Of a stretch of DNA of 64,000 bases, positions 1-64,000 are shown piece by piece; positions within the stretch are counted from its first letter, which is position 1, and every line of letters begins with the position of its first letter. Source of the DNA: Lachnospiraceae bacterium. GTDB lineage: Bacteria; Bacillota; Clostridia; Lachnospirales; Lachnospiraceae. Under the pieces are notes generated by a model that saw only the letters and a program-made list of their open reading frames with translations, was not told the origin of the DNA and made no database searches. The translations under genes were made by a program, and so were the position numbers. The stretch covers positions 1 through 64,000 of the forward strand of contig CAJTEY010000007.1 in NCBI GenBank assembly GCA_910575775.1. The letters are read 5' to 3'.

Positions 1-3000
1 CGCAAATCCTTTCCCGGTATTCTCTGCTTCATTGAAAGAGATACGGTAATTGACTGCGCCCGTTTTATCAATCTCCGGCTCTTTTTGTGGTACTTTTTCC
101 GGCTTTGGCGGATTGCCCCCGGTCAGCGTTTCCACATCGCCCATGACCTGCCGGATAAACGGATCGTTTTCTAAAGCATTTTCGTCTACTAACTGCCCGT
201 CCACAATCCCGGCTTTTTCCAGACCTTCCCGGACAGCCTGCGTGTCAATGTCGGGGAAATCATCTATTTCAGCAGAATCTTTTGATTCTGAAACAGTTCC
301 CGGCTCTGTAACCATATTTTCTGCTTCTTTCCCCTGTAAATCTCCGTTGAGATTTTGGCAGAAAACATCCGCTTCCTCCGGTGTGTCAAATGTTGGCACT
401 GTGCCATCGCCTGTTACATAATAATCCTGTGTTTCGCTGTCCCATACCGCATAAGGCTCTATAAAGGCATCCGAAGTTTCCGTAACCGTAAAGCGTATTG
501 TTTCTTCCTGTTCCGGTTCTTCTGTCAGATTTTCCGGCTCTGCATCCGGGAGAGGTTCTTCCTTCTTTTCTTCTGACTGCTCTGCTTCAGAAACTTCCGC
601 AGCGTGTCCTTCCCTCTGCTGTTTTGGCTCGCTCTCATAACGTGCCGCATACTTCTGAGCCTCCTTCAGCAGAGCATCCATTTCCACCGCTTTTTCCGTA
701 TTGCCGCTTAATGACTGCATCAGGACATAATCAGCGGCTTCTAAAAACAGAGTATCATAGACCGCCTTGCCCTCTAACCTCCTGCTGTCATCCTCAATGG
801 CAACCGCCCCGGTATCCTCGTTCCAGCCGACCACATCTTTCATAGAAAGCGCACCGCAGATTTTAACCACAGCGGACATCTCCGCAAGCCTTTCCATCAG
901 CGCTTTTTCATTGTCGCTGGCTTTATTTTCCGGTTCGGGACTTTGGGATTTTTCCCCGGAAATTTCCGCTTCCTGTTCCGGTACAGCAATTTTTTCCGGC
1001 TCCCTGTCACGCTCTATGTACCGCCTTGTCTGGTTTGTAAAACCGTCCAGCACAGCCGGGTGGGACGTGACGAGGTAATCCCTGGTCTGCCAGTCAGCGG
1101 AAGGGACAAGGCTTTTTGCCCACTCCTTATTGTCGGGGGAAAACCGCCCGTCATGGGATAAGTGCATGATTGTGTTTGCAAGGACGATTTCCACACGTTC
1201 CTTCCCATACTGCCGGATAACGCCCTCTGCAGTATCCCCCGGAAGGGTGTAACCGTCAAATTTCTCCGCAATCGCTTTTTCTATGGCATCTTTACATTCT
1301 ACCCGGACACCATGCTCCAGCTTTTCCTGCTCCCGGCGCATGGCTTCCTCCGCCTGCTCTTTTTTGTACTGTGCAAAGGCTTCCTTGCCCTTCGGCGTAA
1401 GGTATTTATCCGCATTGACAAGCTCCCTGATGCGCTTCTCCACCACGTTCCATTTTAAAAGCACTTTTGCGTATGGATCGCCTATCCTGCCTTTCCCCAG
1501 TTTGATTCCTTTGGAATCGTGCCATTCATCGCTCCGGTCTGAACCGATTAAGGCGGGAGCGCCGCCGCCCGTCCCGTATTCATTTTTAAGGAAAGCAATA
1601 TTTTCTTTCTTATCATGCCCTTCCATAAAATACTCATAGATACGGAACTGCCCATGATGATAGTTGCTGCCGCCTGTCAGACGCTCATCTATCTCATCCT
1701 GTGTAATAAAATCCTCATGCAGCACCTCCATGCTGTCCTGTACCGGGTATTCCGTTTTCTCTGTACTTAAATCCGCAATCTCTGAAAGCAGATGCTCCGG
1801 CTTTTTCACATACCGCCACCTGATCTGCTTTTCCCCGGCTTCAATCTGCTCTTTTGCGTGGGAAAGCTCCCCGGCGATGACATCGCGCCCCTCCTGTGTG
1901 GATAAAAGCTCGCACAGGATTGTCATGCTCTCCGGGTGGTTGTGGCTTTTAATCGGTATGCTCTCTGGCGCTTCCCCGATACCGTCCCAAAAGAAATTGA
2001 ACAGGTCATTTGACACCCTCTGACGTTCCACCGCATCCACAAGGAACACTTCATTTGCGCCCATGTAAGAGCCATTCTCCACCATAGAACGGACAACGCC
2101 CTCTATTTCCTGCCATCCCATCACCGCAACCGGGTTTTCCTTTGCGGACATCCCGTAGCCGACGCTCATGCCGGATTCATTGAACCAGACGGAAATGGGA
2201 TTGCTGCCAAAATCAAAGCCTTTCCCCGTAGTTCGGTACTCATTTTTCAGAAACTCCGCCATTTCCTCCGGCGTTTTGCCCTGCTGGTACTTGGCATAAA
2301 TGCGGCTCCTGCTGTTATCCCGTCCGCCCCCTGTGCGTAAAATGGCTTCAAGCTGCTCCTTTGGCAGAGAAAAAGCGGCGGGCATGATATATTTCTCTCC
2401 TGCCTGCGCCGCTTCTATCGTGCCGATCTGTTCCTCTATCGTGGGGAATAAACTAAGCTGCTGGTAACTTTGCGTTTCCTTCGGTTCTTCCCATTGCGGA
2501 ATCTGCCCCTCTTTCAGATATTCGCCTTTTTCCATGTAAAGGGCGATGCTGTCCCTCACAGTTTCCCATGATACAGTTGCCTCCGCTGTCCGGTTTAAAT
2601 AGCTCCCCTTCCAGACCGTCAGACCGTTTTCGTCCGCCCTATACCCGGCTCTTTCCTCCCCTACATAAAACTCGGTAAATTCCTTATGCCTGTAACTGTT
2701 TTTGATATATTCCGTCTGTTTATCCTTATCCGGCTCGAAAAGCATTACCCCGGCAATATCCGGGCATTTATGCACCATAAATTCATCAAACTGCAAGATG
2801 CCTTTCTCTATTCCGGACAAAGAAAGACCGGGCAATGGTTCTCCACTGTCCGGCTCTGGTAAATCCTTATTTTCAGTTTTTTCAGTCGCTCCTTCACTTA
2901 CAGGCTGTATACCAGTTCCCTCAGTACGATTTCCTCCGCCGAGTGCCTGATGCTGTTCATCTTCTGAACCCAAAGCATCTGGTTCTCCGCCTTGAGTTTT

Positions 3001-4158
3001 TCCGTCACTCCCTCCTGCTTCATCATCTGCCCGGTCAGCAGTTCCATCCTCTGCTCCGCCTGCTCCTGAATGGTCAGAAGATGCTCTTTCAGCTTCCCTT
3101 TCAGCAGAAGCCCGGTGTAAATCCCCTTCTTGTGTTCCTGTAAGTAATTCTTCCTCATCAGTCCGTATTTCGTCAGTGTCCCCTCCGGCTGTTCGTCCAT
3201 CTTTAACATCGGTATCAGATAATCCCCGTTCTTCTCGTAAGTCAGATTCATTATTCTTTCCCCTTTCCCCGGCGTTCCCGGTCTGTGTGGTAAGTTGTAT
3301 GTCCTCCGTTTTGCTTTCACGCTTTAAAGCATTATAGCGTGTGCCAGAGGTATTTGCAAGTCCTTTTTCGACAAAATTTCTTGATGCTTCCTTTCCGGCG
3401 ATTTCCCTGTCATACGCCCCGATTGCTTTGCCAATCTCCATAAGCACAGGCTTGGATAAATCGGATATGCTGTCACCGATGTGCGACAGTGTTTCTATTG
3501 TATTAAACTCATGGATATAGGGGAACTGGATTTCCTCTGCCAGCTCCGCATCTTCCATGCCGCACCGCTTTAAAACAGTGTAGGCGATGCTGTCCGCCAG
3601 TGTTTCCCGGACACGAACAGCAATATTCAGTTCGTCCAGTTCCTCCAGAAAACTTCCCTCTTTCAGATATTCCATATCCGAAGCAAGCTCCCCATAACAG
3701 TCCTGTGCAATCCGGGAAGCAATCTCCCTGATCCTGTCCGTAAACCCGGCTTCTTTGTCAGTATCCCCGTAAATCCCTTCCAGACGGTTCAGAACCGCTT
3801 CCTGATGTTCCTCCCGCATCTCCCAAAGCTGAGGGAAACGCCCGATGCGCCTTGCCTTATGCACGTCCGATATGTCAAAAACGTACCTCAGTCCGGTGTA
3901 GGGACTCCCTTCTTCGTCAAGAAGTGCAATCCCCTTTGCGCCCTTGTTTACCCAACAGTGCATTTTTTCATTCCATATCTCTATGGAAGCGCAGGCTGTG
4001 GCGTCCGGTCTTTGGGCATAGATAAGGAGCTGGTCTTTGAACGGGTATTTGTAGAGCCTTGATGCTGTGTTCAAATATTTCTTCCAGCTTTCTTCATTTC
4101 TCGTCACCCTCCTTGAAGTTTCTTCGGAGAGTATGGAAATTAAGTCATATTTTCTCAT
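1..4158 (-). CDS. Giant Tn1549-type helicase/methylase-like protein, N-terminal 1386 codons (C-terminus beyond window)
   Basis: Reading from ATG 4158 (GGAGG-type ribosome site 7 nt upstream) the frame stays open to the window edge. The N-terminus (MRKYDLISILSEETSR, then YKYPFKDQLLIYAQRPDATA and IEIWNEKMHCWVNKGAKGIAL, about residues 40-85) matches the N-terminal domain of the very large SNF2-helicase/N12-methylase proteins conserved in Tn1549-like ICEs. Those proteins are thought to handle DNA during transfer. Residues about 300-420 are a charged low-complexity linker which on the same strand also encodes tnpV in another frame. After it come two copies of a segment of the form RTGG..DNSR.RIY.KYQQGKT..E.A.FLKNEY and TGGSN...GQFRIYEYF..GH.KKENIAFLKNEY, then an acidic region. 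The helicase motifs themselves would lie to the left. The family assignment is firm; the enzymatic role is inferred from relatives. Confidence 0.85.
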   Translation of the reverse strand, partial: MRKYDLISILSEETSRRVTRNEESWKKYLNTASRLYKYPFKDQLLIYAQRPDATACASIEIWNEKMHCWVNKGAKGIALLDEEGSPYTGLRYVFDISDVHKARRIGRFPQLWEMREEHQEAVLNRLEGIYGDTDKEAGFTDRIREIASRIAQDCYGELASDMEYLKEGSFLEELDELNIAVRVRETLADSIAYTVLKRCGMEDAELAEEIQFPYIHEFNTIETLSHIGDSISDLSKPVLMEIGKAIGAYDREIAGKEASRNFVEKGLANTSGTRYNALKRESKTEDIQLTTQTGNAGERGKNNESDLREERGLSDTDVKDGRTAGGDTDEIRTDEEELLTGTQEGDLHRASAEREAERASSDHSGAGGAEDGTADRADDEAGGSDGKTQGGEPDALGSEDEQHQALGGGNRTEGTGIQPVSEGATEKTENKDLPEPDSGEPLPGLSLSGIEKGILQFDEFMVHKCPDIAGVMLFEPDKDKQTEYIKNSYRHKEFTEFYVGEERAGYRADENGLTVWKGSYLNRTAEATVSWETVRDSIALYMEKGEYLKEGQIPQWEEPKETQSYQQLSLFPTIEEQIGTIEAAQAGEKYIMPAAFSLPKEQLEAILRTGGGRDNSRSRIYAKYQQGKTPEEMAEFLKNEYRTTGKGFDFGSNPISVWFNESGMSVGYGMSAKENPVAVMGWQEIEGVVRSMVENGSYMGANEVFLVDAVERQRVSNDLFNFFWDGIGEAPESIPIKSHNHPESMTILCELLSTQEGRDVIAGELSHAKEQIEAGEKQIRWRYVKKPEHLLSEIADLSTEKTEYPVQDSMEVLHEDFITQDEIDERLTGGSNYHHGQFRIYEYFMEGHDKKENIAFLKNEYGTGGGAPALIGSDRSDEWHDSKGIKLGKGRIGDPYAKVLLKWNVVEKRIRELVNADKYLTPKGKEAFAQYKKEQAEEAMRREQEKLEHGVRVECKDAIEKAIAEKFDGYTLPGDTAEGVIRQYGKERVEIVLANTIMHLSHDGRFSPDNKEWAKSLVPSADWQTRDYLVTSHPAVLDGFTNQTRRYIERDREPEKIAVPEQEAEISGEKSQSPEPENKASDNEKALMERLAEMSAVVKICGALSMKDVVGWNEDTGAVAIEDDSRRLEGKAVYDTLFLEAADYVLMQSLSGNTEKAVEMDALLKEAQKYAARYESEPKQQREGHAAEVSEAEQSEEKKEEPLPDAEPENLTEEPEQEETIRFTVTETSDAFIEPYAVWDSETQDYYVTGDGTVPTFDTPEEADVFCQNLNGDLQGKEAENMVTEPGTVSESKDSAEIDDFPDIDTQAVREGLEKAGIVDGQLVDENALENDPFIRQVMGDVETLTGGNPPKPEKVPQKEPEIDKTGAVNYRISFNEAENTGKGFA
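2898..3251 (-). CDS. tnpV: TnpV family protein, nested in the helicase-type gene in another frame
   Basis: A 117-aa frame starting MNLTYEKNGDYLIPML and containing EGTLTKYGLMRKNYLQEHKK, then LKAENQMLWVQKMNSIR near the C-terminus, which are hallmarks of the transposon-encoded TnpV family. The frame is shifted by one base from the giant gene that runs through the same DNA, and both frames are open across the whole stretch. ATG 3251 is preceded by a GGGGAAAGAA stretch that could serve as a ribosome site. The frame is open further upstream to 3320, but the family starts near MNLTYEKNG. TnpV has no established function; it is common on Clostridia ICEs and IMEs. Whether it is translated here cannot be seen from sequence alone. 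Confidence 0.6.
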   Translation of the reverse strand: MNLTYEKNGDYLIPMLKMDEQPEGTLTKYGLMRKNYLQEHKKGIYTGLLLKGKLKEHLLTIQEQAEQRMELLTGQMMKQEGVTEKLKAENQMLWVQKMNSIRHSAEEIVLRELVYSL

Positions 4159-4196
4159 GGCAATCCTCCATTTCCTGTTTATTGTTTTTGGGCAAT

Positions 4197-4236
4197 ATAA
4201 AAGGTGGCTATGGTTCGTTCATAAGCCATTGCCACC
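4197..4236 (-). terminator. Terminator/attenuator hairpin in the leader of the helicase-type gene
   Basis: On the minus strand an 11-bp stem (GGTGGCAATGG with CCATAGCCACC, one central mismatch) with a 12-nt loop is followed at once by TTTTATATT. It lies 40 nt before the start codon of the giant gene and has the form of an intrinsic terminator. The stop codon and Trp codons of the small leader frame lie in it or at its edge, which suggests regulated readthrough rather than a plain end. Confidence 0.6.
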
Positions 4237-4258
4237 AGTGACGGTAAACTTTATTCAA
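4208..4258 (-). CDS. Putative 16-aa Trp-rich leader peptide
   Basis: A TTG-initiated frame, MNKVYRHWWQWLMNEP then TAG, follows an AAAGGAG ribosome site at 10 nt spacing. Three of its codons are Trp (TGG TGG CAA TGG), placed at the 5' arm of a terminator-like hairpin, and its stop codon lies in the 3' arm. This is the layout of a transcription attenuator in which a ribosome on the leader keeps the hairpin from folding. Leader-peptide attenuation is known in Tn916 upstream of tet(M), but this peptide is not one I recognise. It may also be a chance frame. Confidence 0.4.
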   Translation of the reverse strand: MNKVYRHWWQWLMNEP

Positions 4259-4293
4259 TTTTTGTATGCTCCTTTCCTCGGATTTTTAATATA

Positions 4294-4324
4294 AGAAAAG
4301 CACCTAAGATTTCTCCTAAGTGCT
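4294..4324 (-). terminator. Intrinsic terminator downstream of the cargo nuclease-like gene
   Basis: On the minus strand AGCACTTAGGA pairs with TCTTAGGTGCT (two G-U pairs) over a short loop and is followed by TTTTCTT. It lies 37 nt after the stop codon of the 423-aa gene, so that gene ends its own transcript before the ICE helicase-type gene. Confidence 0.65.
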
Positions 4325-4360
4325 ACTCCAAATATAATATTCAATATAAAACAAACATCT

Positions 4361-5632
4361 TTATTGCTTAATGTATAAATCATATACCATTACATTAATC
4401 GTCAATGTATCTTTTGAATCAGACTCCTTAGAAAAAATACCTTGCCACTGGTTATGTTCAAGTCGAATGATATTTTTACACCTATCTGATGCGTTCAAAG
4501 CCTGATCTATGCTATCAAGCAGCGATTCAAAATCTTTATTTTCCTTATTAAAAATTATAAGTGATGTTTTTGTTTCTCTCCAAGTTGTATAACTGCATAG
4601 CTGGTCTATTGCTTCAACAAATTTTTTACTGCCATGCCAAATTTTACATTCAGCTACATATGCTGCCTTATTATCAAATGGAATATAGATGTCAGTTTTT
4701 CCAATTTTGTTAAAAGTTTCCCCTGAAGCTGTACCCTGATAATGTGTGTTCAAGTTTGATAAAATAATATCTCTCAATTCTTCTTCCAACAACTTACTAA
4801 AAGTACGAGCAGTTTTTTCCATAGATACACACGCTAATGAAATAATACTCTTTATATTTTCGTAATGCGCATCGGAAATCTCATAATTTTTCTCAGGCTC
4901 TTTCTTATTTGGAAAAGATATTTCTTTTTTCTTCTTTGCTTTTTTTAAAATAACAGGCTTTGTGTTGGGTGCATTAGCATTCAGCTTTAATGGCAATTCC
5001 AATCTTTCTCTCATTTGTAAATAATCATTTGCTTTTTGTAACCTTGTTTCCAAATATTTGTTTACAATATTTGACAAACCGTTATTATAGCTTCTCACTT
5101 CCTGATTTATCGTTTCTATTGTCTTAAAATATGTATCTATTTCACGCTGAAACCCCTTTTGAACAATCTCATTACTATTCTCACTTCTTTGCAATTCACT
5201 CTTTGCGTACTCCAGAGAAAATATAATTTTCCCATAATCATCGTCAGTTGGTGCTATTACTCTGTCAACTGGAAAACTTTGCCTATAAAAAGTTGACGGT
5301 CTTAAATCCAATAAATCTTTATCGCCATCAAAAGGAATTGTAAAAGTAATTTTATAGCCATCTAACATATGATACTGAGAACCAAATTCACTATATCCGG
5401 GGCGATAGAACTGATTATATCTTTGTAATTTTGTTTCGGTAAGCTCTTTCGTTATGTTTTCCGTAAATATCTGAATTTCTTCAATTTGATACTTTGCGAA
5501 ATAATACTCTGTCAAATCCCCCAAATCGGTGTTACATATTTCTGTATTTGTCAAATTATTTATTTCATTTCTAATATTATCAGATATAGCCCTAAACCAT
5601 GATGTTGTTTCCCCTTTTTCAAATAAGTTCAT
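4361..5632 (-). CDS. Cargo protein with C-terminal PD-(D/E)XK nuclease-like domain, family not recognised
   Basis: This 423-aa protein has no signal peptide or membrane segment. The first 220 residues are rich in Asn, Ile, Glu and Tyr and probably helical in their second part. A Lys-rich linker (KKAKKKKEISFPNKK) follows at about 235-250. The C-terminal domain, about 260-420, shows a restriction-enzyme-like pattern: Glu in LLEEELRD, Asp in GKTDIYIPF, then AECKIWHG (E-x-K) and a Gln in AIDQLCSY. It would be expected to cut nucleic acid, but no substrate can be read from sequence. The gene is clearly richer in A+T than the ICE backbone, has its own sigma-A type promoter and is bracketed by terminators, so it looks like an acquired single-gene cargo. 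A role in defence against phages or rival elements is inference only. Confidence 0.65.
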   Translation of the reverse strand: MNLFEKGETTSWFRAISDNIRNEINNLTNTEICNTDLGDLTEYYFAKYQIEEIQIFTENITKELTETKLQRYNQFYRPGYSEFGSQYHMLDGYKITFTIPFDGDKDLLDLRPSTFYRQSFPVDRVIAPTDDDYGKIIFSLEYAKSELQRSENSNEIVQKGFQREIDTYFKTIETINQEVRSYNNGLSNIVNKYLETRLQKANDYLQMRERLELPLKLNANAPNTKPVILKKAKKKKEISFPNKKEPEKNYEISDAHYENIKSIISLACVSMEKTARTFSKLLEEELRDIILSNLNTHYQGTASGETFNKIGKTDIYIPFDNKAAYVAECKIWHGSKKFVEAIDQLCSYTTWRETKTSLIIFNKENKDFESLLDSIDQALNASDRCKNIIRLEHNQWQGIFSKESDSKDTLTINVMVYDLYIKQ

Positions 5633-5675
5633 CTTTCATAATCTCCCTACTTCATAATAGCACAACCTTTCTCTA

Positions 5676-5704
5676 ATTATATCCTTTAACCACATAAATC
5701 TCAA
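5676..5704 (-). promoter_or_regulatory. Sigma-A type promoter of the cargo gene
   Basis: On the minus strand TTGAGA (5704-5699) and a perfect TATAAT (5681-5676) are separated by 17 bp, the consensus layout. The -10 box lies about 45 nt before the ATG at 5632. Confidence 0.75.
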
Positions 5705-5712
5705 CTACTTCT

Positions 5713-5757
5713 AAATAGACTGCAAAACACTTTTAAATGCTTTACAGTCTATTTTTA
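5713..5757. terminator. Bidirectional terminator between the HTH gene and the cargo gene
   Basis: AAATAGACTG (5713-5722) pairs with CAGTCTATTT (5745-5754), followed by T residues on the plus strand and by A/T on the minus strand. It should stop readthrough from the ICE operon into the cargo gene. Confidence 0.65.
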
Positions 5758-5777
5758 TCAACTATATTAAATTTTCA

Positions 5778-6113
5778 TTATTCATAAAAGCCATGTTCCT
5801 CAATGCCTTTTTCCAGAATGGTATGTATCAGTTCCTCCAGCTCCACACCGTTTATCTCGCTGACCACGATCAGCTTTGCAAGGGTATCTTTCTGTACGGA
5901 TATGGCATACTGTTCCTCATCGGCACGAAGTTCATGGACGCAGATGCCAAGTCCGTCCGCAATCCTGCATACCACGCCAAGCTCCGGCTCCCTGATGCCC
6001 GCCAGAATATCCATGATTATCCTCTCCGGCACTCCCGACATTCTGGAAAGCTCGATAATGCTGATTTCTTCCTCTTTCATCACGTTTAATAACTTATCCC
6101 CGGTTGTAAACAT
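5778..6113 (-). CDS. Helix-turn-helix regulator of the ICE
   Basis: A 111-aa protein starting MFTTGDKLLNVMKEEE, with an AGGGAGG ribosome site 9 nt upstream. Residues about 8-60 form an XRE-type helix-turn-helix (ISIIELSRMSGVPERIIMDILAGIREPELGVVCRIADGLGICVHEL). The C-terminal half (VQKDTLAKLIVVSEINGVELEELIHTILEKGIEE) may serve for dimerisation. It follows topB at 13 nt and so was part of the backbone operon. The frame is open further upstream, but no better start or ribosome site is present. The target promoter is unknown. Confidence 0.75.
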   Translation of the reverse strand: MFTTGDKLLNVMKEEEISIIELSRMSGVPERIIMDILAGIREPELGVVCRIADGLGICVHELRADEEQYAISVQKDTLAKLIVVSEINGVELEELIHTILEKGIEEHGFYE

Positions 6114-6126
6114 CTTTCTTCCTCCC

Positions 6127-7941
6127 TTATTTCTTCTTCCCGCCAGAAGTTTTCTTTTTCGGAAACTCCATGACAAACTTAAACTGTACCCCGCTTTTTT
6201 CTGCCCCGTCTTTGGTGTAATGGTATTCTTCCATCCCACTCGGAATGATATAAGCATCATAGGGCTTGCCCGCCTTGCTCTTTAACCCTTTTAACAGGAT
6301 TTTCTTTCCGGCAAGCATATCCTTCACCTGTGCATCGGTAAGGGCAGCACCCATTACCCGGCTCACGTTCATACCGCATTTTTTCACGCAGTAAGCGCCG
6401 AATTTTCCTTTTACCACCTGACCGCCGCAGTTCGGGCATACCCCAAGAGCCGCCTGCTCCTGTGCGAACATCTTTTTCTGTTCGTCACTGACCTCATGGT
6501 AGGTATGTATCAGTTCCGACACCATGTTTTCAATGTCCGCCATGAAGTCCTCCATAGGAAGCTCCCCTTTCGCTACCAGTGTCAGGGCATTTTCCCAATC
6601 GGCGGTAAGTTTCGGGGACTTCACCACATCCGGCAGCACCGTAATCAGCTTCATTCCGTCCTCTGTTGGTATGATCTGCTTCTTCTCACGCTTCACAAAC
6701 CCGTCCCTGACTAACTTCTCAATGATGTCCGCCCTTGTCGCAGGCGTACCCAAGCCTTTTCGTTCCACGTCATCGCCCATATCTTCCGCCCCGGCACGTT
6801 CCATTGCCGATAATAATAAATCTTCCGTAAAGTGCTTCGGCGACGAAGTGAAATGCTCGCTGACTTTCGTCTGCACACCGTCAAATGCCTGTCCCTCCGA
6901 CAGTTCCGGCAGCTTCTTTTCCTCTTTTTCTTCCTCCTGATTCCCGGAGATTTTAAAGGAACGCTTAAAGGCATCCTCAAAGGACTTCCACCCGTTATGC
7001 GTGACGGACTTCCCGGAAACCGCAAAAGTATGTCCATTGCAGGAAAACTCCGCCTTTACCGTTTCATACAGATGTTTCTCCCCGGTGGCGCATAACAGGC
7101 GGTTCGCAACCAAAGACAGGATTTTACGCTCCGTTTCCGGCAGTGCCGCAAGGTCAGCTTTCGCTATCTCCATTGTGGGGATAATGGCGTGGTGGTCTGT
7201 CACCTTTTTACTGTTCAGAATCCGCTTTATGTCTGGTCTGGAAACCTTGTTTTCCTCAAACATCAGGGAACTGAACACTGCTTCAATCACGCCCTCTGCG
7301 GTCTGCCCCATGTCATCGGATAAGAACTGGCTGTCCGTCCTCGGATATGTGGCTAACTTTTTCTCATAAAGGCTCTGTGTGTACTCTAAGGTCTGCTTTG
7401 CGGTAAATCCAAACAAGCGGTTCGCATCCCTCTGGAGCGTGGTAAGGTCATAGAGCTTCGGCGGCATAACCGTTTTTTCCTCTTTCACAACGGACGTGGT
7501 AAGAGCCTGCCCGTTTTGGCAACCCCCCGCAATCTCATCCGCTTCATTTTTATCATCAATACGCCCGGTGGCGGCATCCATCCCGTCCATCAGAATATGT
7601 GCCATGTAATATTTTTCCTTCTGGAAATTCATAATCTTTGCTTCCCGGTCTACTAACATCGCAAGGGTGGGTGTCTGCACCCGCCCCACCTTTAAAACCT
7701 TTCCGCCATATAAAACCGTAAACAGCCTTGTACCGTTGATGCCCACAAGCCAGTCCGCTTCCTGCCTGCACAGTGCGGAATGGTACAGGTTGTCATAATC
7801 GCTCCCCGGCTGTAAATTTTCAAGCCCTTCACGAATGGCGCTTTCCTCCATTGAGGAAATCCACAGGCGTTTGATCGGCTTGTCACAGCCTGCCATTTCA
7901 TACACAAGGCGGAAGATAAGCTCTCCCTCCCGTCCGGCGTC
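6127..7941 (-). pseudogene. topB: DNA topoisomerase III, C-terminal 604 codons, split by IME1
   Basis: The frame opens at the IME1 border with DAGREGELIFRLVYEMAG, the second TOPRIM motif, then has the topoisomerase IA core. The catalytic Tyr lies in KLATYPRTDSQFL, and the C-terminus has a CPNCGG...C...C zinc-ribbon-like segment and a basic tail ending KKKTSGGKKK. The missing N-terminus is at 15834-16139. Joining the two at the GA dinucleotide gives one 706-aa protein, the expected size for ICE-borne topoisomerase III. An internal start (GTG 7905) could yield a 592-aa fragment, but without the N-terminal TOPRIM glutamate it should not cleave DNA. The gene is probably restored when IME1 excises. 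Confidence 0.92.
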
Positions 7942-7952
7942 TGTTGAATAGT
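7940..7952. repeat. IME1 left end: core TC/GA dinucleotide and terminal inverted repeat
   Basis: Core TC at 7940-7941 (GA on the coding strand), then TGTTGAATAGT. It is the inverted partner of the right end at 15821-15833. Confidence 0.85.
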
Positions 7953-7979
7953 TGGAATAGGTGACTTAGAAAATATCCA

Positions 7980-9617
7980 TTATTCAAGGGTTTCCAATGC
8001 CCCTATGAATTTGTAATGGATAGTAAGTCGTTGAATTTTCTGCCCGTCAACTTCTACGGGTTCAGAAACAAGAATTTTTTCTATCAGTTGATTGATTATC
8101 TTAAAATTGAGTTCCGTTATTCCTGCATAACCGCTTATCTGCTCCGCAAACTGCTCAATGGAAGATAACTGCTCCCTGTCCGCTATGGCACTTTTTTCAA
8201 GTTCCTTTATCTTGGCAGTCAGTTCTTCCTGCTCGCTGTCATACCTTGCCGACAACATTTGGAAACGCTTTTCGGTCAGCAGTTCCCTTGTCAAGTCCTC
8301 GTACAGTTTGGCATACAGGTTTTCAATCTCCGACACACGCTGTTTACATTGCCTTAGTTCTTTTTTCTGCTGTTCCCTGTCCGCTGACATTTGGAGATTA
8401 AGACGCTCCGCAATTTCCGTTACCATTGCTTTCCTGTCCGTCAGTGCCTGTCCTGCGTGTTTCTGAATGTCTACAAGCACAACTTCGTGAACCGTCCTCG
8501 CCTCAATGTTGTGTGATGAACAACTTTCTTTCCCGAATTTACGGTACTTGGTACAGCAGTAGAAAGTCTTGTCCAGTACGTTGTTCCGCTTTCTTTTCTG
8601 CTCGACTTTGGCAAGCATGGCACTCCCACAATCAGCGCATTTGATAATCCCTCGGAAAATGTTATCATATCCGCTTGAACTTTCCCCGATAACAGGCGGT
8701 CGGCTCTGTAAAATCTTTTGCACATTGTTCCAGCGGTTCTGTTCAATGATTGGCTCATGTGTGCCATAGATAACTTCACGCTCTGCAAACGGAATATACT
8801 GTCTTTTCTTGGAACGTATGGTCTTAGTTGGTTTGTCCGCAACAGTAAGGTTTCCTGCATAGACGGGATTGTGCAATATCTGACTGACATAGGCAGTATC
8901 CCAGTCATACATTTTTTCCTCGTCCATAAAACGCTCAAACAGTTCCTTTTTATAGAAACTCGGTTTCAGCACTTTTGCCTTACGCAAGCGGTTACAGATA
9001 GTGTGAAGCCCCACACCCTCCTCGGCGATTGAGAAAATCAGTTCCACAACGGGGGCGGTCACTTCATCAATGACAAGGTGGTTATGGTCTTTCTCGTCTT
9101 TCTGATAACCGAACGGGGCGGTGGTTGCCATATACTTGCCCTGCATTCTCCTTGCGTGGAGTGCGCTCTTGATTTTCCTTGATGTGTCCTTTGCGTACAT
9201 TTCATTGATGATGTTGCGGAACGGTGTAATATCCATTTGTGCGTTGTCTATGGAGTCCACCCCGTCATTGATTGCAATGTACCGCACGTTATGATTAGGG
9301 AAAAATACCTCGATATAAGTACCTGTTTCAAGATAATTCCTCCCCAATCGTGACAGGTCTTTTGTGATGAGCGTTGACACTTCCCCGTCCTGTATATCCT
9401 CGATAAGCTGTCGGAAAGCGGGGCGGTCGTAGTTTGTACCGCTGTAACCGTCATCAACGTAAAACTGGCAGTTCAGAAAACCGTTGCGCTTTGCATAATC
9501 TTTCAGCATGGTTTTCTGTGTGCTGATACTCATGCTCTCATTGTTCGTGCCGTCATCTTTGGAAAGCCTGCAATATAAAGCAGTGATTTTGTCGTTATTC
9601 AGTTTTGCCCTTTTCAT
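7980..9617 (-). CDS. Large serine recombinase (TndX-like) of IME1
   Basis: A 545-aa site-specific recombinase. The N-terminal resolvase domain begins ITALYCRLSKDD, with the nucleophile Ser at about residue 19, followed by DGYSGTNYDRPAF and LGRNYLETG. A recombinase domain follows (about 180-300). A zinc-ribbon segment (CADCGSAM ... CCTKYRKFGKESCSSH, about 335-380) and a long coiled coil complete it. It lies 38 bp inside the IME1 left border, as expected for the enzyme that excises and inserts the element at a GA core. The start at MKRAKLNN is chosen because AAGGAGG lies 6 nt upstream; a longer frame would include that site. Confidence in family is very high; the exact subfamily is inferred. 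Confidence 0.95.
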   Translation of the reverse strand: MKRAKLNNDKITALYCRLSKDDGTNNESMSISTQKTMLKDYAKRNGFLNCQFYVDDGYSGTNYDRPAFRQLIEDIQDGEVSTLITKDLSRLGRNYLETGTYIEVFFPNHNVRYIAINDGVDSIDNAQMDITPFRNIINEMYAKDTSRKIKSALHARRMQGKYMATTAPFGYQKDEKDHNHLVIDEVTAPVVELIFSIAEEGVGLHTICNRLRKAKVLKPSFYKKELFERFMDEEKMYDWDTAYVSQILHNPVYAGNLTVADKPTKTIRSKKRQYIPFAEREVIYGTHEPIIEQNRWNNVQKILQSRPPVIGESSSGYDNIFRGIIKCADCGSAMLAKVEQKRKRNNVLDKTFYCCTKYRKFGKESCSSHNIEARTVHEVVLVDIQKHAGQALTDRKAMVTEIAERLNLQMSADREQQKKELRQCKQRVSEIENLYAKLYEDLTRELLTEKRFQMLSARYDSEQEELTAKIKELEKSAIADREQLSSIEQFAEQISGYAGITELNFKIINQLIEKILVSEPVEVDGQKIQRLTIHYKFIGALETLE

Positions 9618-9687
9618 GTCGTCCTCCTTAATGAAAAGGGACTTCCTCAATTCCTATTATACTATATTCCCTTTTCCGTTTCCAGTG

Positions 9688-9861
9688 CTAATTTCCGCTG
9701 TTTTCCGCTATCTCCTTAACCTTTTTTGTTATCTGTTCCTCGGCTATCCGCTTGAATACCGTTTCCATTTTTTCAGTGCCTACATAGTGCCTTTCCACGA
9801 TTATTTTTGTGGGTGGGTGCTGTCGGGTGGCTCTTTGCCCTGTGTTGCTGTCTTTGCTCAT
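9688..9861 (-). CDS. Small 57-aa protein next to the recombinase
   Basis: Starts MSKDSNTGQRATRQHPPTK and ends KKVKEIAENSGN. The body (IIVERHYVGTEKMETVF) resembles small proteins that accompany serine recombinases on Clostridia elements, such as the TnpW group, but the match is weak. It lies 70 bp upstream of the recombinase in the same direction, with GGAG-like sequence before the ATG. A helper or excision factor role is possible but not shown. Confidence 0.6.
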   Translation of the reverse strand: MSKDSNTGQRATRQHPPTKIIVERHYVGTEKMETVFKRIAEEQITKKVKEIAENSGN

Positions 9862-9885
9862 AAATCTGCTCCTTTACAATAAAAT

Positions 9886-9913
9886 AGAGCGCATAGATTT
9901 TTCTATACGCTCT
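9886..9913 (-). terminator. Hairpin downstream of the GNAT gene
   Basis: AGAGCG-C-ATAGA pairs with TCTAT-A-CGCTCT across a T-rich loop, 85 bp after the GNAT stop codon. There is no clear U-tract, so it is a weak terminator or a stabilising hairpin. Confidence 0.4.
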
Positions 9914-9997
9914 GACGCTGTGTTACTTATTCAGTTGTGATTGTCGTAAGGTAAGATAAAAACCGATTGAAATTAAAAATATATGTTTTCTCAACTT

Positions 9998-10489
9998 CTA
10001 AAGTGAATTATCAAACGTAAATCCTGTTTCATTTGCCTCCATTGCGGTAAATGTATCATATTTCCCGTTTGTATACTCTGCAATAACCTTACCCCAAAAG
10101 TTTTGGGCGGGTAAGTTGTTAATCCATTGGGATATTTCCCACCCACCATGAAACATATCAAAAATCTTCATAGCGGCTACCCTGCCAACTCCTTTTTGTC
10201 TGTACTTTTTCATTACAAAAAATTCGGCTATGTTATAAGGGCTTGGCAGATTATTATGTTCACAACAAGAACGTACTAAAACCAGTCCCGCAAGTTTTCC
10301 ATTTACCCTGATAAAAAAAGGGTGTCTGCCTTCTTCATTCCAATAATCATCAATATGCTCATATCCAAAATATCCATATTCGTTTATGTCATCATTGGAA
10401 AACTCTGAAAAATCATAATTATACAATTCCAACATCTGAATAAAAACAGATTTCTGCTCGTATAATATAGGCTCTACACGAATATCCAT
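9998..10489 (-). CDS. GNAT-family N-acetyltransferase-like protein
   Basis: A 163-aa protein starting MDIRVEPILYEQK, with a GGAGG site 6 nt before the ATG. The acetyl-CoA binding loop is visible as KKYRQKGVGRVAAMKIFD (motif A, R/Q-x-x-G-x-G/A), preceded by the strand IAEFFV. The upstream strand FFIRVNGKLAGLVLVR and the late strand FTAMEANETGFTFD complete the fold. It acts on an unknown acceptor. It is cargo of IME1, downstream of the relaxase at 93 bp, and its A+T content is higher than that of the relaxase. Confidence 0.8.
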   Translation of the reverse strand: MDIRVEPILYEQKSVFIQMLELYNYDFSEFSNDDINEYGYFGYEHIDDYWNEEGRHPFFIRVNGKLAGLVLVRSCCEHNNLPSPYNIAEFFVMKKYRQKGVGRVAAMKIFDMFHGGWEISQWINNLPAQNFWGKVIAEYTNGKYDTFTAMEANETGFTFDNSL

Positions 10490-10582
10490 ACATATCCTCC
10501 ATAAAAATATAATTATACTGTCTATGATTTGTGCCCCTAACAAGAATACCACAATCACACGCTCATTTCTATTAGATTTCCA

Positions 10583-12172
10583 TTAAATTTCTTCCTCCCT
10601 CCGCTTAGTCCTGTTCTGTTGCCTGTTATGCTGTCGGCTCTCGTTCTGAAGTTCCCTCTCAAGGTTCTTTTTGTTATAACTGATTACCTCGGCATATGCT
10701 AACTCTGTGGCGGTCTTGGTCTGCTCCTTGCCGATACTGTCATACTCGGATTGCAAGGACTGTATCTCGGCTTTCCACTGTTTCGGCGTTATCTTCTCGC
10801 CATTCTGTAAAAGGCTCTGCATACGCTCCTTTAATTCGGGGTACTTCGATAAGCTGTCCTTATGCTCCTTATCGTATTTCATTTTCGCAAATCCTTTGAG
10901 TGACTGGCTCTCCTTATAGGTGGCTTGGATTGGCGCATAAAGGGCATACATTTTTGACAGTTCCTTTAATCGGTTTAGTTTCTGCCCCTTTGAAAGATGT
11001 ACCGTTTCCAACTGTTGGTATCTCTGTTCCTTATCCGCTGTGAATTTCGCAAGGCTCTCAAAGCTGTCTATCTTCCTTGTCGTGATGAATTTCTCCGCAT
11101 TGTCGGCTGACTGCAAGGCGCTTCTGTCGGATATTCTTCTTAGGTGCTTTCCGCTGACAATCGGCAAGTCAAGTCTGCCTTTGCGTTCCCTCACTTTTGC
11201 AATCATTTCTATGACTTCATTCTTCACGCTGACCGCCGCATTTTTAATCTGCGTACTTTTGTACGTTGCGTACTGTGCGCTGTGAAGTTCCTGCTTGGCA
11301 AGCATGAGTATTTCTTTCGCCTGTTCCAACAGTATATTGTTCTTGATGATTTCCCGATTGATGTTTCCCCTCTCGGTCTGTATTCCCTTGCGCTCTAAAG
11401 CGTTGGCAATCGCCCCGATATGGATAGTTGGCTCTCGGTCAATCCCCTGTTCCTTAAAAGAACGGTGTTCCCAATGTACCGCAATCCCTAACTGCTCATT
11501 GGCGGCATTGATTGTGTCGGCTAAATCCTTGCGCCACATTTTAGCGTTTTCCTTACTGTTCCAGTCGGTGCTGTCGGCGGTGTGGCATTTCCATTGTTTC
11601 CTGTTCCGCTTGTCAACTTTCTGCTGACCTGTCTTTTTGTCAATCACTGGTATCTTTTCGCCGTTCTCGTCAAGGTCATAGATTTTCTTCTGTTTCGCTC
11701 CCCATTCCCCGTTTTCAGTGATAGGGCGCATGGTAAGCAAAACATGGATATGGAGATTGCGCTGTCCTTTATCGTTCTCGCTGTCATGGATTGCCCAGTC
11801 AGCGCACATACCTTTATCAATAAAATTCCTCTGAACGTAATCCCTCACAACTTCCTCTGCAAATTCGTAACTCCATTCGTTGGGGAGTGACGCTTTTAAC
11901 ATTCTTGCAAGCTGTGATTTCTGCCCTTTCTCTGACAGTTCAACAGCGTTCCATAAAGTGGCTCGGTCTGCATACTCTTTGGGCGCATTGGGCGGGAGAG
12001 TGATTTCACTATGGACTAAATCCTCATGGTATTTCGGGCGGTAGGTCTGCCCGTCAAACTCGCTGACAAGAACACTCCTGCTGATATAGGACGCTTTCTC
12101 AACTGCCGACTGCCCCTTGCTCCGCTTGACTATGGAAAAACGTGTGCTTGCCTGTTTCGTGACATTACCCAT
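10583..12172 (-). CDS. MobA/MobL-family relaxase of IME1
   Basis: A 529-aa relaxase. The N-terminal MobA/MobL domain (about 1-240) begins TRFSIVKRSKGQSAVEKASYISR. The metal-binding histidine motif is NLHIHVLLTMRP, followed by the usual GEWGAKQK. The C-terminal half is helical and highly charged. It should nick the IME1 oriT and lead one strand into a recipient through the transfer channel of a helper ICE. ATG 12172 follows an AGGTG at 6 nt; a GTG at 12181 is the alternative. The hairpin-rich oriT candidate lies directly upstream. Confidence 0.95.
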   Translation of the reverse strand: MGNVTKQASTRFSIVKRSKGQSAVEKASYISRSVLVSEFDGQTYRPKYHEDLVHSEITLPPNAPKEYADRATLWNAVELSEKGQKSQLARMLKASLPNEWSYEFAEEVVRDYVQRNFIDKGMCADWAIHDSENDKGQRNLHIHVLLTMRPITENGEWGAKQKKIYDLDENGEKIPVIDKKTGQQKVDKRNRKQWKCHTADSTDWNSKENAKMWRKDLADTINAANEQLGIAVHWEHRSFKEQGIDREPTIHIGAIANALERKGIQTERGNINREIIKNNILLEQAKEILMLAKQELHSAQYATYKSTQIKNAAVSVKNEVIEMIAKVRERKGRLDLPIVSGKHLRRISDRSALQSADNAEKFITTRKIDSFESLAKFTADKEQRYQQLETVHLSKGQKLNRLKELSKMYALYAPIQATYKESQSLKGFAKMKYDKEHKDSLSKYPELKERMQSLLQNGEKITPKQWKAEIQSLQSEYDSIGKEQTKTATELAYAEVISYNKKNLERELQNESRQHNRQQNRTKRREEEI

Positions 12173-12283
12173 ACGCAACACCTACATTCTGCCAATAGGG
12201 TAGTGGGGTGCATGAATAGACTTTGTGGGCAGATAAAAGCCGCACTTTGGCTTTTGTCTGAACGCAAAGTTCACTAAAGGGTA

Positions 12284-12440
12284 GCAAGCGTAGCTTGCGA
12301 AGGGGAATTGTCGTTTCCCCTTTTGGCTGTCGCAAGACAGACAACGCCCTCTGCAAGAGTCCATGCAAGTGAAACTTGCCCCTCGGAGAGCGCACATACC
12401 ACCTCTGGTGGTATATCTGTGCGCACCCCGTAAACGGGGT
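12284..12440. other. Candidate oriT of IME1
   Basis: The roughly 300-bp gap between the relaxase and the DUF3847 gene has no gene and holds several hairpins. These are GCAAGC-GTA-GCTTGC (12284-12298), GCAAGT-GAA-ACTTGC (12365-12379), a long stem GCGCACATACCACC with GGTGGTATATCTGTGCGC (12390-12424), and CCCCGTAAACGGGG (12426-12439). The junction CTGTGCGCACCC after the long stem has the same layout as the RSF1010-like nic region of IME2. The relaxase gene begins just to the left. No nicking data can be read from sequence. Confidence 0.6.
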
Positions 12441-12478
12441 GAATACGTTACCTCGGCTTTCCAGTTCCGTTGCCCTCG

Positions 12479-12820
12479 TCATTCCGTACCGCCCTCGCTT
12501 TCATTTTCGGCATTGGGGAGAGTAGGTTGTGGGGGAGTGGTTTCTCGGCTTTCCGCTTTGATTTTAGATATAATCTGCTGACACTCCCTTGTCTGCAAGG
12601 CAACCGACAAGATACGGTTTAACTCGCCCTCGTCATAGCGGTAGCAGTCGGGGAAATACTTCACGATAATACCGCCCATGATGTACTTGTGGTGGTTCTC
12701 GGCTTTGCGTTTTTTCTCGTTCTGTTTTTTCTTTTCGTTAGCTACACGCTGTTGCGCCTGTTTCAACGCCTGCAATGCTTTTTCTAAGTTTTTGCTTGTA
12801 TCATTCTTGCTCTCAATCAT
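12479..12820 (-). CDS. DUF3847-type mobilization accessory protein
   Basis: A 113-aa Lys/Glu/Gln-rich protein: an N-terminal coiled coil (LEKALQALKQAQQRVANEKK), then MGGIIVKYFPDCYRYDEGELNRIL, typical of the small DUF3847 proteins encoded next to MobA/MobL relaxases. A MobC-like role at oriT is likely but not proven. It sits on the far side of the oriT candidate from the relaxase, in the same direction. The ATG follows GAGG at 7 nt. Confidence 0.75.
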   Translation of the reverse strand: MIESKNDTSKNLEKALQALKQAQQRVANEKKKQNEKKRKAENHHKYIMGGIIVKYFPDCYRYDEGELNRILSVALQTRECQQIISKIKAESRETTPPQPTLPNAENESEGGTE

Positions 12821-13012
12821 TTCTGATACCTCATTCTTTCTGTGCTGTGTTGATAGTTTCTGAAAATAAAAAAGGTAGCTGATTGTCTGTTAAGATAACC
12901 GCTACCCAAATAGGACTATTTAGTTTCTGATATTCTTTTTTTGCCTTTGTCCATAAATACAAATTGGGAATTTCCATTTCTGAAAATTCCCTTTAAAGCA
13001 AGAACTAAAGGC

Positions 13013-13243
13013 TTAAAATTCATCAAGCATTTTTTTGCAACTTTCTATGGTTTCTTTTGTTATTCGTTCTATTTCTTCTTCCGTATGAGTGTAATAAAAT
13101 GATGGGGGAAACAATCCCCAACAACTTCCACCCATAAGTTCCCACAATCTGTCCATTTCCCATAATTTTATTTTGAACATTACTTTGCGTTTTATTTTTT
13201 TTAATGTACTGATACATTTCCTTGCAACTGCCATTATCCGCAT
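13013..13243 (-). CDS. Small unassigned protein of IME1
   Basis: A 76-aa frame whose second half reads MFKIKLWEMDRLWELMGG then FYYTHTEEEIERITKETIES. It begins 21 nt after the preceding gene and has GGG-AAAAAGG before ATG 13243. An internal ATG (13180) would give 55 aa. I do not recognise the family. The AT-rich, non-random composition and operon spacing support a real gene. Confidence 0.5.
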   Translation of the reverse strand: MRIMAVARKCISTLKKIKRKVMFKIKLWEMDRLWELMGGSCWGLFPPSFYYTHTEEEIERITKETIESCKKMLDEF

Positions 13244-13264
13244 TAGCCTTTTTCCCTTTCTGTT

Positions 13265-13858
13265 TTACCTTGCTCCAATTCCCGCTTTTTCTGCAAAGTA
13301 TTCCCTTTTTGCCATAAGTTCCTCTTGCGTATCTTTAGACAGGCATTTGAATATATCCTCATAATCCAGTTCTGCCATTGGGGTGTTTTTTGTGAGTGCT
13401 AACAACTGCGCCTCAAACCATTCGTCCCATAAATCAAGAAAAAGTTCAAGGCTGTCTGTGTAGGCTATGGCGTCATCAAATCCATACGGGAATTTATAAT
13501 ATATCAGTTTCACAAATCCGAACCTTCCTGCGTCTACAACCGTAACTTCAATTTCATCAAGTTCCTTCTCATAAGCACTGACAACTCTTTTGCATTTTTC
13601 ATATTCTTCATCGCTGATATACTTTCTTTTTTCTTTGGGTTTTTCTTCCTGCTCCTGCCAATCCTTTTCCATCTTAACGATTTCCTTTTCCAAAAATTGG
13701 AGTTTACTTTCCATTTCTTCTTTGGAAGTGGCAGCAACAGCAAACTGCAATATTTCTTTTTCATTCCACCCATTAACTTTTTCATAACGCTCTGCCAATG
13801 CCGACAGCCTTTCCTGTTGCTCGTCCTCAATTATGTACGTAATTTCATAAAATTTCAT
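13265..13858 (-). CDS. Unassigned protein with the DAGRFGF domain, fused to an N-terminal coiled coil
   Basis: A 197-aa protein with AAAGGAG before its ATG. Residues 1-90 are a charged helical region. From about 93 to 190 it is clearly homologous to the 122-aa protein at 34758-35126 in the ICE backbone: KYISDEEYEKCKRV, VTVVDAGRFGFVKL, GFDDAIAYTDSLELFLDLW and AELDYEDIFKCLSKDTQEE each have close counterparts there. The domain has no function I know. Its presence on both the ICE and an IME nested in it suggests a role tied to element biology. Confidence 0.7.
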   Translation of the reverse strand: MKFYEITYIIEDEQQERLSALAERYEKVNGWNEKEILQFAVAATSKEEMESKLQFLEKEIVKMEKDWQEQEEKPKEKRKYISDEEYEKCKRVVSAYEKELDEIEVTVVDAGRFGFVKLIYYKFPYGFDDAIAYTDSLELFLDLWDEWFEAQLLALTKNTPMAELDYEDIFKCLSKDTQEELMAKREYFAEKAGIGAR

Positions 13859-13924
13859 TTGGTGATTTTTCTCCTTTCACACTAGGGGTCATACATATTC
13901 ATTTTTTCCTACTCCCTTAGTATA

Positions 13925-13938
13925 TTCGTTCTTACGAA
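13925..13938 (+). promoter_or_regulatory. Candidate operator upstream of repressor copy 1
   Basis: Perfect inverted repeat TTCGT-TCTT-ACGAA, followed by a second one, ATATTC-N8-GAATAT. The same TTCGT-N4-ACGAA occurs before copy 2 at 14365-14378. A dyad conserved in front of two duplicated repressor genes fits autoregulation. Confidence 0.55.
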
Positions 13939-14002
13939 GATATTCAAGTATGAGAATATACTTTATTCTATTGTTATACACACTATTAAAGGGGGACTGA
14001 AT

Positions 14003-14221
14003 GTGATTGACTATTCCCCGTTTTGGGAAACTTTAGAAAAATCAATTGAAAACTGGTATACTCTGACGAAAAACCACCGCATATCGGATAGCACGCTCAA
14101 CCGTTTAAAACACAATAGAGATGTGACCACTAAAACGCTGAACGATTTATGCCGAATATTAGGCTGTGACATAAAGGATATTGTCCGATACATTCCTTCT
14201 GACAAAGACCAAAAATTATAA
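14003..14221 (+). CDS. Small XRE-type repressor, copy 1
   Basis: A 72-aa HTH protein started by GTG (an ATG two bases earlier runs straight into a stop), with GGGGG 7 nt upstream. The fold is the short Cro/CI type: WYTLTKNHRISDSTLNRLKH, then TTKTLNDLCRILGCDIKDIV. It reads divergently from the IME1 mobilization genes, so it is well placed to control them. Copy 2 lies 220 bp downstream. Confidence 0.82.
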   Translation: MIDYSPFWETLEKSIENWYTLTKNHRISDSTLNRLKHNRDVTTKTLNDLCRILGCDIKDIVRYIPSDKDQKL

Positions 14222-14225
14222 ACTG

Positions 14226-14266
14226 GCGATAGCAATTTTCACTGTTTGCTGTCGCTTATATTTTTT
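14226..14266 (+). terminator. Intrinsic terminator after repressor copy 1
   Basis: GCGATAGCAA pairs with TTGCTGTCGC (one G-U), followed by TTATATTTTTT. Confidence 0.75.
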
Positions 14267-14443
14267 ACATATCATTCTCCCTTGTCTGTTTTTTATTTGT
14301 TCTTTACTTTTCTTACTTCAAACTAAAACTACACATTCAGTTTTGCTCCTTTCCTCTTGTTGTATTCGTTTTTACGAAGATATTTAAGTATCGGAATATA
14401 TTTTATTCTATTGTTAAAGATACTATTAAAGGGGGCGCTGAAT

Positions 14444-14662
14444 GTGATTGACTATTCTCCGTTTTGGGAAACTTTGGATAAGTCAAATGAAAATTGGTAT
14501 ACTTTGACAAATAAACATCATTTATCACATAGTACACTCCACCGCTTGAAGCACAACAAAGATGTATCAACTAAAACATTGAATGATATATGCCGAATTT
14601 TAGATTGTGACATAAAAGATATTGTCCGATATATTCCCTCTGACAAAGACCAAAAATTATAA
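14444..14662 (+). CDS. Small XRE-type repressor, copy 2
   Basis: A 72-aa paralogue of the protein at 14003, 60 of 72 residues identical. Differences cluster in the helix-turn-helix (NKHHLSHSTLHRLKHNKD against KNHRISDSTLNRLKHNRD), which may shift DNA preference. The GTG start has GGGGG 8 nt upstream, as in copy 1. The conserved C-terminus DIVRYIPSDKDQKL is identical in both. Confidence 0.82.
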   Translation: MIDYSPFWETLDKSNENWYTLTNKHHLSHSTLHRLKHNKDVSTKTLNDICRILDCDIKDIVRYIPSDKDQKL

Positions 14663-14666
14663 ACAG

Positions 14667-14696
14667 GCGATAGCAATTCTCACTGTTTGCTGTCGC
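14667..14696. terminator. Hairpin after repressor copy 2, shared with the convergent gene
   Basis: Same GCGATAGCAA / TTGCTGTCGC stem as copy 1. The convergent minus-strand gene ends inside it (stop at 14680), so it may stop both transcripts. Confidence 0.55.
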
Positions 14697-14964
14697 TTAA
14701 ATTCATCTTTAACATCATTTCTCTTGCCTGTTCTCTTTGTTCTTTGCTTATCCTTCTTGGCTTACGGTAATTAACGTATGATTTCGGAAAGGAATAGGTC
14801 TTAGATATTTTGTCCTGCCCTGTCAGCTTGTATATGTCGGGAAATTCATCAACAAGTGTGTCAAGTTTCCGCATAACTGTTTTATCCCTTGTGTAGACGG
14901 TGGCAGTCTGTTCTCCTGCATTGTAATTAACAATCGTTTCTTGCTCGTATCGTGAAAGTTTCAT
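14680..14964 (-). CDS. Unassigned 94-aa protein of IME1
   Basis: Starts MKLSRYEQETIVNYNAGEQTA and reads TVYTRDKTVMRKLDTLVDEFPDIYKL, a small alpha/beta pattern seen in conserved hypothetical proteins of Clostridia elements. Its ATG overlaps the stop of the upstream gene by 4 nt (ATGA), so the two are translationally coupled. I do not know a function. Confidence 0.65.
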   Translation of the reverse strand: MKLSRYEQETIVNYNAGEQTATVYTRDKTVMRKLDTLVDEFPDIYKLTGQDKISKTYSFPKSYVNYRKPRRISKEQREQAREMMLKMNLSDSKQ

Positions 14965-15569
14965 AGTGCCATATCCCCCTTTCCTTTGCTGTGGGTTTTG
15001 TGCTTTTTTTCCTCGGCAACTGTCGGCTGTTTTGTCTGTTCCTTTGCTTTGGCTAACCTTGCCTTTATGGAATGGTCATGCTCAGTCAGTTTCCGTCTTT
15101 TGGTGGTGGCTGTCAGTTCCGCACACGTTTCTTCGGACAGAGAATTTAATTTCTTTAAGGTGGTACTTACTATCTGCTTTGTGTTATCGTCTTTTATCTG
15201 CGGAAGAATAGCGGACAGACTGGCACACGTTTCCGCTTTGCTCTGTTCCCCAAACTGATAGATTAAATTGATTTCATCAGCATTAAAAGGTATCTGAACA
15301 TTTGCGCCTTCACATAAACGCTCCACGCCCACGCACTTAGGTAAATTTCTTGTCAGTTCGTAATTATCCCTCGCTGTAATTATTCCATGATTGTCGGTCT
15401 GCCTTACCTCGACTTCGCACTGGCTTCTCTGTTCCAACACAAGCCACTGGTATTTATCACTTTCTTTGGTAAAGACACTCTGATGCGCATTAGAGTGTGT
15501 CTTGCTACGGATATATTTCTCTGTGGTACTGTAATAGTATAAAATCTGCTGTTCCTGCTTTTTATCCAT
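14961..15569 (-). CDS. Unassigned 202-aa protein of IME1
   Basis: Starts MDKKQEQQILYYYSTTEKYIRSK with AGGAGG 10 nt upstream. It is a soluble, mixed protein: a beta-rich first half (YQWLVLEQRSQCEVEVRQTDNHG), a helical centre (EINLIYQFGEQSKAETCASL) and a basic Lys-rich tail that may bind DNA. It is the first gene of the leftward pair and nearest to the IME1 right end. No family recognised. Confidence 0.65.
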   Translation of the reverse strand: MDKKQEQQILYYYSTTEKYIRSKTHSNAHQSVFTKESDKYQWLVLEQRSQCEVEVRQTDNHGIITARDNYELTRNLPKCVGVERLCEGANVQIPFNADEINLIYQFGEQSKAETCASLSAILPQIKDDNTKQIVSTTLKKLNSLSEETCAELTATTKRRKLTEHDHSIKARLAKAKEQTKQPTVAEEKKHKTHSKGKGDMAL

Positions 15570-15831
15570 GCTCTTTGTCCTCCTGTGATATGGATTGATA
15601 TGATTGATTGGTTTCCGTGCTGATAAATGATTTTCTTACGTTAATTGTCGGGAGATTGGATTGCGTAATATTGTTGTTGGATATTTCTCCGCTTGTGGGA
15701 ATAGGAGTTCATTTTATACGGTAATTACCGCATGAAAAAAGACTATAACCGATAGTGTCATAGCCTTTTAAGGATTGAGGAAGTCCCTTTCTTATTTGTA
15801 TTTGTTTGTCACCCCTCCGCACTATCCAACA
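15570..15831. other. IME1 right-end noncoding region
   Basis: About 260 bp without a gene. It holds a 12-bp palindrome CGGTAATTACCG (15719-15730), an interrupted stem formed by AAAAGACTAT and ATAGCCTTTT (about 15737-15770), and the terminal inverted repeat. It probably contains recombinase binding sites and the promoter of the leftward pair. Confidence 0.5.
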
Positions 15832-15833
15832 TC
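15821..15833. repeat. IME1 right end: terminal inverted repeat and core dinucleotide
   Basis: ACTATCCAACA then core TC (GA on the coding strand) at 15832-15833. It mirrors the left end at 7940-7952. Confidence 0.85.
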
Positions 15834-16139
15834 AGTGGCGCAGATCGTAGCCGAAACGTCCTCCCTGTGCATCAACTGGAAAAGCACGTCATACTGCGCT
15901 TTCGTGTCCGGCTTCACCTCATACCGCCATGTTTCCGGCTTGACGGGCAGGCTCTCATACGTCCATTTTTTCCACTGCTCCCCGTAGCTTTCCGGCTGTG
16001 CCAGCTCCACCAGATGCCCTACGCACCAGCTCACAACATAACCATTCCCTTCCATATATCCGTCATGGTTCTCTGCTGCGCCGATTACCTCCGCAATGCT
16101 CCTTGCTACACTCGGTTTTTCCGCTATCACTAACTGCAT
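15834..16139 (-). pseudogene. topB: DNA topoisomerase III, N-terminal 102 codons, split by IME1
   Basis: Starts MQLVIAEKPSVARSIAEVIGA, the first TOPRIM strand with its catalytic Glu, and runs to DVSATICAT, where IME1 begins. Reading on into IME1 adds only DVG and a stop. The C-terminal 604 codons are at 6127-7941. The start overlaps the end of the MT-A70 methylase gene by 10 nt, as in intact ICE operons. Confidence 0.92.
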
Positions 16140-16702
16140 TTTTCTTTTCCTCCTATCAACTCAATATCACATTCCACTTCATTTCCCCACACATCAAACC
16201 CCTCTGCCTTTCTCCGGGCAAAAAGTTCTATTTTGGGCACACTACCCATTAGCTGATTAATCCGGTGATGTACTTCTTCCGGCTTCCTGCTGTGTTCTTC
16301 GATATGGGATACTACTACCTGATGTACCCCTGCATGGACACGCTTTGGTCTGCCCTTTGTTGCCAGTATGCAGATTTCTACATTACTGCGTGTCCAATAC
16401 CCCATACCCCAAAAAAGCGACTCACTCTTTTTATTCTGTTTTACCCATACAAACGCTACCGTCTTATAAGCAAACCCCCATGCTTTTATCACTTCCAAAC
16501 CTTCCAAAAGGCATGGGAATGTCACCCAAAGAAATAAGGCGCAGTCCTTGTCCGCAATGCCAGCTACCGGAAGTGCCTTTATATCTTCAATGTTCATGGT
16601 GGAATAGTGGCTTTCTGCGGTTCTTCCCGCATCTTTTTTAGAATGTACATAGTAATGCCAAGGGGGATCAGCCAGAATAACTGAATATTTCTTTTCTGCC
16701 AT
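16130..16702 (-). CDS. MT-A70 family DNA N6-adenine methyltransferase
   Basis: A 190-aa protein with the catalytic motif ADPPW near the N-terminus (KYSVILADPPWHYYV), the MT-A70 continuation FLWVTFPCLLEGLEVIKAWGF, and the C-terminal KIELFARRKAEGFDVWGNE. Family members transfer a methyl group from S-adenosylmethionine to adenine N6. In Tn1549-like ICEs such a stand-alone methylase is common and may shield incoming DNA from host restriction. No cognate nuclease is next to it. It overlaps topB by 10 nt. Confidence 0.9.
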   Translation of the reverse strand: MAEKKYSVILADPPWHYYVHSKKDAGRTAESHYSTMNIEDIKALPVAGIADKDCALFLWVTFPCLLEGLEVIKAWGFAYKTVAFVWVKQNKKSESLFWGMGYWTRSNVEICILATKGRPKRVHAGVHQVVVSHIEEHSRKPEEVHHRINQLMGSVPKIELFARRKAEGFDVWGNEVECDIELIGGKEKCS

Positions 16703-16710
16703 ATCGCCGT

Positions 16711-18393
16711 CTACTCCTCCCCGTCATCCTCAAAGAAATCATCCTCTTTTTCCTCATTCTCCTCATCATCTTCGTATTCTTCTTCCTCCTCATCATCGTC
16801 CTCGTCAAGAAATTCCTCTTTCTTTTTCTTTGCTACCTTGAAATAATAGCCGCCGCCAATGGCTACAACCGCCACAAGCCCAAGAATGATATAGGTTGCC
16901 GCCGGGTTTTCCCCTGTTTTCTCCGGCTCCGGTTCGGGTTCTTCGGTATTTTCCTCCCCGTCCTCTGCCGCTTCTTCCGCAGCTTCTTCTTCCGTTTCCT
17001 GTTCCCCGTTATTATTGGGAAGTGCGCCCTCCGTCACAGGGATTGCGGATTCCAGTGCGGCGGAATTTTGCGGTAAGGTGTCGCTGTTGTCCGCTGTCAC
17101 GTTCAACAGGTCATTTTCCGTAACTTCCGTCAGGAAATAAACCACTTCTTCCTCCCCGTCCCGGTCAATGATAAGGTAAAATACTTTTTCCGATGCGGTC
17201 TGGATTGTATAAAATTCCTTCCCCGTTTCGCTTTTCTCCTTCTCCCCGGCTTCCTCTTTCTTCTCCGATGCCGCCGCTTCCGCCATTGCCTGCTTTTTCT
17301 GCTCTGCAAGGCTGTTTTCGGAAACGGTGTTCCCGTCACTGTCCGTTTTGGTATGTTCCGTTACCTGTGCGGTAGCGGAGGAAGGCTTGGTTGCCTGTGC
17401 GTTCACCGGGAGCTGCTCTGCCGGGTTCTTCTCATTCCCGTCCGCCTTTTCCGGATCGGTATAATACGGGTTCGCTGTCTTATAGACTTCTGACATATTC
17501 CCGGCATTGTCCATTGCGGAAATGGTGAAATACTGGTAGCCTGCGTCAAACTGCTGCAGGCGGATATTCAACACGCCATTGGTAAGCTCCGTAAATTCAT
17601 ACCCGTTCACATACACCGCCTTGATGCCGGAATCCATATCGTGCGCCTGTACGCTTAACAATCCGTCACTGACCGCAGCGTTTAAGGTAGGCTTCGTGAA
17701 GTCAAAGCACCTGATATAGCGGTTTTTCTCATAGGTCTTGCCCCTCTGGTCTGTCACAAGCACATAGACGGTGGCATTTTCTGAAATCTCCACATACATA
17801 TCCTCTGTGATGTCCGTCCAGCTCCCATTCTGCGCCACTTTCGCCTGCACCGTCTTTATGGAGAAGTTGCCGGAATGTGCCACATCTTCAACGGAGATAT
17901 GTACCTTTGTGGTGTCATTGTGCCAGCCGGAGGGAGTGGAGATTGTGATTTTTACATTCGGGTTCACATATTCGCATAAGCTGAAATCCCCCTTGCAGAC
18001 CTCACAATCTTTATCAGCGGAATACTGTGTGCATTTTTCTTTGCAGGTACATTCCGGCTCCGGAACTTCATTCCCGGATACTGTTCCGCCTTCCGTACCT
18101 TCCCCACTGCCACCGGATTCTGCTTCGCCTTCATTCTCGCCGGATTCGGATTCTGTTTCCCCAGTTTCACTTTCTCCGGTTTCCGTATTTTCCTCTGTCT
18201 CAGTGCTTTCCTCTGTTTCCGCTTCGGTACTGCCTTTCTCTGACGTTTCGCCGCTTTCCTCTGTAAGCGCACCCTCCGCATAGACATCTACCGTATTCCC
18301 GCTGTTCGCCATAAACGCCCCTACGGGCATACAGAACAATAATGCCGACAAGAGCAGCGACACCGCCGCCCTAGCTGATAACTTTTTCTTCAT
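16711..18393 (-). CDS. DUF4366 (CD1107-type) cell-surface protein of the ICE
   Basis: A 560-aa exported protein. Start at MKKKLSARAAVSLLLS because GGAGATGGCAGGA lies just upstream; a start 21 nt earlier would contain that site. Order: signal peptide (1-30), acidic Ser/Thr/Glu-rich stretch (40-105), Cys cluster ECTCKEKCTQ...DCEVCKGDFSLCEY, an Ig-like or bacterial surface segment, a DUF4366 signature (FYTIQTASEKVFYLIIDRDG), a transmembrane helix (YIILGLVAVVAIGGGYYF) and a very acidic cytosolic tail. Likely exposed at the conjugation site. Its role in mating is inferred from constant placement in this ICE type. Confidence 0.85.
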   Translation of the reverse strand: MKKKLSARAAVSLLLSALLFCMPVGAFMANSGNTVDVYAEGALTEESGETSEKGSTEAETEESTETEENTETGESETGETESESGENEGEAESGGSGEGTEGGTVSGNEVPEPECTCKEKCTQYSADKDCEVCKGDFSLCEYVNPNVKITISTPSGWHNDTTKVHISVEDVAHSGNFSIKTVQAKVAQNGSWTDITEDMYVEISENATVYVLVTDQRGKTYEKNRYIRCFDFTKPTLNAAVSDGLLSVQAHDMDSGIKAVYVNGYEFTELTNGVLNIRLQQFDAGYQYFTISAMDNAGNMSEVYKTANPYYTDPEKADGNEKNPAEQLPVNAQATKPSSATAQVTEHTKTDSDGNTVSENSLAEQKKQAMAEAAASEKKEEAGEKEKSETGKEFYTIQTASEKVFYLIIDRDGEEEVVYFLTEVTENDLLNVTADNSDTLPQNSAALESAIPVTEGALPNNNGEQETEEEAAEEAAEDGEENTEEPEPEPEKTGENPAATYIILGLVAVVAIGGGYYFKVAKKKKEEFLDEDDDEEEEEYEDDEENEEKEDDFFEDDGEE

Positions 18394-18631
18394 TTCCTGC
18401 CATCTCCTTTGCATTTTCTTTTTCTTCCAATAACTTCAAAATCTCGTCCTCGCTGAATTTAATGAGTAATTGCAGCTTCTCGGACGAGATTTTATGCTTT
18501 TCGATAATATCCATTTTTTCTGTTCTTTCCGCCATGCGCTTCTGTTCTTCCAAATCCTTCTTTTTCGCCTGCAAGGATTCAAGCTGCGCATCCACTTTGG
18601 AAAGCTCCTTTTCAATGCGTTCCTTTGTCAT
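18371..18631 (-). CDS. DUF4315 family small coiled-coil protein
   Basis: An 86-aa protein, MTKERIEKELSKVDAQLESLQ onward, almost entirely coiled coil. DUF4315 genes regularly sit between the NlpC/P60 hydrolase and DUF4366 genes in Tn1549-like ICEs, as here. Its 3' end overlaps the next gene by 23 nt, which suggests coupled translation. Function unknown. Confidence 0.85.
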   Translation of the reverse strand: MTKERIEKELSKVDAQLESLQAKKKDLEEQKRMAERTEKMDIIEKHKISSEKLQLLIKFSEDEILKLLEEKENAKEMAGNEEKVIS

Positions 18632-18641
18632 AAATGCCTCC

Positions 18642-21413
18642 TTAATTTAATCTTCCGAAACTGTAAAAATGACTCTGCCAGTAAGACGAGTTGATGCTTG
18701 CGTAGCTGATTGGATCTCCGCAGTGAATCATTGTTCCGTTGCCGCAGTAAATCCCCACATGGCTCACCGCCCCGGCAGAATTGTAAGTCCCGGTAAAAAA
18801 TATGATGTCCCCCGCCTTTGCGTCTGATGCGGAAACCGGAGTACACTGGTCATAAATCCCCTGTGCGGTTGTTCGTGGAAGGTTATGCACCCCGCTGTTA
18901 GTAAATACCCAACAGACAAAGCCGGAACAGTCAAAACTTGTGGAAGGGTTTGAGCCGCCCCACACATAAGGGTAGCCGAGGTATTTTGCGGCTTCCTCCA
19001 TAAGAGCCTGCACTGATGCGTCATCATAGGCATCCGGCGGTATGGCGTTCCCCGGCAGACCGCCCGGTGTTTCCCCGTACAGTGTGCCTTCCCCCACGCC
19101 AAAATAAAATAACGGGTTATAATACTCCCCGTCATATAAACATTCGATATGCAAATGGCTTCCTATGCTGCTCCCCGTATTCCCCGTTGTGCCGATGACC
19201 GCCCCTTTTTCCACTTCCTGCCCCGCACCCACGCTGATGCTGTCCATGTGGGCATACTTGGTTGTGTAACCGTCTATCTCAATCGCTACATAATTCCCGT
19301 AGTGGCTGTCATACGCCGCCGCTGTCACCGTACCGTCATGGGCGGCATAAACGGTTGTGCCTGTCGGTACAGCTATATCCACGCCCCGGTGAAATTCCTC
19401 GTTCCCTGTGGCTGGATTTTTCCGGTATCCGTAATAACTTGACACATAATAATACCAGTAAAGGTTAAGCGGCGATGCGAACTCCTGAAGCAGACCGTTT
19501 GTTTCCCGGTACATGGCGAAAATCTCCGCCTGCTCCGTATCCATTTTCCCGGAAACAAGGCTTTCAAGCGGTATGACCGTCAGTGTCACCCGGAGGATAC
19601 TGACCTCATATTCTTCTTCCTCCTCATACTCATATTCTTCCTCTGTTTCCTCCCCTGTGACCGGATCAGTGACCGTCCTCGTTCCTGTCTTTGTGACTGT
19701 CCTTGTCCTCGTTTCCGTATCCGGCGTAAGTGTGAGCGTATACATCTCATCAAAAAGAGCCTGTATTTCGCTTTCCACCTCACTTGCGGTAAATTCCGTA
19801 TGGACTGCCGATAAATAGCCGATAAGGGTAAACGGGTTATGCCCGATTGCCCCAAGATTATAAGAATATTCATCATACCCCGGATAATCCGTTTCCACCC
19901 GGTCAATCTCATTCTGCAAGTCAAGCTCCAGACGGGTAAGCTGTAAATCAGCGGTGTCAATCTCTTTCGGCTTGCTTAAATAACTCGCTGCTAAAATCGT
20001 GGACTGCGTATCCGCAAACATCGCCCCACAGGACGATACGGAAACCATAATCATCATAAGGAGCAGAGCCATGATGCCCACCGTCACAAGCAAGCCCGCA
20101 TTTCTCCTTGCGAACTCCTGTAACTTCCTCGCCACAGTGACCGCACCGTTTTTCGTCTTTTCAAACGCCTGCTCCGCTGTTTTTCCTGCCGCTGCTTTCT
20201 TCCTCGCCTTGATGTACTCCCGTTTGATGCGCTGTTTCTGTAACCGCTTCTGCAAGGCTTTTTTCTGCATCTGCGGGTTTTCTTCCAAGAATTTCTGGTA
20301 CTGGAAACTGACTTCCTTTTTAAACTGCTTCTTTTCCAGCTTTGCCACTTTCGCCCGCTGTTTCTGCTCTTTCCCTTTTACCTGCCTTTTGACGAAAGAA
20401 TAAACCGCTTCCACTTTCTGCTCCGATTTATGTGCGCCCTCCACCGCTGAATTTTCTTTCTCCGTTTCAGCGATTTTCCCATGCACGAAATTCCGGCTCT
20501 CATTCTGCATCCGGCGCATGGTGGTTTTGGGTATGCCCTCCTGCTTGAATGGCTTCTCTTTATCCAGAGGGACAACCACATATTTTCCCTTCCCGGTTTT
20601 CTCGTCAAACACTCTCTGCAAGGTGTATTCCCTTGTCTTTGGCAGCTTCGCCCTTGCCTTCTGTACTTTTTTTGCGGCTTTTTCTGCCTGCCGCTGTTTC
20701 TTTTGCAGCTTTTTACTTCCGGTAAATTCAGAATCCCCTTCCCCCTGAAACAGATTCCCGGTATTCTCCGTAAAAGATTCTTCCGTAAAGGTTTTATTTT
20801 CCGCTTTTTCCTTCGTACTTCCTTTATTCCGGTGTTCCCTCTGCACCCGCTTTTTATGGTATTTCCCCTTTTTCTGCGACTGCCTGTAAGTGTCCCTCCG
20901 GTGGTAATCTTCCGCATCTGGCTGTTGCTTCTCTCTGTCCTCCGTCTGGTTAAAATTCTCCTGCCCGGTAAATCCACTGCTTTCCTTTACAAAATCCGGT
21001 TTTTCTTCCTGCCCCGGCTTCGCTTCGGACTTTTGGACTTTTTGTCCAGAAGTGTTCCGGTACATCTGCTTTTTTGCCTGAACCTTTGAAGCATGGTTCG
21101 GTTTACGCTGTCCGGCATCGCTGTTTAGGGAATCCACGCTTTTATTCTCTGTAAACGTGCTGTTTTTTCCCGTCTGGCTCTCTTTGGACTTCTGGACTTT
21201 TTGTCCAAAAGTTTCCTGCTGTGCCTGCATACTCTTTTCCGTCTGCCTTTTGCCGCCCGAACCACGCCCCGGCTTCCCTGTGCCGGAATCCCTCGGCTGA
21301 TAGGCAGCATTGCCGCCGCCCGTAAAAGCATTGTCAGCTCCCTTATGAAACTCCGCATTTGCTTCTTTACGGTAGACGGTATCCTGTTTTTTCTTCCCTT
21401 TCTTTTCTGCCAT
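18642..21413 (-). CDS. Conjugal cell-wall hydrolase with M23 and NlpC/P60 domains
   Basis: A 923-aa protein. Residues 1-430 are a very basic, Gln/Lys-rich cytosolic region. A membrane anchor follows at about 440-465 (LLVTVGIMALLLMMIMVSV). Outside the membrane are an M23 peptidase domain (EFHRGVDIAVP with the first His and Asp, GSHLHIE with HxH, about 670-750) and a C-terminal NlpC/P60 domain (SFDCSGFVCWV with catalytic Cys, SHVGIYCG with His, about 800-923). It should open peptidoglycan for the transfer channel, like VirB1/Orf14 proteins. Two copies of the ICE 23-bp hairpin repeat lie in its coding sequence and give GQKVQKS. Its ATG overlaps the virB4 stop by 1 nt (TAATG). Confidence 0.92.
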   Translation of the reverse strand: MAEKKGKKKQDTVYRKEANAEFHKGADNAFTGGGNAAYQPRDSGTGKPGRGSGGKRQTEKSMQAQQETFGQKVQKSKESQTGKNSTFTENKSVDSLNSDAGQRKPNHASKVQAKKQMYRNTSGQKVQKSEAKPGQEEKPDFVKESSGFTGQENFNQTEDREKQQPDAEDYHRRDTYRQSQKKGKYHKKRVQREHRNKGSTKEKAENKTFTEESFTENTGNLFQGEGDSEFTGSKKLQKKQRQAEKAAKKVQKARAKLPKTREYTLQRVFDEKTGKGKYVVVPLDKEKPFKQEGIPKTTMRRMQNESRNFVHGKIAETEKENSAVEGAHKSEQKVEAVYSFVKRQVKGKEQKQRAKVAKLEKKQFKKEVSFQYQKFLEENPQMQKKALQKRLQKQRIKREYIKARKKAAAGKTAEQAFEKTKNGAVTVARKLQEFARRNAGLLVTVGIMALLLMMIMVSVSSCGAMFADTQSTILAASYLSKPKEIDTADLQLTRLELDLQNEIDRVETDYPGYDEYSYNLGAIGHNPFTLIGYLSAVHTEFTASEVESEIQALFDEMYTLTLTPDTETRTRTVTKTGTRTVTDPVTGEETEEEYEYEEEEEYEVSILRVTLTVIPLESLVSGKMDTEQAEIFAMYRETNGLLQEFASPLNLYWYYYVSSYYGYRKNPATGNEEFHRGVDIAVPTGTTVYAAHDGTVTAAAYDSHYGNYVAIEIDGYTTKYAHMDSISVGAGQEVEKGAVIGTTGNTGSSIGSHLHIECLYDGEYYNPLFYFGVGEGTLYGETPGGLPGNAIPPDAYDDASVQALMEEAAKYLGYPYVWGGSNPSTSFDCSGFVCWVFTNSGVHNLPRTTAQGIYDQCTPVSASDAKAGDIIFFTGTYNSAGAVSHVGIYCGNGTMIHCGDPISYASINSSYWQSHFYSFGRLN
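21030..21052. repeat. ICE 23-bp hairpin repeat, copy 1 (inside the wall-hydrolase gene)
   Basis: 9-bp arms CTTTTGGAC and GTCCAGAAG around TTTTT. The same element recurs at 21189, 25620, 33575, 34052 and 35146. Confidence 0.85.
21189..21211. repeat. ICE 23-bp hairpin repeat, copy 2 (inside the wall-hydrolase gene)
   Basis: Arms CTTCTGGAC and GTCCAAAAG around TTTTT. Relative to the other copies the loop is inverted while the arms match the 33-35 kb copies. Confidence 0.85.
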
Positions 21414-23911
21414 TAACTGTCCTCATCCCCCTTTGTTACGGATTCTTCCGGCTTCGTATTCATAATCGCAAAGGTCTTTGTATCTGCCGGGTACTTATCC
21501 ACGAAGGGGATAACCACGTTGTCAAACAGTATCAGACCGCTTCCCGGCTCGGAATTGGTGACGTGCATGAGCTGTTTCTCCGACAATCCCAACTTATCCG
21601 CCAGAATATGCTGGTCTTTGGCGTTCTGGTTTAACAGGTACACAAAATCGCTGTTCCCCAAGATGCCCTCGATTTCCTCCGATTTCAGAAAATCGCCCAC
21701 GTTCTGCGTCAAGCCTGTCGGGATTCCGCCCCACTTCCGAAACCTTTTCCATATCTCGACCGAGTAAACTGCTGTCTGCTTTTCCTTCAGGAGCAAATGG
21801 AACTCATCACAGTAGTATCTTGTGGCAACTTTCCGTTCCCGGTTCTGTGACACCCTGTTCCAGACCGCATCCTGCACAATCAGCATCCCTATCTCTTTTA
21901 ACTGGTTTCCCAAATCCCGAATGTCAAAGCACATGATCCGGTTGTGTGCGTCCACGTTGGTACGGTGGTTAAAATAATTCTGCGAGCCATGCACATACAG
22001 CACTAAGGAATTGGCAATCCGTACCGCCTTCTGCTTCGCTTCCCTCTGCATCTCCGGCGCAACGTCCCTCGGCTCATACTTTAACAGCGCATTATACAAA
22101 TCTTCCAGTATGGGCATATTCTCCGGCTTCGGGTGCTTGAAATACCCGTCATAAATATGCTTGATGCAGGTGTCAATGATGCCCTTCTCGTCATTCTCCA
22201 GACCGTCCTTCCCCCCGGCAATCAAGTCGCACAGGGTAATCAGGAAATCGCTCTTTAACTTCAACGCTTCCTTGTCCCCCTTATGGGAAAGCTGTATGTC
22301 CATCGGATTTAAGAAGTCTTTTGAATTGGTGGCAAGCCTTACCACCTGCCCATGAAGTGCCTGCACTAACGGAAAATACTCGCCCTCTGGATCGCAGACA
22401 ATAATATCGTCCTTTGTGATAAGGAAACAGGAGAGAATCTCCCGCTTTGCGGAGAAAGACTTGCCACTTCCCGGCGTTCCCAAAATCACCCCATTCGGTG
22501 TACGCAGCCTTTTTCGGTCTGCCATAATCATGTTATTGCTGAGTGCGTTCAAACCGTAATAAATGGCGGGCGCAGGCATAAAAAGCTCCTGTGTGCAGAA
22601 AGGCACAAGGACAGCGGCGCTTTTAGTGGTGAGGTTTCTTTCAATCCCCACCTCATTACAGCCAATCGGCGCACTCGCCATTAACCCCTGTTCCTGTAAA
22701 TACTGCAAGCATCTGAGGTTGCAGTTTGCCTGCTGGATAATGCCGGACACCCTCTGCGTCAGGTTCTCCAGTTCCCGCTTCGTCCTCCCGTAACAGGCAA
22801 TGAGGAAGGTCATCTTGATAAGTTTCTGGTTGCTTGTGTTCAAATCGTCCAGAAGCTCTAACGTGTCCTTCTCATAAGTCACGATGTCCGTAGGCAGAAT
22901 ATCCATATCGTAACCGCTTCTGACTGCCTTCTTCTGTTCCTCTATTTTCATTTTCTGAATGTCAGTGAGCGCACGTTTTATCATCTTGATTGCTTCCACC
23001 GGATCAATGGTCTGCATATGCATGGTAAGTGTGAGGTTATCGTCAATATCCAGCAGCTTCTTAACCATCTCGTCCGTAAACTTCGGCGCAATCATATCAA
23101 GGTAAGACACGCTCCCATAGATGCTGCCGGACTTAAAGCGGCTCGGATAGCGGAAGTCAAACCCCGGCGGGGCGATATAGTCCTTGACCGACTTCCCGGA
23201 TTCTGACAGCTCCTTAAATGAAAAACGGAAAGGCTCCATTGTACCCTGATTGAAATACTCATGCAGGATACGCAGCCTTTCCTTCCCGTCAAGACCTCTG
23301 GCGTTTGTGCCGATACTGTTTAAATTGCGTACCACGTCTTTTTCAATATTGCTTAACTTGCTCTTTGCTTCCCTGTACCCGGCGCTTTCCACGCCGAAAA
23401 TCAGATACTTGGACTTGATGATTCCGTTGTTGCCTTTTGCCGACTGGTGCTTTAGCATATGCGTGTACTCGTCACGAATATCGTCAAAATCATCCTCCTG
23501 CAGAGGAATGTCAAACTGCTCCGCAAGAGCCTGTTCGCTGACCTGCCTGTTGAATAAGAACAGCTGGAACTTTATGGACGGATCGAAGTAGTTAATCAGC
23601 TTGCTGTATTCTTCCAGAATATCCGCCTGATCCTCCACCTCCAGCAAGTCATAGTTGATGTCAAAAAACTCCACCATTTTCGTGTAATAACTGTCCGCCA
23701 CCTGACAGATGCCGTCCCGGTACATTTTTTTGAATGTAATGGTTTTCTGTGCGGTGTCCGGCTTCGCCTGCTCTTTACTGTTCCCGGCAAGCACACGCCG
23801 AAGTTCCGCAAGGCGTTTCTTTTCCGATAAAGTCAGTCCCGCTTTTTCCGGTGTCCGCTTATTTTCCTGCGGTTTTGGCTTTGCCGCCCCCGCCTTTTGC
23901 TTTTTGTTCAA
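21413..23911 (-). CDS. VirB4-like conjugal transfer ATPase
   Basis: An 832-aa type IV secretion ATPase. Walker A is GTPGSGKSFSAKRE (about residue 478) and Walker B is RYYCDEFHLLL (about 700), followed by the usual GLTQNVGDFL. The N-terminal half is the VirB4/TraC-type region. The start is taken as TTG 23911 (MNKKQKAGAAKP) because AAGGAGG stands 9 nt before it, although the frame is open another 49 codons upstream through prgI. It overlaps prgI by 53 nt. The protein should power assembly of the channel at the cytoplasmic face. Confidence 0.93.
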   Translation of the reverse strand: MNKKQKAGAAKPKPQENKRTPEKAGLTLSEKKRLAELRRVLAGNSKEQAKPDTAQKTITFKKMYRDGICQVADSYYTKMVEFFDINYDLLEVEDQADILEEYSKLINYFDPSIKFQLFLFNRQVSEQALAEQFDIPLQEDDFDDIRDEYTHMLKHQSAKGNNGIIKSKYLIFGVESAGYREAKSKLSNIEKDVVRNLNSIGTNARGLDGKERLRILHEYFNQGTMEPFRFSFKELSESGKSVKDYIAPPGFDFRYPSRFKSGSIYGSVSYLDMIAPKFTDEMVKKLLDIDDNLTLTMHMQTIDPVEAIKMIKRALTDIQKMKIEEQKKAVRSGYDMDILPTDIVTYEKDTLELLDDLNTSNQKLIKMTFLIACYGRTKRELENLTQRVSGIIQQANCNLRCLQYLQEQGLMASAPIGCNEVGIERNLTTKSAAVLVPFCTQELFMPAPAIYYGLNALSNNMIMADRKRLRTPNGVILGTPGSGKSFSAKREILSCFLITKDDIIVCDPEGEYFPLVQALHGQVVRLATNSKDFLNPMDIQLSHKGDKEALKLKSDFLITLCDLIAGGKDGLENDEKGIIDTCIKHIYDGYFKHPKPENMPILEDLYNALLKYEPRDVAPEMQREAKQKAVRIANSLVLYVHGSQNYFNHRTNVDAHNRIMCFDIRDLGNQLKEIGMLIVQDAVWNRVSQNRERKVATRYYCDEFHLLLKEKQTAVYSVEIWKRFRKWGGIPTGLTQNVGDFLKSEEIEGILGNSDFVYLLNQNAKDQHILADKLGLSEKQLMHVTNSEPGSGLILFDNVVIPFVDKYPADTKTFAIMNTKPEESVTKGDEDS

Positions 23912-24266
23912 GGAAACATACCTCCTTCCTGATTTTTTCCCGTTCCTCCAACTGCTTGTAAAGGTTTTCCGATTTATACGGTCTGATTCCCGGCGTAAGT
24001 ACCTTCTGCCGGAGCATGAAGTATAAAATCTTCTCTGCCGGGAAACCGTCTTTTTCATACATTGCCAAAAAGAAGAATGGCAGCATTGCGCCCACCATGA
24101 TAAGCGCCGCCCCCTGTGTGCCTAATACTCCTTTTGTAAGGAAATATAATGGCACTCCCACAAGGGCGGCTCCCGAAAAGCAGATAATCTGCCTTCTGGT
24201 AAGGTTCAACGCCACTTTTGTCTTGATTCCACTCAGGTCTTTCGGCACTGGTACGGATATTGCCAT
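23859..24266 (-). CDS. prgI: PrgI family (VirB3-like) conjugation protein
   Basis: A 135-aa protein, start MAISVPVPKDLSGIKTKV with AAAGGAG 7 nt upstream. Two adjacent membrane helices lie at about 28-75 (IICFSGAALVGVPLYFL, ALIMVGAMLPFFFLAMYE), then DGFPAEKIL and a basic C-terminal tail, the standard PrgI layout. Its place just before virB4 is conserved. It is thought to anchor the VirB4 ATPase at the membrane. Confidence 0.9.
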   Translation of the reverse strand: MAISVPVPKDLSGIKTKVALNLTRRQIICFSGAALVGVPLYFLTKGVLGTQGAALIMVGAMLPFFFLAMYEKDGFPAEKILYFMLRQKVLTPGIRPYKSENLYKQLEEREKIRKEVCFLEQKAKGGGGKAKTAGK

Positions 24267-24315
24267 AGTCTGCTCCTTTCGTGGGAAATGCCCAATAAGT
24301 ACAGTATTTTCGTAC

Positions 24316-25188
24316 TCAATGGGCATTGAAAATTGATTTTGATAATGAGCCTGTCTTAAATAAGCTGAAACAGAGGATTACGGTATATGCCGCAACCGAC
24401 CACAATGCACTGTGCAGATTGCCCGCCACTGCGACACTCGCCACAAGCACAGCATAGATCGCCACGCACACCATGATAAAGAACCCCTGAAATGCAAGAG
24501 CCACAAGCCCTTTTAAATAATTTGTCCCGATTGTGCCCCATTCCCGGTTGGTAACTGTCGCTGCCGGGATTGGCGCTACTGACACATAAAGGTATATTTC
24601 AATCATGCGCCCGTATAGAATGACGGTGATGAGGACGGACATGATTTTCATACATAAGCTGATGACCATAGTTTCCATGCCAAGACCGATAAGCTCCCCT
24701 ATCCCCATTGTGTCAATCTGGTTGTTGAACATGGTGGTAAGGGTAGCCTGTACGTCAAGGCTTGTGGAGCCGGATATGGAAGATGCCGCCTGTGTCACCA
24801 CATGGCTTCCCACATCAAACACCGCCATGACTATATCAAAGGTCTTGGAAAGCAGCATGACAGCGATACAAGCCTTAAATAAAAAACGGAAGAACAGGCT
24901 TGTATCAAAGTCATGCATATTGTTTTTGTCGATTACCATTGTTATCAGCTCATAGATCAGCACAAAACTGATTATCATGCCTGCTATGGGGACTACCACG
25001 TTTTCCGATAATGTCCGTATCATGCTGAATATGCCGGAGTTCCAAGTGCTTGGCGTCTTGCTGACTTCCCCCGCAATCGTGCCGACCTTATCATTGACGT
25101 CGGAAAACATGGTATCAAGGTTATTAAGTACCCACCCCTGCAGCATCTCCTTTATGAAATCAGTGATTTTGTCTATGATGCCGCCCAT
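24316..25188 (-). CDS. VirB6/TrbL-like channel protein
   Basis: A 290-aa polytopic membrane protein. An amphipathic N-terminus (MGGIIDKITDFIKEMLQGWVL) precedes about six membrane segments, e.g. VPIAGMIISFVLIYELI and FFIMVCVAIYAVLVASVAVAG, with YVSVAPIPAATVTNREW between them. It belongs to the CD0415/CD1112 group of Clostridia ICE proteins and should form the inner-membrane part of the DNA channel. It starts 5 bp after maff2. Confidence 0.88.
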   Translation of the reverse strand: MGGIIDKITDFIKEMLQGWVLNNLDTMFSDVNDKVGTIAGEVSKTPSTWNSGIFSMIRTLSENVVVPIAGMIISFVLIYELITMVIDKNNMHDFDTSLFFRFLFKACIAVMLLSKTFDIVMAVFDVGSHVVTQAASSISGSTSLDVQATLTTMFNNQIDTMGIGELIGLGMETMVISLCMKIMSVLITVILYGRMIEIYLYVSVAPIPAATVTNREWGTIGTNYLKGLVALAFQGFFIMVCVAIYAVLVASVAVAGNLHSALWSVAAYTVILCFSLFKTGSLSKSIFNAH

Positions 25189-25193
25189 TTATC

Positions 25194-25409
25194 TTATGAA
25201 AACAAGCTGGAGAGCTGTGGAATCACCGTCTGCGCCACAATAATAATGCCCCCTCCACTCATAAGCTGCTTGATGCCCTGCGATTTTGCACCCGGATTAT
25301 CATTTCCATATCCTTCAAGAAGATTGATGACGCCCCATACGCCCACGCCTGCTCCGATTGCTGTTACGACTGTCTTTAATCCTGTTACCGCTGTTGTAAA
25401 AAATGCCAT
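25194..25409 (-). CDS. Maff2 family small membrane protein
   Basis: A 71-aa protein with two hydrophobic segments: MAFFTTAVTGLKTVVTAIG through GVWGVINLLEG, then GGGIIIVAQTVIPQLSSLF. Maff2 proteins precede the virB6-like gene in this ICE type and resemble small pilin-like subunits (VirB2 position), a role inferred from position and size. RBS AAAGAGGTAG precedes the ATG. Confidence 0.85.
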   Translation of the reverse strand: MAFFTTAVTGLKTVVTAIGAGVGVWGVINLLEGYGNDNPGAKSQGIKQLMSGGGIIIVAQTVIPQLSSLFS

Positions 25410-25693
25410 GTTTCTACCTCTTTCTTTCTCAAAAATAATTTTGTCTGGTTTCTGAAAGAGTTTTTTCGTGTAAAATTCCCTGCCTTATGGTAAGATAAAG
25501 ACAGGGCAATCCTTTAGGAAGAACCCTGCGGGCATCCGGCATATTCAGTTTGGCGATTGGCTATGCCGGACGCTTTGTTTTGTCCTTTCCCAAGTACATT
25601 CAAAACTCCGTTTCCGTAACTTTTGGACTTTTTGTCCAGAAGTCCTGTTGCTGGTTTACAAGTTCCCTATTCAGTTTTTTCCATATTCAGTTG
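25410..25693. other. Gap between tcpA and maff2 with three hairpins
   Basis: About 280 bp without a gene. It contains CAGGG...CCCTG enclosing TCCT/AGGA (25502-25528), an 11-bp inverted repeat GCATCCGGCAT / ATGCCGGACGC (25532-25573, one mismatch) and a copy of the ICE 23-bp hairpin repeat (25620-25642). It may hold a regulatory or processing site within the transfer operon. Confidence 0.5.
25620..25642. repeat. ICE 23-bp hairpin repeat, copy 3
   Basis: Identical to copy 1, in the gap 52 bp downstream of the tcpA stop codon. Confidence 0.85.
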
Positions 25694-27172
25694 TCATGCT
25701 TCAATCACGCCCGCATCCTCCACCTCATCAATGGTGTCATTGTCCCTGACTCTTGCTTTACACAGGTTTTTCACATATTTTTCGATGTCTAAGGCGTTCT
25801 TGTCATCAAAATCGGACAGAAGCCGGTACTGCTTGTGCTTTGTGATGTCAAACTTATTGGAGAAGAATGGTCTAACCCCTCTAAGCTGCATGATACATTT
25901 TCCACCATCCATAACCGAAATCTCATCCATCGACATCAATTCTTTTCCGGTCTTTTGATAATTTAAACCGTAGGACTGCGACGTACCCCTTGTGTCAGAG
26001 GTATTGTAAAGGTCTATCGTTTCCTTACCCAAAATTTCCGCCATCTCTTTTAAGGTGGTCTTTTCCTTCCCTCCGAGGAATAAGGTGGTATCACAATTCC
26101 CTTCAATGGTGTCGGCATTGTCCTTATAAATCGCTTTAAGCTGCGACTTTGACTGCAAGATAATGGAAGCTGATATTTCCCGGCTTCGGATTGTGGCAAT
26201 CAGCTTCTCAAATTTTGGTATTTGCCCGATATTGGCAAACTCATCGAGCAAGCAGCGCACATGGACGGGCAGCCTGCCATGATACACATCGTCCGCCCTG
26301 TCACAGAGCAGGTTGAAAAGCTGCGTATACATGATAGACACAATAAAATTGAACGTGTCATCGGTATCGGAGATAATGACAAACAGCGCTGTCTTTTCAT
26401 CCCCAATCATATCCAGTCCCAACTCGTCATAGCTTGTCAGGTCACGCAGCTCCTTGATGTCAAAGGGGGCTAAACGTGCGCCGCAGCTAATTAAGATGCT
26501 TTTCGCTGTCTTGCCCGCCGCCAGTTTGTATTTTTTATACTGCTTTACTGCAAAATGCTCCGGCTCTCTTTCCTCCAGCTCATCGAACATCAAATCAACG
26601 GGATTTTTAAATTCCTCGTCATCCTCCCTTGCTTCGCTGGCATTTATCATGTCAAGCAGAGTAGTGAAATTCTGTTCTTCCTCCACGCACTCATACCAGA
26701 TGTACCCGATCAGTGCGGTGTAATAGAGCTTTTCGGCTTTCACCCAAAAATCTTCGCCGGATTGCTGCCCCTCCCCTTTGGTGTTTAAAATGATTGTGTT
26801 TACGAGTTTCAAAATGTCCTTCTCGCTCCGGATATAAACGAGAGGGTTATAGTTCATGGACTTTTTAAAGTTAATGGTATTCAGCACTTTCACCCGGTAA
26901 TTGTTCTTTAAGAGCATTTTTCCGCACTCCACTAACACTGTCCCCTTCGGATCAGTGACAACATACGATGAGTGCATCTGCATCAGGTTCGGTTTTACGA
27001 AAAACCTCGTCTTGCCCGAACCAGAACCGCCGATAACAAGGATATTTTTATTCCTCGCATACTTCGGCTGTTTTGGTCTGCCGGACATCATCAGCCTTTC
27101 CGTTTCTGTGAGTAACACGTTGTTCTCAAATACCGGATCGACATAAGGCTCAATGTCTTTCGCTGTCCCCCA
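25694..27172 (-). pseudogene. VirD4/TcpA coupling protein, C-terminal 492 codons, split by IME2
   Basis: The frame opens at the IME2 border with WGTAKDIEPYVDPVFENN and contains Walker A VIGGSGSGKTRF, the T4SS-DNA segment YVVTDPKGT, Walker B RCLLDEFANIG and the downstream SKSQLKAIYKD. The N-terminal membrane part is at 32648-33010. Joining at the TG dinucleotide restores a 613-aa coupling protein. A GTG at 27118 could start a 474-aa soluble fragment with the whole ATPase domain but no membrane anchor. It should be non-functional for transfer while IME2 is in place. Confidence 0.92.
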
Positions 27173-27173
27173 T

Positions 27174-27660
27174 GAAGCGTTTTGTCAAGTGCTTTTTTGA
27201 GTTATTGACGCAAAACTTTTCAGCGCGGCGGGAAACGGGCAGGAAAAGGGGCGCAAAACGCGCCTGTGAACGGTTAGAAGCCGTTTTCGTGGGTAGGTAG
27301 TATAAAACCCTTACCCTGTGGATTTTCGCGTCTGCAACGCCTTAAAAATCAAGCCTTTTCAAGCTCTATTGCGTAACACTCCATTCTGTTCTTTGGGAGA
27401 GGTCGGGGGCGCGGGGGCAGAGCCACCGCAAAACCTAACGACTGCCGCCGCAGTAGTGCAGACGGTTTTGCCGTTAGAATGGAGCAGACGAAAACGGGGG
27501 CAGGATTTTTTTATCCTGTTCCCCGTTTTCGGCGGCGAAATGACAACGGCAAAAATCCAGACGGTCAAGGGTTTAAGAGTGGAGATTTTTTCGCGCTCTT
27601 TGCGAAAAAATACTACTCGTCCCTTGACGGTCTGGATAGTCGGAACGGACGTAGAACGGG
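27174..27660. other. IME2 left-end noncoding region with nested inverted repeats
   Basis: Almost 500 bp without a convincing gene. It holds stem CTAACG / CGTTAG (27435-27477), a strong hairpin GAAAACGGGG / CCCCGTTTTC with inner CAGGAT / ATCCTG (27490-27530), and a 17-bp inverted repeat ATCCAGACGGTCAAGGG with one mismatch (27555-27571 and 27621-27637). The last encloses ATTTTTTCGC / GCGAAAAAAT (27585-27611). Attachment, replication or regulatory function is possible; none is shown. Confidence 0.6.
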
Positions 27661-27663
27661 GGA

Positions 27664-27692
27664 TTGCTTTTCGTAATTGGGTATGGTATAAT
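27664..27692 (+). promoter_or_regulatory. Sigma-A type promoter of the IME2 cargo genes
   Basis: TTGCTT (27664-27669) and perfect TATAAT (27687-27692) with 17 bp between them, 45 bp before the first cargo ATG. Confidence 0.75.
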
Positions 27693-27737
27693 TTCTCCTA
27701 GTACAAACCGATAAATCGGGATTTGGAGGGGCTTGTT

Positions 27738-28052
27738 ATGACAGAAACGATAGGTGTTGCGATTGGAATAGGTGTACTTGCACTTGTTTTTATATATCTT
27801 GGTTGCTTGATGTGGAAAAAGGAAAAAATCACTTTGCTTCATAGTTATCATTATGACAAAGTGTCTCCAAGTGATAAAAAGGTTTTTTGTAAAATATCAG
27901 GTTGGGGTGTTATTTTTATTGGAATTGGTCTTTTGGCGACTGCTATAATAATCGGTATAACAGATTCGGCATTAAGTTTTATCGCTTTTTCATTGGGATT
28001 TGTTGTGGGATTGGCGTTGCTGATTTATGCAGGAGCAAAATATAACCGCTAA
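27738..28052 (+). CDS. DUF3784-like small membrane protein (IME2 cargo)
   Basis: A 104-aa protein with three hydrophobic segments: ETIGVAIGIGVLALVFIYLG, then ISGWGVIFIGIGLLATAIII and FIAFSLGFVVGLALLIYAG. The cytosolic loop KKEKITLLHSYHYDKVSPSDKKVF fits the DUF3784 pattern. ATG 27738 has GGAGGGG 6 nt upstream; a TTG 15 nt earlier would include that site. Function unknown. It reads opposite to the mobilization genes from its own promoter. Confidence 0.7.
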   Translation: MTETIGVAIGIGVLALVFIYLGCLMWKKEKITLLHSYHYDKVSPSDKKVFCKISGWGVIFIGIGLLATAIIIGITDSALSFIAFSLGFVVGLALLIYAGAKYNR

Positions 28053-28109
28053 TAGAGAAGAAACTTCCAGTTTAAAAAATGAGTAGAACAAGGAGAGTTG
28101 AAAATAAAT

Positions 28110-28367
28110 ATGTCAGAATTAACATCTATGATGAATATTGGTAACGAAATGGAAAAAAAGCTAATATCTGTTGGTATTGAATCTTCCGAGAAACTAATTG
28201 AGGTAGGTGCAAAAGACGCATTTCTTAGGTTAAAGCAGAAATATCCAAATGTTTGTCTGGTACATTTATATACGTTAGAGGGGGCGATTCATGATACAGA
28301 ATATAACAGGCTTTCCGAAGATACAAAAAAAGAATTGAAAGAATTTAGTGATTTTTTGAAAAAGTAA
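28110..28367 (+). CDS. TfoX C-terminal-domain protein (IME2 cargo)
   Basis: An 85-aa protein that is essentially a stand-alone TfoX/Sxy C-terminal domain: MMNIGNEMEKKLISVGIESS, then KDAFLRLKQKYPNVCLVHLYTLEGAI and LSEDTKKELKEFSDFLK, a helix-hairpin-helix-like fold. TfoX in other bacteria acts in competence control, but single C-domains are widespread in Clostridia with no known role. AAGGAG stands 15 nt before the ATG; a TTG at 28098 is too close to it. Confidence 0.8.
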   Translation: MSELTSMMNIGNEMEKKLISVGIESSEKLIEVGAKDAFLRLKQKYPNVCLVHLYTLEGAIHDTEYNRLSEDTKKELKEFSDFLKK

Positions 28368-28413
28368 CAGCAACGTAAATTCCAGTTTATCGGTCTAATA
28401 AAAATCCAAAACA

Positions 28414-28452
28414 GGGCGGCGGGGCAGAAGCGTTGACTATCCCGCCGCCCTT
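28414..28452. terminator. Strong bidirectional terminator between TfoX-like gene and relaxase
   Basis: AGGGCGGCGGG (28414-28424) pairs perfectly with CCCGCCGCCCT (28442-28452), followed by TTATTTTAT on the plus strand. The relaxase stop is 5 bp further. Confidence 0.8.
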
Positions 28453-28456
28453 TATT

Positions 28457-29863
28457 TTATCGCTCCATATCCTGTTTTCTGCGGGGTTGCTGTTCCCGCT
28501 GCTCCTGCCGTAAGATACTGTAAACGCTCTTTCTGATTTTCTCCGCTTCTTTCACTTCCTCTTTCAATACAAGATACCGCTGATTAAGCGTTTTTCTCTC
28601 GGCGGTCAGCTTGGTGTATTCTTCTTTCCATGTCTTTGTCGGGATTGTGGTCTTGCCGTTCATCACGCCTTTGAGATAATTTTTCGCCGTTGTGAATAGG
28701 ATTTGCTCGGCTTCGGTCAGCGGCTTCTTTCCCTTACACTTGAAATAAATGTCGGCTTGCTCTAAGTGCTTTTTCAGAGTGGCAAGCCGCCGTTCAACGG
28801 GTTTCAGTTTCCCTTGAATATCCAGTTGTTCCCCTATCATGGACTTGAATTTTTCATCAAGCCCCGCCATATCCATGATGTTATTGGTTTGCAGGAAATT
28901 CAGCATTTTTGCCGCGTCTTTGAGGTTATACAGCGATTGTGAATATCCCGCTTTCCCCGCCTGTGCCTTGCGTGACAGTATGCCTTGGATATAGTCGGCA
29001 AGGGTGGGCGGCTCGGTGTTCTCCTGTTCCTCTTTCAACCAGTCTTGCAGTTTGGAAATACGCGCCTTTAACTGCCGCAAACGCTTATTTGTCACTTCGA
29101 TTTCGCGGTTGAGGTCGCCGCGCCCGGTGCGGATGCCGCGCTTTTCCATAGCAGACGCGGCAACGCCTAAATGGACGGTGGGGATTTGGTCTATTCCCTG
29201 CCGTTCATAACTGCGGTGGTCTACGCGCTCCGCGTGTCCGTTCTGCTCCAACGCCTGATTGCAAAGCCTCGCCCATGCCGCCCTCCATTCCTCCGCTTTG
29301 GTCTGCTCGTTCCAGTCAGTAGCGGGAATGGACTTGCATTTGTACTGCCGCTTTTTCGGGTCATAGATTTTATTCCCGTCCCTGTCAAGAATGTACTCCT
29401 TTTTCTGCTTCGCTCCCCATGCACCGCGCTCGTCAAAAGGGCGCATAGTCAGCATGATATGGGCGTGGGGATTGCCGCCGCCCGTATCATGTATGGCAAA
29501 ATCGGCGCACATTCCCGCCGCCACAAAATGCCGTTTCACATACTCGCGGACAAGGGAAATGCTTTGCTCCCTCGTCAGTTCGCGGGGCAGGGCAATTTCA
29601 ATCTCCCGCGCAAGCTGGGCGTTTTTCGCTTTCTCGATTTTTTCCACTTCGTTCCACAAAACCGCCCTGTCTGAAAAAGCGGCGGGGGCATGGTCGGGGA
29701 GTAAAATCTCGGTGTGGACTACGCCGCCCTTGTGGGTGTAGTCGTGGGTCATTCCGTCAAACTGGTTTTTGATTTTCTCCCCCGCCCGGTAAGCGGCGGC
29801 GGCAACAGCGGACTTGCCCTTGCCGCGGGATATGACTTTGATACTGCAATGATAGATTGCCAC
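28457..29863 (-). CDS. MobA/MobL-family relaxase of IME2
   Basis: A 468-aa relaxase starting at GTG 29863 (MAIYHCSIKVISRGKGKSAV), with AAAGGAG 8 nt upstream. The N-terminal domain contains AAAAYRAGEKI, then the histidine motif NPHAHIMLTMRPFDERGAWGAKQ. The C-terminal 220 residues are charged and helical. It should act on the nic-like sequence at 29968. It is only distantly related to the IME1 relaxase, so the two elements have independent mobilization systems. The frame is open upstream, but only through oriT sequence. Confidence 0.95.
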   Translation of the reverse strand: MAIYHCSIKVISRGKGKSAVAAAAYRAGEKIKNQFDGMTHDYTHKGGVVHTEILLPDHAPAAFSDRAVLWNEVEKIEKAKNAQLAREIEIALPRELTREQSISLVREYVKRHFVAAGMCADFAIHDTGGGNPHAHIMLTMRPFDERGAWGAKQKKEYILDRDGNKIYDPKKRQYKCKSIPATDWNEQTKAEEWRAAWARLCNQALEQNGHAERVDHRSYERQGIDQIPTVHLGVAASAMEKRGIRTGRGDLNREIEVTNKRLRQLKARISKLQDWLKEEQENTEPPTLADYIQGILSRKAQAGKAGYSQSLYNLKDAAKMLNFLQTNNIMDMAGLDEKFKSMIGEQLDIQGKLKPVERRLATLKKHLEQADIYFKCKGKKPLTEAEQILFTTAKNYLKGVMNGKTTIPTKTWKEEYTKLTAERKTLNQRYLVLKEEVKEAEKIRKSVYSILRQEQREQQPRRKQDMER

Positions 29864-30408
29864 GCGCCGCGCTCCTTTCTGCGGGCAACTCCCGCCGTTT
29901 TCTTTTGTGCCGGCAGGCACAAAACGCCGTCTGCAAGACCGCACATACCACAATTCATTGTGGTATATAAGTGCGCCCTTGCTTTTAAGCAAGGGTAGGG
30001 GCATAAGCCCGTTACCCTTGCAAGCCGCCCCCCGTTCATACTCCCGCCTGCGCCGCCCTCGCGGGCTGTATGGGCGGTTTTAGCGGCGGGTGGCGTGTTA
30101 CCCTGTGCCGCCGTTTCTGCGCCCTGTGCGGGGGCTGTGGGGGCGTTCTGGGCGGTCAGTCCGTCCAGTATGCGGCGGGCGTGGTCGGTCATTACAGTCT
30201 TTTCAAGAAAGGTCTTGAATTGTTCCTCTGTCAGCGGTATCGTGTCGGGGACAAGGCTTTCAAAAAGCCCCATGCGGCGGCATAGGCGTTTCGTTCTGTC
30301 CCTGCGCTCCTGCGCCTTTTGCTCCTGCACAAGCTGTCTGCGCCTGTTTTCAAGCTGTCGGATTTCTTCCTCAATGCTCGTGATTTTTTCGGCTTTGGTC
30401 TTTGCCAT
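29749..30408 (-). CDS. DUF3847-like accessory protein whose frame reads through oriT
   Basis: The first 60 residues (MAKTKAEKITSIEEEIRQLENRRRQ... RRMGLFESLVPDTIPLTEEQF) are a DUF3847/MobC-like coiled-coil protein with AAAGGAG upstream. The frame then stays open for 219 codons, through Ala/Pro-rich sequence, the whole oriT candidate and 115 nt of the relaxase gene. In similar elements the protein is often much shorter, so the C-terminal 100 residues may be a by-product of G+C-rich oriT DNA. Confidence 0.7.
   Translation of the reverse strand: MAKTKAEKITSIEEEIRQLENRRRQLVQEQKAQERRDRTKRLCRRMGLFESLVPDTIPLTEEQFKTFLEKTVMTDHARRILDGLTAQNAPTAPAQGAETAAQGNTPPAAKTAHTAREGGAGGSMNGGRLARVTGLCPYPCLKARAHLYTTMNCGMCGLADGVLCLPAQKKTAGVARRKERGAWQSIIAVSKSYPAARASPLLPPPLTGRGRKSKTSLTE
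29946..29996. other. Candidate oriT of IME2 with RSF1010-like nic region
   Basis: A perfect 9-bp stem TACCACAAT / ATTGTGGTA (29946-29965) is followed by TAAGTGCGCCCT (29968-29979), which resembles the nic region of RSF1010/R1162-type (MobQ) plasmids, and then by the stem CCCTTGC / GCAAGGG (29977-29994). A hairpin just before the nic sequence is the known arrangement for MobA-type relaxases, and the relaxase gene starts 83 bp away. Position of the nick is inferred. Confidence 0.75.
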
Positions 30409-30486
30409 GCGTCAATCGCTCCTTTCGATTTTTGTATGGAATGGATAGGATAGGAATGGATTTTTACAGACAATCGGCTTCCCGTT

Positions 30487-30663
30487 TTATTCCTGCTTAT
30501 CGGCAAGTATCATTTTCAGCAGCTTGTCGCGGAATGTTTCTGTGCCGCTGTGGTTGAAAAACAACTCCGCAACAATGGTCTGCCCGTCCCTGTGTGTCGT
30601 GATGATACCGTCGGGCTTTCGGGGTGGGGCGGGCGTTTCTTTCTTTTCTGTCAATTCTGTCAA
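30487..30663 (-). CDS. TnpW-like small protein
   Basis: A 58-aa protein started by TTG 30663 with AAAGGAG 7 nt upstream: MTELTEKKETPAPPRKPDG, then the TnpW-type body DGQTIVAELFFNHSGTETFRDKLLKMIL. TnpW proteins accompany serine-recombinase elements in Clostridia and have no proven role. An overlapping longer frame on the same strand is not supported by a start site. Confidence 0.72.
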   Translation of the reverse strand: MTELTEKKETPAPPRKPDGIITTHRDGQTIVAELFFNHSGTETFRDKLLKMILADKQE

Positions 30664-30742
30664 TGGGTCGCTCCTTTCTGTGGGCGCAAAAAAGGAATTT
30701 CCCGTATTTGGAAAATCCCTCTCTGCTGTCGGCTGTTCGGTT

Positions 30743-32590
30743 TTATTGTGCGGACATGGCGGCGGCTTGCGCCTTTTTCCTTGCCCGGTATTCCCGCGCC
30801 TTGATACGGTCATACTCCCGTTGCTTTTCGCGGTTTCTGGCGCGGTAGGCTCTGGAATATTCACGGTGGTAAGCGCGGCTCTTTTCCTTTTTCGCTTCTT
30901 CGATTTCCTCCCGCATTTTTTTGATTTCCTGCTCTGTCGGCTCGGCAAGCTGTGTCAGTTCGTTCTCAAATTTGCCGATATGGTTGAAGTATATCCCGAT
31001 ATGCTGTATGGCGTATCTCGCCCGTTTCTGGTCGCGCTCATGCACTTCAATCCTGCTGATAAACTCGTTGAGAATGGCGGGGGTGAGTTCGGCAAAGTCG
31101 GCGTATCGTTCTGTCAGTTTTACAAACCTCTGCGCCCGCCCTCCTGCGTTCTCAAAAGCGGATAACTGCTCTTTGATTTCCGCAAGTTCCTCTTTCAGCA
31201 TATAATATTCTTCCGAATACTTCCGCGACATCTGCTCATAACGGTCTTGCTCAATTACTCCCAGTGCGTTGTCCTCGTACAGCTTATCCAGAACCTTTTC
31301 GATTTGTTCAAGCCGCGTTGTGATTTGCGGTACGCGCTTCTGCTGTTTCTTCGTCCGGTCGGTCTGCTGTACGTCAAGGCTCTTTTTCACTAAGGCTTCA
31401 AAGTCTGCCCGGTTGCTGATGGAGTATTCCGCGATTTTTTTCAGCACGTCCGAAACGGTCTGCATGAGTAAATCCGCGTCCATGATGTGCGGGGAATGGC
31501 ACTTCGGGTTTCTGGCTTTTCCCTTGTGGTACTCACTGCAATAGGCGATATGCCGCCTGCCGCCGTTCCTGTAATCTATCCGTATGTGCATTTTTGCGCC
31601 GCAGTCCTTACAGAAAAGCAAGCCCGACAAGGGGTGGATTTCCCCGTCCCCGTTTGGTCGCTTGACGGGGGCATTTTCCAAAATCCGCTGTACGTTCTCA
31701 AAATCGGTGCGGTCAACAATCGGCTCATGCACGTTTTCCGTAATATGCCACTGGCTTCGGTCTACATAGTGGTTTCGTTTGTCGCGGAAATGCTTTGTGG
31801 TCTTGAAGTTGACCACATCTCCGCAATACTCCTGCCGTGTGAGGATACGGGTCAGGGTCGCCTTATTCCATTTGTAGCGGTTTTCCTCGTTCAGCGTCTT
31901 GTTTTTACAAGTTCCCCGCCCCCGGTCTTTCATGTAGAAAGTGGGCGTTGGAATTTGTTCGTTTTTCAGATATACGGCGATTTGGTTTCGGTTCTTCCCG
32001 TCCAGAAACAGGCGGAAAATCAAACGGACAACTTTCGCGGCTTCTTCGTCAATCAACCAAAAATCCTTGTTGTCGGGGTCTTTTACATATCCGTATGGGG
32101 CTTCGGTAGCGATTGGCTTGCCGCTTGTCCCCTTTGTGCGGATACCCGTTTTTACTTTCTTGCTGATGTCGCGGGCGTACCACTCCGACATGATATTGAT
32201 GAACGGCGCAAACTCCAACGTGTCGGGCTTTTCGCTGTCTATCCCGTTGTTTACCGCGATAAAGCGCACGTTGTTCCGTCTGAAAATCTCCATAGCGTTT
32301 CCCACTTGGAGATAGTCGCGCCCCCAGCGGGTCATGTCTTTCATAATGCAGACACCGATTTTTCCGTTTTCCACGTCCTCAATCATGCGGGAGTAAGCGG
32401 AGCGGTCAAAAAACCTGCCGCTTTCGTCATCGTCAATGTAGTGCCGGATATTGGTCAATTTTAGCTGTCTGGCATAGCTTTCCAGAAATTTCTTCTGGTT
32501 CTGTATGGAGTTGCTTTCGCCGCCGTCCCTGTCCTCGTCCCCCACGGATAAGCGGGAGTAAAGGGCTGTGATTTTGCTGTAATCATTCAT
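30743..32590 (-). CDS. Large serine recombinase of IME2
   Basis: A 615-aa recombinase: catalytic Ser in ITALYSRLSVGDED (about residue 15), then DESGRFFDRSAYSRM and MTRWGRDYLQVG, a recombinase domain and a zinc ribbon (CKDCGAKMH ... CSEYHKGKARNPKCHSPH). A coiled coil and a very basic tail (RAYRARNREKQREYDR) complete it. The start MNDYSK has AGGAGGG 7 nt upstream. It lies 55 bp inside the IME2 right end. It belongs to a different branch from the IME1 enzyme (RWGRDYL against RLGRNYL), in line with the different core dinucleotide. Confidence 0.95.
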   Translation of the reverse strand: MNDYSKITALYSRLSVGDEDRDGGESNSIQNQKKFLESYARQLKLTNIRHYIDDDESGRFFDRSAYSRMIEDVENGKIGVCIMKDMTRWGRDYLQVGNAMEIFRRNNVRFIAVNNGIDSEKPDTLEFAPFINIMSEWYARDISKKVKTGIRTKGTSGKPIATEAPYGYVKDPDNKDFWLIDEEAAKVVRLIFRLFLDGKNRNQIAVYLKNEQIPTPTFYMKDRGRGTCKNKTLNEENRYKWNKATLTRILTRQEYCGDVVNFKTTKHFRDKRNHYVDRSQWHITENVHEPIVDRTDFENVQRILENAPVKRPNGDGEIHPLSGLLFCKDCGAKMHIRIDYRNGGRRHIAYCSEYHKGKARNPKCHSPHIMDADLLMQTVSDVLKKIAEYSISNRADFEALVKKSLDVQQTDRTKKQQKRVPQITTRLEQIEKVLDKLYEDNALGVIEQDRYEQMSRKYSEEYYMLKEELAEIKEQLSAFENAGGRAQRFVKLTERYADFAELTPAILNEFISRIEVHERDQKRARYAIQHIGIYFNHIGKFENELTQLAEPTEQEIKKMREEIEEAKKEKSRAYHREYSRAYRARNREKQREYDRIKAREYRARKKAQAAAMSAQ

Positions 32591-32647
32591 GTGCATACCC
32601 TCCTGCGTCAATATAGGTGTTGCTTACAGTTAAGATTATGCACCTCA

Positions 32648-33010
32648 CCTTGCAGAACCGTACTCCATGCCATGCCGGAACTTCTTGGCGTTCTTGGCTT
32701 TGAAATACACTATAAGGCGGAGCGCAATGCCACACCCTATCCCTATCAGCAAATCTTTTGGGTGGAAACTTGGTAACGGGTTGGAAAATAAGTCCTCCAT
32801 CCCCGCCATGACCGCCATCGCCTTTGCGGAAGCATCCTGCCCCGGCGATACCCGCCACAGCCACGCAATTTTGTCGCAGAAATACCCGGCAAGCGCATAG
32901 GGGAGGTTCATAAGGAAAAGTTTCTTTTTGTCAACATTCCCCGTCTTTGCCTTGAGCTTTTCAGGGATTGACTTTAGGTCTTTGGCAATGCCCTCTACGA
33001 TTTTACTCAT
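32648..33010 (-). pseudogene. VirD4/TcpA coupling protein, N-terminal 121 codons, split by IME2
   Basis: MSKIVEGIAKDLKSIPEKLKA opens a protein with two membrane helices (LFLMNLPYALAGYFCDKIAWL, PKDLLIGIGCGIALRLIVYF) and ends FRHGMEYGSAR at the IME2 border, where AGG is followed by a TGA made by the element. The rest is at 25694-27172. Its ATG overlaps the pcfB stop by 4 nt. Produced alone, this piece would be a membrane stub. Confidence 0.92.
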
Positions 33011-33483
33011 AATGACTGCCCCCTGTCCTTCTGGTGTTCCCTTGCCCTCTCCCGGTTTTTGTCTTTTCCTAACTGCTCCCGGAACTGCGCCAGCTTCTCC
33101 TTTACGGAGATGCGGTTATGCTTTTTCTCATTAACTTTTACAAACTCCTTAAATGCCTGCGTTATTACGTCGGCATCTTTGCCCTTGAATAATACGATGT
33201 GCTTCGGCGGCTTTTCCGTCTTATCCTTCTTCACAGCGAACTGCACGTTATACTTCTTTGCCACTCTCTCAAAGGACTTGATGTTGTTATCCGTCACCTC
33301 AATGCTCGAAGCGCCCATACCCTGACCGACCAGCTCTTTCACTGATATTTTCCCATGCGGCATCTGCTTTCCCTGTTTCCGGTGTTCCAGATACATCTTC
33401 ATAGCCTTTTTCAGCACGTCGGCAGTCAGCCGGGAAGATTTAAACACAAGGGCAATGGTTTTCTGTGTCACTTCCTCCTGCAT
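33007..33483 (-). CDS. pcfB: PcfB family conjugation protein
   Basis: A 158-aa protein, MQEEVTQKTIALVFKSSRLTADVLKKA, with KISVKELVGQGMGASSIEV and FAVKKDKTEKPPKHIVLFKGKDADVITQAF, the DUF3801/PcfB pattern. PcfB lies before the coupling protein gene in enterococcal and clostridial conjugation modules and is an accessory relaxosome factor in pCF10. The C-terminus is basic. It overlaps tcpA by 4 nt (ATGA). Confidence 0.88.
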   Translation of the reverse strand: MQEEVTQKTIALVFKSSRLTADVLKKAMKMYLEHRKQGKQMPHGKISVKELVGQGMGASSIEVTDNNIKSFERVAKKYNVQFAVKKDKTEKPPKHIVLFKGKDADVITQAFKEFVKVNEKKHNRISVKEKLAQFREQLGKDKNRERAREHQKDRGQSL

Positions 33484-33574
33484 GGTTTTTCCTCCTTCTT
33501 TTTTTATTGCTGTACGCCCGTCAGGGTGGGACGTACAGCCTGCGAATTAAATATTTCATAAGCTCTCCTTCCCA

Positions 33575-33597
33575 CTTCTGGACAAAAAGTCCAAAAG
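33575..33597. repeat. ICE 23-bp hairpin repeat, copy 4
   Basis: Arms CTTCTGGAC and GTCCAAAAG around AAAAA, the reverse complement of copies 1 and 3. It lies 12 bp after the stop of the next gene and about 90 bp before pcfB. Confidence 0.85.
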
Positions 33598-33609
33598 CTG
33601 TTTTTTATC

Positions 33610-34035
33610 CTATAAGCACCCGGAACGGATACAGGATTCGTATTCTTCCAGTCCTGCGCCTGCGTCCTCCCCGTATGACAGCTTTATGTCACAGAAGTCA
33701 TGCAGTGTGCCGGATAACAGGAAATCCTTATAAAACCTTGCAAAATCGCCGCAAAACTTTTCTATGATGCGTGTAAAATCATCATTCTCACGATATTCAT
33801 AGTAAATCCGCTTCCCGCCAGTGCTGCCAAGCATATCCGTAAGCTGGTAACTAAGCTCCCCTGTCTGCTTGACGGAAATCTGCATCAGGTTATAGTCATT
33901 CCGCAGCTTAAAATAGGAACTGTGGAACTTTGACGATACTGTAATGTTGGGATTCTCCCCCAACTCCGCACAGACCGCCGCCAGCCTTTTCAATAGCTCC
34001 GCTGTTGCTTTTTTCTGGAACTCTCTTTTTTTCAT
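33610..34035 (-). CDS. Unassigned 141-aa ICE protein
   Basis: Start MKKREFQKKATAELLKRLAAV, with GGAGG 5 nt upstream; a longer frame would run back through the hairpin repeat at 34052. Mixed alpha/beta with KFHSSYFKLRNDYNLMQISV, then GKRIYYEYRENDDFTRIIEKFCGDFARFYKDFL. No family recognised. It lies between two copies of the hairpin repeat, like its two upstream neighbours. Confidence 0.7.
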   Translation of the reverse strand: MKKREFQKKATAELLKRLAAVCAELGENPNITVSSKFHSSYFKLRNDYNLMQISVKQTGELSYQLTDMLGSTGGKRIYYEYRENDDFTRIIEKFCGDFARFYKDFLLSGTLHDFCDIKLSYGEDAGAGLEEYESCIRSGCL

Positions 34036-34051
34036 TACATCCTCCATTCTG

Positions 34052-34074
34052 CTTCTGGACAAAAAGTCCAAAAG
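34052..34074. repeat. ICE 23-bp hairpin repeat, copy 5
   Basis: Identical to copy 4. It lies 16 bp upstream of the 141-aa gene start, just before its ribosome site. Confidence 0.85.
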
Positions 34075-34152
34075 TTACTTAAACGCAAAAAGGGCAGCTA
34101 CAAACCGCTGTTTACGGTCTATAACTGCCCTCACGCTGTTTCTGGTATTTAA

Positions 34153-34683
34153 TTATCTGTACCGGATTACCGGACACTGCTTTGTCTTTTTCCCTACTTT
34201 CCTCCGTTCCAGAGCGAAAACCATATCCCCGGTACGCTCAAAATATCCGATGTCTTTTTTCCAACTTATGCCGCATTTGCAGTGCTGTAACCCGATAAAC
34301 TGCTGTTTCATCTTCCTTCCGCAGTTCGGGCATACTTTTTTGCTCCTGCCTATCTGCTTTACTTTCGGCTTGTCGGCATCTTCTTTCTTTTTCTCTTTCT
34401 TTTCCGGAAACCCGTTCTCTGCAATCCTCGTTTCATAACGTGGCAGACGGTAAAGGTACAGGCTGTATACTTCATCAAAAGAAGCCTTTTCCGCTATCCC
34501 CTTTACCCTCTGGTAAATCTGCCCCACAATTTTTTCACAGTCCTCTCCTTCCGGCATCCTGCCATGCTCCCTGTAATAATCACAGGTCTTTTGGAACATA
34601 CTGTCTGCTATTCCTGCTTTCTGCTTCTGCTTTAAGTCTTTATATGTCCTGTCTGCCCTTTTCAGGCGCTTCCTGTTTCCCAA
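34153..34683 (-). CDS. Zinc-ribbon protein of the ICE, family not recognised
   Basis: A 176-aa protein. TTG 34683 (MGNRKRLKRADRTYKDLKQK) is chosen because AAAGGAG lies 7 nt before it; two GTG codons in front are too close. Helical N-terminal half (YREHGRMPEGEDCEKIVGQIYQ), Lys-rich linker, then a four-Cys zinc ribbon-like segment VCPNCGRKMKQQF...HCKCGISW and a basic end. Zinc ribbons of this sort bind DNA or partners; the role here is unknown. Confidence 0.7.
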   Translation of the reverse strand: MGNRKRLKRADRTYKDLKQKQKAGIADSMFQKTCDYYREHGRMPEGEDCEKIVGQIYQRVKGIAEKASFDEVYSLYLYRLPRYETRIAENGFPEKKEKKKEDADKPKVKQIGRSKKVCPNCGRKMKQQFIGLQHCKCGISWKKDIGYFERTGDMVFALERRKVGKKTKQCPVIRYR

Positions 34684-34757
34684 ACACACCACTCCTTTAC
34701 CCTGATACGGTCTATTTTAGCAGAAAACGCCCCGAAATTGTAAAAAATATCTGCCAC

Positions 34758-35126
34758 CTAAGCGAAAGCATCTTCACACCGGGAAATAAAATATTTCTTC
34801 TTTTCCAAGATTTCCTCCTGCCTGTCTTTGGAAAGCGACCTGAATATCTCGTCATAGTCAAGCTCCGCAAGCGGCGTACCCAAAACAGGCGTTAAGACCT
34901 CATGTTCATACCATATCCGCCAGAGTTCCTCAAACAGTTCCATGCTGTCCGAAAATGCCATTGCCGAATCAAAGCCTTCTCCCTCACTGAACCATTGCAG
35001 ACGGACAAAGCCGAACCTCCCGGCATCCGCCACCATTACATCTGCCAGCTCATACAGTTCCGCAAACGCATCCGCCACTTTCCGGCATTTTGCCCGCTGT
35101 TCTTCCGTAATATATTTTTCCGCCAT
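34758..35126 (-). CDS. Unassigned 122-aa protein of the DAGRFGF family
   Basis: MAEKYITEEQRAKCRKVADAF, with AGGAGG upstream of the ATG. Strongly conserved blocks VMVADAGRFGFVRLQWF, GFDSAMAFSDSMELFEELW and PLAELDYDEIFRSLSKDRQEE recur in the IME1 protein at 13265-13858, which adds an N-terminal coiled coil. The fold is probably alpha/beta and soluble. No function is known to me. Confidence 0.75.
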   Translation of the reverse strand: MAEKYITEEQRAKCRKVADAFAELYELADVMVADAGRFGFVRLQWFSEGEGFDSAMAFSDSMELFEELWRIWYEHEVLTPVLGTPLAELDYDEIFRSLSKDRQEEILEKKKYFISRCEDAFA

Positions 35127-35145
35127 AGCGCACCTCCTAACTCAC

Positions 35146-35168
35146 TTCTGGACAAAAAGTCCAAAAGC
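35146..35168. repeat. ICE 23-bp hairpin repeat, copy 6
   Basis: Identical to copies 4 and 5. It lies 20 bp upstream of the 122-aa gene. Confidence 0.85.
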
Positions 35169-35176
35169 TATTGATT

Positions 35177-35830
35177 CTATTTTAAACAGTAGATTGTGCA
35201 AAGGTCAGCGCATAACACGCCTTCCCCATATTTTATCGTGTCAAACAAAAGGCACTGGAACAGCACGTCACGCACACCCGCAAGGCTGACAATGCCCTGT
35301 TCTTTTTCTGAAAAGCCTGTGCCGGGAATATCCATATCCGCCGATGCCGCCCGCCTTGCCGAGATACAGTGCGTATAAAGTCCGAGGATATATTTATCCG
35401 ACATGGGGAAAACAAAGGTTTCCTGCCCGTAATATGTCACCCTGTATTTCTCCTGTTCCCCGTCCGGCAGCTTAAAGAAACACTGCACTGTTTCCAGATA
35501 AGTATGCCCGTCAAAATCCGGCTTTATTTTCTTTCCGTAATGACTGATTGCGGAAAAAATGCAGTTCCGGTCAAATATGGAATAAGTTCGCTGAAAATCC
35601 GGCTTCCTGCCCCTGATGTTCATATAAACATTGCTCCCCGTCCCATTTACGGCAAATTTCCCATAATCGCCTGTCCGCAGCAGATAGGACAATACCTCCA
35701 GCAGCTTTTCTTTTGACGCAATCTCCTGATAGGGGGAATCGCCAAACTCTATCCCCACAAACTTTAACGGGCAGCTCCCCTTTGCGATCTCCCGTTCCAT
35801 TGCCCGGTCAATATCCCGCATGGATTCCAT
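35177..35830 (-). CDS. Unassigned 217-aa ICE protein downstream of repA
   Basis: MESMRDIDRAMEREIAKGSCPL begins right after the repA stop codon (TAA-ATG), with AAGGAG 10 nt upstream inside repA. A mostly beta protein with GIEFGDSPYQEI, NGTGSNVYMNIRG, FKLPDGEQEKYRVTYYGQETFVFP and SDKYILGLYTHCISA. No membrane segment, no catalytic motif I can name. Tight coupling to repA suggests a replication or maintenance role. Confidence 0.7.
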   Translation of the reverse strand: MESMRDIDRAMEREIAKGSCPLKFVGIEFGDSPYQEIASKEKLLEVLSYLLRTGDYGKFAVNGTGSNVYMNIRGRKPDFQRTYSIFDRNCIFSAISHYGKKIKPDFDGHTYLETVQCFFKLPDGEQEKYRVTYYGQETFVFPMSDKYILGLYTHCISARRAASADMDIPGTGFSEKEQGIVSLAGVRDVLFQCLLFDTIKYGEGVLCADLCTIYCLK

Positions 35831-36946
35831 TTATCCATCTCCTTCCGCTTTGGACTGGAACAGTCCTTTTTCTTCCCAACCGCCGCCATACATATCATGC
35901 TGAACTAACTGCTGGTAATAATGGTTCATGGTATTGGGGGCATTATAGAGGGCAGTCACCATGTATGCCCTGATGTTGGCTATTTTTGTTGTGGTTTCCT
36001 TCATACACCCAATGACATACTCCAAATGGGAACTGTCCAGCTTTAAAAACTTAGACTTTACAAGCTCATAAGGGTAATCCTCCCCATTCACCTTTACCGT
36101 CCTGCGCTTTACACACACAATCTCGCATATCACCTCATACAGTTCCTCATACAGACCTTTTTCACTCCAATCGCCATATTTCATGTGATGCTCATACTCA
36201 ATATTTTTCTTAATGATTTCCATGTAGGCGCTGGCTTCATCCATCACATCAATCATACCATTATCCAGCTTGCCCGGTTCCTGTTTTTCTGCTTCACTGT
36301 CTGATTGATTGATAGGATTGGTATAACTCAGATCAGTATAATTAGTATTGTTATAATTAGGGTTCGATTCCCGAACTTCCGCAAGTTCGGTTTCCGAATT
36401 TCTTGAAGTTCGGTTTCCGAACTCCTGCAAGTTCGGTTTCCGAATCTCTTGAAGTTCGATTTCCGAACTTCTTGAAGTTTGATTATCGAACCTCTTGAAG
36501 TTCGGTTTCCGAACTTCTGCGGAATTGTCAGCATTATCAGCTTTTTCCGGCTCTCCTCCCGGTTCTTTCCCGGTATCCAGTGTCGCAAAATTCTTCACAT
36601 AGATGATGTCCGGCTTGCCCAGTCCCCGTCTTTTCTTCTCAATCAGACCGATTCCCTTTTTGCTGTCAAGCTCCGCAATCACTTTGGCACATTTCTCCCT
36701 TGCGCATCCCAAATCCTCCATTATGTTATCCAGGGTGTAATGGATATACACCCTGTTTTCCTCGTCAAGCCAGCCATTCTTGATTGACAATGCCAGCCTG
36801 TCAAGCATCAGACCATAAAGGAGCTTTGCATCGCTGGACAACTCTTTAAACCTTGCGTCTTTTATCAGCAGCCTCGGAACCCGGTAAAAAGAAAACTGTT
36901 CCGCTTCGATGCCATAATAATAGTCAAATTTTATTGTGCCATCCAC
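35831..36946 (-). CDS. repA: RepA_N-type replication initiator
   Basis: A 371-aa protein from GTG 36946, which has GGGGAGG 9 nt upstream; an ATG at 36982 inside parB is the alternative. The N-terminal RepA_N domain is clear: FSFYRVPRLLIKDARFKELSSDAKLLYGLMLDRLALS, then GWLDEENRVYIHYTLDNIMEDLGCAREKCAK, a winged helix. The middle (about residues 140-200) is a Lys/Asn/Glu-rich repeat region (VRKPN, FGNRTS, SETEL) encoded by a 23-bp palindrome array. The C-terminus is helical (HLEYVIGCMKETTTKI). It would support autonomous replication of the excised ICE. Confidence 0.9.
   Translation of the reverse strand: MDGTIKFDYYYGIEAEQFSFYRVPRLLIKDARFKELSSDAKLLYGLMLDRLALSIKNGWLDEENRVYIHYTLDNIMEDLGCAREKCAKVIAELDSKKGIGLIEKKRRGLGKPDIIYVKNFATLDTGKEPGGEPEKADNADNSAEVRKPNFKRFDNQTSRSSEIELQEIRKPNLQEFGNRTSRNSETELAEVRESNPNYNNTNYTDLSYTNPINQSDSEAEKQEPGKLDNGMIDVMDEASAYMEIIKKNIEYEHHMKYGDWSEKGLYEELYEVICEIVCVKRRTVKVNGEDYPYELVKSKFLKLDSSHLEYVIGCMKETTTKIANIRAYMVTALYNAPNTMNHYYQQLVQHDMYGGGWEEKGLFQSKAEGDG
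36360..36520. repeat. Array of seven 23-bp palindromic units inside repA (candidate origin iterons)
   Basis: Units begin every 23 bp at 36360, 36383, 36406, 36429, 36452, 36475 and 36498. The best unit is GAAGTTCGG-TTT-CCGAACTTC, a perfect inverted repeat. As 23 is not a multiple of 3 the array cycles through all frames of repA and still has no stop. An AT-rich stretch (36318-36359) borders it. In RepA_N plasmids the origin lies within the rep gene, which this would match. Confidence 0.8.
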
Positions 36947-36963
36947 GCTGATGCACCTCCCCT

Positions 36964-37854
36964 CTATTGTCTTTTCTTCCATTCATCCAATAGCTGAATG
37001 ATGATGCCCTCTATTTCCTCACTGCTGCAGTCCTCCCCAAAATATTCGCTGATCTTGTCCGCTTTCAGTGTTACCTTCCGTTCCTTTGGCTTTTCCTCCG
37101 TCAGTATCAGGCGCACCATTGCAAGGGTAAGCTCCCCGGTCTTGCCATACTCTTTTATTTTTGCCGACTGCACCATGCTGACGTTACAGCCTTTTTCCTC
37201 TATGACTGCCTGCACCCACTGCTGCGCTTCCTCCGCCAGAAAGGAAATGTCAACGCCCTGTGAGAAACCGAGCTTTTTACCGTCCACCATAGCAAGGAGT
37301 TCATCAGTCAAACGGGAAAGCCAGATATACCGCTGTACCTTTTTAGCGTTTTCCCCGGCAGCTTCCCCGACCTCATCCAGTGTGTTTCTGCCTGACTTCT
37401 TCCCCTGATGCTTCATGGCTTCATATTTCATCTTGTAGGCTCTCGCCTTCTCACTCGGTAAAATATCTTCCCTCTGGATATTGGAATCCACCATGATTAT
37501 CGTAGCTTCATCATCGGTGTAGTTGCGGACAACCACAGGCATCTCCGTCTTTCCGGCAAGCTCCGAGCCACGTTTGCGGCGGTGTCCGGCTATGATTTCA
37601 TAGCCTCCACCCGCCCTCGGTCTTGCAATCCCCGGCACAAGCACCCCATACTGGCGGATACTCTCGGTTGTTTCCTCCATCTTCTCATCGTCCTCCACCC
37701 GGAACGGGTGGTCTTTGAACGTGTAAAGCTCTGCCAGTGGCGCATTGATAATCTGCTCTATCCCATTTTCCTGTGCGGTATTTCCACCGAACAAATCATC
37801 AAAACTTTCCAGAGCAACCTTTGATGCGCTTCTTGGTTTTGCGTTACTGCCCAT
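36964..37854 (-). CDS. parB: ParB/Spo0J-family partition protein
   Basis: A 296-aa protein, start MGSNAKPRSASKVALESFDDLF with AAGGAGG 9 nt upstream. Motifs: NAPLAELYTFKDHPFRVEDDEKM, GVLVPGIARPRAGGGYEIIAGHRRKRGSE (the CTP-binding ParB box GHRR), then the HTH region GRNTLDEVGEAAGENAKKVQRYI. It works with ParA to segregate the excised ICE. The 5' end overlaps parA by 11 nt and the 3' end overlaps the longer repA frame. Confidence 0.93.
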   Translation of the reverse strand: MGSNAKPRSASKVALESFDDLFGGNTAQENGIEQIINAPLAELYTFKDHPFRVEDDEKMEETTESIRQYGVLVPGIARPRAGGGYEIIAGHRRKRGSELAGKTEMPVVVRNYTDDEATIIMVDSNIQREDILPSEKARAYKMKYEAMKHQGKKSGRNTLDEVGEAAGENAKKVQRYIWLSRLTDELLAMVDGKKLGFSQGVDISFLAEEAQQWVQAVIEEKGCNVSMVQSAKIKEYGKTGELTLAMVRLILTEEKPKERKVTLKADKISEYFGEDCSSEEIEGIIIQLLDEWKKRQ

Positions 37855-38629
37855 CTGCAAGCACCTCCTTTGTCAGAGAATCGTAAGCTGACGCCACTTT
37901 CCCCTTTGGATCATGCTTGTAGATGCTGACGCCCTCCGCTGAAATCTCCGCCGCCCGGACGGAAATGGGAATGACATTGGCAAATATCCTCACCCGGCTT
38001 CCATAGGCTTCCTTCAGCATGGCGCTGATGTCCTTTGCGTAGTTCGTTCGGCTGTCCACCATTGTAAGCAGGATCCCTTCAATCTCCAGCTTCGGGTTAA
38101 TCTGCCGCTTTACCTTTCCCACCGTCTTAATAAGCTGCTGCAAGCCTTTGACGGGCAGGTATGCCGCCTGTACAGGTATCAGGATACTGTCGGCGCAGGC
38201 AAAGGCGTTTATGGTAATCATGCCGAGAGAAGGCATACAATCAATTAAAATATAATCGTAACTCTCCCGGACAATCTCTATGTATGACCGGAGTACCGTT
38301 TCCCGGCTCATCACATTCACAAGGGAAACCTCCAGACCGGAAAGCTCAATGTTCCCCGGCATTAAGTCTATCCCTTCCTCATGGTGGAGGATACCTTCCC
38401 CCGGCTCTACTTCCCCGTCATTGATTAAGTTCCCCATAATGGTTGCAAGCGTGATTTCCAGACTGTCCGGCTCTGTAAAGCCTAAACTTGCGGTCAGACT
38501 GCCCTGTGCGTCCGCATCAATCAGAAGCACTTTCTTTCCCTGTTTTGCCAGCCCGATTCCTAAATTGCTTGTGGTGGTGGTCTTGCCCACACCGCCTTTC
38601 TGGTTTGCGATTGCGATTATTTTACACAT
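37844..38629 (-). CDS. parA: ParA/Soj-family partition ATPase
   Basis: A 261-aa protein: MCKIIAIANQKGGVGKTTTTSNL is the deviant Walker A with signature Lys, followed by VLLIDADAQGSLTASLG (Walker A' region) and YDYILIDCMPSLGMITINA (Walker B). Full length for the family. It is the first gene of the par-rep block, with GGAG before the ATG. It should help keep the circular form of the ICE during excision and replication. Confidence 0.95.
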   Translation of the reverse strand: MCKIIAIANQKGGVGKTTTTSNLGIGLAKQGKKVLLIDADAQGSLTASLGFTEPDSLEITLATIMGNLINDGEVEPGEGILHHEEGIDLMPGNIELSGLEVSLVNVMSRETVLRSYIEIVRESYDYILIDCMPSLGMITINAFACADSILIPVQAAYLPVKGLQQLIKTVGKVKRQINPKLEIEGILLTMVDSRTNYAKDISAMLKEAYGSRVRIFANVIPISVRAAEISAEGVSIYKHDPKGKVASAYDSLTKEVLADGQ

Positions 38630-38650
38630 GATGATTCTCCTTTGCTTCTA

Positions 38651-38827
38651 CTAATTTTCTTTTACGTTGCTTTTCCTGACTTCCACATAAGTCCTGTAAT
38701 ATTTCTTTGTCCCTTTGTTTGGGAACATATCGGAAAACTCCGTCACCTCGATTTTCGGGTTACGCTGTAAAATCTTCCCGAACCACTTAATATCGTTCTT
38801 CGTTCCCATAAGCCTGACTTTTAACAT
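38651..38827 (-). CDS. DUF3970-like 58-aa ICE protein
   Basis: MLKVRLMGTKNDIKWFGKIL, then KIEVTEFSDMFPNKGTKKYYRTYVEV and a basic end. The pattern (K-V-R-x-x-G-T-K-N-D-I-K-W-F) is that of small proteins constant in this ICE type. Its ATG overlaps the preceding stop by one base (TGATG). Function unknown; the size and strand pattern suggest a single alpha/beta unit. Confidence 0.7.
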   Translation of the reverse strand: MLKVRLMGTKNDIKWFGKILQRNPKIEVTEFSDMFPNKGTKKYYRTYVEVRKSNVKEN

Positions 38828-39288
38828 CAATCCCGTCCTCCAAGCATGGCGTACAAGTTGTGGTTATATGTTACATATTCCGGATAACGAATCTGTACCG
38901 CCTGCCAAAAATAAGGCGCATAGGCACAGCAGAACAGTTCTTCCACTGTGTACCGTCTGCACTCGTCCACCTGTTCCTCCGCATCATCATAGTCAAGGAC
39001 ACTCGGCGTACCATTGCAGTAAAGGTTAAACGCCATCCTGACTACTTTTAAGCTCCCGCTGGTCTGCCAGCCTTCGTGCAGGCACTCCGTTTTTACACAG
39101 CCTGTCTTAAAGTTATAAATGCTGTTGATATTTCTTCTTGTGTCATCGCTGATACCAAGACAATATACAAGCGCTTTGTGGTACACGTCCTGATACCTGA
39201 CCTCTTTCAATTTTTCATAGTAGAATTTTTCATGTGCATCACTGATAAAAATAATCGCTTTCTCTGCTCCTAACGCTGTACTACTCAT
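38827..39288 (-). CDS. DUF6075-like ICE protein
   Basis: A 153-aa protein, start MSSTALGAEKAIIFISDAHEKFY with GGAGG 8 nt upstream; two earlier ATGs overlap that site. It contains YQDVYHKALVYCLGISDDTRRNI, NFKTGCVKTECLHEGWQTSGSLKVVRMAFNLY and TPSVLDYDDAEEQVDECRRYTVEELFCC, the pattern of DUF6075 proteins found near the end of Clostridia ICEs. First gene of the ICE from its right end. Function unknown. Confidence 0.75.
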   Translation of the reverse strand: MSSTALGAEKAIIFISDAHEKFYYEKLKEVRYQDVYHKALVYCLGISDDTRRNINSIYNFKTGCVKTECLHEGWQTSGSLKVVRMAFNLYCNGTPSVLDYDDAEEQVDECRRYTVEELFCCAYAPYFWQAVQIRYPEYVTYNHNLYAMLGGRD

Positions 39289-39332
39289 GTTCATTTCCTC
39301 CATTTCTTATTTTGTTTTTTGACCATAACAAA

Positions 39333-39371
39333 AGGACACTTCCCTAAAATTTTCTTTTAGAAAAATGTCCT
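39333..39371 (-). terminator. Terminator hairpin at the ICE end
   Basis: AGGACA ... TGTCCT enclosing CTAAAA ... TTTTAG, followed on the minus strand by TTTTGTT. It would separate lysS transcription from the ICE genes. Confidence 0.6.
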
Positions 39372-39500
39372 TATCGTACAAAATATTAACTTGAACTGAC
39401 ACGAGTTTAATTTAAAATCATTTATTTTAACCCGTTAAGAGAGTTTATTTTGTCGTACTCTTGTCGTACCATACTGTCTTTAAGTCCGCAAACCCTTGAT
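39371..39500. other. ICE right attachment region next to lysS
   Basis: Noncoding stretch between the ICE terminator and the lysS stop at 39502. It has three direct repeats TTATCGTAC (39371), TTGTCGTAC (39450) and TTGTCGTAC (39461), the last two 11 bp apart, which look like integrase arm sites. The sequence next to the lysS end (CCGCAAACCCTTGATTTTA) is a likely core. The matching site at the other ICE end is outside the window. Confidence 0.45.
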
Positions 39501-39501
39501 T

Positions 39502-40989
39502 TTACTGGTCTTTTCCGCCAAGCGTTTTCATCGTGGGGAAAAGTAACACGTCACGGATCGCAGGGGAGTTGGTCAAAAGCATCACCAGCCTGTCAATGCC
39601 GTACCCGATGCCGCCTGTAGGGGGCATGCCGATCTCCAGTGCGTTCATAAAGTCTTCATCCGTTGTGTTGGCTTCCTCGTCGCCTGCCGCAAGCGCAGCC
39701 TCCTGCGCCTTAAACCGCTCCCGCTGGTCAATCGGGTCATTTAACTCGGAGTAAGCGTTACACATCTCCCTCGCCGTGATAAACAGCTCAAAACGCTCCA
39801 CATAATCCGGCTTGTCCGGCTTTCTCTTGGTGAGGGGCGAAATCTCCACAGGATGATCCATCACAAAGGTGGGCTGTATCAAGTGCTCTTCCACAAACTC
39901 CTCGAAGAAAATATTGATGATATCCCCTTTGGTATGGCGCTCCTCGTAATGCACGTTTTTCTCGTCCGCCAGCTTCTTTGCCGCCGCCGTATCGGGCACT
40001 TCGTCAAAGTCAACGCCTGTATATCTCTTCACGGCCTCCACCATAGTGATCCGCTCAAAAGGTTTCCCGAGATCAATCTCCACATCTCCGTAAGGCACTG
40101 TGGTAGTGCCGCAGACTTCTTTTGCCACATGGCGGAACATATTCTCGGTCAGATCCATCATCCCGTTGTAATCGGTATACGCCTGGTAAAGCTCCATCAG
40201 CGTAAACTCGGGGTTGTGTCTGGCGTCCAGTCCTTCGTTGCGGAATACCCGCCCGATCTCATAGACTCTCTCCATACCGCCCACGATCAGCCTCTTCAAA
40301 TATAATTCCAGGGAGATGCGAAGCTTCACATCCTCATCCAGCGCATTGTAATGGGTCTCGAAAGGTCTTGCCGCCGCGCCGCCCGCATTGGACACAAGCA
40401 TAGGCGTCTCCACCTCCAGAAATCCCTGCCCGTCCAGATAGCGTCTGATCGCGCTGATGATTTTGGAGCGCATGACGAAGGTCTTTTTCACATCCCCGTT
40501 CATAATCAGATCCGTATATCTCTGCCGGTAACGGATATCCGTATTTACCAGCCCGTGATACTTCTCAGGCAGGATCTGCAAGCTTTTTGACAGCAGTGTC
40601 ACTTTTGCCGCATGGACGGATATTTCGCCGGTTTTGGTTCTGAAAACCTCCCCTTCGATGCCTACAATGTCACCCACGTCATATTTTTTGAAATCGGCGT
40701 AAGGTTCCTCGCCCACGCTGTCCCTCGCCACATAGACCTGAATGTCTCCCTCCAGATCCTGCACGTTGCAAAAGGATGCTTTGCCCATAACGCGCTTGCT
40801 CATCACACGGCCCGCAACGGACACGGTTTTGCCTTCCAGCGCGTCAAAACCGTCATGGATCTCCTGACTGTGATGGGTTACGTCATACTTTGTGATCTGG
40901 AAAGGGTCTCTGCCCGCCTCCTGCAGGGCCGCAAGCTTCTCCCTTCTCACCTTCAAAAGCTGATTGATATCCTGCTGTATCGCTGCCAT
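39502..40989 (-). CDS. lysS: Lysyl-tRNA synthetase, class II
   Basis: A 495-aa class IIb synthetase that charges tRNA-Lys. N-terminal OB-fold anticodon domain (about 55-160, VSVAGRVMSKRVMGKASFCNVQD), then the catalytic core: motif 1 YLDGQGFLEVETPMLV, motif 2 FRNEGLDARHNPEFTLME, motif 3 GMPPTGGIGYGIDRLVML. Length and order are standard. It lies 23 bp downstream of greA, a common pair in Firmicutes. The ICE sits directly behind its stop codon and leaves the protein intact. Confidence 0.97.
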   Translation of the reverse strand: MAAIQQDINQLLKVRREKLAALQEAGRDPFQITKYDVTHHSQEIHDGFDALEGKTVSVAGRVMSKRVMGKASFCNVQDLEGDIQVYVARDSVGEEPYADFKKYDVGDIVGIEGEVFRTKTGEISVHAAKVTLLSKSLQILPEKYHGLVNTDIRYRQRYTDLIMNGDVKKTFVMRSKIISAIRRYLDGQGFLEVETPMLVSNAGGAAARPFETHYNALDEDVKLRISLELYLKRLIVGGMERVYEIGRVFRNEGLDARHNPEFTLMELYQAYTDYNGMMDLTENMFRHVAKEVCGTTTVPYGDVEIDLGKPFERITMVEAVKRYTGVDFDEVPDTAAAKKLADEKNVHYEERHTKGDIINIFFEEFVEEHLIQPTFVMDHPVEISPLTKRKPDKPDYVERFELFITAREMCNAYSELNDPIDQRERFKAQEAALAAGDEEANTTDEDFMNALEIGMPPTGGIGYGIDRLVMLLTNSPAIRDVLLFPTMKTLGGKDQ

Positions 40990-41012
40990 ATCGCTGTCCT
41001 TTCTCGTATTCT

Positions 41013-41495
41013 TCAGTTTGACCTCTGGATTTCCAACACCTTATACTGAATGGTACCCGCCGGCGTCTCCACCTCTACCGTGTCGCCAACCTTGCTTCCG
41101 ATCAGTGCCTTGCCCACAGGAGACTCATTGGAAATCTTTCCTTTTAAACTGTTTGCCTCTGTAGAACCTACAATTTTATAATCAAGTTCTTCATTGAACT
41201 CCACATCCAGTATCTTCACCTGACAGCCGATGTTGATCTTGTCGAGATCCACTTCGTCTTCCACCACAACCTCAGCATTTTTGAGAATTTTCTCCAGTTC
41301 CTCAATTCTCGCCTCAATATCGCGCTGCTCATCTTTGGCTGCGTCGTACTCAGCGTTCTCGGAGAGGTCTCCCTGCTCTCTGGCCTCCTTGATCTTCTGG
41401 GCCACTTCCTTTCGCTTTACGACCTTCAGATCATGCAACTCCTCCTCGTATTTACGCAAACCTTCATACGTTAAAATATTTTTCTTCTCCTGCAT
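41013..41495 (-). CDS. greA: Transcription elongation factor GreA
   Basis: A 160-aa protein with the N-terminal coiled coil ([20 protein letters not shown]... [21 protein letters not shown], whose tip carries the acidic residues that enter the RNA polymerase secondary channel). The C-terminal FKBP-like domain is [24 protein letters not shown]. It rescues backtracked polymerase by stimulating transcript cleavage. Its 5' end overlaps the upstream gene by 32 nt; GGAAAGGAAG precedes the ATG. Confidence 0.97.
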
Positions 41496-42513
41496 GGTAA
41501 AATCTTCCTTTCCCCGATTTATTTCTATCGTAGTGCAGCTCGATTCCGCTTTCTTTCATCCCGCTTACGGGCTTCGCGTACATTTTTTTATCATAACGAC
41601 TTTTCACTATAGTGTCAAGATATTTGATGGGTGATATATAGAAAATACGCCCGTTTTTTCCGATGCAGCTTCTCTCCTTTTCCGGGTTGGAGGTCAAATC
41701 CGCGTAAACCGTCTGTCCCTCCCGCTCCACTCTGGGATATCGCGGCGTGTCAGCATAATCCAGAATCACCCCGCCGCACCTTTCCCTGTCGCAGCGAAAT
41801 CCTGCCTCCGCTGTCAGATATGGACGCACGCCTGGCACAAGCCCGTATTCGTACCCGTACGCTTCAAGCTCATCCGCCATCTCCTCCCAGATATCCGATC
41901 CTTCCACTTCCTCGTAAAAAAAGAGGAGCCTGTTGATTCTCGGCAGATACGGCGCAAGCAGCCGCCTTGTCATGTCCATCTGCCAGTCCGTATCCTCCGG
42001 CCTGCCGAGCAGCACATTGACCCTGCCCTCCTGATACAGGCAGTCGGCGGCGCAGGCCGCAAGCAGACCGGCAGCCAGCCTCTCTATGGTCTCCCTGCGC
42101 GGTTCCCATCGCTTCTTCTGATCTTCTGACATAAGTGTCATTATCTGTGGGTGCAAGTATGCGTCCGCCAGTCCCGGAGCGGCGTGCAGCGCATATTCCA
42201 TAACCTCCGATAAAACCTCCTGCGGCCACGGTTTCTTTTTATAGTAGAAAGGCGGAACCGGGCAGTCAACGGGCATAAAAAACCCGTCCGCATCCTCCGC
42301 CTTCAAAACGTTTGCCGGCAGGGATGCGCCCTCCCACCAGTGTCTCTTAGCCGCAGCCATTTTATGCATATCCTGTATGGGATGAAAATAGACAATACTC
42401 TCTGTTTCCATCTTATTTTCCCCTGTACCCGTCTTCTGTTCTGACACAGTATATGACTCCGGGCTTTCAGACATGCAGACAAATTTCACGAACCGTTCTT
42501 CCGGATTTCGCAC
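41464..42513 (-). CDS. Unassigned 349-aa protein between dus and greA
   Basis: GTG start directly after the dus stop (TGA-GTG). It has no signal peptide or membrane segments and is rich in acidic and aromatic residues. Segments include [57 protein letters not shown] and [21 protein letters not shown] see no catalytic motif. Conserved gene order with dus and greA suggests a Lachnospiraceae-specific protein. The 3' end overlaps greA by 32 nt, so the genes are probably co-translated. Confidence 0.75.
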
Positions 42514-43485
42514 TCACATGGATTCCACCAGCCGTCTGATATCCGCGAAGCTTTCCGCCTGATTCACGCACCCTCTGAGTCTTGCGGAACCGGGCAGCCC
42601 CGCCGTGTACCAGGACAGGTGCTTTCTCATTTCCCGGACGCCGGTATATTCTCCCTTTATCTCCATCTGAAGTTCAGCATGACGTAAAATCATTTCCTTC
42701 TTCTCTTCCATGGACGGTGCCGGCAGTATTTCCCCCTTCTCCAGATAAGCGGCGATCTGCCGAAACAGCCAAGGATTTCCTCTCGCGGCGCGTCCGATCA
42801 TCACGCCGTCACAGCCTGTCTGCAAAAGCAGTTTTCCGGCGCTTTCCCCGTCTGTCACATCCCCGTTTCCGATTACGGGAATAGAAACGGCATCTTTCAC
42901 CCTGGCAATGATTTCCCAGTCCGCCTCTCCGCTGTAAAACTGTTCCCTTGTCCGGCCGTGTACCGCCACTGCGGCAGCGCCCGCATCCTCCGCGATCTTC
43001 GCCAGTTCCACCGCATTGACATGATCCTCGTCAAATCCTTTACGGATTTTCACGGTGACGGGCTTCTCTATTGCCTTGGCCGTGGCGGCAATGATCTCTC
43101 CCGCCAGCTCCGGCTCCCGCATCAGCGCCGAACCTTCCCCGTTGTTCACAATTTTCGGCACGGGACAGCCCATATTGATATCCAGTATGGCAAAAGGACG
43201 TTCCTCCACCCGCTTCGCCATCTCGCTGACGATCTTCGGATCCGAACCGAACAGTTGCAGGGAAGCGGGGCCTTCCTGCGGATGAATCGCAAGCAGCCCC
43301 TCCGTATTTTTATTGCCGTACATGATGGCCTTGGCGCTCACCATCTCCATCCCGGTAAGCGCCGCTCCCTGACCACTGCACAACAAACGAAATGGCAGGT
43401 CGGTCACGCCTGCCATGGGAGCCAGTATGAGATTATTTTCCAGAGTAACACCGCCGATTGTAAGCGGTTTCAGTAAATGGCTCAT
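42514..43485 (-). CDS. dus: tRNA-dihydrouridine synthase
   Basis: A 323-aa flavin enzyme that reduces uridines in the tRNA D-loop. TIM-barrel start NNLILAPMAGVTDLPFR, catalytic Cys in DINMGCPVPKIVNNGEGSALM, FMN-binding KPVTVKIRKGFD and GNGDVTDGESAGKLL, C-terminal helical bundle. DusB-like by pattern. ATG 43485 has GGAGG 10 nt upstream; a TTG 6 nt earlier is less likely. It sits 2 bp after the DUF6145-like gene. Confidence 0.95.
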   Translation of the reverse strand: MSHLLKPLTIGGVTLENNLILAPMAGVTDLPFRLLCSGQGAALTGMEMVSAKAIMYGNKNTEGLLAIHPQEGPASLQLFGSDPKIVSEMAKRVEERPFAILDINMGCPVPKIVNNGEGSALMREPELAGEIIAATAKAIEKPVTVKIRKGFDEDHVNAVELAKIAEDAGAAAVAVHGRTREQFYSGEADWEIIARVKDAVSIPVIGNGDVTDGESAGKLLLQTGCDGVMIGRAARGNPWLFRQIAAYLEKGEILPAPSMEEKKEMILRHAELQMEIKGEYTGVREMRKHLSWYTAGLPGSARLRGCVNQAESFADIRRLVESM

Positions 43486-43487
43486 TT

Positions 43488-43835
43488 TCAATCCGCCTCC
43501 TGTATCGGTTCATGCAGGATAAACACCCGGTAGTACAACTGCAGGGACTCTAACATCTCCTGCCTGTTCCTGCGGATTTCTCCCACCAGAAGTCCGCTGC
43601 TGATCTCGTCATAGAGCAGATCGTCCTCCTCGGCATCCGTCTCCAGAGAAATACTGCCATCCTCCTCAAAGACAATGGTAAAGATACCGCCCACTTCCTC
43701 CGTGAAAAGCACACAGATGATATGCAGTTCCTCCTTGATCGACTGCGGAATCTTTTCAAATTTCTCGTTAAAATAATATTTCTGCTCATAGGCATTCGCG
43801 CCGCAGAGCACAATTCTTTTCTCTTCTTCCACCAT
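43488..43835 (-). CDS. DUF6145-like small protein
   Basis: A 115-aa acidic protein: MVEEEKRIVLCGANAYEQKYYFNEKFEKIP, then KEELHIICVLFTEEVGGIFTIVFEEDGSISLET and a helical end (IRRNRQEMLESLQLYYRVFIL). The Y-x-Q-K-Y-Y-F-N-E pattern recalls DUF6145 proteins of Lachnospiraceae. Function unknown. It opens the run with dus, the 349-aa gene, greA and lysS. Confidence 0.7.
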   Translation of the reverse strand: MVEEEKRIVLCGANAYEQKYYFNEKFEKIPQSIKEELHIICVLFTEEVGGIFTIVFEEDGSISLETDAEEDDLLYDEISSGLLVGEIRRNRQEMLESLQLYYRVFILHEPIQEAD

Positions 43836-43894
43836 CCGTTTTCTCCCACTGTCTCTGCTCTGCCGTCTCTAAAATTGACAAACGTGTCATATCT

Positions 43895-44902
43895 TTACAC
43901 GTAGCCGTAAAGACCTCTGACAGACACTTCCCCCGCATAGACAAGAACGGTTTCCCCCGTCTCCTTCTCAACGATCAGTTCTCCTGTGTCGGTAATCCCC
44001 CGTGAAATGCCTGTATACTCCCCCGCCGGATCCAAAACGCGCACTGCTGCATTCCTGCCGATCAGACGCGCCTCGTAACGATCCCTTAAGGCAGACAGCG
44101 TAAGCCCCCGCTCAAATGTTTCATAATCCGCCTCAAACTGCGCCAAAATTCGCGCAAGCAGCCACGCCCGGTCAAACTGTCTCCCTGACTCTATTTTCAG
44201 AGAAGTGGCCGTCTGCCGGATCTCCTCCGGAAATTCCTCCGTGCTCTCCTGATTCACGTTGACGCCCACGCCTGCCACCAGAAACTGAATCTCGTTCATC
44301 TCCGGCGTCATGCTCATCTCCGTCAGAATGCCGACCACCTTTTTCCCGTTCACAACAATATCATTGGGCCACTTGATGCCCGTGTCAAGGCCTGTCATCT
44401 CATGGATGGCCTCCGCCACGGAGAGCGCCATCACAAGCGTAATCATGGATGCCTTATCCGGGACAAAGGACGGGCGGATAATAATCGTAAAATAGATAGA
44501 TCTGCCCGCAGGCGACTCCCACATCCTGCCCCGGCGGCCCCTGCCCGCAGTCTGCCTGTCAGCCGCCACCGTGGTGCCGTGGGGTGCGCCTTCTTCCGCA
44601 AACCGCTTGGCGTCGGGATTCGTGGAGCCGGTGGACTCGAAAAAGATAAGCCGCTGCCCCGCCCATTTCGTACGGAGTCTGCTGACAATCTCGCTCTCCG
44701 AATATACGTCCGCCGGACTTTCCACCAGACGATAGCCGCGGCTTGGCACCGATTCGATCCGGTACCCTTCCTCTTTCAGCTGGTTGATCACCTTCCAGAC
44801 CGCCGTCCGGGAAACCCCCAGGCGGTCGCAGAGCTGCTGCCCCGACACGTAGTCCTCGCTGCTGCGCAGACATGTTAAAATATCCGATTTGTCTGTTTTC
44901 AT
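43895..44902 (-). CDS. birA: Biotin protein ligase / biotin repressor
   Basis: A 335-aa bifunctional BirA. N-terminal winged helix (VSGQQLCDRLGVSRTAVWKVINQLKEEGYRIE) binds the biotin operator. The ligase core has FESTGSTNPDAKRFAEEG, the adenylate loop GRGRRGRMWESPAG, GIKWPNDIVVNGKKVVGIL and VAGVGVNVNQ. C-terminal SH3-like domain present. It attaches biotin to carboxylases via biotinyl-AMP. ATG 44902 is used; upstream in-frame codons run into the hairpin array and are unlikely to be translated. Confidence 0.95.
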   Translation of the reverse strand: MKTDKSDILTCLRSSEDYVSGQQLCDRLGVSRTAVWKVINQLKEEGYRIESVPSRGYRLVESPADVYSESEIVSRLRTKWAGQRLIFFESTGSTNPDAKRFAEEGAPHGTTVAADRQTAGRGRRGRMWESPAGRSIYFTIIIRPSFVPDKASMITLVMALSVAEAIHEMTGLDTGIKWPNDIVVNGKKVVGILTEMSMTPEMNEIQFLVAGVGVNVNQESTEEFPEEIRQTATSLKIESGRQFDRAWLLARILAQFEADYETFERGLTLSALRDRYEARLIGRNAAVRVLDPAGEYTGISRGITDTGELIVEKETGETVLVYAGEVSVRGLYGYV

Positions 44903-44929
44903 GAATTTAACCGTTGCACCTCCATGATT

Positions 44930-45045
44930 ATGCGGAGAATGCCGTGTTTCAGGCATTCTCCTGCGTGAGACGGAGTTGCGAAGCAACTCCTGGAACTTCC
45001 AAGTCAGCTATGCTGACTTTGCGAACGCAGCCTTTGCTGCGAGTG
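44930..45045. repeat. Array of four small hairpins between argF and birA
   Basis: GGAGAATGCC / GGCATTCTCC (44934-44961), GGAGTTGC-GAA-GCAACTCC (44972-44990), AAGTCAGC-TAT-GCTGACTT (45001-45019) and CGCAGC-CTTT-GCTGCG (45026-45041). All perfect, loops of 3-8 nt. They fill nearly the whole gap. Confidence 0.8.
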
Positions 45046-45059
45046 ATTGGAAATTCTTC

Positions 45060-46052
45060 TCACGCCCGCCCAAGTGTCACCGCCATAACCGCCTTAATGG
45101 TGTGCATGCGGTTCTCCGCCTCGTCAAACACGATGGACTGTGGCGACTCAAACACCTCGTCCGTCACTTCCAGTTCCGCCATGCCGTACTTTTCACCGAT
45201 TTCTTTTCCGATTTCGGTCTGATGGTCATGAAAAGCGGGCAGACAGTGCATGAACACGGCATCTTTCCCGGCAAGGGCCATCGTCTCCGCGTTTACCTGA
45301 TAAGGCGCCAGATCACGCAGCCTCTCCTCCCAGATCTGCGCCGGCTCGCCCATGGACACCCACACGTCCGTGTACACCACATCGGCTCCCGTCACGCCCT
45401 CCGGCACATCCTCCGTCAGACGAATCGAGCCGCCGTTTTCTTCCGCAATCTCCCGGCAGGTCTTCACCAGCTCCTCCCCGGGGAAATACTTTTTGTCAGT
45501 GCAGGCCGTGAAATGCATGCCCATCTTGGCGCAGGCAACCATCAGGGAATTGCCCATATTGTAGCGGGCGTCCCCCATGTAGGTCAGCTTAATGCCCTTT
45601 ACGCGTCCGAAACGCTCCCGTATGGTCAGAAGATCCGCCAGCATCTGGGTTGGGTGAAACTCATTGGTCAGACCGTTCCAGACAGGCACACCCGCATGTT
45701 TCGCCAGCTCTTCCACAATCTCCTGACCGTATCCGCGGTACTCGATTCCCTCAAACATACGCCCCAGCACCCGCGCCGTATCCGCAATGCTCTCCTTCTT
45801 GCCGATCTGGGAACCCGCCGGATCTAAGTACGTGGTCCCCATGCCAAGATCATGCGCCGCCACCTCAAAGGCGCAGCGGGTTCTGGTGCTCGTCTTCTCA
45901 AAAATCAGCGCTACATTTTTTCCCCGCAGACTGTCCACGGGGATTCCTCTTTTTTTCTTATCCTTCAAATCTGCCGCCACGTCCAGCATGTACGATATTT
46001 CCTCCGGGGTGAAATCCAGAAGCTTTAAAAAACTGCGTCCTTTTAAGTCCAT
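45060..46052 (-). CDS. argF: Ornithine carbamoyltransferase
   Basis: A 330-aa enzyme that makes citrulline from ornithine and carbamoyl phosphate in arginine synthesis or the arginine deiminase route. Signature motifs are all present: [12 protein letters not shown] (carbamoyl phosphate), [24 protein letters not shown], and the ornithine loop HCLPAFHD. Standard length. It stands alone between gaps with hairpins, with GGAGG before the ATG. Anabolic or catabolic use cannot be decided from sequence. Confidence 0.97.
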
Positions 46053-46102
46053 GATGCTGCCTCCTCCTTATGTAGTGCCCGACTTCGCTTATTCGCGCAA
46101 AT

Positions 46103-46125
46103 AGGACGGTTCGCAGAACCGTCCT
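46103..46125. repeat. Perfect hairpin downstream of the SPFH gene
   Basis: AGGACGGTTC-GCA-GAACCGTCCT, a 10-bp stem with a 3-nt loop, in the gap between argF and the SPFH gene. No U-tract follows on either strand. Confidence 0.7.
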
Positions 46126-46168
46126 GTCGCTTTCCTGTTACGCAAACCAATACGTAGAATGCCTGTTT

Positions 46169-47089
46169 CTATTTGAGGATCTCCCTCGCAGAAGCCGCAA
46201 GTCCCGCCAGCCCCTGGATTTCCGAGGGAATGATAATCTTCGTCGCCTGTCCGTCCGCCGCTTTCTCGAAAGCTTCCAGACTCTTAATCTTTAAGACTGC
46301 CTCGTCCGCACCGGCTTCACGGATCATACGGATACCGTCAGCGGTAGCCTTCTGCACTTTAAGAATCGCCTCCGCTTCACCTTCTGCCTCACGGATCATC
46401 TTCTCCTTCTGCGCCTCCGCACGCAGGATCGCGGACTGTTTCTCCGCCTCCGCCTCAAGAATTGCGGATTCCTTCTGGCCTTCTGCCACAAGGATTGTGG
46501 ATTTCTTCTCACCTTCCGCACGCAGGATCGCCTCACGGCGCTCACGCTCCGCCTTCATCTGTTTCTCCATGGCGTCCTGAATCGCCGCCGGCGGAATGAT
46601 ATTTTTAAGCTCCACACGGTTCACTTTGATACCCCAGGGATCCGTCGCGATATCGAGAGAAGCGCGCATCTTCGTGTTGATCACTTCTCTGGAAGTAAGC
46701 GTCTGATCCAGCTCCATCTCACCAATGATATTACGGAGGGTTGTGGCCGTCAGGTTCTCGATTGCCATAATCGGATTCTCCACTCCATAAGCAAAAAGCT
46801 TCGGATCCGTGATCTGGAAAAACACCACCGTGTCAATCCGCATGGTCACGTTGTCCTTCGTGATCACGGGCTGGGGCGCGAAATCCACCACCTGCTCCTT
46901 CAGTACCACTCTTTTGGCCACCTTATCGATAAAAGGAACCTTGATATGCAGTCCCACCGACCAGGTCTGCTGATAAGCGCCAAGGCGCTCCACCACATAA
47001 GCCTGCGCCTGCGGCACAATCTTGATACAGGACGCCAGAATCAGTACGATCAGTATCAAAACAACCAGTAACGCTACAAGTCCACCCAT
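46169..47089 (-). CDS. SPFH/Band 7 membrane protein (stomatin/QmcA-like)
   Basis: A 306-aa protein with an N-terminal membrane helix (LVALLVVLILIVLILASCI), then the SPFH domain (VPQAQAYVVERLGAYQQTW, VVDFAPQPVITKDNVTMRIDTVVFFQI, LDIATDPWGIKVNRVELKNI). A long Ala/Glu coiled coil carries repeats of the type LRAEGEKKSTILVAEGQ. These proteins form membrane microdomain scaffolds. It follows the NfeD gene at 62 bp, and SPFH-NfeD pairs are a known functional unit. Confidence 0.93.
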   Translation of the reverse strand: MGGLVALLVVLILIVLILASCIKIVPQAQAYVVERLGAYQQTWSVGLHIKVPFIDKVAKRVVLKEQVVDFAPQPVITKDNVTMRIDTVVFFQITDPKLFAYGVENPIMAIENLTATTLRNIIGEMELDQTLTSREVINTKMRASLDIATDPWGIKVNRVELKNIIPPAAIQDAMEKQMKAERERREAILRAEGEKKSTILVAEGQKESAILEAEAEKQSAILRAEAQKEKMIREAEGEAEAILKVQKATADGIRMIREAGADEAVLKIKSLEAFEKAADGQATKIIIPSEIQGLAGLAASAREILK

Positions 47090-47151
47090 TTTTCCTCTCC
47101 ATTTCCGAAAGTGTTGACAGACAGCAACCGTTCCGCATGATCGCCGGACAG

Positions 47152-47613
47152 TTACTGCATCTCTTTCTTTTCCTCAACAATTAGTTTCACGCCGTTTATG
47201 GCGAGCACAATCACCACGGCGCCCACCGGCAGCTTCTCATCGTCCGTCTTTGTCCTGGCAGACCATTCCATGCCGCCCACATTCACCTGGCCGATCCCCT
47301 GCAGATTATCGATCTCGCTTATGACAATGGCCTGCCGTCCCACAAGGCTCTCCGCATTCGTGCGCACCCGGTCTTTGTTAAAATATTTTACCGCAACGGG
47401 TCGCGTAAAATACAGAAGCAGCGCTGAAACCACAAGAAACAATATAATCTGTAAAATAACCGGCAGATGCAGCAGAGAAGCCAGAGTCGCCACAAGCGCA
47501 CCGCCAGCGAACCAGACGGTTGTGAGTCCCATCGTCAGGAGCTCGGTCACAACCAGCGCCACAAGGATAACCAGCCAGATCACCGTCATGTTTAACGCCT
47601 GTATCTCCATCAT
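47152..47613 (-). CDS. NfeD family membrane protein
   Basis: A 153-aa protein: three to four N-terminal membrane segments (MTVIWLVILVALVVTELLTMGL, VWFAGGALVATLASLLHL, LQIILFLVVSALLLYF), then an OB-fold domain (SLVGRQAIVISEIDNLQGIGQVNVGGMEWSAR). This is the short NfeD type without protease domain, which partners with SPFH proteins such as its downstream neighbour. Confidence 0.92.
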   Translation of the reverse strand: MMEIQALNMTVIWLVILVALVVTELLTMGLTTVWFAGGALVATLASLLHLPVILQIILFLVVSALLLYFTRPVAVKYFNKDRVRTNAESLVGRQAIVISEIDNLQGIGQVNVGGMEWSARTKTDDEKLPVGAVVIVLAINGVKLIVEEKKEMQ

Positions 47614-47639
47614 GTTCCCTCCCTAATGTTAATAACACA

Positions 47640-47765
47640 CTCGCAAGCCCGCGCTTACGCGCGTGGTGTCCGATTACATCGGACGTTTGCTCGTTATATG
47701 TCGCGAAGAATCTTCGATTCTTCTGAAAAACAAATGCCGCTTCGCGTCGCTTGTTTTTCCTTTGC
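47640..47765. repeat. Array of hairpins between the CwlJ-type hydrolase and NfeD genes
   Basis: GCGC-TTAC-GCGC (47651-47662), GTCCGAT-TAC-ATCGGAC (47668-47684), GAAGAAT-CTTCG-ATTCTTC (47705-47723) and GAAAAACAA ... TTGTTTTTC (47725-47759) with a G+C-rich inner stem. The style matches the array at 44.9-45.0 kb. Confidence 0.75.
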
Positions 47766-47836
47766 AACAATTACATTATCTCATAGTATTCCCAATGTGG
47801 CAAGGTCTAACACTACGGACGCACGTTCTCACATTG

Positions 47837-48898
47837 TCACCAGAACACCTGTCTGTCGATGAGGAGGCCTTCGTGGTTGCCGGCACGTCTGAAATGGGTC
47901 GCATCGCCCACGTTCGTCTCCCCGTTGATCGCGGCTCTGGCCGCCTCCCAGCAGCTTTCCGGAATATCGCCGCCGTACACTCTGGCCACCTTGCCGTTAA
48001 GTGCGGGCGTAAACTGTCCCGACGCAAAAATAACACCAGATATTGTATTCGGATAAGCCGCACTTCTGACACGGTTCATAACCACCGCACCCACCGCCAG
48101 CTTGCCGTTATACGTCTCGATACCCGCCTCGCAGTAAATCAGCGCCGCCAGAAGTCTGGTGTCGTCTCCGCCCACCACCACTGCGCCTCTGTTTGCCGTA
48201 AGCTTCGCCTTCCGCTCTTCCTCTTCTCTCTTCTGGATGGCTACCAGCGTTTCGCCCTCGTCAATATGGAAGTCAATGTCCACATATTCCGCCGACACAT
48301 ATCCTGTCTCACCCTCGTAATCCACACTGATCCATTCCTCGTCGAGCACCTCGATAATTTCCAGTTCTTCGTCCCGCGGAATGAAACCCACCGCCTCCGC
48401 TTCCGACTCGGGATCCTTTCTCACACAGAGTGTATCCGTCTCTATCTGCACGATAAGGTTTCCCACGTCATTAGCCAGCAGCTCCGCATCCTCGCCGAAA
48501 AGCAGATACTCGTCACTTGCCCAGCCGACAAGATCCCCGCTCCGAAGTCTTGTCCAGCCGTCTTTTCTCTCCAATATCCTTCCGCCACAGTCCTTATAGA
48601 GCAGGCCCACCTTTTCGGACTCTCCATCCGCCTCCGCGCGCACATTCATAGCCACCTGCACGTTAGCCATAACCAGATCCGTTTCCCTCTCCGCGCCGTT
48701 TGCTTCCGATACCTCGGTCAGTTCCCGGATCGCGTCCTCATTTGCCGCTCTCCCGGTAGGATCCACAATCTGGGCTACACCTACATTCAGCGAGTCCAGA
48801 TAATCGTCCCTGTTAGTCGCCTGTGCATGCAGAGGCAGACCGCATAAACATATACCAAGAATCAAACTGACGAGCAGAAGTCTATACTCTTTCCGCAT
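47837..48898 (-). CDS. Secreted SH3-domain cell wall hydrolase (CwlJ/SleB-type)
   Basis: A 353-aa exported protein. Start MRKEYRLLLVSLILGICLCGLPLHAQA is a signal peptide, with GGAGGG 7 nt upstream. Two bacterial SH3 domains follow (ANVQVAMNVRAEADGESEKVGLL and ETDTLCVRKDPESEAEAVGFI, about 60-200). The C-terminal Hydrolase_2 domain (LLAALIYCEAGIETYNGKLAVGAVVMNRV ... SCWEAARAAINGETNVGDATHF) carries the catalytic Glu of CwlJ/SleB spore-cortex hydrolases. It acts on peptidoglycan; a spore role is possible but not certain. Confidence 0.92.
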   Translation of the reverse strand: MRKEYRLLLVSLILGICLCGLPLHAQATNRDDYLDSLNVGVAQIVDPTGRAANEDAIRELTEVSEANGAERETDLVMANVQVAMNVRAEADGESEKVGLLYKDCGGRILERKDGWTRLRSGDLVGWASDEYLLFGEDAELLANDVGNLIVQIETDTLCVRKDPESEAEAVGFIPRDEELEIIEVLDEEWISVDYEGETGYVSAEYVDIDFHIDEGETLVAIQKREEEERKAKLTANRGAVVVGGDDTRLLAALIYCEAGIETYNGKLAVGAVVMNRVRSAAYPNTISGVIFASGQFTPALNGKVARVYGGDIPESCWEAARAAINGETNVGDATHFRRAGNHEGLLIDRQVFW

Positions 48899-49148
48899 AA
48901 ACATCCCTCCATCTTCATCCATACAAGAAATCCCCATTTCCCATAACACAAAAGATAAAGTTTGTTACAAAATTGTTACATTTCCGTTAAGTATGGATTA
49001 TTTTAGCAAAACACCTATTCTTTGTCAAGTTTATACAATTTGGCTCTGTTTTATCTCTATATTTTGTTACTATTTTTTTACAAAACACAAGATGTTCCGA
49101 CAGCCTTCCCCGATGTGCCTTTTTACCGCAATTCCGGGTGAACCAAAG

Positions 49149-49943
49149 TTACAGTTTCCGTGACTTCTCCACCGTGGCTAAGAGCGCGTCCATCACTGCC
49201 CCGCGAAAGCCTGCCTCCTCCAGCACGCGCACACCCTCTATCGTGGTACCACCCGGAGAGCAGACCATGTCCTTCAGCTCGCCGGGATGTTTCCCCGTCT
49301 CCAACACAAGCTTTGCACTGCCGTACACTGCCTGCGCCGCAAACTCGTAAGCCTGCGCCCGGGGCATGCCGGCTGCCACGCCCGCATCTGCCATAGCCTC
49401 TATGAAAAGGAACACATACGCCGGAGAGGATCCGCTCACCGCCCCGACGGCATCCATCAGACGCTCCTCCACCAGACTTGCCTTCCCGAAGCTCTCCGTC
49501 AATCTCAGGCTGTACTTCCTCTCTTCCTCCGATACCGCATCATTTACGCAGACGCCCGTACAGCCCTCTCCCACAAGCGCAGGCGTATTTGGCATACAGC
49601 GCACAAGCTTCATCTGCCTGCCAAAGGCCTCTTCCAGCCACGCAAGTGTCTTTCCGGCCGCGATACTGATAATCAGCGTGTCCGACTTCACCGCATCACG
49701 GATCTCCCCGATCACATCCCCCAGAAACTGCGGCTTCACCGCCAGAACCAATGTCTGCGCCGCCTCCGCCACCTCCGCGTTGGACGCTTTCACGTCAATG
49801 CCAAACCGTTCCCGCACCGCGTCACGGGTCTTCTGTGTCTTCGAGCTGCCGCAGATGTCCTCCGCCGACACCATTCCCTGCTCCAGCATACCACCGATGA
49901 TGGCACATGCCATATTGCCGAGTCCGATAAATCCAATCTTCAT
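49149..49943 (-). CDS. proC: Pyrroline-5-carboxylate reductase
   Basis: A 264-aa enzyme for the last step of proline synthesis. NAD(P)-binding start MKIGFIGLGNMACAIIGGML, then VLAVKPQFLGDVIGEI, RCMPNTPALVGEGCTGV, and the ProC signature LKDMVCSPGGTTIEGVRVLEEAGFRGAVMDAL. ATG 49943 is chosen to place the Rossmann strand at the N-terminus. The 250-bp gap downstream is AT-rich and has no gene that I see. Confidence 0.96.
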   Translation of the reverse strand: MKIGFIGLGNMACAIIGGMLEQGMVSAEDICGSSKTQKTRDAVRERFGIDVKASNAEVAEAAQTLVLAVKPQFLGDVIGEIRDAVKSDTLIISIAAGKTLAWLEEAFGRQMKLVRCMPNTPALVGEGCTGVCVNDAVSEEERKYSLRLTESFGKASLVEERLMDAVGAVSGSSPAYVFLFIEAMADAGVAAGMPRAQAYEFAAQAVYGSAKLVLETGKHPGELKDMVCSPGGTTIEGVRVLEEAGFRGAVMDALLATVEKSRKL

Positions 49944-50070
49944 AACTCCCACACCGCCTTTCATTCAATAACATTTGTTACTTTCCCGCATTTTAAGCCA
50001 AAAACCGACATTATCAACGCTTTTGTTTCCAGATTGAAAACCTAGTGTTATTTTATTGTTAAATCTTGAT

Positions 50071-50865
50071 TTAACCATTTCTTCTCTGCCTGTAAGCCTC
50101 GTACATCAGTATGGAAGATGCCACCGCCGCATTCAGCGACTCCGCTTTTCCCTCCATCGGAATCGCCAGAAGTGTATCCGCACAGGCCGCCGTTTCCTCC
50201 CGCAGGCCATTGGCCTCGTTTCCGATGAGAAAAGCCGTACTCCGACGATATTCGTGCGCATCGTAAAAGGACTTTGCGTCCAGATGGGCGGCGTAGACAG
50301 CTATCCCCTTTCCCTGCAGCATCCTGATGGCGGAAGGAAGCGACTCCGCATAGAGAAACGGCACCCGGTAAACAGCACCCATCGTGGAGCGGATGGTCTT
50401 CGGATTATAGATGTCAGCCGTCCTGCTGCTCATAATCACGCCGTCCGCGCCGGCCGCCTCCGCTGTGCGAAAGATAGTCCCCAGGTTTCCCGGATCCTGT
50501 ATATCTTCCAAAATTATAAATAACATCTGTTTTTTGTCTGTGTTCTGCAGCATTTCTTCTATATTATAGTGTCGCTGCCGCACCAGGCAGAGAATCCCCT
50601 GAGGAGTCACCGTATCCGACATCCTGTCAAATACCTCATCCGCCACGATCTCACAAGAAAGCCCGGACAGCTTTTCCCCATATCGCGCATACATTTCCTT
50701 CTCGACGCCCTGTGCGATATACACCCGGCTGATCCGTTCTACCGGCGCCTCACCAAACATTTTTGCGCCCTCAATCACAAAAAGGCCCTGCCTGTCCCGC
50801 TCCCTTTTCTTCCCAATCAAGGCGGATACTTCCTTGACGGATTTATTGTGCAAACTTGTAATCAT
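50071..50865 (-). CDS. TrmH/SpoU-family RNA 2'-O-methyltransferase
   Basis: A 264-aa protein: substrate-binding N-terminal domain (VKEVSALIGKKRERDRQGLFVIEGAKMF), then the SPOUT knot motifs DIQDPGNLGTIFRTAEAAGADGVIM, RSTMGAVYRVPF, and LIGNEANGLREETAACAD with IPMEGKAESLNAAVASSIL. It uses S-adenosylmethionine to methylate ribose of rRNA or tRNA. The exact target is unknown. ATG 50865 has GGAGGAG 4 nt upstream. Confidence 0.93.
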   Translation of the reverse strand: MITSLHNKSVKEVSALIGKKRERDRQGLFVIEGAKMFGEAPVERISRVYIAQGVEKEMYARYGEKLSGLSCEIVADEVFDRMSDTVTPQGILCLVRQRHYNIEEMLQNTDKKQMLFIILEDIQDPGNLGTIFRTAEAAGADGVIMSSRTADIYNPKTIRSTMGAVYRVPFLYAESLPSAIRMLQGKGIAVYAAHLDAKSFYDAHEYRRSTAFLIGNEANGLREETAACADTLLAIPMEGKAESLNAAVASSILMYEAYRQRRNG

Positions 50866-51043
50866 GATCTCCTCCATACGGCTTGCTGCCATACCTGTCA
50901 TAAGCGGATCCGGGACGCAGCGCATCTACCGTCCGCATAGTTCTTCCTTCATAAAGATTCCCCGCAAATGCGAGCATCTGCGGGGAACATCCATATCCTA
51001 TATTTTTTGCAGCATCTGCGTCCGCAAACCCACGCCTCTGCAA

Positions 51044-52012
51044 TTATAAAATCTTCGACATCTCATAGGGATAATCGGGAATGCCTTTCTCCATGCTCAG
51101 CGCCTCCTCGATATCGAAATCCAGGAACTCGCCATGCTGGTAGCCTACCACCCGGTTTGTCTTGCCCTCGCAGAGAATATCCGCCGCATAGCAGCCCATG
51201 ATCGAAGCATAGTAGCGGTCTTTACAGGTGGGAGAACCTCCTCTCTGCATGTAGCCCAGGATCGTGGCTCTCGTCTCAATACCCGTAGCCGCCTCAATTC
51301 TTCTCGCCATGGAAGTGGAATGCCCGATGCCCTCCGCGTTGATGATCAGATGGTGGGTTTTACCCTTTTTCCTGTTGGCAATGATATTGTTAATGATCTG
51401 CTGCTCGTTATAGTCGTATTTCTCCGGCAGCAGAATATCCTCCGCGCCGTTGGAAATACCGCACCACAGCGCAATATATCCCGCGTTCCTGCCCATAACC
51501 TCAATGATACTGCATCTCTCATGGGAGGACGATGTGTCTCTTACCTTGTCAATGGCCTGCATCGCCGTATTGATCGCCGTATCGAAACCGATGGTATACT
51601 CTGTACAGGCAATGTCCAGATCAATCGTTCCCGGCAGACCGATGGTATTGATGCCGTGTCTCGAAAGAGCCTGCGCGCCCCGGTAGGAGCCGTCCCCTCC
51701 GATCACCACCAGACCGTCAATTCCGTGCTTATGACAGATTTCCGCACCCCTCTGCTGTCCTTCTTCCGTCCGGAACTCATGACATCGCGCCGTTCCCAGA
51801 ATAGTGCCGCCGCGCTGAATCGTATCAGATACCGACCACTTCTCCATATCTATGATCTCTTCATTCAGGAGACCCTGATATCCTTTCTTAATCCCCTTCA
51901 CTTTGACCCCGTTAGCGATGCCCTTTCTGACCACCGCACGGATCGCCGCATTCATACCCGGCGCGTCTCCCCCACTGGTCAGCACACCGATCGTCTTAAT
52001 CTGCTTCGCCAT
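51044..52012 (-). CDS. pfkA: ATP-dependent 6-phosphofructokinase
   Basis: A 322-aa glycolytic enzyme. Motifs: IGVLTSGGDAPGMNAAIRA, LVVIGGDGSYRGAQ (ATP site), GTIDLDIACTEYTIGFDTA (catalytic Asp), MGRNAGYIAL, and GYMQRGGSPTCKDR. Start MAKQIKTIGVLTSGG. It lies 150 bp downstream of dnaE, a frequent dnaE-pfkA order in Firmicutes. Confidence 0.97.
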   Translation of the reverse strand: MAKQIKTIGVLTSGGDAPGMNAAIRAVVRKGIANGVKVKGIKKGYQGLLNEEIIDMEKWSVSDTIQRGGTILGTARCHEFRTEEGQQRGAEICHKHGIDGLVVIGGDGSYRGAQALSRHGINTIGLPGTIDLDIACTEYTIGFDTAINTAMQAIDKVRDTSSSHERCSIIEVMGRNAGYIALWCGISNGAEDILLPEKYDYNEQQIINNIIANRKKGKTHHLIINAEGIGHSTSMARRIEAATGIETRATILGYMQRGGSPTCKDRYYASIMGCYAADILCEGKTNRVVGYQHGEFLDFDIEEALSMEKGIPDYPYEMSKIL

Positions 52013-52162
52013 ACCGATTCCCACACCTTTCCACTCTGTCATGTGTTATGCCTTTTATCCAGCTAACCGCCAGCGTACTGACTGTTTACTGCCCATAAAA
52101 TCCTATCTGTATTTTACATTATAAAGAAAGGTTTTTCAACGATTTTTATAAGACTTCCTCCG

Positions 52163-55100
52163 TTATACCACTTTTATATTTCCTTCACCGAACGCCGCCT
52201 CCAGCTTTGTGACCAGCGACGCCTGGGCCGACACATTCCAGTTTGCAGGCAGCGGATTCATGGCTTTGGGGTTCTCCACATAGATCACCACATGATCCTT
52301 TCCTTCCGCCTCCCGTAATATATCGAAAAGCGTATCCTTTTTCGCCTCATACGCTTCCCTTGTGGGGAACTTAATCCATAGCTTTTTCGGCATCTGCTCA
52401 AAGGTTGTGATCTGCTCGCAGACAAGTTTCGCGTCCTTGTCCTCCTCCACAGACACCCTGCCCCTGACGAAGACCTTGCTGTCCTCCATCACCGTGCTGC
52501 CGTAGCGCTCGTAATCTCTCGGAAAAACAATCACTTCCACGGAGCCTACCAGATCCTCCACCTGAAGGAAAGCCATCACCTTCTCATTCTTGGTGTACTT
52601 GATCTTTTTCTCCGTAATCATGCCGCCGATGGTCACCTTCGCACCGTCCGCTACCCTCGTCTCCCCGGTTTCCTCATCCATGGCAAAGTCCGCTGTGGTG
52701 TTCGTAATGTTCTTTTTCCACGTCTCCCGGTATTCCTCCAACGGATGGCCGCTGATATAAATGCCCAGCACTTCCTTCTCAAAGGCCAGCTTCATCTCCT
52801 TGGAATATTCGCCAACATCGGGAAGGCTGACCCGATAGTCCACCTTCTCCTCCTCGTCGGCAATATCAAAGAGCGATATCTGCCCCGCCAAATTGTTCTT
52901 GCGGTTCTGCTGGATGCCGTCCATCACCTGTAAGTACACACTTAAAAGCTGTTTCCTCGTACCGCCCAGGCTGTCCATGGCACCCGCCTTGATAAAGTGC
53001 TCCACCACGCGCTTGTTCATATCCCGGTCTGTCACGCGCGTCACAAAATCTCCCAGGTTCAGATAAGGGCCTCTGGCCTCCCGCTCCGCAACCACCGCAT
53101 CAATCACGGGTCTTCCCACACTCTTGATGGCGGAAAGCGCATAGCGGATCTGTCCCCCCGCCACCGAGAAGCCGTTTTCCCCCACGTTGATATCCGGCGG
53201 CAGAATCTGTATGCCCATGCTCCTGCTCGTCATAATGTACTCCGCCACTTTGCCCGGATTGTCAATGACGGATGTCATCAGCGCCGCCATAAACTCCACG
53301 GGATGATAATATTTCATGTAAGCCGTCTGGTATGCCACCACCGCATAGCAGGCCGCATGGGATTTGTTGAAAGCATATTTCGCAAAGTCCATCATCGTAT
53401 CATAGATATGATCGGCTACTCTCGCGTCGATGCCGTTCGCCACACAGCCGGGTACCCCCTCTTCCGGGTTTCCGTAGGTAAAGTTTTTGCGCTCCTGCTC
53501 CATCACATACTGCTTTTTCTTACTCATGGCACGGCGAACCAGGTCACTCCTGCCCATGGTATAGCCGCCCAGCTCCCGCACGATCTGCATCACCTGCTCC
53601 TGGTACACGATACAGCCGTAAGTGGGCGCAAGGATCGGCTCAAGCTGCGGGCACTCGTAAGTCACCGTCTCCGGATGGTTCTTGCCCTTGATATATTTGG
53701 GAATAAAGTCCATCGGCCCCGGGCGGTACAGGGAAATGCCCGCAATCACATCCTCCAGACTCTGGGGCTTCAATTCCTTCATGAAGCTTTTCATCCCGCC
53801 GCTCTCCAACTGAAACACGCCGTCCGTCCGCCCGGTCCCGAGGGAGGCCAGCACTTCTTTATCGTTGTAATCAATGTTATCAATGTCAATCGCAATACCC
53901 TTGCTCTGCTCCACAAGCCGCACCGCATTCTGGATCACCGTCAGCGTCCGCAGACCCAGAAAATCCATCTTCAAAAGCCCCAGCTCCTCGATGGTGGTCA
54001 TGGGAAACTGGGTGGTGATGGAACCGTCGGCTCCTCTGGAGAGGGGGACAAACTCATCCGCCGCCTCGGGGCAGATCACCACCCCTGCCGCATGCATGGA
54101 AGTATGCCTCGGCAATCCTTCCAGACGCCTGCACATGTCAATCAGGCTGTGTACCTGTTCGTCCTCCTCGTAGAGACTCTTAAACTCCGGGTTCATTTCC
54201 AGCGCGCGGTCAATGGAAACGCCCTGGTTCTGCTCAAGGGGGATCATCTTCGCGAGACGGTCCACATAGGCGTAGGGCAGATCCATCACCCTGCCCACAT
54301 CCCGGATCACGCCTTTCGCCGCCATCGTACCGAAAGTGACGATCTGCACCACTCGATCGCTGCCATATTTTCGACCAACATAGTCAATCACTTCCTGCCG
54401 TCTCTCAAAGCAGAAGTCCACGTCGATATCCGGCATGGAAACGCGCTCCGGATTCAGAAACCGCTCAAAGAGCAGATTGTACTTGATGGGATCAATATTG
54501 GTGATTTTCAGACAGTAGGACACAATGCTTCCCGCCGCCGAACCCCTGCCCGGCCCCACCGCGATCCCGTTCTCCCGGCAGAAATTGATATAATCCCACA
54601 CGATCAAAAAATAGTCAACGAAACCCATATTTTTGATCGTGTCAAGCTCATAGTGCAGACGCTCCTGCAGCGTGCCGTCATCCTCCGGGTAACGCTCCTT
54701 CATCCCGTCCTGACAGAGCTTGTTCAGATAACTCCATGAATCGTATCCCTCCGGCGCGTCGTAGCGGGGCACTTTGTAATGGCCGAACGCAATCTCCACA
54801 TGACAGCGGTCGGCAATCCGCTGGGTGTTCTCCACAGCCTCCCACGCATAGGGGAAAAGCCCCTTCATCTCCTCCTCGCTCTTCACATAATACTGGCCGC
54901 CCTCGTAGCGCAGGCGGTCTTCGTCAGCCACCTTCTTTCCCGTCTGCAGACAGAGCAGAACATCGTGGGGCTGGGCGTCCTGCGCATAAGTGTAGTGCAC
55001 GTCGTTGGTGACCACAAGAGGAATGTCCAGCTCCTTGTTCATGCGAAGAAGCACGGAATTGACCGACTGCTGCGCCGGAATCCCGTGATCCTGCAATTCC

Positions 55101-55618
55101 AGAAAGTAATTATCTTTCCCGAAAATATTCTGATATTTTAACGCTACCTTCTTCGCCTCATCCACAAGGCCCTTCTGGATGTAACGGGGCACCTCCCCCG
55201 CCAGACAGGCCGAGAGCGCGATCAGTCCCTCGTGGTACTGCTCCAGCACTTCCAGATCCACACGGGGCCTGTAATAGTATCCTTCCGTAAAGCCTTTGCT
55301 GACGATCTTCACCAGATTCGCATAGCCCGTATTGTTCTCCGCCAGAAGCACCAGATGGTAATAGCGGTCCTCGCCGCCTGTCAGTTCCCTGTCGAAGCGG
55401 GAGTGGGGCGCCACGTAAACCTCGCAGCCGATGACAGGGTTGATCCCCGCCTCCTTCGCCGCCTTATAGAAGTCAACGACACCGTACATGACACCGTGAT
55501 CCGTGATCGCCGCGCTGTCCATCCCCAGCTCCTTCACATACCTCACATACTCTTTTATTTTGTTGGAACCGTCCAGAAGACTAAACTCCGTGTGGACATG
55601 TAAATGCGCAAATGCCAT
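52163..55618 (-). CDS. dnaE: DNA polymerase III alpha subunit
   Basis: A 1151-aa replicative polymerase. PHP domain at the N-terminus (FAHLHVHTEFSLLDGSNKI, with the usual His pattern), palm with PDIDVDFCFERRQEV carrying catalytic Asp residues, GPGRGSAAGS before it, fingers and beta-binding region. C-terminal OB-fold (VTIGGMITEKKIKYTKNEKVMAFLQVED). This is the DnaE1/DnaE3 type without proofreading domain, not PolC. ATG 55618 follows GGAAGG at 8 nt. Confidence 0.96.
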   Translation of the reverse strand: MAFAHLHVHTEFSLLDGSNKIKEYVRYVKELGMDSAAITDHGVMYGVVDFYKAAKEAGINPVIGCEVYVAPHSRFDRELTGGEDRYYHLVLLAENNTGYANLVKIVSKGFTEGYYYRPRVDLEVLEQYHEGLIALSACLAGEVPRYIQKGLVDEAKKVALKYQNIFGKDNYFLELQDHGIPAQQSVNSVLLRMNKELDIPLVVTNDVHYTYAQDAQPHDVLLCLQTGKKVADEDRLRYEGGQYYVKSEEEMKGLFPYAWEAVENTQRIADRCHVEIAFGHYKVPRYDAPEGYDSWSYLNKLCQDGMKERYPEDDGTLQERLHYELDTIKNMGFVDYFLIVWDYINFCRENGIAVGPGRGSAAGSIVSYCLKITNIDPIKYNLLFERFLNPERVSMPDIDVDFCFERRQEVIDYVGRKYGSDRVVQIVTFGTMAAKGVIRDVGRVMDLPYAYVDRLAKMIPLEQNQGVSIDRALEMNPEFKSLYEEDEQVHSLIDMCRRLEGLPRHTSMHAAGVVICPEAADEFVPLSRGADGSITTQFPMTTIEELGLLKMDFLGLRTLTVIQNAVRLVEQSKGIAIDIDNIDYNDKEVLASLGTGRTDGVFQLESGGMKSFMKELKPQSLEDVIAGISLYRPGPMDFIPKYIKGKNHPETVTYECPQLEPILAPTYGCIVYQEQVMQIVRELGGYTMGRSDLVRRAMSKKKQYVMEQERKNFTYGNPEEGVPGCVANGIDARVADHIYDTMMDFAKYAFNKSHAACYAVVAYQTAYMKYYHPVEFMAALMTSVIDNPGKVAEYIMTSRSMGIQILPPDINVGENGFSVAGGQIRYALSAIKSVGRPVIDAVVAEREARGPYLNLGDFVTRVTDRDMNKRVVEHFIKAGAMDSLGGTRKQLLSVYLQVMDGIQQNRKNNLAGQISLFDIADEEEKVDYRVSLPDVGEYSKEMKLAFEKEVLGIYISGHPLEEYRETWKKNITNTTADFAMDEETGETRVADGAKVTIGGMITEKKIKYTKNEKVMAFLQVEDLVGSVEVIVFPRDYERYGSTVMEDSKVFVRGRVSVEEDKDAKLVCEQITTFEQMPKKLWIKFPTREAYEAKKDTLFDILREAEGKDHVVIYVENPKAMNPLPANWNVSAQASLVTKLEAAFGEGNIKVV

Positions 55619-55772
55619 GATGGTATCCTTCCCGGAAAATCCTGTGTAAATGCCGCAAATCCGTGTTTTTATCGTCTTGTTTATTATAGACGCTGGAGCG
55701 GAATCAGTCAAACACATCCGGGGCAGGGCTCCCCGGCCCCGTCCACAGGCACACAGATCAGACAGGCCTTCT

Positions 55773-56462
55773 CTACATCACATCCCGCGTCTCCACCCGC
55801 CGCACGGACAGATACACAGACACGATAGCCGCCACGAACAAAATGGCATAAAACGTCATATTATTCGCCAGAGTCGCCGAGCCGATCCCTCCCTGCGTGA
55901 AGCAGACGATGATAACCGACGCCACTATGGCCGCCTTGGACGATTTCATTTTCAAGCCTACGGGAAGTGCGATAAAGCTGATGCTCGCCATGGCCGCTGA
56001 AGAGAGAACGGCTTCCAGCCAGAATGCAGGCTCCCCGACCGCAAGGCCGGCAGCAGTGATCCCTGTAAAGGATTTTGTCAGAATCAGAATGAGACTGATC
56101 GCAGCCTTGCTGACTGTCATCGCCACAAAACCAAAAATCCACACCGCACAGACTTTTGATAAAATAATCCTGCTGCGTTTCATCGGATAACAAAACATCA
56201 GATGGATCGTCTTTTTCTCATATGCGCCCACAATGAATGCCGCGATCATCACACCTGTAAAAACAATGTACGCCACATGGACAAACATTCCCACGGAAAC
56301 ATCCAGCATAGTTTTGCCATATGACTGCACCGTTGCTTCCGTCTCCAGCTCCCCCGCCGCCATAAGCAGCAATATAAGAAGGACTGCCGTCGTCACCACC
56401 GCATTGCGGATATATTTCCATATATTATTTTTCTTCCATTCCAGTTTTATCAATTTAAGCAT
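55773..56462 (-). CDS. ABC-2 type transporter permease
   Basis: A 229-aa protein with about six membrane segments, e.g. AVVTTAVLLILLLMAAGEL, FVHVAYIVFTGVMIAAFIVG and AAIVASVIIVCFTQGG. The cytosolic start LKLIKLEWKKNNIWKYIRN is typical of bacitracin/lantibiotic-type exporters. It overlaps the ATPase gene by 8 nt, so the two form one transporter. Substrate unknown; the adjacent two-component system suggests antimicrobial peptide response. Confidence 0.9.
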   Translation of the reverse strand: MLKLIKLEWKKNNIWKYIRNAVVTTAVLLILLLMAAGELETEATVQSYGKTMLDVSVGMFVHVAYIVFTGVMIAAFIVGAYEKKTIHLMFCYPMKRSRIILSKVCAVWIFGFVAMTVSKAAISLILILTKSFTGITAAGLAVGEPAFWLEAVLSSAAMASISFIALPVGLKMKSSKAAIVASVIIVCFTQGGIGSATLANNMTFYAILFVAAIVSVYLSVRRVETRDVM

Positions 56463-57378
56463 CTGCTTTCACCTCCCCGGTCAGTTTCAGGAAATAATCC
56501 TCCAGCGTCTCCGCCTTTCTTCCAAGCGAAGTTACGGCTGTCTCATTCAATGCCAGCGCCTTCGCAAGTTCCTCCGTTGTGACACGATTGTCATAAATGC
56601 GGATGATTCCGCCGTCGATCACTTTAAAGTTGGTCAGTCCCATTTTATCAGCGAGCACATAAGCCGCCCTCTCCGTGTTCTGCACCCCCAGCTCGATATA
56701 GGCAAGATTCATCTCCTCGATCTCTTTCAGGCCGATTTCCTTTTTCATCCTGCCCTTGTGAATGATACCGATCGTATCCGCAATGCTCTCTATCTCCGGG
56801 AGAATGTGGGAGGAAACCACAACCGTCATCCCGTGCTCTGCACACAGGATCCGCAGCAGTTCCCTGATCTGCTTCATGCCCGCCGGGTCAAGGCCGTTGG
56901 TCGGTTCATCAAGAATCAGCAGCTCGGGCCTGCACAAAATTGCCCTCGCAATTCCAAGGCGCTCTTTCATGCCAAGCGAATAATTCTTGACAGGCGTTTG
57001 CGCCGCTGCCGTCAGATCAAGCTCCTCCAGCGCCTTTTCCACACTTCCGTGCTGATAATATCCCATATACTCACAGTGCATCCGCAGATTTTCATACCCG
57101 GTCATATGCTCATAAAACGTGGGAAATTCGATGATGCTCCCGATCCGCCTCATCACCTCGTACGACTGTGGTGTCAGCGGCTTTCCAAACAGCTCGACAG
57201 TCCCCATCGTAGGTTTCCAGAGATTCAGGATCATCTTCATAACCGTCGTTTTGCCCGCGCCATTCGGACCCAGAAATCCGTAAATTTCTCCCTTTTTCAC
57301 GTGGATATCCACATCTCTTACCAGTTCCTTGCCGCCAATGGTTTTGGTCAGGCGGCTGGTTTGTAAAATATAAGACAT
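56455..57378 (-). CDS. ABC transporter ATP-binding protein (BcrA-type)
   Basis: A 307-aa ATPase: Walker A GFLGPNGAGKTTVMKM, Q-loop near ELFGKPLTPQSYEVMRRIG, signature NYSLGMKERLGIARAIL, Walker B PELLILDEPTNGLDP, and the H-loop VVSSHILPEIE. The C-terminal 80 residues are typical for exporters of bacitracin or lantibiotics. Start MSYILQTSRLTKTIGG with AAAGGGGG upstream. Confidence 0.95.
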   Translation of the reverse strand: MSYILQTSRLTKTIGGKELVRDVDIHVKKGEIYGFLGPNGAGKTTVMKMILNLWKPTMGTVELFGKPLTPQSYEVMRRIGSIIEFPTFYEHMTGYENLRMHCEYMGYYQHGSVEKALEELDLTAAAQTPVKNYSLGMKERLGIARAILCRPELLILDEPTNGLDPAGMKQIRELLRILCAEHGMTVVVSSHILPEIESIADTIGIIHKGRMKKEIGLKEIEEMNLAYIELGVQNTERAAYVLADKMGLTNFKVIDGGIIRIYDNRVTTEELAKALALNETAVTSLGRKAETLEDYFLKLTGEVKADA

Positions 57379-57474
57379 TTCGCTGCCCCCTTTCTTTATA
57401 TAACCATTGTAACGGCCGCAATTTTCAAAACTCTTGCCCAATTCTTACAAATTTCTTTCGTTCACACGATATGA

Positions 57475-58416
57475 CTACATGCCGGTCTGCTGCGGCGCTC
57501 TCTTTAAGGAAACCGTAAATACGGTCCGCACAGACGGATCGCTCTCAAGCGTAAGGTTCCCGCCCATCTGTTCCGCCAGTTTTTTTGCGATCGTCAGCCC
57601 CAGGCCGTTTCCCTGCACGCTCCGGCTGCGGGAATCCTCCATGGTAAACAGACGCTCGAACACACTCTGCGCAAACGCGCTGTCTATCCCTTTCCCTTTG
57701 TCCGCCACGTCAACATAAATAAACCGCTCATCTGATCTGAGGAAAACACCCAGATACTTGCCCTCCGAACCGTAACGGATCACGTTGGAGATGAGGTTTC
57801 CCAGAATACGCTGCAGAGCCTCCCGGTTTCCCTGCGCGTAAACAGCTTCGTCCGGCAGCCCGATCTCCACCTGGAAATCGGCTCCCGTCAGTATTTCGTA
57901 AAACTCCAGAACGCTCTCCCGGCAGATTTCACAGACATCCAGTCTGCTAATCGTCATATCCGTATCTCCTGCCTCCAGCTTGGCCAATGAAAAAAAGCTG
58001 TCGATCAGCTCCATAAGCGCCTGTGCCTTCTGCTCCGCCTTCTCCAGCATTTCCGGCTCCGCCGTACCCTTCGTCCTCATAATCTCCAGATAGCCCCGGA
58101 TCACGGTCATAGGCGTTTTCATATCGTGGGAAATATTGGAAAGCATTTTCCTGGAAGAGATTTCGGAGCGGCAAAAATCAGCCTCCACTTTCGCGCTCTT
58201 CTCCAAAAGACGGTTGATCTGTGCCGCCAGTTCCATCAGCTCTTTATTATCCGTAAAAACCATCAGCCTCCCGCCGCTGTCTTCATCCAGAATTGCCTTC
58301 AGCCTCTGATGGATTTCCCGGAGTTTTCTCTGCGTGCCTGTTCGGAACGCAAACTGCTGGTACAGGGCGACTGCTGCCAGGGCTGCCGCCGCCAGTCCCA
58401 AAACAAACATCATCAT
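57475..58416 (-). CDS. Sensor histidine kinase
   Basis: A 313-aa kinase with one N-terminal membrane helix (MMMFVLGLAAAALAAVALYQQF) and no extracellular sensor domain. H-box SNISHDMKTPMTVIRGYLE (phospho-acceptor His), N-box ILGNLISNVIRYG, G1 DKGKGIDSAF and G2 GNGLGLTIAKKLAEQMGG. Such membrane-only kinases often sense through a partner transporter. The ATG overlaps the regulator stop by 4 nt (ATGA). Confidence 0.95.
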   Translation of the reverse strand: MMMFVLGLAAAALAAVALYQQFAFRTGTQRKLREIHQRLKAILDEDSGGRLMVFTDNKELMELAAQINRLLEKSAKVEADFCRSEISSRKMLSNISHDMKTPMTVIRGYLEIMRTKGTAEPEMLEKAEQKAQALMELIDSFFSLAKLEAGDTDMTISRLDVCEICRESVLEFYEILTGADFQVEIGLPDEAVYAQGNREALQRILGNLISNVIRYGSEGKYLGVFLRSDERFIYVDVADKGKGIDSAFAQSVFERLFTMEDSRSRSVQGNGLGLTIAKKLAEQMGGNLTLESDPSVRTVFTVSLKRAPQQTGM

Positions 58417-59126
58417 GTCGTTCCCCCCAGCTTATACCCGATGCCCCAGACCGTCAGCACATACTGCGGACTGCGCGGATCATCCTCAATCTTATTCCGC
58501 AGTCTGCTGATATGTACATTCACAGCATTTTCGTCCCCGCAGTAGGCATCATTCCACACACAGGAGTAAATCTGTTCCTTTGTGTAAACCTTCTTTGGAT
58601 TCTGCATAAAAAGCTTCAGGATTTCAAATTCCTTCGCCGTCAGGTCGATGGATTCCTCTCCCCTTTTCACCGTATAGTCGGACAGGTTCATAGTCAGTTC
58701 CCCCGCCCGAAGAACCGGCGGCTCCCCAGCGGAAGTCCCGGCTGCCGCTCCGTCATACTGCATCGTCCTTCGCAGGGAAGCCTTGATCCGGGCAAGCACC
58801 TCCACCACGGAGAACGGCTTCGTGATATAATCGTCCGCCCCCAGGCCAAGCCCCAGCGTCTTATCGCTCTCCGAATCTTTCGCCGAAAGTATGATGATCG
58901 GGACAAAGCTGCTCTGTCTGATGTGTTTCATCACCCCCATGCCGCTGATCTTCGGTATCATCAGATCCAAAAGGACAAGGTCGTACGATGTATCGTCAAA
59001 CATAGCGCAGGCCTGCTGCCCATCAAGGGCGCAGGCCACCTCATAATTTTCCGTTTCCAGATAATTTTTTAACATTTCGCTGATTTCAGCGTCATCCTCC
59101 ACAAGAAGAATTTTGTATGGATTCAT
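58413..59126 (-). CDS. OmpR/PhoB-family response regulator
   Basis: A 237-aa regulator. Receiver domain: MNPYKILLVEDDAEISEML with acidic pair, YDLVLLDLMIPKISGM (phospho-acceptor Asp), IIILSAKDSES and DYITKPFSVVEVLARI. C-terminal winged helix: LTAKEFEILKLFMQNPKKVYTKEQI and NVHISRLRNKIEDDPRSPQYVLTVWGIGYKL. Start MNPYKI with GAGG upstream. It should control the downstream kinase and ABC transporter genes. Confidence 0.96.
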   Translation of the reverse strand: MNPYKILLVEDDAEISEMLKNYLETENYEVACALDGQQACAMFDDTSYDLVLLDLMIPKISGMGVMKHIRQSSFVPIIILSAKDSESDKTLGLGLGADDYITKPFSVVEVLARIKASLRRTMQYDGAAAGTSAGEPPVLRAGELTMNLSDYTVKRGEESIDLTAKEFEILKLFMQNPKKVYTKEQIYSCVWNDAYCGDENAVNVHISRLRNKIEDDPRSPQYVLTVWGIGYKLGGTT

Positions 59127-59139
59127 CACTTTACCTCTG

Positions 59140-60615
59140 TCACTGCGCTTTCCCCGATTCTCTCTCCAGCGCCTCGTCAAGCCACTCCACAAGCTGCAGA
59201 TCCACTTTCCCCTTCTTTGCCATATCCTTCAGAATCTGAATCGCCTTTGGCCTCGAGATCGGCTGCTTGTACGGCCTGTCTGTAGCTACCAGTGCATCGT
59301 AGATGTCTACCACCGTCAGAAGCCTTGTCTCAAGGTCAAGTTCCTCGCCTCTCAGTCCATTGGGATACCCGCTGCCGTCCAGATACTCATGGTGGGCGCC
59401 CACCCACCTGGGCACCATGGAAAAGCCTTTATAAAACTGTACCTTCTCCAGAATACGGGATGTCATAACCACATGGTTCTCCATCTCCCTGCGTTCCTGC
59501 AGTGTCAGCGTGCCGCTTCGGATTCCAAGGCTCTCCGCCTCCTTCTCTGTCAGATACGGAACAACCGCTCCGTCCTCACCGACATGCTGTTTCCCGGCCA
59601 GTCTTCTGATATGTTCACAGTCAGCGTCCGTCACATAGTCGGCCACATCCATCTCATGGATAAAGGCAAGTTCCGATTCCAGATCCTTTACCGCCGTTTC
59701 ATGTTCCTCGGGCGTGATCCTGCCGCGCAGCAGATCGATCTCATACAAGGCCTTCAAGAGCGCAAACCGGTCATCTACCTTCCCAATTGCCGTATCCAGT
59801 CTGGTAGCCTTATTCATAATACTGAGGGGTACCACCATCTTGCCGATATCGTGAATAAGCGCCGCCAGCATCAGCTGCTCCTTTCTTGCCGGATCAAAGG
59901 TCTTCTCACATTTACCCTCCCTGTGCAGGTCGGTGATGTAATCCGCCAGCAGACTCGCATATTTTTCTACATTCCTTGTATGCAGGGCATTGTACGGCGT
60001 CCGCTCCTCCAAAGCCGTTGTGAGCGCCTCCACAAAAGAATAGATCTGGGTCTTGAGCGCCTCCATATAGGACAGATTGGTCAGCTCGATCGCCGCAATG
60101 GCTCCCAAGGCGCGTATAATGATCTCATACTCTTCATTGAAGGCGATCACATTGCCCTTCTCGTCCATGGCGTTGATCAGCTGCAGGACACCGATCAGTT
60201 CGTTTTCATTGTTTGCCAGCGGCACTACCAGCTGTGACCGCGTGTGGTACCCGGTCAGACTGTCATACTGTCTGGGACCCGAAAAATCAAACCTGTTGCT
60301 GGCATACACATCAGATATGTTCACAACCTCCCGGTGAATCGCAGCATAGGAGCACACATTTTCCTCTTTCATCGGCACAGGCGGCAGATCAATCGGTTCT
60401 CCATCCAATCCCCGGTTAATTTCCTTGGAAAGAGTCCTCATGAACTTAAAGCGCAGTTCGTCATGCTCATACAGATACAGGGTGCTTGCATCACAGTTTG
60501 TAATCTCCATCCCCTTATCCAGAATGGTCATGAGCAGACGGTTTCTGTTCTTTTCCGTGGAAAGGCGTATGCCAATATCCATTATCTTCTCAAAGTCTTC
60601 GTATTGCAGATGCAT
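59140..60615 (-). CDS. GAF - HD-GYP protein with a long insertion
   Basis: A 491-aa protein. GAF domain at about 8-180 (IGIRLSTEKNRNRLLMTILDKGMEITNCDASTLYLY). HD-GYP domain from about 200: EALTTALEERTPYNALHTRNVEKYA, LMLAALIHDIGKMVVP (HD pair), then about 110 residues of insert, MENHVVMTSRILEKV, and the signature GAHHEYLDGSGYPNGLRGEEL. Intact HD-GYP domains degrade cyclic di-GMP; the long insert between HDIGK and the next helix is unusual. GAF ligand unknown. It ends 13 bp before the response regulator. Confidence 0.9.
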   Translation of the reverse strand: MHLQYEDFEKIMDIGIRLSTEKNRNRLLMTILDKGMEITNCDASTLYLYEHDELRFKFMRTLSKEINRGLDGEPIDLPPVPMKEENVCSYAAIHREVVNISDVYASNRFDFSGPRQYDSLTGYHTRSQLVVPLANNENELIGVLQLINAMDEKGNVIAFNEEYEIIIRALGAIAAIELTNLSYMEALKTQIYSFVEALTTALEERTPYNALHTRNVEKYASLLADYITDLHREGKCEKTFDPARKEQLMLAALIHDIGKMVVPLSIMNKATRLDTAIGKVDDRFALLKALYEIDLLRGRITPEEHETAVKDLESELAFIHEMDVADYVTDADCEHIRRLAGKQHVGEDGAVVPYLTEKEAESLGIRSGTLTLQERREMENHVVMTSRILEKVQFYKGFSMVPRWVGAHHEYLDGSGYPNGLRGEELDLETRLLTVVDIYDALVATDRPYKQPISRPKAIQILKDMAKKGKVDLQLVEWLDEALERESGKAQ

Positions 60616-61447
60616 CCCTCTCTTCCCCCTCTTTCTCCATCGGATAGATCCCACAGCGCTTCATGTATTGAAGTGATTCCTTCTGCGCCTCGTAACTGTT
60701 GACTTCCACCAGCACCGGCGCCTCTACCCGGTACTGCCTGATCAGACTGTCAAATTCCTGCCAGTCCAACTTTCCTGCTCCCACCGCCAGATGCAGGTCG
60801 TTTTGCAAATCATTGTCATTGATATGAATATGGCGTATATAAGGGGAAAGTGTCTCAATCCACTCCCGCCCGGTACACCGCGAGAGCATGGCATGTCCAT
60901 AATCCAGACAAACCCCGAAATTCTCCACGCCCCGCATCTTCTCCGCCAAACCGGCCAGAATATCCGGCGCCTCGTCAAACATATTCTCCATATAGATCTG
61001 CTGTGCCGGATACTGGTGCGCAATCTCCGTAAAAAACGCTGCGTTTCTGTCCCGCCAGTTCCTCAGATATTCCGGCGCACGAAATCCGGCCAGCCGTCCC
61101 GTGTGGAAGACGACGCCCTTTAATCCCATAGTTTGGGCAGTCTCCATGGATTGACGTACCCGGAGCGTAGAGACATTCCTGATCAGAGGATCGTCACTGT
61201 GAATCGTCACATCCAGAAATGCACCATGCATGGTATCTGTGCGAAATACATTCGCGGCAGATCCGCGCTCTGCGTTCTCCCCTCTGCGTTTTCTGTAGTC
61301 TGCAATGATCTCTTCCCGCCTTTCTGAATCGTCCATCACCTTCGCAACATAGAAATCGTTATATTCAAATGCGCATCCGTACTCTGCCGCCAGAGAGCAC
61401 ATCCGTTCCATATCCTTCCTGTCCGGAATCAAATACAGCTTACTCAT
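60590..61447 (-). CDS. TIM-barrel sugar isomerase/endonuclease IV-like protein
   Basis: A 285-aa AP_endonuc_2/xylose-isomerase-like fold: MSKLYLIPDRKDMERMCSLAAEYGCAFEYNDFYV, MGLKGVVFHTGRLAG, YPAQQIYMENMFDEAP (metal Glu), FGVCLDYGHAML (Asp, His), YIRHIHINDNDLQNDLHLAVGAGKLDW (His pairs) and APVLVEVNSYEA. The metal ligands needed for an isomerase are in place. Substrate unknown. It overlaps the HD-GYP gene by 26 nt. Confidence 0.85.
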   Translation of the reverse strand: MSKLYLIPDRKDMERMCSLAAEYGCAFEYNDFYVAKVMDDSERREEIIADYRKRRGENAERGSAANVFRTDTMHGAFLDVTIHSDDPLIRNVSTLRVRQSMETAQTMGLKGVVFHTGRLAGFRAPEYLRNWRDRNAAFFTEIAHQYPAQQIYMENMFDEAPDILAGLAEKMRGVENFGVCLDYGHAMLSRCTGREWIETLSPYIRHIHINDNDLQNDLHLAVGAGKLDWQEFDSLIRQYRVEAPVLVEVNSYEAQKESLQYMKRCGIYPMEKEGEERDASAIRRL

Positions 61448-61463
61448 GTTTCCTCCACTATGC

Positions 61464-63266
61464 TCAATTTTTCACGCCGTCCAATTGATATACAAAGACG
61501 CCGTTGCTCTTCCCCTTCAGAGGAATTTCCCCGATTGGCGTCACAAGCACTCTGTCCTTTACCGCCTCATAGACATCCTTACTGATCAGAATCTGCCCCG
61601 GTTTCGCATTGCTCTCCAGCCTGGCTGCCGTATTGACGGTATCTCCGATGGCCGTATAGTCCATCCGGAAGTCACAGCCGATATTCCCCACAACGGCATT
61701 TCCACAGTTGACGCCGATCCCGAAGGACACACTCTTGCCGTATCTCTTGCGGAATTTTTCGGCAATCCTGTCCGCCCCCGCCTGCATATCCCATGCGGTA
61801 GCTACCGCCCGAAAAATATAGTCGTCCAGATCAAAAGGCGCATTGAACACCGCCATGGTCGCGTCTCCCACAAACTTATCCAGCGTTCCGCCATGATCAA
61901 AAATCGCCTGCGTGGTAAGTCCCAGATACTCATTCAAAATTTCCACCACTTCCTCCGGCTTCAGACTCTCCGACATCGTGGTAAAACCCCGGATATCCAC
62001 AAACAGCACCGCTATATGACGATTTTCCCCACCGATCACCAGTTCAAAGTCTTTGTCTTTACTGATTTTATCCACCACCTGGGGCGCCACATACTGTTTA
62101 AAGACATTGATCACGCGCCGTCTTCGTATAATCTCCGCCAGATATCTGCGCACCATCTGCACCAGAAAGATGACCAGCAGGCAGACCGGCAGCAGGATCG
62201 TCGGAACGATCCATCCACTCCCATACATTGCCTTTACGAAGACCAGGTCAAGAACTGTCAGTCCCGCCAGAAGAATTGTGGAATACAACATTCTTATTTT
62301 TTCACTGCAGACATAGAATACGCCGCACAGAAGCGACGCCGCCAGTGCATAGTACAGGGGCGGAATCGGAAGCTGGGTTTTTCCCTCCAGCAAAGCTTCT
62401 ATGATGTTGGCATGTATCTCCACTCCGTACATCTGGCTGTTATGGGCTATGGCAGGCATGTAGGCGTCCTGCATACCCACAGCGTAGGCACCCACCAGCA
62501 CAACCGCGTCCCGAAATATCGCCGGATCCACCGTACCGTCCAGCACATCCGCCATAGAGACGACACTGTAGCCTCCCGCCTTACCGGAATAAGTGAAATA
62601 AAACCGATTGTTTCTCCCATATACGGCAGGAAATACCACTTCTTCTCCCCGGCTTTCCTGATAAATCTTATAAACCTGCGTGGAAAGACTGTACGCCCGG
62701 TTCCCCTCATAATCCAGATAAGCCATGGCCTGCCTCACATAGCCGTCCGTATCCACAAAGGTATTGGCAAAGCCGCACCTGATTTCACTCATTAACCCGT
62801 CATAGGGCTCAATCACATAATCCACGTGATAAGGATTATAGACAATCCTGCCGTCCGCTCCCTGTTCCGGCCGTTCTTTAAAAGAAAAACTCATGGCAGC
62901 GACCACATTTCCCGCTTCCCCGCAGGCTCTGGCAAAGGTGACATCCCCCTCCCGGTCCGCCTCCTCGCTGTAGATCACATCGAATCCGATCACAGCCGGG
63001 CACACGCCATCCGCACCGTTTAACAGGCGCACCAGTTTCGCCGGGATCTCTCTGCTCCAAGTGTTGACAGGGCCATATTCTTCCAGCGTTTTATCGTCGA
63101 TACCTATGATATAAATTTTTTTGTTGGTGACACTCCCCCTCTGGTTCAGCCTGTCGGAAATTCCTATGTCAAGGAAACTGGCCGTACCAAAATAGAGAAA
63201 AGCAAAAGAGGTCAGAATAACGGCGGCAGTAACCGCCGCCGTTTTCATTTTTTTCAAGTATTTCAT
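61464..63266 (-). CDS. CHASE2 class III adenylate/guanylate cyclase
   Basis: A 600-aa membrane protein. One N-terminal helix, extracellular CHASE2 domain (about 35-285; KIYIIGIDDKTLEEYGP, VIGFDVIYSEEADREGD, VVLVGAYAVGMQDAYM), three membrane helices (about 290-365) and a cytosolic cyclase domain. Catalytic residues: Asp in HIAVLFVDIRGFTTMSE, Lys in TLDKFVGDATMAVF with its Asp, and MDYTAIGDTVNTAARLE with Asp, Asn and Arg. The Lys/Asp pair is the ATP-type, so cAMP is the expected product. It opens at ATG 63266, 13 bp after the partial gene. Confidence 0.93.
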   Translation of the reverse strand: MKYLKKMKTAAVTAAVILTSFAFLYFGTASFLDIGISDRLNQRGSVTNKKIYIIGIDDKTLEEYGPVNTWSREIPAKLVRLLNGADGVCPAVIGFDVIYSEEADREGDVTFARACGEAGNVVAAMSFSFKERPEQGADGRIVYNPYHVDYVIEPYDGLMSEIRCGFANTFVDTDGYVRQAMAYLDYEGNRAYSLSTQVYKIYQESRGEEVVFPAVYGRNNRFYFTYSGKAGGYSVVSMADVLDGTVDPAIFRDAVVLVGAYAVGMQDAYMPAIAHNSQMYGVEIHANIIEALLEGKTQLPIPPLYYALAASLLCGVFYVCSEKIRMLYSTILLAGLTVLDLVFVKAMYGSGWIVPTILLPVCLLVIFLVQMVRRYLAEIIRRRRVINVFKQYVAPQVVDKISKDKDFELVIGGENRHIAVLFVDIRGFTTMSESLKPEEVVEILNEYLGLTTQAIFDHGGTLDKFVGDATMAVFNAPFDLDDYIFRAVATAWDMQAGADRIAEKFRKRYGKSVSFGIGVNCGNAVVGNIGCDFRMDYTAIGDTVNTAARLESNAKPGQILISKDVYEAVKDRVLVTPIGEIPLKGKSNGVFVYQLDGVKN

Positions 63267-63279
63267 GCTCTAAATCCCG

Positions 63280-64000
63280 CTATTTCCAAGATATTGTCGT
63301 ATTCGCCTCAATTTTGGTTCCAAAATCAAACTCCCACGTACCTCTCTGGTCTGGAACAAGCACAGGCACTGTAGCCGTCTCCCCGTCTGTGACAGTCTGC
63401 GTTGCAAACACCCTGCCCTGGTACATGAAGGTCACCGTATAAGTCACTGGATCTGACGGCTCTTCGGGTTTACCTGGTTCATCCGGCTTGCCGGGTTCAT
63501 CTGGCTTATCCGGCTTATCGGGTTCGTCCGGCTCATCGGGCTTATCCGGCTCATCGGGTTTATCCGGCTTGTCGGGCTTATCCGGCTCATCGGGTTTATC
63601 CGGCTTGTCGGGCTTATCGGGTTTACTCGGTTTATTCGGTTTACTCGGCTTATCCTTATCTGATTTGCCGTCGTCTGGATTGTTCCCGGTATTTTCGTCC
63701 TGAGAACCTTCTCCGCCAGTATTGCCATGATCCACCCGACCGCTGTTCACCGGCCGCTCCGCTTTTGGCGGTTTCATCGCCGGAGCCTGCGGCACAGGTT
63801 TTCCTGCCGTCGGCTGAATCACAGGAGCCTGGGGCTGTGCCTTAGACGGTTTGTCGGTGATGTTCTTTATCCTATCCGTATATATCTGCGCATCAGCCTC
63901 GCCCGGAATCTCTTCTTCTGCCTGCTCTGCCGGCTCATCCTCAATCTGCGGCGCCTGTTCGTCCTCATTCTCTGCCGCTTTACCGGGATCTTCCATCGGC
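63280..64000 (-). CDS. Surface-type protein with KPD repeats, C-terminal part (start beyond window)
   Basis: The frame is open to the right edge, so the N-terminus is missing. Visible: acidic stretch (EDEQAPQIEDEPAEQAEEE), Pro/Lys-rich linker, a low-complexity tract of about 60 residues of KPD/EPD triplets (about 63480-63650), and a C-terminal domain VTYTVTFMYQGRVFATQTVTDGETATVPVL, similar to Listeria-Bacteroides (InlB B-type) repeats. CHASE2 cyclases often adjoin FecR-type proteins, but no FecR domain can be seen in this part. Probably exported. Confidence 0.7.
   Translation of the reverse strand, partial: PMEDPGKAAENEDEQAPQIEDEPAEQAEEEIPGEADAQIYTDRIKNITDKPSKAQPQAPVIQPTAGKPVPQAPAMKPPKAERPVNSGRVDHGNTGGEGSQDENTGNNPDDGKSDKDKPSKPNKPSKPDKPDKPDKPDEPDKPDKPDKPDEPDKPDEPDEPDKPDKPDEPGKPDEPGKPEEPSDPVTYTVTFMYQGRVFATQTVTDGETATVPVLVPDQRGTWEFDFGTKIEANTTISWK

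Follow-up and report, generated by a model that had tools for sequence, protein, structure and literature searches.

A predicted PD-(D/E)XK nuclease of the candidate defence family PDC-S54 occupies an exchangeable cargo slot in a Lachnospiraceae ICE

We analysed a 64-kb window, which forms the start of a 148-kb contig in a 4.88 Mb draft genome of a Lachnospiraceae bacterium, with a focus on a single minus-strand gene near the left end of the window. The open reading frame (4361-5632, taken from the ORF listing of the window) starts with ATG and encodes a 423-aa protein composed of an N-terminal domain, a linker and a C-terminal nuclease domain. Its gene body has a GC content of 31-32%, compared to ~47-53% in the flanking backbone (1-4000 and 6001-8000), and ICE genes lie on both sides. 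A promoter-like TTGAGA-N17-TATAAT sequence matching 11 of 12 consensus positions is located on the minus strand 43 bp upstream of the ATG (5704 to 5676, reading in the direction of the gene) and is the top-scoring site in the region. Since promoter-like sites across the region are no more frequent than in shuffled sequences (9 observed, 9.2 in shuffles), support for this promoter comes from its position and quality. Further upstream, a hairpin at 5717-5754 has folding energies of -22.7 kcal/mol (minus strand, z -9.3) and -10.8 kcal/mol (plus strand, z -3.8), and the T run behind it is mainly a plus-strand feature; this hairpin is probably a terminator that insulates the nuclease unit from upstream backbone genes. 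A second hairpin on the minus strand with a T tail (4299-4324; -17.1 kcal/mol, z -5.7) forms the downstream terminator. The sequence-only reading that preceded this work had described exactly such a unit, an AT-rich gene between backbone genes with a consensus promoter, an upstream bidirectional terminator and a downstream terminator, and each of these elements was recovered. The limits it proposed, 4294-5757, essentially coincide with the variable unit defined below.

The neighbours of the nuclease gene are minus-strand ICE backbone genes. Downstream lies a gene with a DUF3849 domain that runs off the contig end (1-4158, at least 1385 aa). Upstream, a small backbone gene (5778-6122), which directly precedes the cargo, is followed by the C-terminal part of the topoisomerase III gene topB (6127-7905). 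In the window, topB is split because a ~7.9-kb mobilisable element (7945-15831) is inserted in it; the element encodes a large serine recombinase (7980-9650) and a MobA/MobL relaxase (10583-12181), and the insertion site is intact in six related regions (L004-L007, L009 and L010). The backbone continues farther on with a CD1107-like protein, an M23/NlpC peptidase, a TraG-type ATPase, TrbL/VirB6, a T4SS coupling protein and a MobA/MobL relaxase.

General searches with the 423-aa protein provided little information. Neither Pfam nor NCBIfam gave a match above cut-off, a sequence search of PDB chains returned nothing useful, and Foldseek of the whole model against PDB and BFVD yielded no significant match, its best-ranked hits being noise such as DNA polymerase beta. 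The C-terminal domain (residues 254-423, ~170 residues; 4364-4873) carries the conserved pattern E-D-ExK-QxxxY, in agreement with the E...GKTDI...AECK...DQ nuclease pattern that the sequence-only reading had pointed out and which is mostly invariant in an alignment of 17 sequences. The putative motif I acidic pair E283-E284 (4781-4786), the predicted catalytic D314 in GKTDI (4691-4693), the predicted catalytic E328-C-K330 (4643-4651) and the RecB-like motif IV Q344xxxY348 (4589-4603) are all among the positions invariant in this alignment, which include E283, E284, R287, E305, T306, F307, G311, D314, E328, C329, K330, W332, G334, Q344 and Y348; the Y348 position is N in the Halobaculum homologue. 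Structure prediction (pLDDT 78) places helix 283-298, strands 303-305, 314-319 and 322-331, helix 335-348 and strand 355-362 in the alpha-beta-beta-beta-alpha-beta order of the PD-(D/E)XK core. Restriction endonucleases head the list of structural neighbours for residues 250-423: BamHI (Z 7.2, rmsd 4.1, 135 aligned), then OkrAI (Z 7.0, rmsd 4.7, 140 aligned) and EcoT38I (Z 6.2, rmsd 3.5, 113 aligned). As these Z values are middling (<8), the sequence profile provides stronger support than the fold. In hhalign, the C-terminal profile aligned at 96.9% probability and E 1.3e-10 with the nuclease region of AAA-ATPase/PDDEXK proteins, the catalytic residues being in register. Motifs, profile and model together identify a PD-(D/E)XK nuclease domain, and nuclease activity is predicted.

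The N-terminal domain (residues 1-215; 4988-5632) may represent a sensor or dimerisation part. When residues 1-242 were predicted alone (pLDDT 83, pTM 0.74), the model showed three helices, then a sheet, then a ~58-residue helix spanning residues 153-210. Compared to solved structures, the best matches reached Z 4.4 at most and consisted of weak helix-grip/START-like and LptE-like hits. The statement of the sequence-only reading that the first 220 or so residues match nothing thus stands for Pfam, NCBIfam and PDB folds and falls at the family level, where this domain is a conserved part of PDC-S54. The two domains also occur apart. The nuclease domain is joined to a different, unassigned N-terminus on E. 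coli and Pantoea plasmids (hhalign E 2.6e-34); these fusions are encoded at 5476-6510 of L031 (E. coli, near a helicase and a retron) and 7413-8447 of L131 (Pantoea). Conversely, genome G311 encodes two proteins of 182 and 189 aa that consist solely of the PDC-S54 N-terminal domain (L014 1495-2040 and L020 1498-2064), the former near a transposase and a peptidase-like gene. The swapped and stand-alone domains look like sensor/effector shuffling of the kind described for Shedu, in which varied N-terminal domains are attached to the nuclease core (PMC12137116).

Family assignment came from PADLOC. The protein matches the PDC-S54 model (PDLC05036) over its full length with E 3.2e-110, residues 2-420 covering positions 6-407 of the 410 in the model. 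PDC-S54 was catalogued as a single-gene defence candidate in the 2023 PADLOC-DB release, and PDC names denote putative defence candidates from a guilt-by-embedding screen (PMC12988326). By this profile match, the gene is a member of a catalogued candidate family and hence does not represent a new one. Our literature search found no test of PDC-S54, and searching by name found nothing; two other PADLOC candidates, PDC-S04 and PDC-M63, gave no defence in the native host (PMC12409345). Family members are found in both bacteria and archaea. Plasmids of Rhizobium, Nostoc, Thauera, Paludisphaera, Streptomyces, Deinococcus, Spiroplasma and haloarchaea carry homologues, as do 12 viral contigs and a gut phage (70% identical). 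Full-length copies are rare and scattered: in the genus, one genome out of 77 has such a copy, and in the family 5 out of 397 do. Relative to copies that are 5-10% divergent in protein (L007, L008, L009 and contig C59, the counts for C59 being equal to those for L008), dN/dS is 0.09-0.12 and is alike in both domains. This value of ~0.1 in each points to purifying selection that keeps both domains working.

We sought the same ICE backbone in the 397 family and 77 genus genomes and retrieved 20 regions, in which the site of the nuclease gene is variable. By this comparison the slot lies between the hairpin at 4299-4324 and the small gene's stop codon at 5778, and the segment 4325-5777 is swapped for other genes or absent in sister ICEs. 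In G405 (L106; flank identity 87-90%), only 59 bp separate the two flanks, with a short hairpin-like sequence and no gene in them, which corresponds to an empty site. Three more distant relatives (L112, L113 and L116) have no gene at this position either. Elsewhere the slot contains small uncharacterised proteins (L107), an uncharacterised 489-aa protein (L108), an uncharacterised 219-aa protein (L109), a DUF4238 protein (L114), an alpha/beta hydrolase (L115) or very large ORFs that, judged by eye, resemble secreted surface proteins (L119-L123 and L125). The slot genes of L108 (3015-4484), L107 (3129-3689) and L109 (2174-2833) had no Pfam or PADLOC match above noise; the L108 cargo had a weak 'Csm2' match (E 0.002). 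In the window, L107 and L108 the cargo starts directly after the stop codon of the small gene. The cargo of L107, L108 and L109 ends at the same terminator hairpin as in the window, and this hairpin therefore belongs to the slot and not to the cargo. From these alignments we conclude that the site is a genuine cargo slot, as the sequence-only reading had suspected.

The slot can also hold the nuclease gene together with a second gene, as in L007 and L009, where it adjoins a 411-aa HNH_5 protein (9332-10567). The genome of the window itself contains a second, ~90% identical nuclease copy with the topB-side flank (contig C59, region L124, 1-2654). This copy is followed by a 138-aa protein and a 298-aa Mrr_cat-type protein, and the set may be a restriction cassette of two parts that occupies this slot. 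No transposase or integrase was found in the nuclease unit; the simplest route for cargo exchange would be homologous recombination in the flanks. The nuclease gene and its flanks are near-identical (96-99% DNA identity) in contigs of differently named Lachnospiraceae isolates (L004, L005 and L010), which suggests recent transfer. Their names and those of the collections suggest that the hosts are mouse-gut bacteria. The Sporofaciens musculi copy (L010 8001-9264) has a broken frame, in two pieces with one stop, due to either decay or sequencing error. With its constant flanks, common terminator and swapped single-gene cassettes, the slot is a place to seek further cargo genes in this ICE family.

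To place the family in its genomic context, we compared the 15 kb surrounding each of ten plasmid homologues with control regions of equal length taken from other parts of these plasmids, at a cut-off of E 1e-10. With PDC-S54 itself left out, the 87 neighbour proteins matched 278 PADLOC models and the 112 control proteins matched 14, counts in which models are redundant and which stem from a small sample (n=10 loci). PDC-S54 is strongly associated with defence genes, and the direction of the difference is clear. Individual neighbourhoods contain a retron (in L025, and also in L031 from E. coli), a NACHT protein (L024), CBASS-type SAVED/ThiF genes (L027) and restriction-modification genes (L026 and L131). 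In G517, PDC-S54 shares one gene run (L136 49-5856) with a Shedu SduA_C protein, a putative ATPase/DNA-binding protein and a Ser/Thr-kinase-like protein; this run is a possible compound defence island. Several homologues had no defence gene in their neighbourhood, and the other occupants of the window's slot in sister ICEs are mostly not recognisable as defence genes.

Our preferred reading, to which we assign a probability of about 0.62, is that the gene constitutes a single-gene PDC-S54 defence cassette, which a Lachnospiraceae ICE carries as interchangeable cargo at a fixed site and in which a sensor directs a nuclease to cut invading DNA. The protein would most likely act as a multimer held together by the long helix. 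Its N-terminal domain may sense incoming DNA by its modification, its ends or structure, or a phage protein bound to it, and sensing would license the PD-(D/E)XK domain (E283/E284, D314, E328xK330 and Q344) to cut that DNA with Mg2+. The presumed target is a phage or plasmid and the presumed substrate DNA. Because the unit has no partner methyltransferase, its mode would resemble that of Shedu or a type IV restriction enzyme and not classical restriction-modification, and it would have to tell invading DNA apart by modification, ends or structure or through a phage factor. The presence of the nuclease domain on another N-terminus in enterobacterial plasmids fits sensor swapping. A bolder extension, possible but rather doubtful in our judgement, is that PDC-S54 is a real immune nuclease with an N-terminal fold not yet solved and a trigger unlike that of other systems; this N-terminus would serve as the sensing module in a family that pairs the same nuclease with other sensors on enterobacterial plasmids and also occurs alone, as in G311.

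The main rival keeps the architecture and changes the outcome: once triggered, the protein would degrade host DNA (or RNA) indiscriminately, leading to cell death or arrest, as in NucC-type abortive infection. Single-gene PD-(D/E)XK effectors with such an action are known, the nuclease domain has NucC and Can2/Card1-type proteins among its structural neighbours of middling score, and the use of that domain on other N-termini would suit such an effector as well. However, the gene stands alone, in a unit that encodes neither a cyclic-nucleotide synthase nor another signalling partner, and we consider this reading unlikely. Less probable again is that the nuclease chiefly guards the niche of the ICE by destroying rival ICEs, plasmids or prophages, with phage defence being secondary. 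Carriage by ICEs, conjugative plasmids and phages would be in line with such a weapon, as would the competition functions often held in mobile-element slots, but the second related region with its 90% identical copy in the window genome indicates that close relatives co-reside.

Two further explanations were considered. Some PD-(D/E)XK proteins are homing nucleases, and given its mobility between contexts the gene could encode a selfish endonuclease that promotes its own spread and brings the host no advantage. Yet many unrelated genes occupy the same slot, so that the slot and not the gene explains the position, and homologues are found at unrelated sites in defence-rich neighbourhoods; we regard this reading as very improbable. 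We give the least credence of all to a transfer or maintenance role as an ICE backbone gene. Apart from the gene's place amid backbone genes in the window, the comparison of sequences strongly contradicts such a role: a backbone transfer gene would be expected to be conserved in sister ICEs, but this gene is absent across the 59-bp join of the close sister, missing in further relatives and replaced in others, and it has homologues on plasmids and phages of unrelated hosts. In summary, the sequence-only reading was right about the nuclease and the cargo site, remains plausible on a defence role in view of the PDC-S54 assignment and the defence-gene neighbours, with activity predicted, and was wrong to call the gene new. 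If PDC-S54 does defend, a widespread candidate family gains a tractable example from gut Lachnospiraceae with a predicted active site, and the sister elements with an empty slot would serve as a ready comparison.

Among known systems, Shedu resembles the PDC-S54 protein in its two-domain, single-protein layout, in which a C-terminal PD-(D/E)XK nuclease follows an N-terminal domain that is diverse and regulatory in Shedu and a putative sensor in PDC-S54. PDC-S54 differs in the absence of the SduA_C domain and in an N-terminus without a Pfam family. We rejected membership in Shedu, as there was no match to PF14082 (SduA_C/DUF4263) up to E 1, and when 14 C-terminal domains were aligned by hhalign with three SduA_C proteins, the probability was 4.6% over 20 columns; Shedu was not among the structural matches of the model either, which excludes nothing. 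By profile, the closest recognised nuclease domain is that of the AAA-ATPase and PDDEXK proteins of Firmicutes (AAA_35 with PDDEXK_3), in which D, ExK and QxxxY are aligned, but these proteins have an N-terminal AAA ATPase and PDC-S54 shows no ATPase domain. Classical restriction-modification was rejected since the unit contains no methyltransferase. Type IV and Mrr-like enzymes are, by analogy, similar to PDC-S54 in combining a methylase-free PD-(D/E)XK nuclease with a separate recognition domain, whereas PDC-S54 has no Mrr_cat match. The closest counterpart is PDC-S54 as catalogued in PADLOC, a single gene with the same motifs, and nothing sets the 423-aa protein apart from that family.
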